From Clavulina sp. PMI_390 (Eukaryota > Basidiomycota > Agaricomycetes > Cantharellales > Hydnaceae): a DNA stretch of 64,000 nucleotides. Below are positions 1 through 64,000 of this stretch, one piece after another. The first letter of the stretch is position 1, and every line of letters begins with the position of its first letter. The stretch is from NCBI GenBank assembly GCA_015039315.1, contig WIDE01000003.1, positions 434,001 through 498,000 on the forward strand, in the 5' to 3' direction. A program made the position numbers and the translations under genes. Under the pieces are notes generated by a model. It did no database searches and was not told the DNA's origin. It was given only the letters and a program-made list of their open reading frames with translations.

Positions 1-549
1 CGGTACACCAAGACAGGTTGGGCCACACAGTCTATAGGAATCGCAAGACAGTGAGGCTTTGAATTCCGCTATTTGAAAAAAATTGCTATAGCACTTACTG
101 ATGCAGCACCAGCCCCTCCGACCCACATGAGCCAGAGGAAACCACCAGTGGCGAATTCAAACCAACGTTGGGTCAAAAATACATGTTCGGTTCTCCTCCA
201 TACGCTCCACCCGCTGCCATGTGTAGGGTGTTAACGAATGTATATAGAACAAGTTTTCCCATATACTTACAGGAAAAGTACCCAAAAAACTGTGAGGATC
301 GACGTCACCACAAGCTCCACCACGCTTGGGTCATAGAACGACTGCCCATTGAAGAGTGAGTGGTCAGAACGTGGTGTGGTGGTGTAGTTCAGCCTGATAA
401 TCGATCGAGGTCAGACTACTGGCCCATATGTGAAGCGCACTGGGTCGATGGGCGCACCTGACACAGCATAGTATGAAAGCAACGAACGAAAAGAAAAGGA
501 GTGCAGAGTAGAGGATCAAGCTAAGCCTCAAATAAAGTGATTTTTGCAT
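1..549 (-). CDS. MARVEL-like four-helix membrane protein (partial, 3' end off window)
   Basis: This minus-strand gene starts at the ATG at 549 and runs off the left edge. I read four exons in consistent phase: 549-458, 393-271, 213-99 and 31-<1, separated by GT-AG introns of 57-67 bases. Exon 1 encodes a hydrophobic helix (LILYSALLFFSFVAFILCC). Exon 2 encodes a polar loop and a second helix (VVTSILTVFWVLFL). Exon 3 encodes a third helix (GFLWLMWVGGAGAAS), and exon 4 begins TVWPNLSW. This order, with a W-rich third helix ending in GAA, is the layout I know from fungal MARVEL-domain membrane proteins. No enzymatic motif is seen, so the role (membrane organisation or trafficking) is inferred from the family only. 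The fourth helix and C-terminal tail lie outside the window. Confidence 0.68.
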
Positions 550-1190
550 TGCATAGGGAGAGTCGATGGAGTCGTGAGCAAGATAACGGGCCCGCCGTTA
601 TAAAAGCAGACCGCACAGATGGTAGAGGGATGTTGAGAAAGGAGGCACCGTAACGAGGGAGAGCATGAGTGATCGAGATGATTAACTCAACGATATTTAT
701 CCGGTCGTCCTGCAACAGCGTGGAAAAGTCGGGCGACATATCATTGTAGAGCGGCTTGGCTGGTATCCGTCGCGCTGCACAATGTACAGCGGTGACGCCG
801 CGCAGTCTGATAGAACAGGGTGGAAAAACTCAAATCACGTATTCAAGGCTCAATTCACTGAAGATGCGGCGTTGCCGGGCGCTCCTTAGGCCCTTAATAT
901 CCAGCAACCAAATTTCAAATGGTGCAAAGCTAAAATATCGCCAGCAATATCCTCACCACGTAGTCCGAAGCACGTAGGGAGAGAATATGGATCGGTAGGT
1001 ATAGGGCAAACACCTGATTGCTTCGCCATGTTGTCGCGTAGATAGAGACTATTTTAGATATTAGCGCCGCTAAAGAAAGTGCAGCGGATGTTATGCCCTA
1101 GGAGGCTTCGAAAATAAGGCACTTTGTGGTCCTCGGTGCGATCTGTTGACGTCGAGGCTCGAAAACGACATCGCCAAACACACAAACATC
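550..1190. other. Intergenic region between divergent genes
   Basis: This 641-base region separates the divergent MARVEL-like and CIA30 genes and should hold both promoters. A TTATAA motif sits at 598-603, about 50 bases upstream of the minus-strand start. I see no coding sequence or RNA gene. Confidence 0.5.
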
Positions 1191-2305
1191 ATGAGTGGCC
1201 CATGGAGGTCGTTTATCGACCGCTCAATGAAAGTAGCTCTCAGCGGGACCAGTCGAGGTGAGAACACCGAAAGGTGCCAACGTCCATCACCTTCTAAGCG
1301 CGTTTCTTTCCGGCATGTAATACATCCTGGCTCCGCTAGTGGCTGGCATGCAGGGCGTTACAGATTTCTCTGCTCCTCGGCTTCTGTATAAATATCAATC
1401 CAATGAAGATATTAAGCAGCATGTCACTGGCTGTGACGCCGACATCGGTGGAAAATCTTCTGTCCATCTCGACTTGGCCTCCGATGGAAGAGCTCGTTTC
1501 TGGGGCGACATGCGTCTCGAGGTGCCCATTGGGAAAGAAGAATCCATGCGGAGCGGCTATGCTGGCTTTCGAAGTCGGGTGTGTTCCCCACCAACTCCCC
1601 CTTCATCTGTCAAAGAACCGGTTTTGCTCACGACCTTTGCCTCCACCACCCCATGCACACTGATTCTACCAGCTAAGAACAACACTTTTCGGGAACATGA
1701 CAGATGATTTGTCGCTCCACAACTACCTGGCTCTTCGTGTGCGCGCGTCTGGCGAACCGAGAACGCGGCTAGCATATTTTGTCAACATCCAGACAGATGG
1801 CCCAGTTCCGTCAGACATTTGGCAGCACAAACTCCACCTCAGCGAAGAGGCTGATGGGAAAACTTGGGAAGATGTCCTAGTGAGCTTGTTTTTTCATCTT
1901 TTGAACATCTATTCCATCATGAACTAACCGTCACATGGTCCGAAGATCCCCTTTAAGGCGTTCGTGTTAACGAGTGGTGGAGAGGCTGCGACAGCACAGG
2001 TGGAAATGGGGAAGAATAAAGTTAGGACAATAGGTATATCCATCCTTGGAGGAAACGCTCGAATATCTGGGCGATATGAGCTGGGTATCGATTACATCGG
2101 TGCAGTGGCCCAGGCAAGTCCCTTCACCTTCTTGTTTTTCATCGACCATAGCTCATGTATGCTGTCTCATAGCCGGAAGATGCAGGTATGCCCTCGTGCT
2201 CAGACTGGCTAACTTGATAATTAATATCATCCCTTCGCAGAGAAACTGGCCGCCCTCGTCTCAGAGGTAGGAGTGGAGCATGCACACAGGGCGAATCAGT
2301 CATAG
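1191..2305 (+). CDS. Complex I intermediate-associated protein 30 (CIA30/NDUFAF1 family)
   Basis: CIA30 proteins are mitochondrial chaperones for assembly of respiratory complex I. The protein begins MSGPWRSFIDRS. After a first intron it continues DFSAPRLLYKYQ, then TGCDADIGGKSSVHLD, RARFWGDMRLEV, GYAGFRSR, LFGNMTDDLSLHNYLALRVR, DGKTWEDVL, IPFKAFVLTSGG and YELGIDYIGAVAQ. This is the galactose-binding-like CIA30 fold, with the typical GGxS, GYAGFRS and IPFxxF landmarks in order. The 3' end is unusual. A GCAAGT donor at 2114 gives a GC-AG intron to 2172, then a 13-base exon (2173-2185), a GT-AG intron, and a last exon ending at 2305 (PEDAEKLAALVSEV). If the GC-AG intron is not removed, the frame stays open and the protein ends at 2270 with a different tail. 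No obvious targeting peptide is seen. Confidence 0.85.
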
Positions 2306-2684
2306 CATTTAGCCTTTGCCTGCAAGTTCCATCACTCTATTCATTCTTATAAATTTAGCGCTTTCACACGCCGGATGTATTGGCCCACACCCACAAAAGA
2401 AGCACACAACCGGAGAGTACACTCACAAATACTGAACACACACATCAATGTAATTGCATGGCACTGCATCCGAGTAGGGTACTAACAAGTATACTACTGG
2501 AGAGACGGACCAAAAGGCAGAACAATTTGGAAAGAAGCAAAAAGTCCAACGGCCGCACAGGCCAGGGTTTTGGGCATTGGTGAGGTCAACGACCATCATA
2601 ACATAAATAAGGTCTATGGGTTAAACCCGGCTCGAACGGGTGACATGCCTTGCGCGTACACTATACTAGCTCCCATGTGCTACG
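2306..2684. other. Intergenic region between convergent genes
   Basis: This region between the CIA30 and ornithine decarboxylase stop codons should contain both 3' UTRs. A tRNA-T-arm-like hairpin at 2624-2640 on the minus strand is discussed under rejected items. Nothing else is recognisable. Confidence 0.45.
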
Positions 2685-4500
2685 TCAGTAGAGAGTAGCA
2701 GAACCCTTGCTGTTATAGTGTGCAAGCGCACGGCGGACCGCGGCACTCTCGATGGCTCCCGCACCACTCGTGTAATGAACCGAGCTGGTGTCGAAGCCAT
2801 TGAAGTTGCTGGCAGCGCAGATCGTGTATGCACCCATGTTCTCGAATCCGAGCCAGTCGCCCACGTCGAGCCCATCAGGAAGGGTGCAAAGCGGGGCAAC
2901 GCAGTCGATAGAGTCGCACGTAGGACCCCAGACGCTGGACAACTTGTCCAGGCCCTGATCGGCTGAGCTACCAAACTGTGGAACAGGCGAACGTCCGATC
3001 GTCAGGGGCAATGGCGTCACTTTTTGGTGGTCGAACATGATGCAGTTGAAAGAGCCATATACGCCGTCGTTGATGTAGTCTAGACCGAAAAGGACATATG
3101 AGGACTTGGGAAGAGCATGAACCACCCGATCGAAACTCACACATGACGCTGGGCTGCTCGGGACCTGTTTCAACGGATGAGGAAACTTCATCCATCTCCA
3201 TCTCCATGACATCTTCGCCAGCTTGCTCACCCTCGCCGCCATTGGGACTGACGCGACGCGCAATGATGTTAGTGGCCAGCTGGAATGCCTCTGCGACGAA
3301 GTAGCGGCCAGGCTCGGCGATGATCTGCACGCCTTGCTGCTTAGCGAACGGGAAATGCTCTTGGATTGCACGGCGCAGAACACCCGCAGTAGCCTCGAAG
3401 TTGGGGCTCTCGAAGCCTCCCCCTACATCCAGGAGTGTGAAACGATAACCTGCATCACGGCCCATCTCGAATGCGCTCGCAGCACGAGCAATCGCGTCCT
3501 CGAAAGCATTGGAGTCATAGCAGCCGCTCCCGACATGGAAGCTAACCCCGACGACATTCAAGCCGAGCTCGCGCGCGGTGGAGAGCAAAGCGGGAACAGT
3601 GGAAAGTGGTGCTCCAAATTTGAGGCCGAGACGGCAAAGGCTTTTAGAATCGTCGGTCAGGATACGGACGACCAGGCGTGCACCCCGATGAGTGCGGGCG
3701 ATCTTGTACAACTCATCGGTATTATCGAAGGTCATGGCATCTACTCCCATCTTGCTCGCGTGCCGAATGAAGGAAAGGGACTTGCATGGATTGGCGAAAA
3801 TGATCCGCGAGGGTGCAACACCAATATCAAGAACTTGCTTGATTTCGCCATGAGAGGCACAATCGAAGCCTGTTCCCAGAGCGGCAAGAAGGCGAAGAAC
3901 ATAGGGATCCGGATTACATTTGACGGCTGATCGATCAAGGATTGAGCAACCAATTTAGATCAGTCGATGATAGGATTTGAGGGAGCACTCGAGGGATAAT
4001 GGGGCGGACATACCGTAGAATGGCTCAATATCGGGCAGGCAGCGACGCCATCTGGTATATTGTTGATAAACCTTGCTGAGATCCGCAACGAAAAAAGCAC
4101 GTTCCGCGTCTGGCTCGTTCATCTCCGCATCAAAGGTAGCCTGAAGAATGCGAGAGCGCATAAGGTCGTGGGGAGCCCCTGCAGACAGGCTGGGCAGGCC
4201 GTCGACGGCGACGATTGGCAAAGTGGATGGAAATTCGCCGGTCACTGGCTCATCCGGAGGAGGGGTAGGGAGACTCGAAGCTCCCATAGTGTCTTCTTCG
4301 GCAGACGGCCCCAGATATCGTTGCGCAATGTTGATGCTCGCAGGAGATGCAGACACAGCAAAATGGGCATGAATGGGATCCAGGTAGCCGTGCTCAGGCA
4401 CTGACATATGATGAGTGGAAGGGATGTAGAGATCAACTTGGGCCATTTCGGCAATCGGAAAGGAGGAAGAAAGGGAGTTCGAGGTGGACGCAAAGTCCAC
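2685..4500 (-). CDS. ODC1: Ornithine decarboxylase
   Basis: This PLP enzyme converts ornithine to putrescine, the entry step of polyamine synthesis, in the cytosol. Three exons in consistent phase (4500-4014, 3926-3141, 3079-2685) give 555 residues. The first splice joins PFYA to VKCNPDP, rebuilding the PLP-lysine motif with the lysine near residue 165. Further landmarks follow in order: GVSFHVGSGC, LLDVGGGF, EPGRYFV, YYINDGVYGSFNC and the catalytic-cysteine segment WGPTCDSIDCV. Compared with the mammalian enzyme the lysine lies about 95 residues further in, because of a Pro/Ser-rich N-terminal extension (SLPTPPPDEP region). An acidic stretch (VMEMEMDEV) lies before YYINDG. In other fungi the enzyme is regulated by antizyme-mediated turnover; nothing here shows that directly. 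It is convergent with CIA30. Confidence 0.96.
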
Positions 4501-5552
4501 TTCAGCAGAGAAAGATGGAATCCTGGATGGTTGAAGGATTGCCGTCAGACCGCCACGGGGTTGCCGGGCGGGCCAAGAGCGTTTTCTAGGAGACTCTCAG
4601 TAGAGGGGGGTTCCTCGCTCCCTGGATAGCGAGGATGAACTTAAAGGGATCTGGGGGGACTTGGGGGTAGAAGACACGAATCAAAGAAACAAGCGAGTAA
4701 AGAGATTTGTTGCGACTCGGTGTTTGGGGGCGTTAGGGAGGTTCTCCTACGAAAAAAAGGCCGCGATGTAAGACGTAGCACGTAGAATGCGCAGTAAAAT
4801 GGCTCGTGCCTCTGACAGACGACCACCTGAGAAGAACGGCGCGTCAGTTGTGTTTTTTTATTCGACCATAAATGCCTTCGTCATCGGTCGGAACTTACTC
4901 GCGATTTACGAGACGGAGATCAACGTTGTGCCCGTCTGGGTCAGAAATATTGGCGGAATTAGGACAAAAAACAAAGGGATATTCTGCAGCAGTAGAGACA
5001 CGCGGGGGGATGGTGTTGGAAGGAAGAAAAAGAGTTGAGGATCAAAGCCAGTTTCTGTCACAGGCGTCACACGCAACGTTTTAGTTCCCCTTCTTTTTAT
5101 ATGGTACACAGCATGACACCTCTAACCGTCGGCAATGACCGCACACCCATTTGAGTTGTTGCATGCGCTTTTTACGCGTCTGCTGCGTGTCGTTGTGTGA
5201 GAGACCATCTGACTCGCTCAGAGCACAGCGCGGATTTCGCCGACCATCCCGCGTTCAAAATATCAATCACCGTGCCCTTGGGCTAAGATGGGTTGGGCAT
5301 GGACTTTCCTCCCCGTGGCCTCCCCCTTTGCGTGATCCGATCGACTCATAGGGGGGGAGGTGCTGCGCCTTCCTCTTGTGAAGCCCCGTCCCTGTCAAGT
5401 CGTGCATGTGAAGGCGACCTACAGACCGCTCACCCACCGCAACGCCGGGGACTCATGCATGCGTCTTCTTTTGGCGTCATTCCCTGCATTACACAACTAC
5501 CTGATACATATGATTGCTGGATTGAATACAACATGCACTCTGACAAGATGCA
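4501..5552. other. Intergenic region and ornithine decarboxylase leader
   Basis: This roughly 1 kb stretch lies between the ornithine decarboxylase start and the glutaredoxin stop, both on the minus strand. Its part near 4500 is presumably the promoter and long 5' leader of ornithine decarboxylase. The reading frames are short and without recognisable motifs. I see no RNA gene or repeat. Confidence 0.45.
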
Positions 5553-6565
5553 TTACTTTGTTTGAATGTCAGCTGCCTCCTCAAACTCATCGTTTGCGAT
5601 CAGTTCCTTGATCACGTCCAATCCCCCAATGAATTCACCGTTGACGATGAATTGTGGGAACGTGGGCCACTTGTTGACTACCTTGAGACCTGCCAAAGCG
5701 CGACAAAGTTGATCAATGAGAATGTAATTGAAGAACCCGAAGCTGAATTCTCACCCTGGCGAACGCTTTCATCTGTGTATATATTGAAGTACGAGAAGGC
5801 CACGTTTCGCTCTCTCAACAGAGCGACAAACTGGCGAGAGAAGCCACATTCTGGTGCATCGGGGGTTCCCTTCATGAAGAGGACCCGCTTGTCCTTGTTC
5901 ATCAATCTGGTCAGGCGCTCTGTTAGCTCCTCTGGAGTCTCGACCGCAGGGGCTTTTTCGGAGATGGAAGAAGGGGCAGGAGCGGGGGCTTGAGTGGTCG
6001 TGGAGAGAGCCTTTGGACCAGCCCGGCCATGAGTTTCGACGGCACGAGTCAGGGCAGCTGCATCGGCCCCTACTATCCTTTGAAGAAGTGTATGGCCCTA
6101 AACGGTTCAACAAAATGGGCGGGGAAGGGCCAGCGTCAACGATAATCGTAGCGTAGTGGTAGCTAAACCATGGGGAGAACAACGTACACGAAGGATGACA
6201 AACGTCGGAACCGACTCAATGTCAAAGGACTCCGCGATTTCCGATTGCCCCTCTGCCTCGATCTGGAGACAGATCAAAAAGATGGTTATCAGATAAAGAA
6301 TGCGGCATATCGCTGGACTGAATGCAAGCGCACCGAAAGAACAAGGATTTCGGAATATTTTGTAGCCAGCTCCTTTACGACTTGATTCATAGTTTTACAG
6401 GGTTCAGCCCATGATGCCCAGAAGCTCAGTAGAGAAACTTTGTTCAGATCTTTAGACAATTCAGCCTTGAAGGCTTCCGGGGAGGATACTAGAAGGAAGG
6501 CATCGGCTCAGCGGTAGCAACACTCCCTCACAATGCTCTGGCTTGCCGTCTACGAAGTTCCTCAT
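5553..6565 (-). CDS. Multidomain monothiol glutaredoxin (Grx3/Grx4, PICOT type)
   Basis: Grx3/4 proteins are cytosolic/nuclear iron-sulfur carriers that signal iron status. The N-terminal part is thioredoxin-like: SSPEAFKAELSKDL, LLSFWASWAEPCKTMNQV (single cysteine in the WAxPC position), KYSEILVLS, then IEAEGQSEIAESF, SVPTFVIL and IVGADAAALTRAV. An Ala/Pro-rich linker follows. The glutaredoxin domain then has RVLFMKGTPDAPECGFSR with the CGFS iron-sulfur ligand, and after an intron KVVNKWPTFPQFIVNGEF and GGLDVIKELI. Splices in the middle of the gene keep phase (e.g. VLS to IEAE, ILR to GHTL, VRQ to GLKV). The short first exon is uncertain: either ATG to 6547 followed by a GC-AG intron, giving MRNFVDVSSPEAF, or ATG to 6532 with a 43-base GT-AG intron. 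It lies downstream of Ku70 on the same strand. Confidence 0.9.
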
Positions 6566-6760
6566 GATATACGTGGAACGCAGAGTCGTGCTGACCAACC
6601 CGAAAGAGAGAAAGTGTTTACTATTATTGACAGAGTCGTGCTAATTACATCATCAGCGCCTCGCGGGCTGAACTCGTCATGAGGTGAAACAATGGGACAA
6701 AAAGCAATGTAGCATATACATACACGAAATGGTGCATCATCAGGACTAGTGGAGGCGGGC

Positions 6761-9681
6761 CTACTTGGCAGGGTGGGCCTCGAGCCAGGACGTCAAAAGC
6801 TCGAGTAAATCGGCTTTCTTTGCACCGGTTGGAGCCTTGGCCCCCTTGGCCTTGAGGAAGTCCTTCATGACTGCTACCGTTAACTAGATCATACTGTTAA
6901 TGAGGGGCAGCTAGCCTGGATGAGGGAAGCTGGTCTAACCTTTGCAAGAGTTCCCTCTTCGTAGCGGCTCCGGATTTCGGACTCGTCATATGCATCATCA
7001 GTCTGTAAATACCACACATCCAAGTTAGTCACATTTCGGCAACGTTCGTGCAACTATTCAGGATTCACCTCAGCAGCAGCGCGCTTCCGTGATGCTTTCC
7101 CCACGAGCTGGGCAGCATCCTCGTTCTCAAGCACTTCTCCCCATTTTTCGATCACTTTTGCTGTTTTCTTAAAGTGAGGGTGAGACTACAGTGTTAGATT
7201 CAATCCATAGGTATGTTACTCACAGAATGAATGTGATCGTAGTTGGGTAGCGTGGGATCCTCGATGGAGTCTGGGTCAAATGGAATTGTTAACGCATGAG
7301 CCTCGACCTGGGCGAAGTGAAGGGCAAGAGCTGTCAAAAGAGATTAGCGCCTTCACTACAATTTCCATGTACCGGCAAGACGCGTACCTGGGTTAGTGAA
7401 AGAGTTGGGATTATAGCCGTTCTTGAGGGTCAACTTTTTGAGGATTTGGGTTGCGGCATCAACCAGTTCACTCGAGGCTAGGACCAGTGGATATGAGCTC
7501 ATAGCCTCTTCTCGAGCCCTAGATAATTGAAAGCACACCTTTATACGCTTCGGTGATTGGTGCATCGCGGATCTCGTCCGCAAAAGGCAGTGGGATGAGA
7601 TGCAGCCCAGGAGGCTTGTCTTGAATGCCATCTTCGTCCAACTTTTCCACCTACAAAAAAAAAGCTTAGCTGCGAGGGTATGGAAAGTCAGAGATGTACA
7701 GACTTGAGGGACCAGTGCACAGAACAAAGGAGTTGAGTTGATTCGCATCATCACACGACAAATCCCAATCTTATTCTGCTTGACGAGCGATTTCAGCAGT
7801 GCTGAAAATGTCCTGGTCGACCCAAGATATCTCTGGGAAAGAACTGTGATCAATAGCGTGGGCAATAAGTAGGATTCGCTACGTACCCCTTCATCTGGAT
7901 ACAAGAAATAAGCATGCTTGGTATTATCCTCAAATTGTAAATATGAGCTATCTTTGAAACCAAGAACCTTGATTCCTACAGGGTAACGTAAGTCGCAAAT
8001 TGAATGCTTCAAATCTTTGACTTCACACCTGGCTTCAGTCCCAGTGTCTTCAGTTCGCGAATCTGACTGGCAGTAAAGACAGCCTATGGCAGTAGATGAA
8101 CGTCTGCGTATCGGTTGAAATATGATAGTGCTCACTTTCTGAGCTGTTGCAGTTTCACTTGATGGCGTGGGGAGATGCAAAGGCTTCGCATCTTCCACCT
8201 TGACAGTTGGCTTTTTGGTGGCACCTCCTTCGTTCTCTCCTCCAGAAGTGGGGGTGCTTTCAAACTTGCTGGGGAGGCCGTATAATACTTCAGCATCCAG
8301 GATGGTATTCTGTTGCTCCTATTACGTCGGAAGTCGATGAATAAACAATGATCGTGCAGAATGCCAAAGAATGAAACACCTTGTCGAAATAGGTCCGCCT
8401 ACTGACTACTTCCTCAGCCGTAGCACCACTACCGGCCATGTATCGATGTTGGGGTTTCCTTTGCTCCATGACGAGGCCATATCTTGAATACGAGGGTTTG
8501 AGTGTTGGGTCACTCGACGGCACGAAAACCTGAAACGAACCCTTTGATCCCAATTGTTAACCCGTCCGCAATCTCCATCGGAATACTCCACATTGCTCGC
8601 TTGGCCATTTCACGGATCCTCATCTCCGCGATGACACCTTCGAACCCCTCACACACATCACCGAATGGGAGTGTGTCCTCGTCGTTGCCGCCTGCGGTAA
8701 AAACCGGCTATGAAAGAGCAGATTAACGTCCGAAAGATCAGGGAGACAATATAGTTGCTTACAGCGTAGAATTTGTTTACGTCGAATGGTTTCTCGTCTG
8801 TGCTGATGAAGAATGGTACGATAGAAATACCTTGAGCCACAAGGTCCTACGAATCGGGTCAGTGGGAAGTGGGCACTCATCGGATCCACATACCTCAAGG
8901 CGTTTCCACGAAGGCTGCTCAGGACTTCCAGGATTGTCTTCATCTGTCACATAAAAGATGCGCTTGATAGCGGTTTTTGGGGCCCTACTCCCATGATGAG
9001 CCTTAAGCATAAAGCTTGAGTTGTTGCCTTGACAGACAGACGTACCCCTCTCGCAAAACCTGATTACAGGATGCGAAGACATCACCAATGGCTATGCTGG
9101 GCGCAGGTTTAGGAGCGAACTCTCCTCTCAAGCTGCTGGGGTTTGTAGCCGCGTCTACGTAATTGCTCAGCAATTGACCGGTAAGGATGTTATCTTAAGA
9201 CGATATTCAAAACTTACCATCAAGGGTATTCATCAACTGCAGCATGGTGTCAGCACTCAGTGGCCCTACAGGTAGATAGAGCCAATGATTCTTCATTGCC
9301 TGATCTCCATTCGTTTCTTCCTAAGAGCGAACGATATGCTTCAGAAACCGCAGCAGGTGCTGTAAATACCCGTACCGTATTGAATAAAAGGATCCCGACA
9401 GAGTCATTGGGGCGTGTAATAACCTTTCGCTTCATGACGTCGAGCGCACACTGGAGGGCGTTGTGCAGATGACTCCTTGCTCCCTTTGCATCGGGGATCT
9501 GCTGCATAGATTCCGACGCATCGATGCAGAACAGTATAGTGTCTTTGGTTACCAAAGAGCTCTTAGTATCAGGTGAAGTGTGAGTGGTGGGCTCCACCAG
9601 CATGCTACTCAATGTTGTGCGTCTCACCAGTTCATCGTCAAGATCCTCATCATCTTCTGGGGCGATCCAGCCTTTGTCCAT
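6761..9681 (-). CDS. KU70: Ku70, DNA-end-binding subunit of the Ku heterodimer (NHEJ)
   Basis: Ku70 pairs with Ku80 to encircle broken DNA ends for non-homologous end joining and also acts at telomeres in the nucleus. The start at 9681 gives [15 protein letters not shown] followed by a von Willebrand-A-like fold ([34 protein letters not shown]). Multiple exons then carry the Ku core: [40 protein letters not shown] and [17 protein letters not shown]. The last exon encodes a C-terminal SAP DNA-binding motif ([12 protein letters not shown] ... [14 protein letters not shown]) and stops at 6761. The SAP tail distinguishes it from Ku80. The gene is broken by many small introns, so individual exon limits are not all certain. 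It is followed on the same strand, 196 bases on, by the glutaredoxin gene. Confidence 0.93.
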
Positions 9682-9888
9682 AGTTCAAATCGATTCAGAG
9701 GCCAAATTAGATCAAAAACGCGTCAAAGACACAAGACAAGTCACGACGCGAGTCAAGTGTTACTATTAGTGTCTGTTTGGAACACGCGTTGTATGCACAA
9801 ACAAACTGTGGTGGATTGCGATGATGCTGAATAGGCAAACTAATTATACTATATTTAAGGATACATGAGGGACACAGAAAGAAACAAA

Positions 9889-11369
9889 TCACATCCTCGA
9901 CATCCGTTGTTTGTTGAGGGCCACCTTCCGCTGTACCTGCCGCAAGCGAGCCTCTTGTGCACGCCGCCGCTCTGCCTCGATGAGTGTCTGTTGGGAGTTG
10001 GTGCCCGATGTACCAACATTACTCTTTGGCACAATCTCGAATGCCGGCATGGCGCGTTGTGGAATGCGGACGGCATTCCTACGTACGCGGCCAGCGTCCT
10101 CGATCCTACCCTGAGCGAGAATCTGACTGAGTTTGATGGGCTTCTTGCCAGAGGCTGGGTCCACATCGGCAGTGACAAGAGTCCGGTCACGATAAGAGGC
10201 CGATCGTTTGAGGATAGGACGAGACCATGTCTGAACAAGGTTGGTAGCTTGATTCTTGATGGCAGGTGTGACGCGTTTGTTCTTCTTGGTATAGAAGAGC
10301 ATGATGCGACCGAGCCCAGATTCCTTTAGCGCGTTAGCGTCGATGAACATCTATACCAGAAGAATAGTCATGAGCGAGCCTTCTATATGCAGCAAGGCAT
10401 ATGGCATTAACGAACTTTGCCCAAAGCTTCGAACAAATTGCGCTGAATAGTCAAACCAGGGAGTGATTTGTCACTCAGAGGCTCCAGCCAGATGCGCACG
10501 TTCTCGAGTAAATTGTGGTCGATGATTGATTGCATCAGAGATTGTCTTGAGTTTTCATGAGCTGCCGGGGTTAACTCCAATGGACATGCGTAGAACATAC
10601 TTTTGAAGAACATCAACAACGTCTTGTAGGATCTTGAGCTTCGCGACTGCGGGTTGACCCTTTTTGTTTGATTCCTGGTCCTCTAAAGCCGCCAACTCCA
10701 TGGCGAGTTTGATCTTGACCACTTCCGCATCGGCTGCCGCATCCAATTCCTGCGGTCCTCAAAATTAGAGAAAATGGCAACAGAATACGAAAATTAGAAG
10801 GATAGAGTTTGACCCACGTCTTCATCACCCTTTTTCCTTTTCTTAGGGCGATTTGACCTTCCCATTCGAGCTGCTGCATCGATCCTCTTGTTCAACTCCA
10901 TTTTTGCTCCTGGAGTCGTGAATGCTATGAGTTTGGGGAGCATGTGGTGATCACAAATGCTCACTTTCTTCCTCGGTCATCGGAGGCTCATCTGGGGCCA
11001 ACTCCTCTGCCGGCTCCTCAGCGCGTGCCGTTGTGCGAGAGCGTCGCTTTCGACGAGCTTGGGTAGCACCGCCCTCACCGGCAGAGACCTTCTTCTTTTT
11101 GAACGAAGGGAGGGCACGCGGAGCATCGTCATCTCGATAGTCCCCATCACCTTCTTCCTCTTCAGATTCCCCTTGTGGTGCGGGCGAGTGTTGTGTACTC
11201 CGACGGCGAGTTTGCTCGGAGCGTTGTGGGCGCTCTAGAATAAGCAACGAAACTCAGATAGACATCTTAGGGGAGAAGTAGCGAAGAGATTCAGACCATC
11301 CTCAGAAGACAAGTCATCGTCGTCGGAACCACCAAAGATTTCACGTTGAAGGTCTTCCTGGTCAGGCAT
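9889..11369 (-). CDS. IWS1: Transcription elongation factor Iws1/Spn1
   Basis: Iws1/Spn1 binds Spt6 and elongating RNA polymerase II and supports chromatin maintenance in the nucleus. The start at 11369 gives MPDQEDLQREIFGG, with a strongly acidic first exon (GSDDDDLSSEDG). An acidic and basic low-complexity region follows (SEEEEGDGDYRDDD, TQARRKRRSRT). The conserved TFIIS N-terminal-like (TND) core then reads SLMQSIIDHNLLENVRIWL, EPLSDKSLPGLTIQRNLFEA, LKESGLGRIMLFYTKKNKR and QTWSRPILKRS. A basic C-terminal tail ends QRKVALNKQRMSRM. Five or so exons are implied. The gene is divergent from the lyase-kinase fusion, with only 253 bases between the start codons, so they share a promoter region. 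Confidence 0.93.
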
Positions 11370-11622
11370 GTTTGTTTGGCTGGAGTCACTGAGCGGAGGG
11401 TGTTACCGTCACGTCACGCTTAATCGCACCATTTCGGCCGTTTGAAGGCGTCAACGTTGTTTGCGTTTTTCCTCGACCAGCTGTCTCTGGACTCTTGATT
11501 TCCCTTAGGACGGCCACACAGGCCCACCGATCCCTCGAATCTTTACTCGACGAGATCTTGGCTAGCTCTAATTCTTTTCGTGCCATTGCTTGCCTCATCA
11601 TTTCCGACAGTCTTTGGGAGTC

Positions 11623-14600
11623 ATGAGTGATAGCACAGATCCTCCAACGCCCGTGCCGGACTCTCCTATGAGCTCCTCGCGCACACGGCAGTATAAATTC
11701 TCCACGCTCTGTGCGACCGTCGAGAATCCCAGTCAAAAGGACCAATATGGCTCGAGCTCGGTCCCCATTTACCAAACCGCTACTTTCAAGGGAGTAGACG
11801 GTCAATATGACTACACTCGTAGTGGAAACCCCACCCGTAGTCATCTTGGTAAGTTCCTGTTGCTTTCCGTCGCCTAGACTCGCGGGATGTCAATATCGTT
11901 GAGTATTGATCATTCACTTGTGCAGAACACCACATTGCGAAGATATCATCCGCTCGCCATGCCATGACAGTCTCATCAGGAATGGCCGCGCTAGATGTCA
12001 TTACCCGTCTATTGAAACCCTCGGACGAAGTAATTGCTGGAGACGATCTCTACGGAGGGACCAATCGGCTCCTCACCTATCTCAAAACCCACAACGGGGT
12101 CGTTGTCTTTCACGTCGACACCACCGATACCAAAGCCGTTATCCCCCACCTTTCCGAAAAAACCGCGATGGTTCTGCTAGAAAGCCCAACGAATCCGCTG
12201 CTCAAGATTGCGGACCTCCAAGAGATCATCCTTGAGGTTAAGGCCCGATCGCCGCAAGCTGTCATCGTTGTTGATAATACGATGATGAGCCCATATCTCC
12301 AACGCCCTTTGGAGCTTGGTGCGGATATCGTGTATGACAGTGGCACAAAATATTTGAGTGGCCATCACGACCTGATGGCTGGTGTTATCACCTGCAATCG
12401 CGACGACCTTGCAAAGGTATGCACCACAATCCTCCTGTCTTCTCCCCAAACTGAAGTGTATTTTACATTCTCCAGCAAATGGCATTCGTTATCAACTCGG
12501 TTGGTAATGCTCTAAGCCCATTCGATTCTTTCCTGCTCTTGCGAGGGACCAAAACACTCGCTATTCGCATGGACAGGCAGCAAGCTTCTGCTATGCGAGT
12601 GGCTTCGTACCTCGACCAATTGGGATTCAGGGTTCATTATCCTGGCCTTGCAAATCATCCTCGACGAGATGTCCACGAGAAGCTCGCAAATGGTCCTGGT
12701 GCTGTGCTCAGCTTCATCACTGGCGATACAGCGATGAGCGAGAGGATTGTTGGCGCGGCGAGATTGTGGGGTATCAGCGTCAGTTTCGGGGCGGTGAACT
12801 CCTTAATCAGCATGCCTTGTTTGATGTCGTAAGTGCTTCTCTCTGGACGATCGAAAATGGTTCATTCATTTGCGTTTGTTCAGCCATGCCTCCATTGATC
12901 CTGCTACTCGGGCGGCTCGTGGCCTACCTGAGGACCTCATTCGACTCTGCGTAGGTATAGAGGATCCCGACGATTTGGTAGAGGATTTAGAACGCGCTTT
13001 GCTCGAAGCGGGAGCGATAACTCTCACTCGAGATGCCAATGGGGAGGAGGTCTACACTCGCATCGGCCATGCTCCTGGTGGACCATTCGGTCAAGCCCTA
13101 GAGAAGCTCACGAATGATGCCATTGGCCTAAGCCTCCAGCCGTCTGGCTCACAAGACGAGTACCTCGTCTCCGCTCCCGGTAAAGTTATCCTTTTCGGGG
13201 AGCACGCCGTCGTCCATGGCGTCGTAAGCCCAGAACCCTCATTCAGACCTACCTAGTCAGCTCACAGTGTTTTCTGTCCTAGACTGCGATAGCGGCCGCT
13301 GTTGATCTACGATGCTATGGTCATGTCGTGCCTCGACAAGACGGGAAAATCTCGCTTCGTCTTCCAGACATCGATAACACTACTGTCGAGTGGGACATCA
13401 AAGACCTCCCTTGGGACGTCGTAAAGCCTATTGCTCCAGGTTCTGAACATCCTGATACCTTGGACGCCAACCTGGTGTCTGCTATTACCTCTACGTGCAT
13501 TCCACCGCCCCTGGCAGCCAATAAGCGTGTGATCGGTTCCTGTATTGCCTTCTTATATCTGTATTTGTCTTTGGCGACCGTGGAGTCTAGGTAGGTGCTA
13601 TCACCGTGGCTGAAAACCGAATGTGGATACTGACACGCTTTTAGGCCGAGCATCACGTTCACAGCTCGTTCGACCCTCCCGATCGGTGCTGGCCTCGGCT
13701 CTTCCGCTTCTTACAGCGTTTGTATCGCCACTTCTATCCTCCTTCTCAACTCGCGGATATCTATCCCACCAGAGCCTGCACCGACCCGCCCTGCTACATC
13801 AACCGCAGACCCTGGTCATGTCCATGTTTCGCATGGTGGCAGAAGGGCCTTGCCCAAGCCATTCGCTGACGAGGTCAATAAATGGGCTTTCGTTTCAGAA
13901 AAAGTCCTTCATGGCACTCCTAGTGGGGTAGACAACTCTGTTGCTGTCTACGGTGGTGCTCTCGCTTTCACCCGCAGTGGCTTTGGGAGAGAGGGTGGCC
14001 TGGAAGGCATTCAGGGGTAAGCTATAGGCTGACTTGATCACCTTTTTACTCACTTGTAGCTGACCGTTATAACAGGTTCAAGTCTGTTCGCTTCCTCCTC
14101 ACCGATTCAAAAGTCCCTCGGGATACCAAAAGCCTTGTGGCAGGCGTCAGTGCTCTCAAACAAGAGGTATGTCTTCTCAGTGTCCGATCAAAGCCTTTCC
14201 GACTTATGCCAGCGCTCGTAGAAACCAGACCTTGTCGGAGATATTCTGACATCAATTCAAACCATCAGCGACGAAGCTCAACGCGCTCTCAGCGATCCTG
14301 AGCTACCCCGAGAATCGCTTCTCTCTGGTCTTTCGGGTCTGATTGACGAAAATCATGCTCACCTTGTCACGCTCGGTGTCTCGCACCCCTCGCTAGAAGC
14401 GATCAGGCAGATAACTGGCGCTAAGCAATATAATCTACACACTAAACTTACGGGGGCTGGTGGTGGTGGTTGTGCTGTCACTCTTATTCCAGATGGTACT
14501 TGGTCTCATCCTCTTGTTGCGTATTCATCGAAGCTAATGACTTTTTCAGGCTTCCGGGATGCATCAGTTGGTGCTTTGCTCTCTAGCCTGCGAGAGGCAG

Positions 14601-14764
14601 GGTTTGAACCCTACCTTACTAATGTGGGAGGGAGCGGGTTAGGCGTTCTTCCCTCTTCATCGCCTCTAGCACAAGATGTAGCTGGGTGGGAATCGCTTTC
14701 TGACAAGCCATTGGAGGAATTCTCAGCTTGGGTGGAAGGGAGAGGGCGATGGCTATACGTTTGA
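11623..14764 (+). CDS. Cystathionine beta-lyase / mevalonate kinase fusion protein
   Basis: Nine exons read in unbroken phase (11623-11848, 11926-12416, 12476-12828, 12884-13223, 13283-13590, 13645-14016, 14076-14166, 14222-14495, 14550-14764), giving 889 residues. Residues 1 to about 402 form a complete Cys/Met-metabolism PLP enzyme of the cystathionine beta-lyase type, which makes homocysteine from cystathionine: DYTRSGNPTR, MTVSSGMAALD, the PLP lysine in YDSGTKYLSGHHD (K217), LLLRGTKTLAIRM, and the end LEDLERALLEAGAI. Residues 403-449 are a linker containing no methionine. Residues 450-889 form a complete GHMP-type mevalonate kinase, the ATP-dependent isoprenoid/sterol enzyme: SAPGKVILFGEHAVVHG (453-469), PIGAGLGSSAS (585-595), GTPSGVDNSV and LTGAGGGGCAV (803-813). 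The domain boundary lies inside exon 4. A bifunctional protein or one cleaved after translation is inferred. The gene shares a promoter region with IWS1. Confidence 0.93.
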
Positions 14765-14860
14765 TCCGTCGATAATCATAATGTATCTTTCGCTTTGCAC
14801 AATGTACAATGTTATGAGGGCGCAACCTCCTTGTTTGCACGTATTGATTTCCAAGCCATC

Positions 14861-17728
14861 ATGGCTGGACGTCCCTCGCTCGCTCTATCATTATCACCAT
14901 CACCTTCAGAGGACAGGCAATCTTGGATAGCATCTCCTAACGGGTCCAGGATTGCACCTTCTCCCTCCGCCACTCACGAGCGGTTTCCTAACAACGCAAC
15001 AAGAAATCCTCTCTCGCTCCGTCTCTACAAGTCTCTCTCCTCAAGCTTTCAGGATGCCACTTCGCAGGAAGCATTAGACACTCTATCATCACTATATGGG
15101 CCCCCAAAGACCGCCCCTCGCCTCCCTGCCCCGCCCACCGATGATGAGGATTCTTCCTCTGACGATGAAGCGGACGCGCTGGCTGGCGAATCGGGCTTGT
15201 TCAATCAATCTGTCCCCCTTGGGGATATTACCGTGGCTGAGAGAGCGCGAAAGAACTCTAGGCGAGATGTTGAGCAACAATTAATCTCCAGTAGCATCCG
15301 GTTTCTGCATGCATTCGGTGAAGTAAATCAGGTGAGTGCTCGGCATCCAACTATTGCCAATCTGCCTTAGTTATCTTGCTGATGCCATGGCAAAGAAATT
15401 GGACGTGCTTCAAACTCATATGGATGACATGAGAGCTCGATGTGACGAGGCGCAGACTGAATTGTCGAAAACAAGCGAATCGTCTAAACTCCTACTTGAA
15501 AAAGCTGGAGGGCTCCGAGCTCAACGGTACGCAAAATTCCTATTCGAGGTCAGCGCCGTATTGAACGCTTTCCCCCCTTGCTTACTCGAACTGCCAGACA
15601 TGCCACGGCTATTCGCCAAAATATCATCTCTTCATTCCTCGGACGATTCACCCTTTCAGAGGCAGAAATGGAATCCATAACATCCCACGACGTTCCTGTT
15701 GGAAAACAGGTTTTCACTGCTATGGACCGGGCAGAGAAAATTCGCGAGGACTGCCAGGTTTTGCTGAGTGGAGACGATGGCGCTGGCACCAAGGCAGGGT
15801 GAGGGCTTCACAGTCATCTCCAACATCAATGTGCCGAGCTAATACTAGTTTGAAAGGCTGGATATCATGGCTAGGACTGGCGATCAACTCGATAATGCAT
15901 ACGCCAAAGTCCAACGATGGTGTTCCTTCGAGTTCCGGCAGTTAGGAAAGGATTCGCACCTGGAAGTCTCGCGTGTCATGAGAGAGGCTGTCGCGAGGTT
16001 GAAAAAGAGGCCCGACATCCTCAGGTAAGATTTCCAACTCCGCATCACTGAAACAGCGTTTTTTAATTCGTTCATGTTAAGTGTGGCCCTCTCTGATCTA
16101 GCTGTGATCCGTCAAACCACCTTGTTAAATATGTTCACCACTGCCCTCACTCGAGGCGGCCCTTCAGGACTGCCCCGTCCAATCGAACTTCATGCCCACG
16201 ATCCGATCCGATATGTTGGCGATATGCTCGCCTGGGTCCATCAAGCAATGGCGACGGAAAGGGAGTTCCTAGACTCCTTGTTCGGACTACACCAAGAAAA
16301 GCGTATGGTGGGGAGCTCCTGGACGCGCGACACTAAAGAGGGCGAGTCTGAGAGCGAGGAAACAATCTGGGTGAGGGACTTGATGGATAAAAACCTCGAG
16401 AAGTTGTGTACACCGCTCAAGGTAAGTAGCTTGCTTAATGTGTTGAAGCATTCGTGTTGCTAAGTCTGGTTTTTGATCGGTCTAGATTCGGGTCCAACAA
16501 ACTATAAAATCACAAGAAGGTAGTATCACCGCTTACAAGATTGCCAATCTCCTCAGTTTCTATCTGCTGACAATGAGGAGAACAATCGGAGATGAGGCTT
16601 TGCTGACGAAAACGCTACAAACGTGAATCCTACCCTCTCGCATAAGAAAATCTCCTCTAACGCATTTTGTGCAGTGTTACGGATCTTTCGACTCACGTGT
16701 TTATTGAGACTATCCAATCTCAAGGTCGAAGTCTACTACGATTCTTACAGGTAAATCTACTTCTTCATGGACCCAACTGTCGTAACTAATTTGTCTCTAG
16801 CCGCCAGATGCAGATCTCTCTCCTCCTTTGGCGCTGCGCGATGTGTCCCAAGTGCTTCGTGAGATCATGACCGTTTACGATTCATCTATGCTAGAGTTGG
16901 AGGCTGGGTCCACCATTTCAGAGGAAACTGCCAAAACAGAACGCCAAGAGTTCAATCGTATCATGGACGCGGCTGTTGGGCCAGCCCTCGAGATGTGTCG
17001 TAGAATGGCCAGTCTGAAGAAAGATGGTACTGAGCGCGAGAAAGAGATTTTCTTGGTGAACTGTGTAGCATATCTCCAGGTATGGCGGATCTGCTGCTAC
17101 CTGCCAGCCTACTGAACTCTCCTGTCGTATCTACAGGGCACATTCCACCCTTTCGCGTTCGCTGCAGCCCGCGTTGAGGATCTGGACCGAGAGCTAGACT
17201 CCCATATTGCGCTTCTTGTTGCGGAGCACGTAAGTTTTCTTTCTATAGATAACAAATTATGGACACCTAACTAATGCTCTTCAACAAGTATTCCCAACTG
17301 CTTGCGGAAAGTGGTTTATCAAATTTGATTGAGCTGCTCAAGACCAAGCCGTCAGATGTATGCATGACCATAGTCTTCTAACATCTTGTACTAACCGACC
17401 TTCTGGTGAATAGACCCCTCTGTCGCGTCTCCCATCGGCTACACCACAAGACATCACACAAGCTCTCAATCGATTCGACACCTTCCTGTCTTCTCTTGAT
17501 GTGCTCACGTCGCCACGCTTATCGCTCATCGCGTACCCCACAATCTCAAGTCGTGTTCACCGGGAGGCTCTGCGGAAAGTTGGAGACGCTTATGGTGCAG
17601 TGTGTGGTGCCGTTCGAGATCCCGCGAACAAGTATGAGTTTGCAGCAACCGTGCTCGGCACGAAGCGACCATTCGGTCAGATGTCTGTTCTGTGGCAGGT
17701 CCTCAATATTTCTCCCTCGAGTACATAG
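14861..17728 (+). CDS. COG6: Conserved oligomeric Golgi complex subunit 6
   Basis: COG6 belongs to lobe B of the COG tethering complex, which recycles Golgi glycosylation enzymes. The start at 14861 gives MAGRPSLALSLSPSPSEDRQ, a Ser/Pro-rich N terminus. It is followed by the family's characteristic LSLRLYKSLSSSFQDATSQ, EALDTLSSLYG, an acidic stretch (DDEDSSSDDEADA) and RRDVEQQLISSSIRFLHAFG. Further exons encode a helical coiled region (LDVLQTHMDDMRARCDEAQT) and long alpha-helical segments (DPIRYVGDMLAWVHQAMATE, LRDVSQVLREIMTVYDSSML, MDAAVGPALEMCRRMASLKK). The last exon has the conserved tail (VHREALRKVGDAYGAV, LGTKRPFGQMSVLWQ) and stops at 17728. About ten small exons are implied. The start lies only 96 bases after the stop of the lyase-kinase fusion on the same strand. 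Confidence 0.92.
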
Positions 17729-17895
17729 CCATCTACCCTGTAATATACATCGCTCTGCCATACAGTAGCAGTATGGCCCATACTGCTACGGGAAGATGAT
17801 GCCTCGGTCTAAACAAACACGTGAGCTCATAGAGCGAACTTGGGCCACTACTAAGAAGTCTATCATTGAAAGAAACACGTCTACTTTCTCCCGAC

Positions 17896-19085
17896 ATGTC
17901 ACTCCGATATTTGAGTGCAAGACTTGCACAGCAGGTGCTCACATAAACCCTTCTTGACTTAACTGGCTACTCGGTGCTGAATCTAGTGGGCAGATCGACG
18001 AGGAGCTGATGAATGTAGCAGGAGCTTTTAGTATCGACCAAGTTGAGATCCAGGATTAATTCGAACATAGCAGCTATCCCTAGCTTACAAAGAGAGGTTT
18101 AGCTCATGGAACTCGCAGGGCTGGCGTGTGCGCAGACGGTTGCGTCGGTCTACGATGTCAAAAAGTACAATCGAGTCCTTGTCTGCTGTGGGCCCGGCAA
18201 CCAGGTTCTGAACTCAACCTTTCGCTTGCGACAATGTGGCTCATCAATTCGTACCTTTCCAGGGCGGTGATGGGCTCGTGGCTGCTCGGCACTTGAGTGA
18301 GCTGAATTCTAGCTATCCCAACCCATCTTTCTAACCATCATCGGCGACCAATGATATTACGCATCAGGTATGTTTGGGTACCGTCCTACGCTTTACATGC
18401 CAAAGGTGCGTAGTTTTGTCATCCATACGAGTCCCGCTAACTCTCTGCTTCGACAGCCTGGATCCAAAGAGATATACCAGGTGAATCACAAAACATGAAG
18501 CTTCGCTCGCCGGAACCCAATCTGAACCACCTTGGTAGAGGCTCCATACGCAATGCAATAATCTCTCGATCCCAACGCTACCAATCTCCCCTCCCTCGGT
18601 TACAGAAGTGAAATCATCATACGATGTCATCCTCGATGCGATATTCGGCTTCTCCTTCCATCCCCCTGTGCGAAGTCCATTCGACACTGTCCTGCCCATT
18701 TTATCTGCCTCAGGCCTTCCTATTGTGTCTGTTGATATTCCCAGTGGCTGGGATGTGGAGAAGGGGCCGATCGAGTTAACTAAGAAAAGCGAGGAAGGGA
18801 CAGAGCAAAAGCTCGACTCTTCGTTCAAGTGGCTGGAGCCAGATGTCTTGATCTCGCTCACTGCGCCAAAGGAGGGCGTCAGGACCTTCGCAGGAAGACA
18901 CTTCCTTGGAGGAAGGTTCATTCCTTGGTTCGTGTCTCATTCTCACTTCTTCTCTTGTAATAGTAGATCTTACGCCGCTGAGCAACAGGAAAATGCAAGA
19001 AAAATTCGAGCTCAACCTCCCATCATACCCAGGGTCGGAACAGATAGTTGAGCTTCCACAAGCGTCATCTGGCCAAAAGCTGTAA
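17896..19085 (+). CDS. NAD(P)H-hydrate epimerase (YjeF N-terminal domain, AIBP/NAXE family)
   Basis: This enzyme epimerises damaged R-NAD(P)HX so that the dehydratase can repair it. The start at 17896 gives MSLRYLSARLAQQ, spliced to IDEELMNVAGAFSIDQ and then LMELAGLACAQTVASVY, the YjeF-N opening. Next come RVLVCCGPGNQ and GGDGLVAARHLS, which form the nucleotide-binding core, then MFGYRPTLYMPK, a 24-base exon (PGSKEIYQ) near 18458-18481, SSYDVILDAIFGFSF, PIVSVDIPSGWDV (with the conserved aspartate), PDVLISLTAPKEG and a last exon ending at 19085. The length of about 250-260 residues matches the single-domain eukaryotic enzyme; the C-terminal dehydratase domain of bacterial fusions is absent. 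No clear mitochondrial targeting peptide is visible. Confidence 0.92.
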
Positions 19086-19186
19086 TACTCCAGAGATGAG
19101 GTGTACCACGCGCATGAATCAATAATAAAACGGGCTCTATCGATACACTACGAAATGTTGCATCACGATACATCAAGCATTTGGCA

Positions 19187-20373
19187 TCAAACATCAGGGA
19201 ATGACGATGGAGGTGGTTGAGTAGCCAGGTCATTCCAATGCGGCTGAGATTGAGCAGGTGTCTTTGACACGTTTCCGCCAGGCTTGGAAGGGGGTGGGCG
19301 TTCAAGGAGAGAAGGGAGGAGGGCTCCCTTCAAAGGCGATGGAAGAAGCAGGCCACTACCCGTCTCCGGGCCTTGTTCGGCCATCATTGCCATTTTGCCT
19401 TTTGAGGGATCGCTCGGGGTCCTGCTCCCTGGACTGCTATAACCTTGCGGGGAGGGCACATTGCTTTCAGCTGTGCGAGATGATCCTGCAAGAGGAGTGT
19501 TGGGACTTTGAGAACGTCGACGCTTCCCGGGTGTGAGAAGGCTCATGGCTGCGTAGCGTCTAGGTGCGGAAGAGGTAAATTAGAGCGACTCGACATCAAA
19601 CGAAACAGATTATCGACGTACTTTCGCGTGGACGCGTCCAGAGGCGAAGTAGGAGGCTCTGCAATTCAACAATGAGCTAAGAAGGGCGATGACAGGGCGA
19701 GCAGCTCACCACGAGCAGGTCGCCTATTGTTGGGCAAATATTGATTCGGAGACGGGCTACTGAAGATCGCATCGTTCAATTCAGGACTGTCATCACTGTA
19801 GGCAACGATACTTTTTCAGCATTTTGTCATATTATCTTTATTGGAGGCACTGAACAGGACCTTAGGGAGTTCAGAGCAGAAAAGGATTTGCGAGAGCTTG
19901 TGGGGCTAGGAATAGGCTCACGAAATGGAGTCTTGGGTTGTGAGCTGTTCACTGCTGGTGAATGTGGCGGAGTACGCATATCATCGGAAGGTATCGCTGC
20001 GGCCGAGCTGTAGGGATGACCGTCGCCACTGGATTCATACTGTACGACGTGATTACCCACGGCATTGGCTTCCGGTAACGTTGTCGAGGAGGGGGCAGAG
20101 GTAGAGGCCGTGGCAGCGGATGTTTCTGTTGCTGGAACGTCGAAAAGTTGTTGCAATGAGACTTAGGCTACGAAACCTCAGGTAAAAATTGTGTGAACCT
20201 TGTGCCACATTCGATGTCGTGCTCTTATTCAAATCTCGACGCCAATCAAGAGGATGAGGGAGACAAGTTTCGAGGTGAGCATCCATATGCTCATGAATCT
20301 CATTTTCAGCTGAAAAGGACTGGGTACAGTCTTCCCAGTGACAAAGGTAGCGAGGATTGAGTTGCGCCGTCAT
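19187..20373 (-). CDS. C2H2 zinc-finger protein with a single finger
   Basis: The start at 20373 gives MTAQLNPRYLCHWEDCTQSF. It contains one finger of the pattern C-x4-C-x12-H-x3-H (CHWEDC ... HMDAH), the wide-CC spacing seen in Gli/Zap1/PacC-type fingers. After an intron the protein is largely disordered and Ser/Pro/Thr-rich: SAATASTSAPSSTTLPEA, DDMRTPPHSPAVNSSQ, and near the end LLTPGKRRRSQSPNTPLAG and SLLERPPPSKPGG. It stops at 19187. RRRS next to TP/SP sites could be a nuclear-localisation and phosphorylation segment. A role as a DNA- or RNA-binding regulator is inferred from the finger only, and I cannot name an orthologue. It is convergent with the NAD(P)HX epimerase gene and divergent from the secreted-protein gene. 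A short CGT trinucleotide run lies upstream at about 20412-20427. Confidence 0.7.
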
Positions 20374-20855
20374 AGCGTGGGTCGTAGTAGCTGAACACGA
20401 GCTCTGTTGTTGCGTCGTCGTCGTCGTCGGGTCACTTTGGCACGAGTCGGCGTCACAACTGTCGCGATCCCACCACGACTGTCAGTCACCCAGGAACCCC
20501 GTCTAGGAACGGAACGGAGGCTATAGTCCTCCGGATGAATCTCGCATTCGCTGTGTAATGAAAAGAAAAACTTGGCACAATTCTCTTTGTAACCTGGCGA
20601 CTGTCTCTACTCATGTCCAGGTTGCATTCACCATCACTGGTAACAGGGATGGAGCAACTGCATAAAGTCTAACGTGCACTGTCGATCTTCAGACTTCCCC
20701 TCATCATCTTGAATCCTTTCGATAAGGATCGCCTTCGTTCTTCTCCTGTTGCTGGTCAACCCTTTTTTTGTACGACGCAACTTGCTGCATAACCCATCAT
20801 TGCCCTGGCTAACCGTCTACTAGGCCCAATCTTGTTCCATCCAGAGTCTTTGAGA
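20374..20855. other. Divergent promoter region
   Basis: This 482-base region lies between the zinc-finger gene and the secreted-protein gene. It contains a (CGT)n run at about 20412-20427 and a pyrimidine-rich stretch just before the plus-strand start (20690-20770, rich in CTT and TTC). No coding sequence is recognised. Confidence 0.45.
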
Positions 20856-21368
20856 ATGCGCTCTTTCATTCAAGTCTTCCTCGTCGGCCTCTTCGGTATG
20901 GTCGCTGCTGCACCATTGCTCAACCGCGAAGCCATGCTTCTGGGACGAGCCACAACTCAAATCTTCCCTGACTCCATTACGAACACTACTTGCACAAATA
21001 AGGCCCAGTGAGTTATTATACATCGTTTCCCTTTCTCGCCTCCTGGTGACTGAACCTTGGCTTGGCTTTCTTCTTCTAGGACTATGGTGTCGCACGACAT
21101 CAATGTCGCCATCCTTTCAATCTGTGGAGGAATTGCTGGCACCATTCAGAAATGCCAGGGCGCTCCTACCGCGACTACAGGGACATCTGGGACTGCTAGC
21201 TTTGCCATTACCACGACCGCTTCCGGCGCTACCATAAATGTTTCCAAGGGTCGCTGGGAGCATTGCGTGGCTGCCGCACGAGCAGTCTGTGGGGATACTC
21301 CCTTCACGACCACATGCTTGGGCGGGGCCAGTACAGGAGATTTGAACGTAGTGCTTACCCATACATAA
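20856..21368 (+). CDS. Small secreted cysteine-containing protein
   Basis: Two exons (20856-21007 and 21080-21368, one GT-AG intron) encode 146 residues. The N terminus MRSFIQVFLVGLFGMVAAAP is a clear signal peptide with likely cleavage after the alanine run. The mature part is Thr/Ala/Gly-rich (TATTGTSGTASFAITTTASG) and contains six cysteines (in NTTCTN, SICGG, QKCQG, EHCVA, AVCGD, TTCLG), enough for three disulfides. No domain is recognised. Small secreted six-cysteine proteins in plant-associated fungi include effectors and cell-wall proteins, but nothing here decides a role. Confidence 0.75.
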
Positions 21369-21611
21369 TGCTTGGTAGCCATGTTCATAGTTTAGGGTTC
21401 ATACCTCTAGGCTAGGACAATAGTCTCTTGTTAGCTCAATACACCCATTTGGGGGTCAAAGGTGCATATTTTGGTGTGCATGATGCTAATAGTATAAATC
21501 AATTAAGAATAAGAGGGGTCCAAGATGGCACATGCACATCAAGACTGCACAGACGACGGTGAACAGCGTTCCCAGTCGGTTCCGAGCTGTCGAGTTTCTG
21601 CGCCACCAACT

Positions 21612-24120
21612 ATGGTTCGTCGACGAAAACCTGCAGGGGGTTTCAACAAGTCCAACGGCTCTGGGAAGAAGCAATCGGCGTCTCATAGCGCGCACAGGAA
21701 ACCCAGCAGCTCGAAAAAAACCTCTCTACCGGCCAATGATGAAGACCTCTGTTCGTGTGCTCTAAATTTTTTCCTAGCCCTCACTATGCTTGACTATCTT
21801 CGATTCCCTGCTTATGCGCCTAAAATTTGCAGTTTTCGAAGGTCGTGATAAGATATTACTCGATGGAAGTGATGCTTCTAGAGGCAGGGACCTCGAAGAT
21901 TACGATGATGAAGAGGAAGTCTTCGCCTTGAATGGCGTTGGAGACTCTGATTCCGATGCTGAGGCAGACGACTACGACGAGGATGAGGACGAAGATGAGG
22001 ATGGGGATGACTCGGAGGATGATGCTGAACCTACCCCTTCGACGTCAAAATCGTCCAAAAAGCCCACAAAAGACGCCAAGGGCAAGACCTCAAAAAAGAG
22101 CCAGGACTCTGACGACGACTTTGACGAGCGCTGGGGAAAGAACAAATCAGCGTATTACTCCTCGAATGCTCAGGACCTGGATTCAGATGATGAAGAGGCA
22201 CGTCAGTTAGAGGAGCAGGAGGTCCTGAGACTCCAGGCAAAGGCGCAAGAGGGGATAACTGATGACGATTACGGGCTGAACGATGCGGTCCCTACCCCAA
22301 ATTCGTGAGTATAGCCTCAGCACGCTCTTCTGTTGTATTCTTGATATGCTCGAACTGTGTCTACGCTATAGCCATGCCGCCCCGAGCGTTGCTACACCTG
22401 CAACAAATGCGAGCGCTCCTGTGCCTACTGCTCCTCTATCAAAAGAGGTGGCTATACGCCACCTGGAGAAGACCAACCCTGAGGTTCTGGCCCTAGCTCG
22501 CGAATGGGAGGACATTGCATCCCAGATCCAGCGAGTGGATCGAGCTATCTCAGAGTGAGTGGGATGAGTTCCCCGACTACCCTTTCATCTCATGGCTTCT
22601 ATTGTACAGACGGATAGCAGCAAACCCTCAACATCCGACCCTGGGCATGGTGTATCTGCACCAGCAAACGCTTGTCACATATGCGGCCGTTTTGGCCCAC
22701 TACCTGCACGTCCGTTCCACTCCGATCCCAGGGCCTACTCCGAATGCCCCAACGAGGGCCAAAAACGTTTCTGAAAAAGTCCTCGAACGTCTACTGCAGC
22801 TCAAGCACAGTTTGGGTGTTCTGGACGAGATTGGCTTTTCAATTCTTGCCGGGGAAACCGAAGACCGAATGGAATACGGCCCATCTGATGAGGAGCTTAG
22901 CGACGAAATCGACGTAGATTCGGAAGACGAGGACTCTGAGCTTGACTTGGACGAGGCTGAACTCGATCTAGCCGAAAAATACTCGGACGCTCAACTCAAC
23001 GCTCTACTCAGTGAAATGGATGTGTCATCGGGCTCCAAACCTTCTCTCCAGAAAGCGTCGAAATCAAAGAGTAAATCGTCTGGTCTCCAGCCTGTGCTCC
23101 CGGAAAAGCAGAGCACGAAGGTCATCCTCAAACTCCCCTCCAAAAAGAAGACTAAATCCTCGACGACCGACGCTCCTTCCTCCTCGAAAAAGGCATCGCC
23201 TTCTACATCATCCAGCACCCCTGCCCCTATCCAATTCGACCTCCAAGAACCAGAATATGGTTCTTATGCAAAGTCATTGGCTGGGACCTCCCCCTCGTCC
23301 TCATCGTCGTCTACTGGGCCGTACAATCCCTTTGGCGATGCGACGTCGCTCAGCGCTGGTGCCATCGCCGACAAAGCCGAGCGCAAACGCTCGCTCAAGT
23401 TCCATACGAGCAAAATCGAGAGCACGGCTCGGCGAAGGGATGCCGCGCGCCAACGCGCGATGGGCGGTGACGATGATATTCCCTGGCGAGACGAGCGGAG
23501 GGAAAGGAAGGATCGTGAGCAGAAGGCAGTGGAGGCTGCGCGCGCTGGAAAGAGCTCGCTTGGCCAGGGCGGCGATGATCTGGATGATGTTGATCCTGCT
23601 GCTGATGGAGAGGCAGCCTCCGCTAGTCGTGGTGGTAATGACTCGAAGGGCAAGAAACGTGCCAGGGACGACGATGATGATGCTGGAGATGAAGAGAGCC
23701 CTGAAGGATACTACGACCTTGTTCAGAAGAGCAAGAAGCAAGCGAAGCTTGACAAGAAGGCAGCATACGACGCTGAAGTAGCTGCGAGCAAGTGCGTGAC
23801 CCTTTCGCGCTGCTTTAAGATACCTAACTCACTGACTACCTCACTTGTATGTTCTCTCCAGGCCCGACTTCTCGGAGGGCGACAGCTCCGGGCCCCGCTC
23901 GCTCACACGCGCAATCCTCAAGAACAAGGGTCTCACTCCAAAGCGTGCCAAAGCGGTACGCAATCCACGAGTCAAGAAAAAGTTACGTTTCGAGCAGGCG
24001 AAGAAGAAAGTGTCGAGCAAACGCGCGGTCTACAAAGGTGGAATGTCCAGCCTACCCGGTGGGAGGTACGAAGGCGAAAGAAGCGGTATTTCGCAAGTTG
24101 TCAAGAGTGTTAAGCTGTAA
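21612..24120 (+). CDS. SAS10: Sas10/Utp3, small-subunit processome protein
   Basis: Sas10/Utp3 is a nucleolar component of the U3 snoRNP/small-subunit processome needed for 18S rRNA maturation. I chose the ATG at 21612 (MVRRRKPAGGFNKSN) because basic N termini of this kind are usual; an in-frame ATG exists at 21525. The protein is highly acidic in its first third (DDYDEDEDEDEDGDDSEDD). The Sas10/Utp3/C1D helical domain follows (LSKEVAIRHLEKTNPEVLAL, MVYLHQQTLVTYAAVLAHYL, EKVLERLLQLKHSLGVLDE), then a long charged Ser/Lys region. The last exon carries the Sas10 C-terminal domain: RSLTRAILKNKGLTPKRAK, NPRVKKKLRFEQAKKK, YKGGMSSLPGGRYEGE, ending GISQVVKSVKL at 24120. The last splice joins AASK to PDFSEGD in phase. 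Confidence 0.93.
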
Positions 24121-24427
24121 TTACTCGAACCTGTATTATCGGATGGAACTCTACCTTGCATTTCCTGACGAGGCCAGTGATATTGTTGGCGAGAGATTTG
24201 AGATGCTGAAATGAGAATATATAATGAAGGTGATGTCAAAATACATGCTTGGGCTACACTAACAATCAGGCTCCATCCATCTCTACATGAACACATGCAG
24301 ACGAATCATACAACACCATCTAACACATCAACTAGCTGGTGGGTGTATAGGGGTAGCAAGCGAGGAAGCGCTTGTGTGCCATGGTGCCACTACACTAGGC
24401 CGGGGGGAGTACGCATCTAGAGGGTGT
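24121..24427. other. Intergenic region between convergent genes
   Basis: This holds the 3' UTRs of Sas10 and isocitrate lyase. It is AT-richer than its surroundings near 24190-24330. No feature is recognised. Confidence 0.4.
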
Positions 24428-26681
24428 CTACTTCTTCGAGAACTGGTCCTCGGTAACACCCTTGCCCATGGCTGCGGTAGACGAGATACCGCCGGTGACG
24501 GTCATCAGGAGGTTGTCCATGTACTCGGCACCACTCCACTAGAATGCCCAACGCCAACATGGTTAACAGAGATTGTGATAAAGGATATTTGAGTAAAAAC
24601 CGTACCTTTTGATGAGTGAGCACATCAGTGCCAAGCTCGCGCTCCTTGCGCTGAACAATCTCCACGTAGGCTTTCATGCCTTCTGTGGCGAAGTTCTTCG
24701 CGAAGAGGTCACTGATGTACGCGTTCGAGTGCAGGCCACCAAGCTAAATCAGAGGAAGAGCGTCAATTCAGTCAGTCAAGCTTCCAAAACCATAAAGTTG
24801 AGGCAGAGATGAGCACGTACAGTGATGAATTGCCAGACGAAGCCCAGCTTGCCGAGCTCCCAGATGTAGCTCTTCATCTCATTCGGACCCAACCCTGCGG
24901 CCTCCCAGTTGAAGCTTGGGCTCAAGTTGTATGCGAGCATGTGCTTGGGGTGTACGGCGTGCACACCAGCGGCGAACTCCTGGGCCTGAGCAAGGATAGG
25001 CTTCTTGGTCTCCATCCACAGCAGGTCAGCGTAAGGCGCAAAGGCGACAGCACGGACGATGGCAGCGGGGGTACCGCCCTGGAAGCGGTAGTAGCCCTCT
25101 CGGGTGCGGGGGAGATCCCAGTTGAAGTATGGGACCTTGGAGGCGGGGAGGGAGTAGGGCTTGGAGGTGACAATCTTGATGGACTCCTCGTGGGAGTGTT
25201 TTCCGAGCTCAGTGAAGAGCTTGGCGAGCTGAGGGGAGGAGGAAGAGAGGCGGGCGTGGGCAGCGTACGCTTCGGTGAGCGCCTCAGGGAAAGTCTTGAG
25301 ATTTGCAGCGGTGATCCACTTGTCCTCAATGTCCTGTAGCTCAGGTCCATTGACTCCCTTGGCCTCTGCCTTCGTCAGGGCGTTCACTAGCGATTCAGTG
25401 AGCGCAGGGTTTGTGGTCCCCTGAATGAAGCAGTGGTCGCGATCGTCAATGTTTGAGGTAATGAGGGTTGCGGCCTCGGAATCGGTCCTGGCCACCACAA
25501 GGTTCTCGACGCCCATGATATCATACTGCAGGCGAATCGCGACCAAGCGATTGATGTGCTCAGAAATAGGGACGAGAACTTTGCCCGCCATATGGCCGCA
25601 CTTCTTCGTGCCGGGTGCCTGGTCCTCAACGTGAATTCCAGCGGCACCCTTCTCAACGAAGAGCTTGGTGAGCTTGATGACGGCGGTGATACCACCATGC
25701 CCAGTGTCACCATCGGCGACGATGGGGCGGAGATAATCAACATAAGGGGTTTGAGCCGCTTGAGCAGGAGTGAGGTTTGACCGAGCCTCGCGCTGTTTGC
25801 GATCATGGAAAAGTTGGGCCTGGAACAGGTGCTCGACCTTCAAGGGGACCGTGTTGGAGGGATAATCTGCACAACACCGAAACAAAGTCAGCTACACTCA
25901 TCGAGGTCGGCCGATAGCGAATAATCCTCACCAGCCAAGTCTGGAAAAACGAAATCACGGAATTTCGATCAAATCCGATTAGTTTCTCGGGAGGGTACGG
26001 AACGCAAACGAGTCAGAAGCGTACCTGGGCCAGGTTCATTAGTCGAGCTCGCTATAGAATTGAGCGGCGGTCACTACAATTGAGCATTGCATGAACAAGA
26101 GGGAGCAAACGCACCTGTACTCGATGATTGCCATCCAGAGACGTATACGGTCTCAAGATATTTAGCCATCTGGGTTATTTGCACAGGGTCCAGCCTGCGC
26201 CAGCAGAAGAGAGGCAGGGATAGCAATGACTTGCGTCAGATGTCCTGCAAGAGATCTGCGAAAGGGCGGCAAGGAAAACCAGGACGACTTACGCGCCATA
26301 GGTGTGCGAAGGTGTACCATTCTTGTTGTGCTCAGTTAGAAGCTTCCACAGCTTCTTGCCTTGCAGGTCGGAGGGATAGGAGATCTTGAGTGTGCCTCGT
26401 TTGGCGACAACCTGGGACGCTGTGTAGGGACGTGTGACTTTAGCGAATCGGGAGGACTGTAGGCATCATGGAGCCAGGTCGCATGAAGCCGTTTGCGATT
26501 GTCGATGGTGTTGTGAGTGGACCGTCATCGTCATCGTCGTCGGCAATGCGGGGTAGGAATAAGCGGCTGTACATCAACAAGGGGCACACTCAATTTCAAC
26601 AGCTCGTGAGATAGAACGGACCTTCCACCATTCCTCGACCTCTGCGACCTCCTTTTGGAACGCCTGAGCCTCGCTTGACAT
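24428..26681 (-). CDS. ICL1: Isocitrate lyase (glyoxylate cycle)
   Basis: This enzyme splits isocitrate into glyoxylate and succinate, allowing growth on acetate and fatty acids. The start at 26681 gives [19 protein letters not shown], followed by several small 5' exons. The long exon (to about 24820) holds [52 protein letters not shown] with the isocitrate-lyase signature KKCGH (active-site cysteine), [30 protein letters not shown] and [18 protein letters not shown]. The C terminus, in two small exons, ends TEDQFSKK at 24428. The end SKK is not the classical SKL peroxisomal signal, so location (cytosol or peroxisome) is open. In other fungi it is glucose-repressed and acetate-induced. The 3-hydroxyacyl-CoA dehydrogenase gene lies 372 bases upstream on the same strand. 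Confidence 0.96.
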
Positions 26682-27053
26682 TGTGAAGGGTAGAATACTA
26701 GTTGATGGTGGTGTGAGGAAGGAGGTGGAGGGGGGGAAGAAGGAAACGCCGGTGGGAGGTACAAAGTGGCGCTCATGGACGGCTACAAGTCTGAGTCTAA
26801 ATACCGTCTCCAGAGGTGGTTCGGGCGGACTCTTCACGTGCATATCATATCGATCTCTCCAATTCAACCCCTTCCGGCAACCTCTCGCACCGACGTGCTT
26901 TTGCACAAATCTGGGCCGACGGCTCGTGAATCTGTCACAGGATTTAGACACACATCCCTGGAATTCTATTGCCCGATGCAATCAGCCATCCATACAATAC
27001 GTTCCCCTAAACTATCTTCCCAGGTGGAGGCACACACAACCCGTCCTCAGCAT
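26682..27053. other. Isocitrate lyase promoter region
   Basis: This 372-base region lies between the 3-hydroxyacyl-CoA dehydrogenase stop and the isocitrate lyase start. A pyrimidine-rich stretch on the minus strand (26690-26760, GAGGG/GGAGG on plus) lies just before the start, typical of fungal core promoters. I searched by eye for CCTCGG/CCGAGG fatty-acid-response motifs and saw none here. Confidence 0.4.
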
Positions 27054-28994
27054 TTACTTCTTCGAGTATTTGTAGATTCCCTCTCCGCTCTTCACTCCGA
27101 GTTTTCCCTGTGCAACTAAATCATCCAACGTCTTCGAGGGCTGCAGCAAATGCTTCGGGACCCGACTGTCGCCTTGCTGAGCACGCTTTAGCCATCCATC
27201 ACCGATGGCCTTGCCTAAGCACACGGGCGGCGCATTAGTTCCCACTCGGTGACTAGGATCATCGAGCCCCAGCGTGGTAAAGCTCGCTCACCGATGTCTA
27301 AACCCACAGCGTCCTGCAGCTCTAGGGGACCCATAGCTGTCGACGACGAGTTCAAGCCCAGACGTTAATCGTACAGATTAATATAGACGGCCGAATAAAA
27401 GAGGGCGCGATGCGCCATCGAGGGATGCGGTTGCTCGCGGAAATGAGACAGGCGGCACTTAGGCATGAAGACAAATCATCCACGACTCACGATGGCCAGC
27501 CCCGAGCTTCATGGCTGTATCAATATCCCTAGCCTATGTCCAGTGCAGGTCAAAGTTAGCACTCGTTAGAGGTTTGGAGCTCGACAACCGTCCAGAAAAC
27601 CCGTAGCTCTCTGCTCACCGAAGCATCCCCGCGTTCATACATGGCGATCGCCTCACGGATATAGGGGATCAGCCTTCAAAAAGAACACTGTCAAACGCCG
27701 CATTCTGAACACACGGTGACAGTCTTGGTAGAAGAACCCACAGTCGATTCACAATGAACCTTTGACCAGGTGATCATCAACAGGCAAAACGTCAGCGTCA
27801 TGCGCCACATAAATCCATAGTACGGGAACAACACACCCTGGAGTATCTTTACACGCCACAGGGACCTTCCCTAATTGCTTCGAGAAGGCGAAAAGGCTGT
27901 CAAAGACCTCGGCGGCTGTTTCCTCCGTTCGAATTACTTCCACGAGCTTCATTGCGGGGCTGTTATGAAATGTCAAGTTGAATGATAAGATTGTGTCTCA
28001 ACGTCAGCGCATATTGGAGCAGGGTATGACCAGACAGAACATACACAGCTAAGGCGTAGGATTAATCCATGACGTCAGTTACTCGTGCCAGCCACTCCGA
28101 CCACAGGAAAAGGACTCACGACTGAAGAAATGAAGACCACCAAACCTTCAACAGCCACCATAGCCATTTGTCAGCCAAAAAAAGCCGCAAGTGCACAAAA
28201 TAGCAAAATTACCTTAGCCTCCTGGCGTCTGGCAGTTTACTTCCAATCTCTGTGATTGACAAGCTGCTTGTGTTTGACACAAAGATGCACGTAGGCTTTG
28301 CCGCAACGTCTAAGGAGGCGAACAGCTTTTGCTTCACATCCAAATTCTCGACAATTGCCTCGATGACAAGGTCAGCCCTGTGGTTGAAAGATACCACATG
28401 TTAGCGCCCAATCGGGCTCAAAATATAGGATTGGGACATACTCAGCAACAGCACTGACGCTATCTGTCGTCGTCTTCAGCCGCGACACAATCTCATCAAC
28501 ATTGACGGAAGCTCCAGCCTTCTTGGCGAAGCGCGTCAAGGATTTAGCGATGTTTTTCTTTCCTTGGTCAAGGAACTTCTCCGATATGTCGCAAAGGGTT
28601 ACCTATTAGGAGTCATTAGGAGTCGATGTAACACTCAAGAGTATACCACCAAGTAATCCTACCGAGAACCCCTTTTGGATGGCAACTTCTGCAATGCCAG
28701 CACCTAGAAATATTCAAATGTTCACGAATTGTGAGGCATATTCTGCGTAAGAAGTGATAAATAGATCGTACCCATAAGCCCAGCTCCGAAGATAGTAACA
28801 TTGCGGATAGTGGATCCAGCGGAAGGAGAGAGACTTTTTGATGAGCCTGAGCTGCTAGCACCTGCTGCGCTCAGACTAAGGAGGGAGGTGGAGCCAGCCG
28901 CGGCACTTGCGGCGCTGGACTGTGAACCAGCAATATGGCGAGTTGTGGCCGCCAGCCTTCGAGCGGCAACGCTAGATGGCGATTCAAGGCTCAT
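27054..28994 (-). CDS. 3-hydroxyacyl-CoA dehydrogenase, mitochondrial type (HADH)
   Basis: This enzyme performs the NAD-dependent third step of fatty-acid beta-oxidation. The start at 28994 gives [20 protein letters not shown], a Ser/Ala/Arg-rich likely mitochondrial presequence, then [11 protein letters not shown] (NAD-binding GxGxxG), [19 protein letters not shown] and [20 protein letters not shown]. The catalytic-histidine motif is assembled over four exons: FGGLHFFS (ending at 28120), a 4-base exon (28045-28048), and an exon starting at 27959, which together read [14 protein letters not shown]. Joining the outer exons directly would give an early stop. Next comes KDTPG, an 18-base exon (27742-27759, FIVNR), then [30 protein letters not shown] and the tail [16 protein letters not shown]. 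About eleven exons are implied. An in-frame ATG at 29021 would add nine residues. The neighbouring isocitrate lyase suggests a shared lipid-growth context. Confidence 0.93.
28045..28048 (-). other. 4-base micro-exon of the HADH gene
   Basis: The minus strand reads CCTTAG, then CTGT, then GTATGT, an acceptor and a donor separated by four bases. The flanking introns are 71 bases (28049-28119) and 85 bases (27960-28044). The four bases turn AGT-C and C-CCC into Ser-Pro-Val-Pro, the conserved HADH motif. Confidence 0.8.
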
Positions 28995-29848
28995 AGTGGT
29001 GAGTTGTAGTAGGAGTATCAAACAAATGTAGGACAGAAATCCTCAGCAGAATAGGGAATAGCTTGGATTAGGTCGAGGGGTTCAATGACGAAGCGGAGTC
29101 TGTCCGAGTATATCTCTTCGGATACAGGGTCGAAGGCTAGCCGGAAGAGGTTCTGATGCAGATGGGGATGGCTCTTGCGATCTTCTCGAGGGGTCAGCTG
29201 TGCCGGTTAACCGGTGGACGTTGATGTGGGGTTTGTTTACCACTCGACTGGCTCCGTTGACGACAACAAAGAGGCTCCACAAGATCACTGCTATTTTGCC
29301 TCAACGATACATACTACGGTATTATGTAGACATTCATTGTAACCATGTGGGCGATTTGATAGTGTTAAGCATGCATTTATTGTAGACCTCAAGATAACAT
29401 CTAACAGATGTGAAGCTACACCACACTAAATTTGTACGAGCAACACACGGCTGAATAAAAATAATGGCCAATACTGGTCGCAACCCGCAGGGTTCATTCT
29501 TGTGGAGTGCATCGCGTGCCTTTCCAAAAGGCGGGGCGAAATTGAATAGGCACGAATAGCGCTCACGCCCTAGGCTATGTCGATTACAGGCATGCAAGAG
29601 GCTTAAGGGGCGGCACGGGCGCACGAAGTAGCCCACATAGCCGTGCGGCGCCCACAAATCCCTCTCCAGCCTATAATGTGGAGGACTGGTCTCCCAAGTC
29701 CAGGATGTTTGAGAGTAGATGATGGAGGAAGGCGTTGTGAATGATGCTGTTGGAATTGCAACGGCCGATGGGAGGATTTGGTTAGGATATCGCATGGCAT
29801 AGGATTGTTGGAGTTGGGGAGCGTAAAGGTGAAGGAATTGGAGTGAGG
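28995..29848. other. Intergenic region with HADH promoter
   Basis: This 854-base stretch holds the promoter of the dehydrogenase gene and the 3' flank of the next minus-strand gene. The frames present show no conserved motif. A perfect 12-base palindrome at 29213-29224 is listed separately. Confidence 0.4.
29213..29224. promoter_or_regulatory. Perfect 12-base palindrome upstream of HADH
   Basis: CCGGTTAACCGG lies about 220 bases upstream of the dehydrogenase start. CGG half-sites in inverted orientation are typical of Zn2Cys6 regulators (CCG-N6-CGG here), so this could be an operator. That is inference from the motif alone. Confidence 0.3.
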
Positions 29849-30408
29849 TTATGAGGAAGACTGGCGCGACGAGGACGCTATTTGCTGGGCAGCCTTCTTG
29901 TCCTCTTCCGAAAGCTGGAAAAAGGAAGCTTTCTGTCGGTCGAGCCAACGACGAGGCTAATGGGTCAGAGTATGCGTTAACAGTGGTTGTTAGTGAGGTC
30001 GAGCAAAAGTCCATGCTAATCGAGGGATCATATCAATTTAGTGAGAGACATACTGCAGAAAACACATGCTCATGAGGCCCAAAATCAGCGACGAAAATCC
30101 CGTATCCAGTCAAAACTGTATAATCGTTCGTCCAAGTGGCCACACACAGACAGGGAAGACGAATGACAGTATCACATTTTGAGTGAGAGCAATCCGTTCG
30201 AACCCCCAGTCAGTCAAGGCTCGGAAGACCATAGAGAATAGTAATAAGACTCACAAACAACGCTGAGGGTGGTGATGATACTCGAGGCTCGCTGAATACG
30301 GATAGGCATTCCAGTCCTGTTCATCCGCCTTCTGTAAGAGTCAGATTGCTCTAGCGTGCCTAGCTCCTCTGGAAGGCCAGAAGAAGGGAGCGTCTTTTTC
30401 ATAGACAT
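29849..30408 (-). CDS. Small single-pass membrane protein of unknown function
   Basis: Three exons in exact phase (30408-30255, 30115-30054, 29956-29849) encode 107 residues. The introns are 139 and 97 bases with GTGAGT and GTATGT donors. The protein starts MSMKKTLPSSGLPEE. It has a basic segment (SYRRRMNRTGMPIRIQRASS), one hydrophobic segment (IITTLSVVFLTGYGIFV), then ADFGPHEHVFSAPRRWLDR and a charged tail (LSEEDKKAAQQIASSS). The positively charged flank before the helix and the small size resemble inner-mitochondrial-membrane or ER tail proteins. I do not recognise the family. Consistent phase through two introns and a plausible topology argue that it is a real gene. It lies just downstream of ERV46 on the same strand. 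Confidence 0.7.
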
Positions 30409-30693
30409 GATGAATTGCTTGAAACGAGGGTAGGTGTTATGCAAGCTTTCACAAATTGCTGGTGACACGGAACAGACAAAAGTTGAGGTGTTGTTTGGTC
30501 TCTAACGAGTGCTCCGAACCAAACAGTGGAACGGGCAGCAGTGAATTGCTGCACATTATTACAAAATCATGATCGTGACACACGCAGAAGAGTGGCCAAT
30601 AGATGTTATTGCAGGAAGAGTAACATGAGGGTAGTGATACAGCTAAAAAGCTACGGGCAACATGAAAGATACGGTAGTTCTGCGGTGTATAGA

Positions 30694-32472
30694 TCACATC
30701 ATCTTCCCGTTGCTGCTCGCTGCGCCGCCCTTGAGCTTGCTTGTCGCGGAGAAGACAAACGAGTCGAGCAAGGTGGCGATCGTCAGGACACCACCTACAA
30801 TCGCACATGTCCTAGGGTAACAACCGCGTAAGCTACGCGATCAATACGCGAGATTCAACATGTTACTTACGACGTTAGGAAGTGCGCAAAGCTTTGCCTG
30901 GTCTCCACGTGATGCACTTGCATCGGGGAGATCTCAAAGTTGAAGTAGACACCAGGCTGGGAGGTATGTTGCCTGCTTGCCATGAGACCTTGAGCGTTCT
31001 TGTGTGCAGCGTTGGTCTCGCCAAGGTCGCGCTGGTAGGTAGTAACGCTGTATTGGTGGGTACCAACCTGGGATGCGCAATTGTTCAGAATTTTGATATT
31101 TCAGCTACGCTGATGATGTTTCTCTTACCGAGTGCCTGTTCAAGAACTTGTAGCGGGTAGAAACAACCTTGAGGAAGTACTGGAACATATATTGTGGAGT
31201 TCTCGCCTTTTGAACAAGAGATCCATTCAGGACAAGGTCTCACTTAAAGCAGGAAGTGTGAGGGGCGACTCACGTGGGCATAATGCTTGTCCAGAGGCAT
31301 CCTAGCCCATCCAAGCTTGTTCATCATCGCCTCCTTCTGGCGAACCTTGAAGCCTTCCTCGTCGCTCTCGAAGCGGAAGTTCTCGACTACATGGCCCCAG
31401 TTATGTACTTCAGTATCCTTGAGGTATGGCACCAGATCGTGGAAATTGACTCCGTTGGTCTGGAACGAACGGCCAGGCGAGAAGAGAAGGTTACCGACGA
31501 CCTTGTTGACTTTGATGCGACCGGCGATGTTGCAGCCTTCACCAGACTGAGCTTGAATCTTTTCGGTCCAGTTCTCGGAGACACACTATGGGAACATCCA
31601 TGATAAGACTTCTTGGCGATTCACGCAAGCTAGCAATCAAGAATCCATACCTGCTCGATCGAATCGGGGTTGCTGAAGCTCCAGCCACGGTTAAGGTATG
31701 CCTGTCTGACGTCCTCGCAAGTCTGGCAGCAGCCACCCTCGGGCTCCATACCGCCGTAGCAAGATCCACAGTAGTTCGGTCCACGGGCAGAAGCAGCCTT
31801 GTCCAAGTCGCTCTTAAGCTCTACACACAGGGCAGAGCGGTGAATGGTCACAAATTGACGTATTTAAGCAGCGAGAAGCGGCTCTTACCATTAAGAACGC
31901 TAGTCTCTACTTTATCGCCTTGAGAGTTAATGCGAGTTTTAAGGATGTTGTGTGTGAGATCGGTTTGCAGCTCGCCGGAGATATCAGTGACGTCCACGCT
32001 AACCACTAAATAACGCTTTTAGCACGTAGCAACGCATGGTCTGAGGACTTAATAGCTCACAGTAGCACGGTACTCTCGGGAATGTAACGTTGAAGACGAC
32101 ATTGAGCTTCTCTCCTCTACTCCTGTCAACAATGATCGACGTGTCGGTATGGACTCGTCGATAGTCCAAAAATTCGACCATTGTAAAGCTGAGAATGACG
32201 GCAGCAGATATTAATGTCACTGATTAAGGAAGGCCAGTCTCAGTCGTCAGTATTATGCTAGACTGCCAGCGTGCGCCAAGCCACAGTGCTGGAGAGCTAT
32301 TGTACATACGGAGACCGCCTGTTCTCGTCTTGATTTTGACATCTTCCATTGTCTAGTATTGATGCATCGATTAGCATCTAGCCCAAAAGAGTTTTGCTTC
32401 CAAGATATGATCCCGGCATACCTTGCCAAAGGCATCGACGCCCTTGAATTGACCGAGGAAACCCTTCGCCAT
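30694..32472 (-). CDS. ERV46: Erv46/ERGIC3, COPII vesicle cargo receptor
   Basis: Erv46 forms a complex with Erv41 that cycles between ER and Golgi and retrieves cargo. The start at 32472 gives MAKGFLGQFKGVDAFGK, then an N-terminal membrane segment (TLISAAVILSFTMVEFLDYR), followed by the luminal region: VVFNVTFPRVPCY, DVTDISGELQTDL, NYCGSCYGG, GCCQTCEDVRQAYLNRGW (conserved cysteine cluster), CNIAGRIKVNKVVGN and FSPGRSFQTNGV. A late exon encodes QYFLKVVSTRYKFLN and VYFNFEISPMQVHHVETR. The second membrane segment is CAIVGGVLTIATLLDSFVF, with a short cytosolic tail ending NGKMM at 30694. A C-terminal hydrophobic/basic ER-export motif is usual in this family; I do not see a clear one. About ten exons are implied. 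Confidence 0.94.
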
Positions 32473-32839
32473 TGTAGCGCGATACAAGTGGACGAATATT
32501 ACAATGTTTCACTGCAACGCAGATGCAGGTGATAACAGAAAAGTAGAGGTGAGAGGTGAGAGGCTAGAAAGAAAGACACGCTAGAAAAGGTGAACAAAGG
32601 TCCGGAGGGGGTGAGAGGTTGTCTGGTGATGTGCGCTGGCTCGTTCCCACGGGTATGACACGTACATCAATAGTAATATGGCCACACGACAGAAACCAGC
32701 ACACTATATCGCCGACGATGCCGCGCTCAAATATATTCTTTTTATTTTCCAGACAATAAAAACAAGAGTGATAAACAATATATATTGTCCACTGATCCGG
32801 AAGCCACTTTTTCACTTGACAGCCAACGACACCAGCAGA
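32473..32839. other. Intergenic region, ERV46 promoter and VPS45 3' flank
   Basis: This 367-base region contains an AT-rich patch at 32720-32800 that probably includes the VPS45 3' UTR. No gene or repeat is seen. Confidence 0.4.
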
Positions 32840-35251
32840 TCAAGAGAGGCCTCTCTCCACTCCCTGCCTGACCTTGCCAATCAGGTTGAGGACGCCATCT
32901 CGAATACCGTCCGCTTGAACGTTGATCCCGTTTTCACCCGACGTTCGGTAGACACCAGTCCCGCCAGGTCCACCCACGCTCACTTGAATCCCGCCAAGCT
33001 GGACATTCAGGCCTGGCGTCGGGGGTTGCCCAGGGATAGTGGTGGCAGCGGTTGTCTCGGGGACGGATGTTGCGCCACCGACAACAGTTGAAGCGGCAGA
33101 TTGGAGGAGGTAGAGGAAACTATGGTGGCATGATCGAGGAGTTGTCAGCATGCGATACTGATCCTGATGTAACCCAATAGTTACGAACCTTGATGAGTTG
33201 TGAATACAGGTGCCTCCTAGCAAAATGCGAGTTCCAGAGGTCCCAGCTTCCGCGTTTAGTTTTGCAACCAACTTTGCTTCCTCATATGTAGTCCCACCAA
33301 CCATGAATAAGATGACATCCTGTGGCCTGCACGAGCATTCTGTGTGAGCAATACACTCATGCTGATACCGTGGAATAGCTCACCTCTGAAACGCAGGGTG
33401 GTTAGGTCCAGGGTTCTGGGGGCCAGCTCCGCTATTTGAGCCGGCAGGAGGATCGATGAATGGATAGCTTGTATCGCGCAATTTGCCCTTCAGCAGTGGG
33501 TCGAGCATTTCGGCCATCAAAGGAGTATGTTGAGTATATACATTCTCCACGCCCTAACATCAAAATAAGGGCATCGAGTAAGCACACGAAGACACCATAA
33601 GGAAGTGGGTACGCACCTTGAGACCTTTCAATGCGCTTCGTCCTCTCGAGAACAAGGTCGCATTGGAAAAAAGGCCGCCTTGTCGTTTATCTGCGCCAGC
33701 AAGATGCAAGACAACATAAACCAGCTACCCACTTCTATTAGCGAATGATGTAGGAAAGAGGAAGAATGTGGCACATACCTTCGACTCATTCTCCGATACT
33801 CCATTCTTCTTCAGCAAATCGACAACAGCATCAATGGCGTTACCCGAATTTCTTTGGTATCTCAGCGCATAGAGCATCGCTAGCCTAAGCTTGTTGACCG
33901 GGAGGACACCCGGATCCTGAATGATGTTTTGGACTGTCTTCAGGTCGTTGGCATGGGTATTTCCCGTGCCCACCATTGTCTGCTCCGCCTCGCTCACATC
34001 CAGAAGCTTATCTCGCCCAACCAACCTCGAGAGCTCACCGACCAATGCCACATGTTTCGCGACATTGCCACCAAGCTTGCGGAATTCTGGGTATGATTCC
34101 ACGAACCGTTTCATGTCTGCGACCGTCTCGATCACCTTTGAAGAGGAAGATTGGGTCTGGTAGGCGTCCACGTAGGACTTGAGGGCTTCTCCCAAATCAC
34201 CAAAATTCGACAAGAGATGTTGAGCGTAGAAGGGATCGGACTGGGGGTTGAGGGTGATTTCCTAGATTATGACATCACTAAGAATTATTCAGAGGGCAAG
34301 CAAAGAGTTTACCTACCCGAAGCTCTGGTGTAACGTCAGGTACGTGTGATAGATCGACTCTGCCGTTGATGATTCCAAGTAACTCGTGAACCATCGCCTG
34401 GTATGTCCACTGCGAGAGTAGCGGCGTGACAGGATCGTTTAGCCGGTCAAGAATGACAAGGACTGGAGGAGTTTGCGTGGGGCGAAAATCAAATAAAGCT
34501 GCGTTGTCTTCCGTGAATTTCTAGAATAGTGGGTCAGTTAGGGGGAAGTAATCGAAAGGCTGCAAAAGTACTATACCTTTACTTCTGACCCAAGCCTCTT
34601 CGCCATGGGACTCATCCTTTCATACCGAATTAGAGGCTTCTTCTTGAGACTCAGAAGCACCGCCGATATTGAATGCACGGTGCTCCTAAGGGCATCGGTA
34701 CTCCAGCTCGTCGATGAAGAACCGTACAGCGGCTCCTTCTCGGATGGAGTATGATTCAGGGAGAAGAGGTATGGTAGGATGGGCGAGTAATCGGCAAAGA
34801 ATTCTTGGACTTCGCGAACGAGCTCGAATGTGTCTGCTTCCGCTAGCCCTTCGATGACAGACTTGGAGAGAACGTTACTAAAGTCTTTCTTCGATACGAC
34901 CGCGTTAGAATCACAGCACACGCATTGGAATAGTTACCAGGTAGCTGGGAAGTCAGGACACTCACACAGATAATATTCCCCATATTTGGGTTCGCCCAAT
35001 TCTTGCCTAATGGCTTCCAGGCTCTCTTCGCTCGGTGATAGGAAGCAAACACACTTCAAGTGCGGCATCCTTTCCCGTCGCATGTTGTCTATCCGGTCAG
35101 TTAAATAAACCTGATGGGTGAGGAGGTCGGATTGTGTGGATGCCAGAGAGATGATTGGCGTGGTGTGAGTGTCCAGGAGCAGGACCTTGATGGCATTTGG
35201 GGTGGAGACCATCTTGGTCGTGTATGTGCGAACAGCATGGAGGACGTCCAT
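32840..35251 (-). CDS. VPS45: Vacuolar sorting protein Vps45 (Sec1/Munc18 family)
   Basis: Vps45 binds the endosomal/TGN syntaxin Tlg2 and promotes SNARE-complex assembly for Golgi-to-endosome traffic. The start at 35251 gives [15 protein letters not shown], followed by [20 protein letters not shown] and VYLTDRIDN, then [18 protein letters not shown] and GEYYL. Later exons carry [19 protein letters not shown] and [12 protein letters not shown], the classic SM-family signature [18 protein letters not shown]. Next are [31 protein letters not shown] and [20 protein letters not shown] (FIVGGxTYEE signature). The C terminus has a Pro/Gly/Thr-rich extension and ends at 32840. It is divergent from APC10 with 311 bases between the starts. 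Confidence 0.95.
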
Positions 35252-35562
35252 CGCCGTAGAGATGTATGCCTAGCAAGCGACGTGGTCAACTGCGCTGGGA
35301 GTCCGAATTCCAAGCGGCGTCAGGGCTGAGGTGTTTGGTCGTTATCAACAGAGACATACAACGTGTTCCGCTCTGCATGCTATTGGCTTTGTGCAGTTGA
35401 CCACACCGTTTCAAAAATCGTAAAAATCGTTCGAGGCAAGGATCGCGGACTCAGTTCTCCTAGCCTTCTGGACCGAGCGAAGTCTCTCATCGACCCACCT
35501 CATCCTGTAAAGCGCGTCGTGCCTCTCTAGAACAACAGCCTGCTATTTCCTTCTAAGCCAAA
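35252..35562. promoter_or_regulatory. Shared divergent promoter region of VPS45 and APC10
   Basis: These 311 bases between two divergent start codons must contain both promoters. No TATA box is evident. The stretch is rich in TC/CT near 35440-35540. Confidence 0.4.
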
Positions 35563-36439
35563 ATGGCCGAACCTGAATTGGAACCACAAACCACTCCGCC
35601 TCTGCCTGATCAGTTAGATTCCAGAGTACAGATACAAACCCAGCCCCATATGCCTGTTCTTTGGGAACCCTCACTTCCTGACATCGGTCACTTGGCGAAT
35701 TGGATGGTCTCGTCTCATAAGCTAGGCTTTGACGCCAGCTGTCTACAAGATGACGATCCCGACACGTTCTGGCAGTAAGTCCCAGCGTTCTGGTTTACTC
35801 CCTACTTTGGATCGGAGACCAAGGCTTTACTCATTCTGGTGTCCAGGAGCGACGGCCCTCAACCACATTCTATCACTCTACAGTTCATGAAGAAAGTCCT
35901 CATCCAGGTGCGCTGAATTCTCGCATTTGCATGTACAAGCTGGAGCGCAGGGATCTCTATATATCTCAAGAAATTGGCCATCAACCTCAACATCGTATCC
36001 GATGATTCATATACCCCCATTCGATTGCTCATACGCGCCGGCACCAGTTTATATGACCTCCAGGATGTGAAAACTGTCTCATTTGATAAGCCGATGGGGT
36101 GGATTCCATTTGACATCGGGGTTGAAAGAGCTGGGAAAGACTCAATGTGCGCTTAACGGTTGTTCCCTGCGGTCTTAAGCTAACCCCGTTTGTCAGGCGA
36201 CCCCTCAATGTGTACGTGGTCCAGATCATCATCGCTGCCAATCATATGAATGGGAAGGACACCCATGTGCGCGGGCTCAAGGTGCTTGGAGCAAAGGAGT
36301 GAGTAATAACATACGAATTGGATGTGAAACTCCTGTGGCTGAATAGTCTGTCTCACTGCTACGCAGAGCGCGCCTACGCGATGACGATCTGCTCCCCTTT
36401 ACGTCGATGGAATTCAGAATGCATGAATTCGTTCGATAG
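35563..36439 (+). CDS. APC10: Anaphase-promoting complex subunit 10 (Doc1)
   Basis: APC10/Doc1 is the processivity and degron co-receptor subunit of the APC/C ubiquitin ligase. The start at 35563 gives MAEPELEPQTTPPLPDQLD, an acidic/proline leader. The DOC (galactose-binding-like) fold follows: DIGHLANWMVSSHKLGFDAS, DDPDTFWQSDGPQPHSITLQ, FMKKVLIQ, LNIVSDDSYTPIRLLIRAG, GWIPFDIG, NVYVVQIIIAANHMNGKDTH and VRGLKVLGAKE. The last exon ends LPFTSMEFRMHEFVR at 36439, the usual short basic tail though without the Ile-Arg (IR) end seen in some orthologues. Five exons or so are implied. The APC2 gene, another subunit of the same complex, lies 11 kb downstream. Confidence 0.94.
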
Positions 36440-37320
36440 CCGGCTGAGCTTTCCCGGCGAGCATCGCTGCTTGCGACACAGATCTGCACGGACTTATGGA
36501 ATGCCATGCACTCGGCGTGGATCCCCCAGCTTTCTGATGGCAGGAGCATGATAACACGATAACACGGAGTTGCCCCACCGGTTTTTTGCACCCTTTTTGC
36601 AGATAGAGAAAATAGCAGCAGGCCGTGGCGGATGATCCTGATGTTGATGAAGGATACACATGGAAGCTGCCTGTGCCGTACCTGGTAGATCTCGGATTTA
36701 TTCAATAATCACAAAAGGGTGGCGACGGATACCAAAGTGGGATTGTGAACTCCATTCACACTACTATTGCCATTCTTTTGTTTGTTTCTCATTCGCTCGG
36801 AATCTTCCAAGAGAAGCGGCGGCAGTTGTATTTCCCAGGGTTGTCTTCCTTCGGACCACCTCGATCACGATTTCTTGTTTGGGCAATGCGCGTGTCACAG
36901 CGGCAACAACGCGCCGAAAACAGACAGGGGAGATGCGATCCTGACCACCCAGCGACGCGTTATATCGCGTTGTCGCTTTTTTGCCAGCAACTAAATGATA
37001 TTTAAGGACGGCCTATGTTGAGTGGAAACAGAATTAAGCTTAGGCGAGTGTATATAGTCTCTGGGGGGGTTCTATCACGCCTCGTGCCTTTTTGTTTGGT
37101 TCCTTTGTTTACTCCTTTTGTCGTCTTTCTCCCCCCCCACGACTCGTCGTTCCACCCCCTATCTCGCCTTGTCTATTCCATGTCTCTCCCTCAGAAACTT
37201 TCTCGTTCGTGTCCAAAATGAGTCTGCAGACGCGACATTTGGTCTAACACGCGTGCTCTCTGTTTCCTTTGTCACCAATATCCAGTAATTTCGCTAGCTT
37301 CCCCCCGTCCCAACGTCAAC
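36440..37320. other. Long intergenic/5' leader region
   Basis: This 881-base stretch lies upstream of the serine-rich gene. The segment 37080-37200 is strongly pyrimidine-rich, with a run of eight or more C near 37131, and resembles a fungal core promoter with a CT-rich initiation zone. I see no other gene. Confidence 0.45.
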
Positions 37321-39652
37321 ATGGCATCCGCTCCCCCATCAGCATTCGTCAACTCTCTTCCCTCTGCACGGCCACGACCATCCACAGGGCAACCTCGCCC
37401 CAGCACCGAGAGGTAGGTATCATTGTTCGAACGGCGTTAGGAGGTGCTCGTTCTCACACGCGACGTCTCCGATCACTTGCCTCCCAATTCTGTTCGACAT
37501 AGCTGGAGCAGTGTTGAGGAAGACTCAACCACGTACGAATGGACTCCGGAGCATATTTCAGTGCTTGTTGCGGTATGTAGATCTGAATGTTCACGAGTCG
37601 GGCAGGGTCCGAATTGACCATTCAATACACGTGTTTTCACCTCGACGCATCGTGTTCCATTGCCTCCGTTTGAATTGAATCAGATCCTCGAACGCCCCCC
37701 GTCACATCTAGCCACCCCTTACGCCGGTGCTATCCCTCCATCAAACCTGCTCGACGCGATGGCAAGGGAGATCATCGGCGCTCGCCCGGCGAAGAGCGAC
37801 TGGCCGCATTCTTCGCGCGCAACACGGTTAAAGCTCATCCAAGTTGCCAAACGTCAAGCCCGACACGCTGCCAAAGCTCAACATCAACAGGCCAAGGCCG
37901 CTAGACAGTCGTTGCCATCCACCCCAGCAACCCCAGCCGGACGTGGCAGCAATACTGACGCTATGGATGTCGATGAGGACGCTGCGACCTCAAGTAATTC
38001 GCGCAGGGTCCAGCGCTCTGCCGTCCCTCCTATCCTTTCTTCGTCTCATTATGATCAGAATAGCATGGACATTACCCCCATCCCGGAAGAATCGGTCTAC
38101 CCGTTACCTGACATCTCATCCTCCATATCGCGGTAAGTATACTTTCTCGCGCTTGTACTGCTAGGCGTTATCTCAGTTATTTCGTTCGACTGCTCAGGGC
38201 CCCACCAATTACTCCACGATCGACGGGTCATCCCTCCGCGTCACAGAAACTCACACCCCACGCCTCCTTCCACCCTTACAAACGAACTCCACGGAATGGC
38301 TCCGTCAAAGCAGATGAGCCCAGCACACCACCTTCGCGCCATGCCGACACTCAGCCCCATCCTGGTTCCGTTCGTTCAGAGACCTTCGTGCCGACAGCAG
38401 GTGCCGGCGAAGGGCCTGCCTCACTCAGCGCAGCTAGTAGTGCCACTTTGCTTTCATCAATCGCCAGTAGGGCATCACTTACGACAGCCGTGAGCGGGAC
38501 GGGCAGTGATGGGAGGAGCATCCCTGTGACCAAGACTCCTCGCCGCACTACTACGAAGACTCCCAAGCGTGGCCGTATTGTTGAAGGAGGCGAGCTATCT
38601 ACGGACGTCTTCGGCGTACAACCGCAAGGCCTTTTGAGCCCTGCTTTGGCTCCAGCTTTCCCTTCGCTAGGTAATACGACCCCGGGCGAGGGCAAACGGC
38701 TTCGCAGCCGCACTATCAGTACCTCAGTTGCTAGTCCGGATCCTGCATATGGTGCCGATACCGAGGCGCGCCAGCTTTCCTCTGTTGCCAAGGCAAAGCG
38801 GCGACCTCGTGCCTCGCTCAGTGTGCGAACCCCCTCTCAGGAAAATCCCTTTGCGATGTCCAAGGGCGACCCAAGCTCTCGGGAACCCGGAACACCCAAT
38901 CAATCCGTTCACCCAAGTCAGCTGTATGGCGAACTCTATGCAGACGATATGCTCCATTCTCGAACTCGCACTGTGTCAACGACATCCGCTGCGGCAGAGG
39001 CCAGCGCAACATCCGTAATAATGTTCCTCCCATCGTCGCCACACCTGCGCCAATGTCATCATCTACCCCTGCCCCCCAGACCCCACCCTCTATCCGAACT
39101 GTGCCATCTTTGGTCTCAGAACATGCTAGTCCTATGGCTTCCCTTCCCTTGACGCCAAGTAGCAGCCGTCGCGGCCTGCGTCGTGTTGGCAAGCTCAGTG
39201 TCCCGATGTCTCCCTCCAACTCGCGCGGTACGAACGAGAACCTGTCTCCAATGCAACTCTCCCCCTCTCCCTCCCATGGTCGCTACCTGCGCACCAAGGA
39301 TTGCGGCGGACGACCTCTGTCGATGATGAGTGCTACTTCTGATCGCTCAGAACGCAGTGCTCTCTCCAACATCTCTGCACATTCGGGCAGTGTGCACAGT
39401 GGCTTCAGTGGGTTTAGTGCATTGAGCTCCCGACCCCCTCCATCTCGCGCCGCGAGGATGATTGGGCGCAAGATCTCGTTTGGTTCGGACCATGGAAACA
39501 ATGGTCCTAGTGGTTTGAGGCTTCACCATGGTACCCTGGGCAGCCCCAGCCGGATTCTCGCAAACCCTAGCTTGAATGGGTCAGCAGCTGCAATAGGTGA
39601 TGGTGCGGCGATGACAATGATGACGCTTGCTCCGGCCTTCGAGCTGCGTTGA
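37321..39652 (+). CDS. Serine/proline-rich low-complexity protein (apparent frame break)
   Basis: The start at 37321 gives MASAPPSAFVNSLPSARPRP. Splices give SWSSVEEDSTTYEWTPEHIS, VLVAILERPPSHLATPYAGA and a basic helix rich in Arg/Lys/Gln (LKLIQVAKRQARHAAKAQHQ). The remainder is Ser/Thr/Pro-rich with many SP/TP sites (PVTKTPRRTTTKTPKRGR, RLRSRTISTSVASPDP, LSVPMSPSNSRGTNENLSP) and ends at 39652. Many candidate CDK/MAPK sites suggest a regulated, disordered protein, possibly nuclear. I know no function. The open frame before about 39000 and the one from about 39010 onward differ by one base (see findings), so the model needs a one-base correction or the gene is broken there. I could find no intron that fixes it. 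Confidence 0.65.
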
Positions 39653-40680
39653 ACTGGAACGCACATTCCCCAGCGATACCATTGCAAAGCAGAATGCTTC
39701 ACCTCGACTTCGTTCTTCCCTCTCCTGCGAACCCCTGTAACTGTACCACCATCATTGACAACAACCACGCTCTTTTAACGCCTCGTTGCTTTTCCTTCGG
39801 CCTTTCCTTTTGTAGCTTATCTCCGCACCAGAACCTCATGCGGCATACTCACGCTCCTTCGCTCTCTTTATTTCCCGCCCTGCCTATAAATCCGATGCAC
39901 TCCCAGCATTCGCCCACAATCCTTCTCATCTCGATATTCAACAAACCCACACCCTCATTCTACTTCTCTCCTCTGCTCTCCTCTTCGCTGTACCTCTATT
40001 CGCTCAAAAAGCCCTGCATACTATACCCTATAGTGCGCTTGGTCGCTAGCTTTCCATCTACAACACATCTACCTCCTTTCTAGTTTCTTTCTCTTCGGCT
40101 CCGTCCTCAGGCGTGCCCTTATCTTTCTATCCAACTCCGAAAATGAGGCGATTTCTCATCTCTCCCAGTGTCAGATTGCCTCCTCGCCTGCCCCTTGTTC
40201 TCTCTGTTTCCTTGCTCCGTTTCTCGTTGTCTTGTCCCTGCTTTGCTGATATTGCTTTCATATCTGACTTGCTCTACCACGACGAGTATCATTCCTCTCA
40301 CATCTGTCTGGACTGCCTTGACGGTTTTGCATTTCTCCCTTCCATTTTGTCATTTTTTGCACTGTATGCGGCTCGCTGGTCGTCCTCATCCACTTTTTCA
40401 TATTGATACGTGCTAGTTTTTTATCTGTACAAATCTGATTTCGGTTCAGTTTGTCGATGGGCTCAGTGTGCAGATATTTCAGTGAATATCATTCTGAATG
40501 CAAAAGTGTAAATGATACATTATAGTACAATTTGGGGGTTCCCGTTCAAGTCCACATTAAGGACACGTGAGGATGTTATGACGAGCAAAAGATGAGTACA
40601 GCAAGCAATCAGTAGGTGCCCAAAGGCACCGCGATGCCGATGTACACTGTAACAAGGGGAGCAGGTCGATCTATGCGCAT
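39653..40680. other. Pyrimidine-rich 3' region between convergent genes
   Basis: This 1028-base stretch lies between the stops of the serine-rich gene and egt1. From about 39,690 to 40,420 the plus strand is very CT-rich, with TCTCC, CTTTC and CCTC runs; the open frames there are compositional and carry no motif. AT-rich sequence follows (40,430-40,560). Confidence 0.45.
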
Positions 40681-43600
40681 TTAGACGTCATACGCAACTC
40701 GCCCTGCAATCCAAGCGAAGCGATAATTATGTTGATAAAAATTGCGGACGGTTCGGCGCTGCGCGAGGCGAGGGATGGTCGCAAACGAGCCACCAAGCTG
40801 TATAATATCACAATCATGACAATGTTGAGCCAATCGGAAGCCCTCAAGGCAATCAAATGAAATGCACGTACCACGACATGATGATCGTTATCATGGAAAT
40901 CGGATGAGAATCCAGGATAAAGGATAGATGGTTCGTAGCCATCGTGGCTATCTAGGATGCTAGATGACCATTCCCAAACCCCACCATTGTGTCCTCGCAA
41001 GTTGCTCTCCGGATCAGGTGCTAACCCGCTGATGAACCAGCGGACCAATAGTCAGTTAGGGGAAAAAGCAAGTGATGACAATCAGGGTCATGCGATAATT
41101 GAACGTGGAAGCTGGATTTGAAACTCACGGAACAAAAGTCCATTTCTTGAAGCCAATCAGCGAGCTCTCAGCGCCGAGATGGCGATCCATGAAGGCCCGC
41201 AGCTCGATCTCAGTGGGGATTCGCCCTCCCTTCCACGCGGCAAACGCCTCGATCTCATCATAAGACCCAACGAATGGCCATTGTGCGGCAGCAGCAAAGG
41301 GAACAGGGCCGTAGAGCGACCGGACTTGGAACTCGACGCTGTCCGTAGTTGTGGACGGCTCAGACGGCACCCAGTTATCAGGCATTCTCAGGCCCTTGGA
41401 TTCCTGGAACAAGCGGAAGTAGACCAGGTATTCGGCGTTGGTGATGCACAGTTTCTCCACAAGCACCTGCTTGGGAATTGTCACTTGGCGCTTGGGATGC
41501 TCCAAGTCCCAGCCGAACTCGTATGTTTCAGCTTCAGAAAGAGAAGCCGTCTTGAGGTCGAGCTTTTCAGGGTCATCATGCCCGATGGAAAAGGTTCCCG
41601 GGTGAAGCTGGATGAGGGCATGAGGCGGGGGCCTCGTTAAAGAGGACTTGTCGGGGAGGATGAGATGGTGAACATTCTCGAGCGAGGGCGGCGCAAATCC
41701 ACGAGGAGCAATTGTACCCCCTGGAGTCCCAGCACGTTGGATAAGCATGTAGAGAAGGGTCTGAAGAGGTGAAGAGTGTTAGCTATAAAATACGAGCCTC
41801 TACGGAAAACCCTGGCTCACCTCAGCATGCCATCCTTCATGCTCATAACACATCCAGAGTACACGATCAACTTTCCTCCCAAGCTTCATGACTCGCTCCT
41901 CCTTGCGCTCGATTGCCTGATACAGTCGAGCGACACGGCTTCGAACTCTGTCTCGGAAGTCGAGGATGGAGTCAAGTGACGGCCAATCCTCGGGTCGTTC
42001 AGGCACAATGGAGTGGGGGTGGATCTTGGTAGGATCATCGACGCTTGGATCAATTCCTCGTTCAAAGATGTCCTACACGTATAGATACGGACGTCAGAGG
42101 AGTGAATAAGAAGAACAAGAATGTCATCACGAAATTTATCCATACCTTGAAAACCTCTGGCTCAGAGTGAGGCTCACTCAACAATCGAGAGAGGTGGATG
42201 TCGAGGAATCTGAGTGTAGTGAACGTGAGGATACAGAGCGCATGGTGAGACAATCATGGGACAAAAGAAGAAAACCAACCAAGAAAAAGGCCCAAAAAAA
42301 AAAAACAAAAAAGCCCGAAAACAAAGGGGTTCCCCAAAAACAATTCAACAAGAAACAACCCAAAGGGAAACCCCGCCCAAAACCTCCAAAACTCCCGAAA
42401 ATCCACCAAACCCCGAACCCCCAAAGAACCCCCCCCTGCCCGAGGCTTCCAAGCCCGAATGAAGCCAACGGCAAGCCGCAAAGAGCGACCCGCCCTCCGG
42501 AAGGCCTCAAACAAAAGCACCTGGAAAATGGGAGGGAAAAACCCGAGAAAAGAAAAAACAAGGACCCCCAAAAACCAAAAAAAAGAAAAAAAATTGGGAG
42601 CCCGCCAACCCCTGAATGGGCCGAAAGTGGCCTCCGCCAAAAAAGCAGGGGCAACCGCCGCAAAAGAACAAAAAGGGCCACGAAGGAACGGGAAAAAATC
42701 CGAAACCAGCCAAAAAGCACAAACCTTGTAGCTGTATTCCATATTGATAAGCTCGCCCTTTTCGAACGTCAACGGCTCTGAGCCGTCGACGGGAAGTGAA
42801 AAGGCTTCTTTCGATCGGTAATAGGCTTCATGCCGGCCTGATAAGGGGGTGGAAGACCAATCAGCAAACTTCCACCGGCATTTCATTTAGGCTCGTTGGC
42901 AGCTCACCAATCTCCTCGTTGAAGGTACCGTGATATTCAAATCGATCGGTAAACGGATCCACACCCAGCGAGTTTGCAGCCACGTCCAGCCCGTTCAAAA
43001 TGAACCTTGCTGTATAACCCTCAGGATCATTGTAGGCGCGCTCGACAAGCGCCTTCTCATTCCTTCCATCTAATCCCAAGAGCAGGGTGTCCGACGAGCC
43101 AGGTCTCAAGGGGAGCTTGCTCAGGAAAGCGGCAGCACCAGCGCGATCGAAGTTCCCGAGAGATGACCCAAGGAAAAGGAGATGAAGCGGAGGAGACCCA
43201 TGCTCCCACTCGTCTGAACCACGATACTGGCGATCTTGGTCTACGGGAAGAGATGATGCAGGCTGAGAGTCGGCTGCCAGCGAGGGCGACACCGAGTGGG
43301 AGCTTGCAATAGCGGTTAGACCCTCGACAGGATCATCAATATCATGCACGGCAGTGTATGGTGTGGAATAGGGGCTAAAAGAGTCCCGGGCATCTTGGGA
43401 GGGATCACGAGATTTGGAATGTGGTGGTGTTTCGGGATGAAGTGGATTGGGAATGCGCCATCCTTCCTCGGGTAAAGCGCTTGGAGTCGGAGCAATATTC
43501 TTTAGGGGCACATTTGAAGGCCCTGGGGTGGGCTGTTGGGTGTCACTGCTCGCTGCTGGGCGCCGAGCGGAGCGCCCACGTGTGAGATCGTTGGGCTCAT

Positions 43601-44632
43601 TGGCGGGCGTGACATCACCAGGAGTCGGCTGTTGCAAGCCGCTCGCTTTGGCATGTGTTGAATCAAGACCGCCGTTCCGAATCCAATCCAATCCACTATC
43701 GTAATCAGTGACGAGACCTGGAAAGAAGTAGGGACAATTTGTGGGATAGAATAAATTGCCGGTAATGGGAATGCGGTGGCAAAGCACGTCCCAATTTGGG
43801 GGCAGATCCCCGTCCACATGGTAGGCGAATGAGATAGAGTGTGAAGAGATGATAGATGGGAAATAGTCAGCAGATGCAGGCACCGCGCGGCGTCACTAGA
43901 CAGACGACGGACGAGAGGGTACACGAACCTTTGAGTGCGACATGGTCGTTGACGATCGGTGTCAATGACTCCAGCGATTGAGTCAATGAAATTGGTGCTA
44001 GGTCAAGTGCATAGTAGGTGTATGCTGGTTCCTTGGCGTCTTTCGGCGACGATCCCCCGCTCACAGCCGTCGGACGGTGACGTGACTGCGATGCAGAGGG
44101 TGACGCAGAGCCTTCCAGTGAGTTGCCATACTCAGACAGAGCAGAAATGAGGTGGGCAGTCTTGCGAACAGAGCTGGCAACGTCGGGGGGAATAGATGCA
44201 TGCACGCAGATCGGTGCGGTTCAATGGGAGCAGGAACATGTGTCAGTTAATGAAAAGTAATTGAGACAATCCAAGTCAGTTCCCGACGTACCCACAGCCC
44301 AACTCCAGTAGGACACCGCGCCGACCATCGTCATCAGCCAGGGGGAGAGCCCGCTGTTGGCCGCACACGGCCCGGATGACGTCGGGGGAGTAGTTCTTGA
44401 GTATATGCTCCTCTGCGGGAAACAGGTAATAGTGCTTCCCAGCATTCGTGGTGAGCTCGTCATAGAGCTCCAGACCGCGTTCGTCATAGAGCAATGTCGT
44501 CGGAAGGGTCTTTTGTCCAGAAGGGGCATTTAGAGCCTTGAGGACGCTCCCACGTAACTGTGCTGGATCGGAATCGCCTACACTCGTCGAGGCCGTGGAG
44601 GGGCGGATATAGATGAGATTGGGTGCTGACAT
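40681..44632 (-). CDS. EGT1: Ergothioneine biosynthesis protein Egt1 (EgtD-EgtB fusion), interrupted
   Basis: Fungal Egt1 trimethylates histidine to hercynine and then couples it to cysteine in an iron-dependent sulfoxide step. The start at 44632 gives MSAPNLIYIRPS. The EgtD methyltransferase half follows: TLLYDERGLELYDELTT, YYLFPAEEHILKNY, VLLELGCG, LLFLGSSLGNFDR and GELINMEYSYK. The EgtB half has FLDIHLSRLL (DinB-type iron-binding helix), WMCYEHEGWHAE and the FGE-sulfatase-like domain (LIQLHPGTFSIGHDD, FGWDLEHPKRQV, GGRIPTEIELRAF, GHNGGVWEWSSS). The end, LGGSFATIPRLAQRR to RVAYDV, stops at 40681. Two anomalies exist. An insertion of about 150 Pro/Ser-rich residues (roughly 43,200-43,655) precedes the SSLGNF motif. 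A T-poor block (42,257-42,720) replaces the expected segment joining MEYSYK to FLDIHL. Confidence 0.9.
42257..42720. other. T-depleted (A-depleted on minus) aberrant block inside egt1
   Basis: By eye I count about 22 T in roughly 464 bases of the plus strand (near 5%), with many A and C homopolymers, while the sequence on each side is normal. The minus-strand frames are open only because A, and therefore stop codons, is nearly absent. It occupies the place where egt1 should encode the end of the methyltransferase half and the start of the DinB half. I read it as corrupted sequence (for example a failing read tail) rather than biology. Confidence 0.7.
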
Positions 44633-45354
44633 GGTGCGCACACAACGCCCAGTTATGTGATCCGTAGCGTTGGAGAATGAGAGGGGGGATGGATATCCAT
44701 CTCCTACCAAGCGCAAGATATATATACCAAGCGGGAGAGGAAGGGAAATTGTCCGAACAGCAGAGTTCAGTCAAACGAGTTCGACCGTGTGTACATCTGC
44801 ATCATCGTGATTCATTTCTTCCGAACGTTCCAATAGGCTCTTAACCGGGCCATGAATTGCTTACGAGCTTCTATGTGGAGAAGTCGAGGCCTAACCAACT
44901 ACATACTATTCCAAACGTGACCCTGCTTGAACTGAACGGAGGCGGCAATATGACAAAGAAAACTGTCTTCCATCAAGTCTTTTGTGGCCATCATGCCGAT
45001 CGGGGGTTGGGTGCCCAGAGTGGACTTGTAGATCGGAGTGAGGAGCTCAGTTGGAAGAGGATGGAGGCATCACAGGGCAGGTGCAGCTTGTGTTACATCA
45101 CTCCCGCCGTTCCTTCCTACGTCAGGCGCTCAAGCCATTGCAATGCATTATGATTGGCCCCGCGGAAGGCTCGATTTTCAGGTCCCCCGTCGACGTCAGT
45201 AATCGATCCTAATATTACAAAGGGAGACATTATGCGGATCGGCCCAACTACAGATCTTCTTGAGCCAACCCTCCCACAAACCAAACCCATCCCACCCCGC
45301 ACATGACGTGATGACGTGCAAGCCAGCAGGAGGTTGAAAAATCCAGCCCATATA
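44633..45354. other. Intergenic region, egt1 promoter
   Basis: This 722-base stretch separates two minus-strand genes: the egt1 promoter lies near 44,640-45,000 and the 3' flank of the Ysc84-domain gene at the other end. I see no gene, RNA or repeat. Confidence 0.4.
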
Positions 45355-47159
45355 TCAGTTATGGCCATCAGTGTCAAACACCGTATTGCTTCCGGAATGT
45401 GTGCCTCCAACGCTGTACCCACCAGCTCCCTCGCCTGACAACTCACCTGGGACGCCGGGGACATACGATTCCTCAGGCAGTCCAGCTTCGTCCAATCCCT
45501 GTGCAAACATACATCACAACCACAACCGAGTCATCGTAACGATATAAGTCGCAGATGAGATGGCCGATGACCGAGGCGAACGACGAGGGATTTGTCAGGC
45601 AATTGGTCAGTAAAAGTATCCACCACAAATTGCAAAAGTCGAGTCAAGAGAGGAGCAAAATTGAAGGATGAGTCAGCAGTTTGAACAACACCGCGGCGAA
45701 GGGCGGGGGTTTACGTGGAATGCAAAAGAGGAGATGATTGAAAGGGAGAAGAGAGGCGTGGCTCTATGCTCACGGCAAGAAGCCTCGGCGTGGAGGACTC
45801 GCATGCAAAGAAGTGTCCCCAAAAGAGGCACTTAGAAGCCGCCACCGGCGCCGGGAGCGCAAGATAACACGAGCAAATTCAACCAGATAATAAGACACTA
45901 CGTACCTCAGCCGCTTCGATGATCTCGTATAATCGACTGGCAACCTCTGGGGGAGGAACACGCCCGCCAAGAATATCACGAGCGGGGACAGCAGAACCGT
46001 AAAATTCCTTATTTGCGTCTTTCCTCTCGATCAGAACAGTCCCTTCAAGGGAGAGGCCGGCAAACAAGCCTGTGTATTATATTGAATTCAGGGAGGGGTG
46101 AGCAAGATGATGGTTACGCCGTCGGTGAGGGAATGTAGCCAAAGTCAAGCAACATGGGAGAGGAAGTAGACTGAACGTTAGACACATGGGCAAAAGGGAT
46201 GGAAATGGCGGTCGCTAATACGTACCCTTCGATTTAGAGTAGGAGAACATCGGTGCGGGGCTGGCAAGTGATGCCTGAACAGCGCCACCAGTCCCAATCG
46301 GTCCTGCAGAAGCACTAATGTTGCCACCGACAGTGACATTACCACCCATCGAGAATGCCCTCACAGCTTCCTCAGAGTTGAGCACAATAACAAAGTCTGT
46401 AATGTCGGCACCGATCTGGAGACCCCAGCCGATGCCCGCGGTCCCGATGCACGATGGTGCAGACCAGGAACCGTCTGGGAGCCGAGAAATGACGAGGCCT
46501 GACCCCGCCTTGCCAGAGAAGACGAACCCAGCTTTAACAACCTGGAAGATGGCGAGACCTATTGTTGTAGGCGCAGTCACGGTTGTCAAGATACATGCAA
46601 GGAGCCCATGGGATAGTTGCACAATCGGAGAGATGCAGATGGATGTGGGATGTAGTGTTAGCCAAATGCGCAGATTGTTCAATAAAAAATAAGCGGTGCA
46701 CAGGCCCGATGGAAACAGCACCAGAGCAATACGCAACAGCGGATGCAGAGTGGACCGAGTGGTGAATAATGAGTGCTAAATAAATCAAATCTGAAAGGAA
46801 GGATGGCTTACCCCTTGCCCGTTGTAAAACGGCCTTTGGGATAGAGTTGAGGGCAGATTCTGGGTGCTCAGGATTGGCTGTGGGAGGAGGAGCATTAGGA
46901 ATGGCAATGACAACCCAGCGCGGCCGACGGCATGAACGTCCCGTGATGTGCTCATGTCTATCTAAATTTGCTTCAAATTTGACTCACCGAGGAAACTCTC
47001 AAGAATACGGGCAGACTTGTCTGCCTCTCCAGGCAAGCTGAAGCCTTGGGCGAACGTCCGCGTTTCCGTAGATAGCTTTGAGCCGCTGTCCTTTGCGAAC
47101 GCGGTTGCCTGGATAGCTGCCTTGCGAGCTCCAGCCTGGAATTTCTCCAAGAACGACAT
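45355..47159 (-). CDS. Ysc84/SYLF-domain actin- and lipid-binding protein
   Basis: SYLF (DUF500) proteins bind phosphoinositides and actin at endocytic sites. The start at 47159 gives MSFLEKFQAGARKAAIQATA, then GEADKSARILESFL and ANPEHPESALNSIPKAVLQR. The SYLF core follows: GLAIFQVVKAGFVFSGKAGS, LVISRLPDGSWSAPSCIG, IGWGLQIGADITDFVIVLNS, AFSMGGNVTVGGNISASAGP and FAGLSLEGTVLIERKDANK, with ARDILGGRVPPPEVASRLYE after it. The tail (GLDEAGLPEESYVPGVP, GGYSVGGTHSGSN) is Gly/Ser-rich and ends at 45355 without an SH3 domain, unlike yeast Ysc84 and Lsb3. The gene is divergent from APC2, with 267 bases between starts. Confidence 0.92.
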
Positions 47160-47426
47160 GCCAAAAGATAATGTTGACGTAGACGATTACAGGGGCAGTT
47201 CAGTGTCAATATCAGGCAACAAACCTGCTTATGTTATAGCGACATTCAAATCTTGAACGATGGAAATCCTTATTCCTAACATCTGTTGCAAAGTATGAGG
47301 TCCGATGCGGGTCCAATATTTGCACATTTCCAATAATTATCGGGCAAACATCCTTCGAAGAGCGAGCGAAGATGGTATGAAATGCAACAGTCTTTGTTTG
47401 CGCGTTGCACATCTTGTTTGGCCACA

Positions 47427-50400
47427 ATGGATCCACAACCATCGCGTGCACCAGCTCTGCCAGCCGCACCTCCCAATCCACTCGCGCTTAATCCATTGGC
47501 TACCCTTGACATCCGATGGACTCGAGCTGTCAAATCCCTGCATGCTGACCCCAAAATCCCGTCGACTGGAAAATTAAGAGACTCACATCTGGCGACGAAA
47601 GCAAGTTGGCGCGTAGTGTTCGATTTGGATGACAACGGCTTACCGCTACTTGCTCTACCTATTTACATATACAGCACTGGCTTAACGCCACCAGTCAGCT
47701 ACAGCTTCGTCATGTGGATGACGACTCTCCCCGCGAACCTAGCTTGAGTATGTATCGCCTAAATGGAGAACCCATTCGCCTCAAACCAATCATCATCCAC
47801 AACAGGCAAAGAAGAGCTATTTGAAAGTTATAATGTTCTCAAAAGTGTAAAGTTGCTACATCCTTTGCTTCACTGGTTCATCGGTAAGCCGCTTAGTATC
47901 CAATTCCAGTTCGAAGAATCTGATATCATAACTACCACAGGGAGCATCCATGACAATAGAAATATGCTTATAGATGATATCCGTCCGCGGCTTGAACTAT
48001 GGGAGGTGAGTACTGAGCATTGGGAGCGTGATATTCCATGCGCGAACCAATCAACTGTTCAGCGCAGTGGTCGCAGCGAAGAGCAGGCGCATGCTATCAT
48101 TTCCAGACTAGTCGATTGGAAGAATCGATGGTTTAGAGATACCGGGGGCTTCACTCAGTCAGTCCCTCTGAGCTGTTTCTTGACCTCAATACTGAGTACC
48201 GGTTCAAGTCATGGCTTTGACCCTTTCTGGCCATTCAAGCGCGCTTTCCGAACAATCCTTCTCAATAGCTTATCTCCATCCTTCCAAGACCTCCTTCGCG
48301 TTCTAGTCCGAAGTACCCTTTATCACCAGAGAGATGAAGCATCGCGAGTCCAACTCTCCGAAAATCTCGAGGCTATGGGCATTCTGAGTGACTTCAAAAG
48401 TTGCGTCAGTAGTATCCTCGAAGAAGAAATGTCTGCATACATTGCCGCCACCTGCCCAAAGGTACGCGACCGACTTATGTTGCCTGAACTTCGCCTCTGG
48501 TTCGCCGACAACGTGAAGACGTGGCTATTTGATACCTATGGAAAAGGCAATGCCACTCTTTTGAATAATCGTGGAACTGCGATGGCTCACACGTGGTAAA
48601 TAGATGCGACGTGGAGAAAGTTTGAGCAGTTTATGGTCAAAGGCTTATGCGAACTTCGGTGAGATTAGCCAGATGCTTTGGCTCGTGGTCAAGTCTCACC
48701 GATATTTTTTTGGCACAGGATATCGGAATTATTCGAAATCATCGTAGATTACGAAGACAAGACCCACCCGATGCCATGCCTTCAGGACCTCAAAGTAAGC
48801 GGACGCTGCCAAACGTGCTGAGGGATCCTGACAATCCTTCCCGCAGGACTGTCTTCAGCGAACAGGCCAAAGGAGTGAGCTTGTTGCTGGGCTTCGTGAA
48901 CAGTCAGTAGCCCTCATATGTCTTTGCAATCGTCGAGTCGAGCACTTACATACCATCATAGAACCATCAAACGCCTGCTTCAGCCTGGTGCTGCTACCTC
49001 AGATATCCTTCAACAATACGTATCCACAATCAAAGTGCTCAGGTATCTAGATCCACCTGGTGTTATCCTATATGGTGTTGCAGAACCAATAAGGCGATAT
49101 CTAAGGCGAGTCTTCATCGCCTTGCTCTCGCCGCTGAGCATCAACATGTCCTTCGACAGAGAAAGACCCGATACTATCAAGATCATAGTCCTGAACCTGA
49201 TCCCAAGACGAAAGCGAAAACAGCTGGATGACAGTGAAATGGATGACGACAAGGAAGGGTTCTTGTTGGATGACCAGAATGATCCAACACCAATTCAAGC
49301 CAGTGAAGAAGCGTATGAGGACTATTCTGACCTCTCATGGACTCCAGCAGCAATCGACGCAGAGCCCAGTGAGCACTGCCCTTCGCATCCGACCCTTTCG
49401 TTATCCAACTCATGCCGCCTACTCCGTAGGTTTCCGAGTGCAGAAGCCTGCAGACATCATCAGCACGCTGGTTAGCATTTTCGGGTCCAAGGACCTCTTC
49501 ATCAAAGAGTTGCAAGTTGCTTTTGGTCAGAGGCTGTTGGCAATCAGCGATGGAAATTATGATGACGAGGTGTGTTTGTGAAACTGGGTTCCAGAGTATC
49601 GCTGACCTCATACCGGCCCTTAGCTTCACAATCTAGAGGTACTCAAAATCCGGTTTGGCGACGCCGCGTTACAGGTCTGCGATGTCATGATGAAGGATCT
49701 TGCTGATTCACGCCGATTGGACCAACACATTCATGATGGTCTCAATGTCAGTTAGCTGACAGCAACATGCCCGCTCTCACCCGCTGACCAAGTCATTGTA
49801 GTCTGCCATGCATACAACAGTCCTCTCAAGACTTTTCTGGCCGCCGATACCCAAGTCTAATCTGGTCTTGCCTGGCCAATTCAAAGAGTGCGTCCAGTAC
49901 TTATCAGGGACCCTCAGCTTCGTCAACTCACTAATGTCTCTATAGAATGCAGGATCGTTACCATGTAGAGTATGAGAAGCAACGGCCAGATAAAAAGCTT
50001 CGTTTCCTGCCTCATATGGGCACGGTTGACCTCACAGTCGAAATGGACGACGGCCAACAACTGTCTGTGACCGTCAACCCCTTGCATGCTGCAATCATCG
50101 ATCTCTTCTCCCAACAAAGTGAGCAGCACTCCTTGCAGTGGTTTCTTCCCTTAATTAACACAGACCTGCGGTACCAGAGCGATGGGAGACTGCCGAACTA
50201 GCTGTTAAGCTTGGAGATCTTGACATCACCTCAGTTTCCTTGGCTTTGATGTACTGGCATATGGCTGGGGTGATTGAGCCTACGGAGCCGAATGTTTTTG
50301 AACTCCGAGATAGTTTGGGCGAGGCAAATGAGGATGCAATGGGTACGAGCGTCTTACTAATTGATATCGTAATAATGCCTCAACATTTGATGTCAGGCGA

Positions 50401-50708
50401 GGATTATGGAATGGGACTAGGGATGGAGGAAGGAGACGACGAGGATGAATCCGCCGATGTGGAATTATTCTGGAATGTGAGCCCCTCACGCATTTTATCT
50501 TTACCATTTATCTATACTCACGACTTCCCGCTAGTTCGTCCAAGGGATGCTCAAAAACCTTCATCCAATGACCACGGGAGAAATCCATAGCCGTTTCAAA
50601 ACTGTGGTTCCAAATGAACAAACTTTGGAGGACTCCAAGGAATTACTGGAAGGTTGGTGGAGAGATGGATCTCTGGATTACAGTGGCAACCTCTGGAGTC
50701 TTCCTTGA
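47427..50708 (+). CDS. APC2: Anaphase-promoting complex subunit 2 (cullin-homology subunit)
   Basis: APC2 is the cullin-like scaffold of the APC/C that recruits the APC11 RING subunit. The start at 47427 gives MDPQPSRAPALPAAPPNPLA. Early exons are divergent. Helical segments follow (LISRLVDWKNRW-like region, SENLEAMGILSDFKSCVSS). The cullin-homology part reads YHVEYEKQRPDKKLRFLPHM, GTVDLTVEMDDGQQLSVTVN and PLHAAIIDLFSQQ, then a winged-helix segment (VKLGDLDITSVSLALMYWHM, AGVIEPTEPNVFELRD). The last exons encode FVQGMLKNLHPMTTGEIHSR and the C-terminal WHB-like LLEGWWRDGSLDYSGNLW, stopping at 50708. Many small introns are present and several internal exon limits are approximate. It is tail-to-tail with the GSKIP-domain gene, 98 bases apart. 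Confidence 0.88.
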
Positions 50709-50806
50709 TTCACCTGCCCTCTTTTGCCTTCAACTCATCCGCTACCAATGTTTCCTTGTATTACTACCGTCACTTCCCCCTTTCCCCTGCCTTCGTACCT
50801 GTAGCT

Positions 50807-51215
50807 TTACTGTGCCTCCGCTATCCTGCTTAATTTTGACATCAATATTTCCATCCTCCTCTGATTCCATACTGGACTTTCTAGTTCCAGAAGTCCTTCT
50901 ATTGTCTCGAACTTGCGGCCGCGGGAAGCGCTCCCGAGTGACACCACCTAGATCAGATATCGTCAGGGCAAGGGTATGAGGTCATTACCAATCACGATCT
51001 CTAAGTTATCCTCGGCTACTCACTCGATACCCGTCCAAGTTGAGCTTAACCTTGATCATCTTATCTTCAAGGAGCCTGATGTGCACAATCGCCCCTGGGG
51101 ATCCTGGCGGCACTGAGAGACTGACATCGCCGATTTCCGCAACGCCAAATCTTTGCTCGTTCACCGCTCTACGCAGTTCACCAACATAAAACTCGCGAGC
51201 ATCAACAGAGGTCAT
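50807..51215 (-). CDS. GSKIP-domain small protein
   Basis: Two exons (51215-51024 and 50947-50807, a 76-base GTGAGT-CTAG intron) encode 110 residues in exact phase. The sequence MTSVDAREFYVGELRRAVNE, RFGVAEIGDVSLSVPPGS, IKVKLNLDGYRVV, KFETIEGLLELESPVWNQR follows the GSKIP fold (a two-layer sheet ended by a helix), in which GSKIP binds glycogen synthase kinase 3 and protein kinase A regulatory subunits in animals. The GYRVV and FETIEGLLE positions match the family's best-conserved tail. In fungi the domain also occurs at the end of clustered-mitochondria proteins, but here it stands alone. The function in fungi is inferred. Confidence 0.78.
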
Positions 51216-51577
51216 GGCGTGCAGAGCGTGAGGCAGTGGCCGCTTGTGCGCGGGTTTTGCCTCAGTTTGACAGTGATAGGCGCTGTGGTGGCCGGTGGGA
51301 ACAGCTTGGGCAACGCGCGGATGTGAAAATTCGGGGCTATGGTTTGGATATAATGCTGGATCTTGAGGTGGAGTGGGATGGATGGAGTGGGGTTTGGCTC
51401 TAATTGATTTTCGGTCCCGAGCTCTCAGGGTTAATTCACGTTCGAATTCAAACTTTATGAGAGGAAGCTTGCATATACAGCCAGAGCAACGGGTCGAGCA
51501 CGAAGAAAGCTACAAATAGTATAGAAATTTCATTATAACCCTGATCTCTACCCGAAAGGAAATATGAAATGTAATAA
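51216..51577. other. Intergenic region
   Basis: This 362-base region between two minus-strand genes holds the GSKIP-gene promoter and the 3' flank of the queuosine-salvage gene. It is AT-richer from 51,420. Nothing is recognised. Confidence 0.4.
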
Positions 51578-53225
51578 TCAGTACCAGATGCTTCGAGTCC
51601 TATGGTGTGGTAGGCCCAACGCCGTCAAGTTTTCATGGCTGTTCCCCATCCACTTTGCCAAATCCCAAAGCCAGAAGTCGATAAGAACACTATTAATTCT
51701 TATTTGTGCACTTCTAGGCTCGTCTGCTTGCAGCTGGAGCAAATCTGCCTTTATCCGCTCCACCGCAAGGATCGAGGCTGCCCGAATGCTGATCTCGAGT
51801 TCTGAACCCGGTGCAAGCAATTGATTTCTCATAAGAGCATCCTGAAGCTCTTCGCTGTACTCGATCGTGCCCATCTGCTCTAAAAGATGTGGAACCTGGA
51901 AATATCTCAGGTGAGTGATAGCCGGACCAAATTGCTCAGTATTGACGTACGCGATAGTCGGCAAACATGGTGAGCTGATCAACTCCGTGAGGAAGTATAG
52001 GGTGTGGAATAAGGTCGGAAAGGGGGTAGAATGCGGCCCTAACCGAATGAAAAAGCTCAGCACGTAGCCACCTACTTGGATGAACCCAGACGTACCATAC
52101 TTCGGCCACAAGAATCTGAGCGCGTTTCCAGAAGCAAACTGAATGACGAAAACCTGTTAACAAAGTATCTATGCCGATGATTGCTCGACAAGAGTGTGTA
52201 CCTTTGCGCCCACGGACCACTAGCTCATCACGGAATGAGGGGAAAGTTGCGAGGACCGCCTCAACAAGCTCTAGTGCTGTCCCATTTCCGCTATGTTTCT
52301 CTTGAAATCGGGCTAAGAAGACCTGAAAGGAACCCTCGTATTGCTGATGACAAGGACCTCTATCAGTTTTCCGCATGTGACGGTATCACAATGTACGAAC
52401 CGACACCAAAATGTTCCCAACTTCACGCATTATCTTGATGCGATCAGACAAGAGCGCGATCGTCTCAGACGACGCAGAGCGGAATACACCCCCAATTGTT
52501 GAGTCAGGGCATTGCTCCGGTGATGAATAGAATGCCGGGTCTGTGATGGGGATGCCAGCTTCCAAGGCTGCAGAGGTGGGGGGAAAGTACAGAAGCAATG
52601 AGTATCATTTAGGCCAACAGGATCAGACCAGCACATCAGCAATCCATGGGAATGGGCAAATCCGATCCCGTAAACAATACAATTTGCCAAAGAATGCCAC
52701 GTACCCCGATCTAGAGCAGCAACAAGACTCCAGTACCCAGTCCATCTTCTGGGAGCCGAGTTTTGATCCCAGCTTTCCCTCCAAGTTACAGAGAACCGAG
52801 ATGATTCGTCTCTCTCTGACCAGAATGAGAAATTCAGGGACGAAATGAGGAAAATCCAGTCAAGAACCGGGCGTGCTGCAGGATCCGAGATCGAAGAAAT
52901 AGTTTCAGGGGGAGTAAGATGCAGAGGATGGGTGCGCCAGGTGCGAGGACTGTAGTGCTCTGCTAACATTTTTGCATGGATCTAGGGAGCCAAGCACAAA
53001 TGTGAGTCCGACAAGGTATTCTGATATCCATAGCCCAGGCAGCATCTTTAGTGCTCACATCTGCAGCTGTTGAAGCTATCTTGGCGTCATTCAACCGCAC
53101 AGCTGTGGAGCCCTGAGTGAACCATTAAGCTTAGAACCCAACGCCAAGGCACAGCTATATACCACGGCGCATACCTGGTAGACATGTCGAGCGCTGGATA
53201 TTACGGGATTAGTTTCTGGGATCAT
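51578..53225 (-). CDS. Queuosine salvage protein (DUF2419, Qng1 family)
   Basis: DUF2419 proteins release queuine from queuosine nucleotides so that it can be reused in tRNA. The start at 53225 gives MIPETNPVISSARHVYQ spliced to GSTAVRLNDAKIASTAAD, the family's N-terminal opening. Further exons carry MLAEHYSPRTWRTHPLHLTP, VLDWIFLISSLNFSFWSE, ITDPAFYSSPEQCPDSTIGG, VFRSASSETIALLSDRIKIM, LELVEAVLATFPSFRDELVV, VDQLTMFADYRVPHLLEQMG, TIEYSEELQDALM, ELEISIRAASILAVERIKAD and INSVLIDFWLWDLAKWM, stopping at 51578. The FADYRVP and FW(LW)DLAK segments are the hallmark positions. Fungi lack de novo queuosine synthesis, so the gene implies queuine scavenging from the environment (established for other eukaryotes). 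Confidence 0.88.
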
Positions 53226-53364
53226 CTCGATGGTGCAATTTCTAATGTTCTACGAAGGACCGACTCTTTATACTGTGGAAGAGAAAAAAAGAGAGGAAGG
53301 ACCGAATCGGGACGCAATTTGACTCAGGTGTGACTGGTCAATATTTTGTGTCACGCGACTCCCC

Positions 53365-55610
53365 AGTTCTCATGCAGCTCGCCACCTGAGCACTATTTTG
53401 TTCTCACATTACCACTTCACCCAATGCACACTTAAATGCTACCATAGTATCCGATACTTTCAGCTTGCATCTAGTGGCACTTAATCCAAGAATCCCACCT
53501 TCTCCGCCGTTCGAGTTTCCTGGAAGACCTAACTAATGATCCACAATACATGGGCTAATCTCAACCTTGAAATATAGCGTTCGGGGCCCAAAAAATCCTT
53601 GTATATCTTATGCTCATTTATAGTGAAAGCGACCCTTAAGAAAGGAAACCATCCTTGACCATCTGTCTCCCCATGTCAACCACCGACTCTTCCAGAGACC
53701 TATACTTGAAGCCCTTGAGCAGGCGCAAGCTTTTCGCGTTTGATACGCGAGGGAAGAGGCTCTTGCTTTGACCCGCCCCATACGTGGCGTCCTTAGGAGG
53801 GAGGGACGACTCGATCCCCAGATTGGCGTCATGTAGGATGTCGTATACATCCTGCCAGGCAAAAGCCTCTGAAGAAGACGAGACGTAAATTTGTGTACTA
53901 ACAGGCGGAAGAGCCGCAGTGATTAGCGGTTCAGAACGCACCGCTTGAAGTGGCAGTGATTCGCTCTCCGTCGCACTGATCGCTTTCTAGTGCTAAAATG
54001 TGTACGAGCGCAACATCGCGGACGTCCACCGATGTAGCGAAACGTTTACCACTCGTATCGCCACCCTTGCTGAGTATTGCAAGGAAAATTCCCGGCGTAC
54101 TCCCCACTCCCTTTGAGACCTAATGAGAACAACCTCAGTGAGCACAGGCGATCTCGTGTTAGGGTATTATTCAACTTGCGCTCACATCGTGAGCATAAGG
54201 ACCAAAGTTCCAGGATGGCAAGACAGTGGTCAGCTGGAAGTTTGGCTTCTCCTTCTCCATGAAGTCCCATGCCGCACGCTCAGACAGCACCTTGGAAGCT
54301 GCATAGACAATCCGGCCATCCGTCTTATCTCCGTCACGCTCAAGGGCCACAGTTGCTTTCTTGCCCCACATGGTCTAAGAAATGCGCGTCAGAAAATAGA
54401 AATGAACGCCACTGAGAGGGAAAGAGCACAATCTTTCCTGTGCCTTCTCACCTCGTCGTAGACTTCCTGGCCTTCTTCCTGAATTGTGTTGGCGCTAGAT
54501 GTAAAGATGATTCGCTTTACGTTCTTGCCAGTCTTCATCGCACTAGACAGCATGCCGACCACTCCGTTCACTGCGGGATTGATGATATCCTCCCAAAGGT
54601 CGTCGTAGGTATGCCGGGCTGGCGAAGCGGTGTGAATGACGGCGTCCACCTCAGAGACAGCGACATCAAATGCGCCGGGAGCGGTGATGTCCGTCACTAT
54701 CATCCCTGAGAGATGGGGGTTCGAGGGATGGCGAGATTGGATAAAGTCAAGTTGCGATTGCGTACGCATGCTGGAGAAAAGGGGAGAAGGTCTCGTCATC
54801 GATACTCGATACTATTATCGAGAGTGAAGAGACCAGACATACGCAACGAGGACATCATAATTTCGATCGAGGAGGTATTCGACGATCCATGCGCCGATGA
54901 GCTGTTATCATGGCAAGGTTGTGCGGATCATGAGAAGTTCTGTCAGCTGAGTGCTCCGCTACGACAACTCAAAAGCCTTACTCCGGAGGCACCGGTAACT
55001 AGGATCTTTCCTGACCTCACGGAAGGCATTTCGCTTATTGCTCGAATCAACGGTTAAGAGCCAGGGCGAGGGGGAAGGAAAGAAGGGTGAAGGAGGGGAG
55101 TCGATCGACAGGCAATCATTGAGCACTTCTTATGTGCTCTGATTGATCAATTGTAGCCGGCCGCCGATGCATGCTATCGCTGATTGCGGATGAGCTGCTG
55201 ACTAGAAGGATGACTGGTGCTCGGTAATCATATGAAGGAAGAGAGCCCGACGCAGCACTGGCACGCAGCTTCCGCAGACAATAAAAACAAAATGTGTTTT
55301 TTTTTTTGTGCGCCAATCGGTGTTCCAAATGAGCACATCATGGGTACTTCAAGCGGGAAGTCCTGAAAGTGTCAGATGGGCAAATCGTATCGAGAGAGAG
55401 CTACGAATAATCTACACGCTGCCATATCAGTATACGACAAACATGAAACTCTTGAGACGTCTCTTTGCATTGGTGAGCCTCTTCACACATAGAAGGGAAG
55501 CTATTTAACATGTAATTGTGGATTAAAAACTCATTATGTTGAAGATTCTGACGGATGTGCCTTCAAAAAGTGCTATAGACTTCACATGCTTATGGTCGAT
55601 AGCACCGAAG
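53365..55610. repeat. Tandem duplication unit A (reductase gene plus flanks)
   Basis: By eye this unit matches the following one over the 3' flank (53,365-53,635), the gene (53,636-55,029) and the upstream region to about 55,610, with scattered substitutions and small indels. Matching landmarks include GCTCGCCACCTGAGCA at the start and GTAGCCGGC(C/G)GCCGA in the promoter. Confidence 0.85.
53636..55029 (-). CDS. NAD(P)-dependent extended SDR reductase, copy A
   Basis: The start at 55029 gives MPSVRSGKILVTGASG, spliced to LIGAWIVEYLLDRNYDVLVA, which rebuilds the Rossmann TGASGxIG motif. Next comes MRTQSQLDFIQSRHPSNPHL, VIHTASPARHTYDDLWED, IIFTSSANTI and VYAASKVLSERAAWDFMEK, with the YxxxK catalytic pair in the dihydroflavonol-reductase/Gre2-like family, then TTVLPSWNFGPYAHDVSA, VDVRDVALVHILALESDQ and AFAWQDVYDILHDANLGIES, stopping at 53636. 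Such enzymes reduce aldehydes and ketones; the substrate is unknown. Its last exon and copy B share about 61 of 76 residues by hand alignment. No stop or frameshift is seen, so I regard it as functional. Confidence 0.88.
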
Positions 55611-57865
55611 ACTTCGCCCCGTTCTCGTGCGGCTCGCCACCTGAGCAGGGTTTTGTTCTCACATTATCACCTTACCAAGCATGTACTTAGCTGCTGTCAT
55701 GGTATCGGATAATCTCAGCTTGAATCTGGTGGCACTGAATCCAACCGTTCAAGTTCCCTAAAAGGCCTGAATGAGGATCCAACATACATGGGCTGGTCTC
55801 AATCCTGAAGCAAAGTACGAGGAACCCTAGCGAAGGTGGTATATTACTTTTACATTGAAGGTGACCCTCATGAAAGGAACCCATCCTTGATCATCTGCCT
55901 CCCCATGTCAACTACTGACTCTTCCATGGACCTATACTTGAAGCTCTCGAACAAGCGCAAACTTTTCTCGTTTGATATACGGGGGAGGAGTGTTTTGTTC
56001 TTTCCCGCCCCATATGTGGCTTCCTTTGGAGGAAGCGACGACTTGATGCCCAGATTGGCGTCATAGAGGATGTCGTACACATCCTGCCAAGCAAAAATTT
56101 CTGGGGATTAAAAAGAAATAAGCCTGTGCACTGAGAGTGTGAGGTCATGTGGAGCGTACCTCCTGAACTGGCAGTAATTCGTTCTCCGCCGGCTTGCTCG
56201 CTCTCTAATGCCAAGATGTGTACGAGAGCGGCATCTCGGGCGTCTACAAACGTGCTAGCACGATTTCCGCTTGTATCACCGCCCTTGCTAAGCATAGCGA
56301 GGAAGATCCCTGGTGTGCTACCCACTCCCCTCTTACCCGAGACCTAGCGATGCAAGGAACGTTGAGATCAGGCGAATTGGCGTAAAGAGGATTAGTCCGA
56401 TTTGGTACTCACGTCGTGAACATAAGGACCAAAATTCCAAGTTGGTAAGATAGTGGTTAGCTCATAGTGTAGTTTCTCCTTTTCAACGAAATCCCACGCG
56501 GCACGCTCGGATAGCGCCTTGGAAGCAGCATAGACGATGCGACCCTCTGTCTTATTTCCATCGCGCTCAAGGGCTGCGATCCCTTTCTTGGCCCACAATG
56601 TCTATTGTGTGGTGAAACGCAAAGAATTGCACGTCAGAAGGATAATATTCTCGAGAAAATTCAATGAGTGCAGTGCAGTGCCGGCTACGCTTACTCACCT
56701 CGTCCCAGACATCCCCATCTCCCTCGAGTGTATTGCCGCTGGATGTGAAGATAACCCGCTTCACATTCTTGCCAGCCTTCGCTGCGCTCGCGAGCATGCC
56801 AACCACACCGTTCACAGCTGGGTTGATAATGTCTTCGTAAGCATCCACATATGTAAAGCGGGCTGGTGAAGCGGTGTGGATGATGGCGTCCACCTCGGAG
56901 ACAGCGGCATCGTATGCGCCAGGAGCCGTGATGTCCGCCACGATGATCCCGGAGAGATGGGTGTTCGAGGGATAGCGAGACTGGATAAAGTCAAGTTGCT
57001 CCTGGGTGCGCATGCTACGGAAAAGCAGGGCAATTTATTAGCGTGCTTAAGGCTATCATCAGAATATGAGACAAGGACATACGCAACAAGGACATCGTAC
57101 TCTCGATCGAGGAGGCACTTGACAATCCATGCGCCGATGAGCTATTACCGTGAAGAGATTACGCACATCATGGGAAAGTTCTGTCAGCAATGCTTGGGCC
57201 AGATAACCTACTCAGGGAGGTTCGAGAAGTCTTACCCCAGAGGCACCGGTGACTAGGATCTTTCCCGACGTTACGGCAGGCATTGATGTTTAGGCCAACG
57301 GAGAAGAGCAAAGAGGATAAGAAGGGATAAAAGTGCTGAAGCAAGGGGGTTGTTGATCGATAGACTAAAAGTTGCGCTGAACGCATTTTATGCACTCCGG
57401 CAGTGCAATAGTAGCCGGCGGCCGACGCAGATCGCTGCGAATGCGGGCCAGTTGCTGACTAGGAAGATGACTGAAGTCTCGGTAATGACTTGAAGGAGTC
57501 GTGAGCCCGAGGTGCTGGCAGCATTCCGTATTCCGCGGAGGAGAGAACGAATGTATTGGGGCAGGTCTCTTGCTAATCGCTGCCCCAAATGAGTGCATCG
57601 AGCGTGCTTCAACTCGGGAGTTTCCTAAAGTGTCATATGGGCAAATCGTATTGAGAGCCATGAATAATCAATCTAGTACTAAAATAGTGCACAGCTGAAA
57701 GCAAACTCTTACAGGTGTCTCTTTGCATCAGCATGTCTCTCATCAAATGGATGGGGAGTTATTGTATAGCGCAGCTGTAGATGGCGAGCGCATCGGTATT
57801 AGAGCTTCTAACAGATGCCCCTTTAGAAGGTGCTGTCTATTTCACATGCTCAATCGATGACAGCA
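55611..57865. repeat. Tandem duplication unit B (reductase gene plus flanks)
   Basis: This is the second unit, about 2.25 kb, in the same orientation. Stop-to-stop spacing between copies is 2232 bases and start-to-start spacing is 2254 bases. The end (57,780-57,865) matches the end of unit A just before 55,610, including a shared CACATGCT followed by TCGAT motif. Confidence 0.85.
55868..57283 (-). CDS. NAD(P)-dependent extended SDR reductase, copy B
   Basis: This is a paralogue of the preceding gene with the same exon order and orientation. The start at 57283 gives MPAVTSGKILVTGASG. After the next splice the motifs MRTQEQLDFIQSRYPSNTHL, VIHTASPARFTYVDAYED, VIFTSSGNTLEGDGDVWDE, VYAASKALSERAAWDFVEK, TTILPTWNFGPYVHDVS, VDARDAALVHILALESEQ and IFAWQDVYDILYDANLGIKS follow, ending KDGFLS at 55868. 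Rossmann glycines and the YxxxK pair are intact. Differences from copy A are mostly conservative and spread evenly, which fits an older duplication under purifying selection rather than a collapsed allele, though an assembly of two haplotypes should be ruled out. Confidence 0.88.
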
Positions 57866-58172
57866 CCGAGGGGGGCATTTCACCGAGACAGTGGGCTCTT
57901 AATTAGCGAAACCATAATTATCGACGGAAGGAGTGTCGTTAAACACAAGAGTGCAATAATGCGAGGACGATTTGTGGCTGGGTGGGGTCGAGTCCGGAGG
58001 TGGAGCCTGTGTCGGATCGCGACGTCATCGCCGGCGGCCGTTCCAAACAGTAGCACACACACCGTTGGGCGTCATCGCGAGTGGGTTTGTCTCTCTCCCA
58101 CTCCTTCCTCCCATCAAGCACCCTCACTGAAAGCCCGCCCCCCTTTCACGCCTCCTTCTCTCATAGCACAGC
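57284..58172. other. Divergent promoter region, partly duplicated
   Basis: The part up to 57,865 is the promoter of copy B, similar to the promoter of copy A at 55,030-55,600. The remainder (57,866-58,172) is the 5' region of the Slm-like gene, with pyrimidine-rich TCTCTCCC near 58,092. No other gene is seen. Confidence 0.45.
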
Positions 58173-60380
58173 ATGTCCGTTCATAACCACAGTGGATCGT
58201 TACTTCAGCGCAACGCCGATGATGGTGTTTCCATCTCGCGCGCGACCTCAGTCTCGCGGCGCTCAACCATGTCTCGCAACCAGGCCCTTATCAAGAAAAA
58301 CACGACTCCCCACGACCTACGTCCCAGCGACGTGCTCCTCGAACGGTCAGTGTTTTTCTTTTCAAAGTTTGTTCAAAGCGCTCAGATAACTTCGCTGCGC
58401 GCCGGCGATGGCATCATCGACCCCGGCTTCTCGTTCTCCTTGCGTCACATATCCCCACTAGCTTCACAGCATGGAAAGTTATCACCAAGCAGCTGATCAG
58501 CTACTTCGAGGGCATCGCTGACATCGAAAACAACACTGCCAAAGAGCTCACCAAGCTCGGCGCCGTCATTCAAGTGCCTTTCAAGGCCGGGAACCAATTC
58601 CTCGGTGAAGATGGTCTCCAAGATGTCTACTACAATATTCGTGACAAGACGCGTATCATTGCGGACCACCACGCCAACCTCGGCAAGACCATCGAGGGTT
58701 CCATTGTTCAACATCTTCAGAAACTTCATTTCGAGATCAAGGCTCATATCAAGAACGTCCAGAACGACACCGGAAAGCTAGCCACGAGCGTTGCTCGCGA
58801 GCGCGAGATGTCTACCAAGGGTATCTCTGATCTCGCTCGTGCTATCTCTGCCTACAAGAATACCCCCATGTCGATTACTCCCAAGGAGGATCCTTACTGC
58901 CAAAACCAGATAGTGCTGAAGCAGCTTCAAAAGCAGGTCGGTCGAATTGTATACACTTCCTAGCGATCGTGAACATGGGAAATTCTTATTCTCCTCCTTT
59001 TAGGTCAACGAAGAGAACGCTCTTCAGAAGTCTATCATTATCATGCAGCAGAACTCTGCCCACTTCGAAGAAGGTATCGTTCGCTCACTGCAATCGGCAT
59101 GGCAGACTTTCGACGAGTGGCAATCCCGCATGTCCATCAGTGTTCAGGACACTTGGCGCACGCTTGGCCACAACTTCGCTGCTCTCGCTCCCGACCGCGA
59201 GTGGATTGCGTTTGCTGCTCGTTCAGATCACCTTCTTGACCCCGATACACCCCTCCGCAATCCCGAACACATCGAGTATCCTTCCAAGGAGGACCCGAGC
59301 GTTGTCCCTGTGCATGTCGGTATGCTCGAGCGCAAGCGTCGCTTCACCCGCGCGTACAAGGAGGCCTATTTCGTCCTCACCCCAGCCGGTTACCTCCACG
59401 AATACGCTTCTGCGGACCCTGTCAAGCAGGATGGTCCTATCTTCTCGCTCTTCCTTCCCGCGTGCACCCTTGGTCCTCCTAGCAGCGCGACCACCGCCAA
59501 GAGCCACAAGTTCCACGTCGAAGACAAGAAGGATGCCTCTGGTCTGCAGAAGACGGGCGTCTTCAACAAACGTGGTGGCCATGCATTCACCTTCCGTGCA
59601 AGGAGCCATGAAGAGCTTATGGAGTGGTGGAATGACCTTCGCATGCTCGTCGCTCGCTATCTCGTCGCTAGCGAGAGTGCTGAGCGAAGTGGACCCATCG
59701 CTGCTGCGGTCCGTAGTGCTGGATACATTAGTGAGGATGAAGATGATGAAGAAGATGAGGGCAGTTCCATCGAGGAGGAGGAAGATATGGATGAATATGA
59801 TATGCCAAACGATACTGTTATCACCCGTGCTCACGACGATGCTGAGGCCGTACCTGCCTACTCGCACCCCAGCCGCGACACTGGCATTGAGATTGGACCT
59901 AATGGATATGCTGTGAGTCATTTCCTGCAATGCACCCTGCTTATTTCTTGTCTTGCTCAATTTTGCGCGCGACAATGCGTTATATCGTTGTAGGTTGAGA
60001 AAAAGCCCCTTCCTGATGAGCCCGCTGGTATCGCGGGCGGCAGTGGCCTTGGTCGTAAGATGAGCCGCAAGCAAGAGAAGGCACCAGAGGGTCAAGAGCC
60101 TCATGAGGACCCTGCGTCTTCTACCGGTAAGTCCGCCGTTCCCCGTGCTTTTACACCTCCACCCGTTCCAGATTCTATTCCAAATTCTCAATTGATGACG
60201 ATGGCGCCGACAGACGAGCACGAAGACAACGAGGTTGATGCACACCACGAGGGCGAGCACGGTTCTGTCGAAGACGAACCAGGCCCCGCACCAGCGGAGG
60301 CGGAGACGGGCGCGACGACGAGCAATGCTGCCTCTGGCAGTGGTGGTATTGTGTCGAAGTTCCGCGAGCTCATCAGCTGA
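58173..60380 (+). CDS. Slm1/Slm2-like PH-domain protein (TORC2 pathway)
   Basis: Slm1/2 proteins bind phosphatidylinositol-4,5-bisphosphate at plasma-membrane eisosomes and activate TORC2. The start at 58173 gives MSVHNHSGSLLQRNAD, then DLRPSDVLLER spliced to FTAWKVITKQLISYFEG. The helical F-BAR-like region continues with DIENNTAKELTKLGAVIQVP, HHANLGKTIEGSIVQHLQKL and IKNVQNDTGKLATSVARERE. The second part has VNEENALQKSIIIMQQNSAH and FDEWQSRMSISVQDTWRTLG. The PH domain is VPVHVGMLERKRRFTRAYKE, AYFVLTPAGYLHEY, GHAFTFRARSHEELMEWWND, with its C-terminal helix tryptophan. An acidic tail (SEDEDDEEDEGSSIEEEEDM) leads to a disordered end at 60380. Slm2-type calcineurin-docking PxIxIT was not found by eye. 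Confidence 0.92.
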
Positions 60381-61461
60381 GCAACCTCGCCCCTCCAAGC
60401 ATCAACCTTCGGTTCGTTCCAAGCACATACACGCTACTGAAAATCGCCCGTCACATGCCCTCGACTCCTCTTTTTATTTGTATTCTCTTTATGGCATGGT
60501 GTGGCGCACCTCTTTAGGCTCGTTCGCCGGGCTTTTTTCTGCATTGATACCAGCTTAACCTTTCACAACCATTTCTTGTTCTTTTTGAATAACGTTCACA
60601 TGTAACCTGTATCGGACCTGCATGGTAACTGACCTGCTCTTCGTCTGTCGACCCCAGAATAAGTAACATTTGTTATTTCTCGGTGCTGCGGATATCAGTA
60701 ATGTAGACCTGCAGGAATGACTATCGACAAATGATTCCCGAAGATGCTCCTCTCCTTGGATCACACTTCAAGATGCTTTACGTCTTTATTTTCCTCTACT
60801 AATATCTCTCTCTCGACTGGGGTCCTTCATTGTACTTTTATGAATAACGCAAATGCATTCTGTTATATGGCACCTTGCTTTGTGAAACTCGCCAGCGACT
60901 CCGACGGAAAAGTCAATCAGATTGTGCGGTGTGGTTTGCTAACTTGATGCCATTCGATGTGATGGCCATGCCCGTCCACTGCCCGTTGAGTTGCAGCTTC
61001 CCTCTCGGACCAAACGCCGTCCACTGTGTGGTACACGTGACCTGGCGATTTCCTCTTTTGCTTTTGACGGTGCTTGCGCTTGAATGTTTCAACTGGAAGG
61101 GTTACTCTGTGATCTCGACGACAATCATTGGTCCCCCAATGTTCTCGCTCCTCGGCACTCCCTCTTACTTATGTCAGTCATAAGTCTCATATCAATCGCC
61201 TAGAGCGCCGAAACGACTCCAATATCAACACTGCCCGAAATATTGCTGGCGTCATGATATGGCGTACTCGTCGATAACGACCAGTCTAATGAAGACCGAC
61301 CTCGTCAAAATGTGTGATTAACAACAAGCAACGCACATGAATGGAAATTACCCGTGCCCAGCTATATAATACCAGCGAAAGATGTCTGTCAGTCTGTCAG
61401 CCCCGCTATTCCCTGTCAATCCTTAACAGCCTCTTCGCTCAAAGTCTTGCTTGGAGTCTAA
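60381..61461. other. Intergenic region
   Basis: This 1081-base stretch holds the Slm-gene 3' UTR and the GH16 promoter. No coding sequence, RNA gene or repeat is seen apart from a TATA-like element near its end. Confidence 0.45.
61363..61370 (+). promoter_or_regulatory. TATA box of the GH16 gene
   Basis: TATATAAT lies 99 bases upstream of the GH16 start codon, a usual distance in fungi. It is preceded by no other strong element. Confidence 0.5.
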
Positions 61462-62746
61462 ATGTTGAACTTATTGTGGACATCGCTCTTGGTGACCTCG
61501 TCCCTGGTGGTGGCCTCGCCAATGGAAAAGCGGGCGTCGTGCGCCTGCGGTTACAAGGATGAGGCTGGGCGAATTTGGGTGAGGACGCTCATGTCTCCAG
61601 TATGCATAATCCGGGCCACTGACCCAACTTCGATGTCCGAAATTCTGGGGCGTTGATAGCGCGAGGCCATTCTGGCCGACTTCACTTCTGACTACGCCGG
61701 TGCTCTTTCCAACTTCTGGCCTGCCTCCGAAGCTGCGACTGTGCACTCGGGAACGACTTATGCGTTCGTAAACTAGTCCACATCCCTGGAGAAATATGAG
61801 GGCTAATTTCATCTTGCTCCTCTTCTCCAGGATGGAGTACAGCCCCAGCAACATCGTGCAATACAACGATGGCTTGGGCCTCGTCACGCGAGCTTACACG
61901 GGAGGCACCATCTCAAGTGCTGAGATTGACACCTACCGCAGCGACATCCTCTACGGAACTTTCCGCATGCGCGCTGTCATCCCGACTGTCCCTGGCGTTT
62001 GCTTCGGCTTCTTCTCTTACCACCAGAACTCGGACGGCAGCAACGTTCAGGAGACCGACATTGAGTTCTTGTCAAGTGATGCAAACTACTACGACACGAT
62101 CCACTACACCAACCAGCCTGGTAACGTGAACGGCGTTACAGACCCTAATGCGGCCAAGGTCGTCACTGTGAGCCAGGATCTTACGTGAGTCCAATAAACC
62201 TTCGTACTGCGATGAATGATCAAGCTCGGCTCATAATCCGATGGTGTTCGGACGAAGCAGTGCGTTCCACAATCACCGCTTCGATTGGATGCCCACCTCG
62301 AGTACTTTCTTCGTCGACGGCGTCCAGACCTCCGTATGTTCTAGTCCCTGCCCTTGACATACGAAGATATTATTGATCGGTTTCTCCCCCTCTAGCAAAT
62401 CACCAAGAACGTCCCGGCAGTGGGCTCTACCTTAATCGCCAACGTTTGGTCTGACGGGTACGATCTCTAGTCTTGGCCACCGTCACGAGCGAGCCGATTA
62501 CTGACCGTGAACATGTATATATAGTGGCTCTGGCTGGACAAAGGGTCCCCCCACCCAGGATGCGTATGCCACGATCTACCACATCAACGTGAGTTATCGC
62601 CTCTCTCCATGGCTGGAGATCATTGTCTGACAATATTTGGTTGATAACATTAGCTCTACTTCAACTCGACGACCCTGTCGGAGTCGACCTTCAACTCGCA
62701 ATGCGTTGCAGCTGGACGCCCCGCCGCATGCTCGGTGATCGCATAA
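61462..62746 (+). CDS. Secreted glycoside hydrolase family 16 enzyme
   Basis: GH16 enzymes cut or remodel beta-1,3/1,4-glucans in cell walls. The start at 61462 gives MLNLLWTSLLVTSSLVVASP, a signal peptide, followed by MEKRASCACGY, where KR is a probable Kex2 site. Several exons then carry DFTSDYAGALSNFWPASE, DGLGLVTRAYTGGTISSA, SDILYGTFRMRAVIPTVPGV, the catalytic motif ETDIEFLSSDANYYD (two glutamates around the aspartate, E-x-D-x-E), TIHYTNQPGNVNG, FFVDGVQTSQITKNVPA, LIANVWSDGGSGWTKGPP and ATIYHINLYFNSTTL. A conserved C-terminal cysteine (SQCVAAGRPAAC) precedes the stop at 62746. Substrate specificity cannot be decided. No GPI or carbohydrate-binding module is seen. Confidence 0.9.
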
Positions 62747-62866
62747 GGGAATTGATATAGGGAAATGAAGCATACTTGACTACTATACCAACTACTACAG
62801 ATACACAGCATAGTACAAAAGCTGCTAACCAATAATCCAAGCTGTCCACTCGTTTTCCCCAGCCTT

Positions 62867-64000
62867 TTACCATGATGGTAGAGATCTCGGAGGCGGTTCG
62901 TAAACCGTATCAGGTCCTGGCGGATGGGCTGCCTCGATCGGCTTCCATTTGGCGTCCTCCAACTCAACGATCTTCTGCACTGCCTTGCGGAAGTACGTCA
63001 CGTTATAGTCGATGAGAGATTGGTTTGCCTCCCAGCTCTCCGACCGAACAACAGCGACGAGGGAGAGTTCACTTTTTCGGAACCAAATCAATTGATACTA
63101 GGCATTAAACAAATAAGAGCATGAAGCCAACTTACTCGGTGATCTCCCAGTAAGCAAGGGTCGTCTGAGGTTTGAGGCGCACACAGCTAGTGATATACGA
63201 CTTGGTCTTCTCTTTGTCGACTTGGAAAACGGCGTTTGCGTCGTTTGGAGTTGGCGATTTAGGCGACTGTATGATTCCGTCTTCAGGTGGCAGTGGAGAA
63301 TTACGAGTGCTAGCGGGCGAGACTTGAGATGCGAAGGGATTCGAACCCAGGGTGAGCGCGTTAGAGGGTTGCTCTGCTGAGGACGAGGATGGGTCTGTGG
63401 AGACACTGTTGTTCTCGAGTCGCTTAGGTGCAACGTTGGAGGGTGGTTCATATTGCACCGTACTGGTGATAGGGGTTCAATATGGTTCTGGAAAGGATCA
63501 ATATATAGAAAGCGGAGAAAGGGCGTACCTGTAGAGATCGGAGAACTGCATGATGGTCTGCACATACTCACAGCACAGCCCATATATGCTGGCGTCTGGT
63601 GGTGAATCGTCCGAAGCGACATGAATCAGAGTCTTCGTGTCAAAGAGGAAAGCCTTCATGATGCTGGAATTCTACGAATCATAGTTGAATTAGGGTGAGG
63701 CGACAGACGATGGAAATAGATAGTATGTAGCTCACACTGCACAGGACGTTCATCAAGTTGTCCAAAGGCCCTAGGGGGTCAATAAGCTTCTGTATTGTCC
63801 GCGACCAAGCTTCGAATAGGGTGTGGTCGTATGCCGACGTGAGATGATAGGTAGGAGTGATATTCTGGATGGGCTTCTCATGGTCTAGGCATCCTTCAAG
63901 GATACGTTCCTGGAGGTGACGGAAGTACTCTTGTATGGAAGTCAGAGTGGGGCAAAACACGCGCAGGAAGTGATATACAGTAATAAGATACGCACCGAGT
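62867..64000 (-). CDS. RagC/Gtr2-like GTPase (partial, 5' end off window)
   Basis: Gtr2/RagC forms a heterodimer with Gtr1/RagA and passes amino-acid signals to TORC1 at the vacuole. Only the C-terminal half is present; the G-domain lies beyond the right edge. Visible segments are EYFRHLQERILEGCLDHE, TYHLTSAYDHTLFEAWSRTI, QKLIDPLGPLDNLMNVL, AFLFDTKTLIHVASDDSPPD, YGLCCEYVQTIMQFSDLYR, a Pro/Ser-rich insertion (SSSAEQPSNALTLGSNPF region, about 90 residues), YQLIWFRKSELSLVAVVRSE and ESWEANQSLIDYNVTYFRKA, ending at 62867. Most residues belong to the roadblock-like C-terminal domain. The low-complexity insertion within that domain is an oddity worth checking against relatives. Confidence 0.88.

Follow-up and report, generated by a model that had tools for sequence, protein, structure and literature searches.

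The locus at 11623-14764 (+ strand) of the coral fungus Clavulina sp. PMI_390 very probably encodes a genuine single-chain protein with two enzymes, a cystathionine beta-lyase followed by a mevalonate kinase, inherited from an early basidiomycete. The two enzymes are unrelated, the first belonging to methionine synthesis and the second to sterol synthesis. Positions refer to the window, the whole stretch of 64,000 nucleotides that was analysed. The gene begins with an ATG at 11623, ends with a TGA at 14762-14764 and consists of nine exons.

Exon 1, 11623..11848, + strand: start codon, N-terminal arm and beginning of the cystathionine beta-lyase domain
Exon 2, 11926..12416, + strand: lyase core, including the PLP lysine K217
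Exon 3, 12476..12828, + strand: lyase C-terminal domain (S348)
Exon 4, 12884..13223, + strand: last part of the lyase (R377), the linker (about 403-449) and the first part of the kinase (K457, E463, H464)
Exon 5, 13283..13590, + strand: mevalonate kinase, assigned by alignment to rat MVK 1kvk
Exon 6, 13645..14016, + strand: mevalonate kinase, with the GLGSSA motif, E658 and D669
Exon 7, 14076..14166, + strand: mevalonate kinase, with T714
Exon 8, 14222..14495, + strand: mevalonate kinase, with the GAGGGG motif
Exon 9, 14550..14764, + strand: kinase C-terminus and stop codon TGA; the preceding 54 nt are missing from relatives

Resplicing of these exons gives one protein of 889 residues, in phase throughout, as the earlier note had read it, and the rebuilt chain is identical to the deposited Clavulina sp. 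PMI_390 protein (889 aa, named "cystathionine beta-lyase"). All eight introns are of the GT-AG type, with lengths from 54 to 77 nt.

One frame through both domains

The cystathionine beta-lyase spans residues 24-402 and the mevalonate kinase residues 450-889 (both approximate), each domain being complete. Exon 4, which covers residues 357-470, holds the end of the first and the start of the second in one open frame, with neither stop nor intron, and the join is indeed inside this exon. The PLP motif SGTKYLSGH, including K217, is found at 214-222. The three kinase motifs are PGKVILFGEHAVV at 455-467, GAGLGSSA at 587-594 and GAGGGG at 805-810. In the rebuilt protein, K217 and these motifs lie at the places claimed by the earlier note.

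In terms of possible internal starts, methionines are present at 1, 16, 89, 95, 157, 195, 196, 226, 241, 271, 279, 326, 352 and 356. It had been argued that a linker without methionine leaves the kinase with no AUG of its own. The case is stronger than that, as 356 is the last methionine and both the linker and the kinase half of the Clavulina protein lack this residue.

The earlier note also proposed a search for basidiomycete proteins with both domains, and a set of 193 fused proteins, each 800 aa or longer, was collected, Clavulina included. They comprise the best 120 of 1260 matches to the Clavulina protein (itself among them) and 73 more (P0241-P0313), added by a search started from a more distant fused protein, P0211. 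The shorter P0211, P0142 and P0144 were left out.

At the position of intron 8, 191 of the 193 fused proteins have no residues (Clavulina included), one protein has a single residue and another has nine. The intron itself (14496-14549, + strand) is 54 nt long, stop-free and a multiple of three, so that a retained intron would lengthen the kinase by 18 residues and keep the frame. An eight-exon reading of 908 aa, which keeps intron 8 with the frame open, was set aside and the nine-exon form preferred because of these 191 proteins.

Lastly, nine non-NCBI matches among the best 120 of 1260 have contig data. Six of them contain a full-length fused frame of 900-925 codons, filling 89-95% of contigs of 2.9-3.1 kb, and these short contigs are probably spliced transcripts or cDNA. 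A fusion of the same kind was seen as a mycelial unigene in Pleurocybella porrigens, according to the accessible text of that report (PMC3720577).

Annotation of the two halves

Pfam assigns Cys_Met_Meta_PP (PF01053) to residues 32-396 and both GHMP_kinases_N and GHMP_kinases_C to the second half. The first half scores 542 bits against TIGR01329, the NCBI equivalog for cystathionine beta-lyase, with a cut-off of 487.5. Arabidopsis cystathionine beta-lyase (1ibj) aligns to residues 22-395 with E=4.5e-108, the PLP lysine and adjoining motifs being in register; unlike the Clavulina protein, this plant enzyme has no kinase domain. As for the second half, rat mevalonate kinase (1kvk) matches residues 7-410 of the 446-aa kinase half with E=3e-72, and human mevalonate kinase (2r3v) aligns nearly end to end with E=7.8e-71. 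The fold of each half is settled by these matches to proteins of solved structure.

The catalytic roles of the scored residues are those that we take from published work on the cystathionine beta-lyase of E. coli and the mevalonate kinase of rat. For the latter we assume a catalytic set of K13, E19, H20, S146, E193, D204 and T243, and these positions were transferred to the Clavulina kinase half through the 1kvk alignment.

Both active sites are nearly invariant. Y118, D192, K217, S348 and R377 of the lyase are present in each of the 193 fused proteins, with Y64 in 188 (four gaps, one M) and R66 in 189 (four gaps). K457, E463, H464, E658 and T714 of the kinase are likewise found in 193/193, while S593 and D669 are each found in 192, with one gap apiece.

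Distribution and origin

Besides Clavulina itself, the best 120 of 1260 matches contain 119 proteins whose alignments take in 95-100% of the query at 62-69% identity. These extend across both sides of the join, which rules out a chance joining. We take the named organisms among the 119 to be Agaricomycotina, with Dacrymycetes counted in.

All three subphyla of Basidiomycota are represented among the 193 fused proteins. Among the matches listed, Pucciniomycotina with the fusion include Sporobolomyces, Rhodotorula, Mixia, Microbotryum, Atractiella and rusts, and Ustilaginomycotina include Malassezia, Tilletia, Meira, Violaceomyces and Ceraceosorus. Tremellomycetes, Wallemiomycetes and Laccaria were not noticed among the named organisms of the matches listed, where an absence carries little weight. 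Three of the proteins (P0290, P0295 and P0310) are already named "cystathionine beta-lyase/mevalonate kinase" at source.

Stand-alone kinases were sought with the kinase half in a length-limited search. Of its best 120 matches out of 6487, 23 have the lyase domain PF01053 as well, and many of those lacking it are short or unnamed pieces. Named stand-alone kinases that cover about 90% or more of the query belong, among the matches listed, to other fungal phyla. Four basidiomycete entries, from Inonotus (P0140), Rhizoctonia (P0180), Ceratobasidium (P0148) and Rhodofomes (P0155), are kinase-only with 59-71% coverage, the last two being labelled partial.

A protein of Lentinula detonsa (P0158, 412 aa) was rejected as a stand-alone kinase: it begins in the lyase tail and lacks both GSSA and GAGGGG. 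It looks like a broken or decaying duplicate of the fusion, or a truncated model. P0150 and P0139, from the same or a close species, are longer and have, among the matches listed, the lyase domain together with a kinase match.

The stand-alone mevalonate kinases of Umbelopsis, Mucor, Rhizophagus, Lipomyces and Candida are of the same family, with approximately 38-43% identity to the kinase half, and differ from the fused proteins in having no lyase domain. In a kinase tree, 25 of the 193 fused proteins and 16 stand-alone fungal kinases fall on opposite sides of a branch with 99/99 support. The placement of one long branch (P0250) is unsure, and the forks among subphyla are partly open. The tree agrees with one fusion event early in the history of Basidiomycota, although its fused side would form a clade only if the root is placed correctly.

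The earlier note took the two activities in one chain for an undescribed enzyme. This is denied by the literature, as the fusion was published in 2012 as "metC-MVK" (PMC3342255) and again in 2013 and 2014 (PMC3720577, PMC4129116). What stands of that interpretation is the single chain with both domains, the join in exon 4 and the lack of a kinase AUG; the novelty does not. The metabolic coupling that the note suggested may exist, whereas its alternative of a processed polyprotein has no positive support. The fusion is already known, and Clavulina is one more mushroom lineage.

In the accessible text of Liu et al., the fusion is described in 12 basidiomycetes with a mean length of about 886 aa, and its origin is placed in the ancestor of Basidiomycota (PMC3342255). 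In the genomes analysed there it is the only MVK homologue and the only best cystathionine beta-lyase match; Laccaria bicolor is given as an exception without the fusion, and a 16-aa insertion is reported in the kinase of seven species (PMC3342255). The Clavulina protein has the same domain order and, at 889 aa, a similar length, and the accessible text points to no essential difference; Clavulina is absent from the genomes named in it. Both domains in frame, the length, the only MVK and the only best lyase match are all features that the Clavulina gene has in common with metC-MVK.

The same fusion, with 918 aa, is present in Lignosus rhinocerotis as GME67_g (PMC4129116). As far as these sources are accessible, the Lignosus and Pleurocybella fusions have the domain order of Clavulina in other species and do not differ in kind. 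No enzyme assay or functional work on the fusion was found in the accessible parts of the open-access papers searched.

Copies in the genome and neighbouring genes

The Clavulina assembly (39.4 Mb, 301 contigs) was searched in six frames. The kinase half has only one matching place at E<=0.001, which is the fusion locus. Three other GHMP matches are present: two are identified above an NCBI cut-off, one as homoserine kinase and the other as diphosphomevalonate decarboxylase, and the third is a fragment that fits galactokinase best, below the cut-off. No second mevalonate kinase was found in the assembly by this six-frame search with the kinase half and among the GHMP matches.

Considering the lyase, a Cys/Met enzyme paralogue on contig C257 has 36-41% identity and scores 261 bits with TIGR01329, below the 487.5 cut-off. 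Two shorter matches lie on C274 and C258; the TIGR01329 scoring covered the fusion and the C257 paralogue. Within this scope, the fusion is the only clear cystathionine beta-lyase gene found in the Clavulina genome.

A divergent gene lies upstream at 9889-11369 (- strand), with a likely start at 11369, chosen by eye, some 250 bases from the start of the fusion. Its piece at 9889-10350 (- strand) carries the TFIIS helical-bundle domain PF08711 (E=9.7e-10). The pieces at 9889-11369 are taken as one putative gene, and its product we presume to be probably an IWS1-like transcription factor. Further upstream, at 9250-9684 (- strand), part of a Ku70/Ku80 N-terminal domain is recognised (PF03731, E=1.5e-11). 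About 100 bases downstream of the fusion, the next gene on its strand (14861-16500, + strand) matches COG6_N in two exon pieces, neither of which reaches the Pfam cut-off (E=1.4e-05 and 0.00038).

Linker

The linker occupies approximately residues 403-449 in Clavulina, and the corresponding interval (397-452) varies from 34 to 93 residues across the 193 fused proteins, with a median of 51. In the best 120 of 1260 matches, mean identity to the query is 0.27 at 401-420 and 0.24 at 421-440, with still lower values at 541-560 (0.21) and 861-880 (0.17). When conservation is expressed through the commonest residue in all 193 fused proteins, no block is lower than 401-420. Among linker positions, R416 (184/193) and L432 (169/193) are the best conserved.

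A methionine is found between positions 397 and 452 in 75 of the 193, and only four, Clavulina included, have a kinase half entirely without methionine. The argument against an internal start applies to the Clavulina gene and not to the whole fusion family.

An AlphaFold monomer model was built on an alignment of 60 of the 193 fused proteins, with rust fungi left out by choice. Its pTM of 0.54 gives no usable domain packing. Values of pLDDT are below 50 at 1-20, 26-83, 163-165, 218-221, 339-350 and 420-444, including active-site stretches of the lyase, and 420-444 is modelled as a loose stretch. Within residues 402-436 (window 13017-13121, + strand), a beta hairpin is predicted at 402-416 and a helix at 424-436, the former with fair and the latter with low confidence. 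On this model, the hairpin may still be part of the lyase.

Discussion

The N-terminal half would act as a PLP-dependent lyase that converts cystathionine into homocysteine, pyruvate and ammonia. The kinase half, at the C-terminus, would act as a GHMP mevalonate kinase that makes 5-phosphomevalonate from mevalonate and ATP. The two would be joined by a tether of some 35-47 residues that is poorly conserved. With no common substrate, the halves are most likely independent catalytic modules, and since the cystathionine and mevalonate pathways have no common metabolite, we do not expect channelling. A single promoter and a single mRNA would fix the two activities at a 1:1 ratio.

Cystathionine beta-lyases of this lyase's family are tetramers and mevalonate kinases are dimers. 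By analogy with these habits, the fused protein may build up larger complexes, in which the lyase assembly would probably cluster the kinases. One early fusion in Basidiomycota would be ancestral to the gene, and both activities in the Clavulina genome would be supplied by it. The sequences themselves show the fused frame, the conserved active sites, the separation of fused from stand-alone kinases in the tree and the lack of a second mevalonate kinase among the matches in the assembly. We infer both enzymatic activities, the oligomeric state, a single transcript in Clavulina and the lack of proteolytic processing.

Neighbouring genes are often mis-joined in compact fungal genomes, which would make an annotation or assembly error that links two separate genes a natural suspicion. 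However, the end of one domain and the start of the next share exon 4 in a single frame, and this join is repeated in 192 further fused proteins, from independent genomes and from short contigs that are probably cDNA. This reading was rejected on those two grounds, and we regard its probability as negligible. A chain that is translated whole and then cut in the linker, so that lyase and kinase come apart, would agree with the low conservation of the linker and with the modelled loose stretch at 420-444, possibly accessible to a protease. Yet no conserved cleavage-like block is seen in the linker of the 193 fused proteins, its length varies from 34 to 93 residues, and a need for separation would not explain a fusion found in three subphyla; such a processed polyprotein seems very unlikely.

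It could also be asked whether one of the halves is catalytically dead and serves the other as a scaffold or regulator, given that the published accounts of the fusion, where accessible, report no measured activity. Against this, active-site residues are kept in both halves of nearly all 193 proteins, and no further gene for either activity was found in the Clavulina genome, so that we hold a dead half to be even more improbable than a cut chain. A stable single chain with two working enzymes is the reading that we retain.

Within it, the fusion might serve regulation instead of being a neutral relic: by tying the production of homocysteine to the first phosphorylation of mevalonate, it would match the supply of methyl donors to sterol synthesis. 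Sterol C24 methylation uses S-adenosylmethionine, which is made from homocysteine by way of methionine. Such matching would work through the fixed stoichiometry, or through feedback of prenyl diphosphates on the kinase that is felt by the lyase. Retention in three subphyla and the conservation of R416 and L432 in a loose linker are compatible with this idea, which we nevertheless consider rather unlikely.

The fusion appears to be characteristic of Basidiomycota, and it raises the question of why two enzymes without a common substrate stay in one chain. In practical terms, engineering of sterols or triterpenes in basidiomycetes should treat mevalonate kinase as one half of a larger protein.
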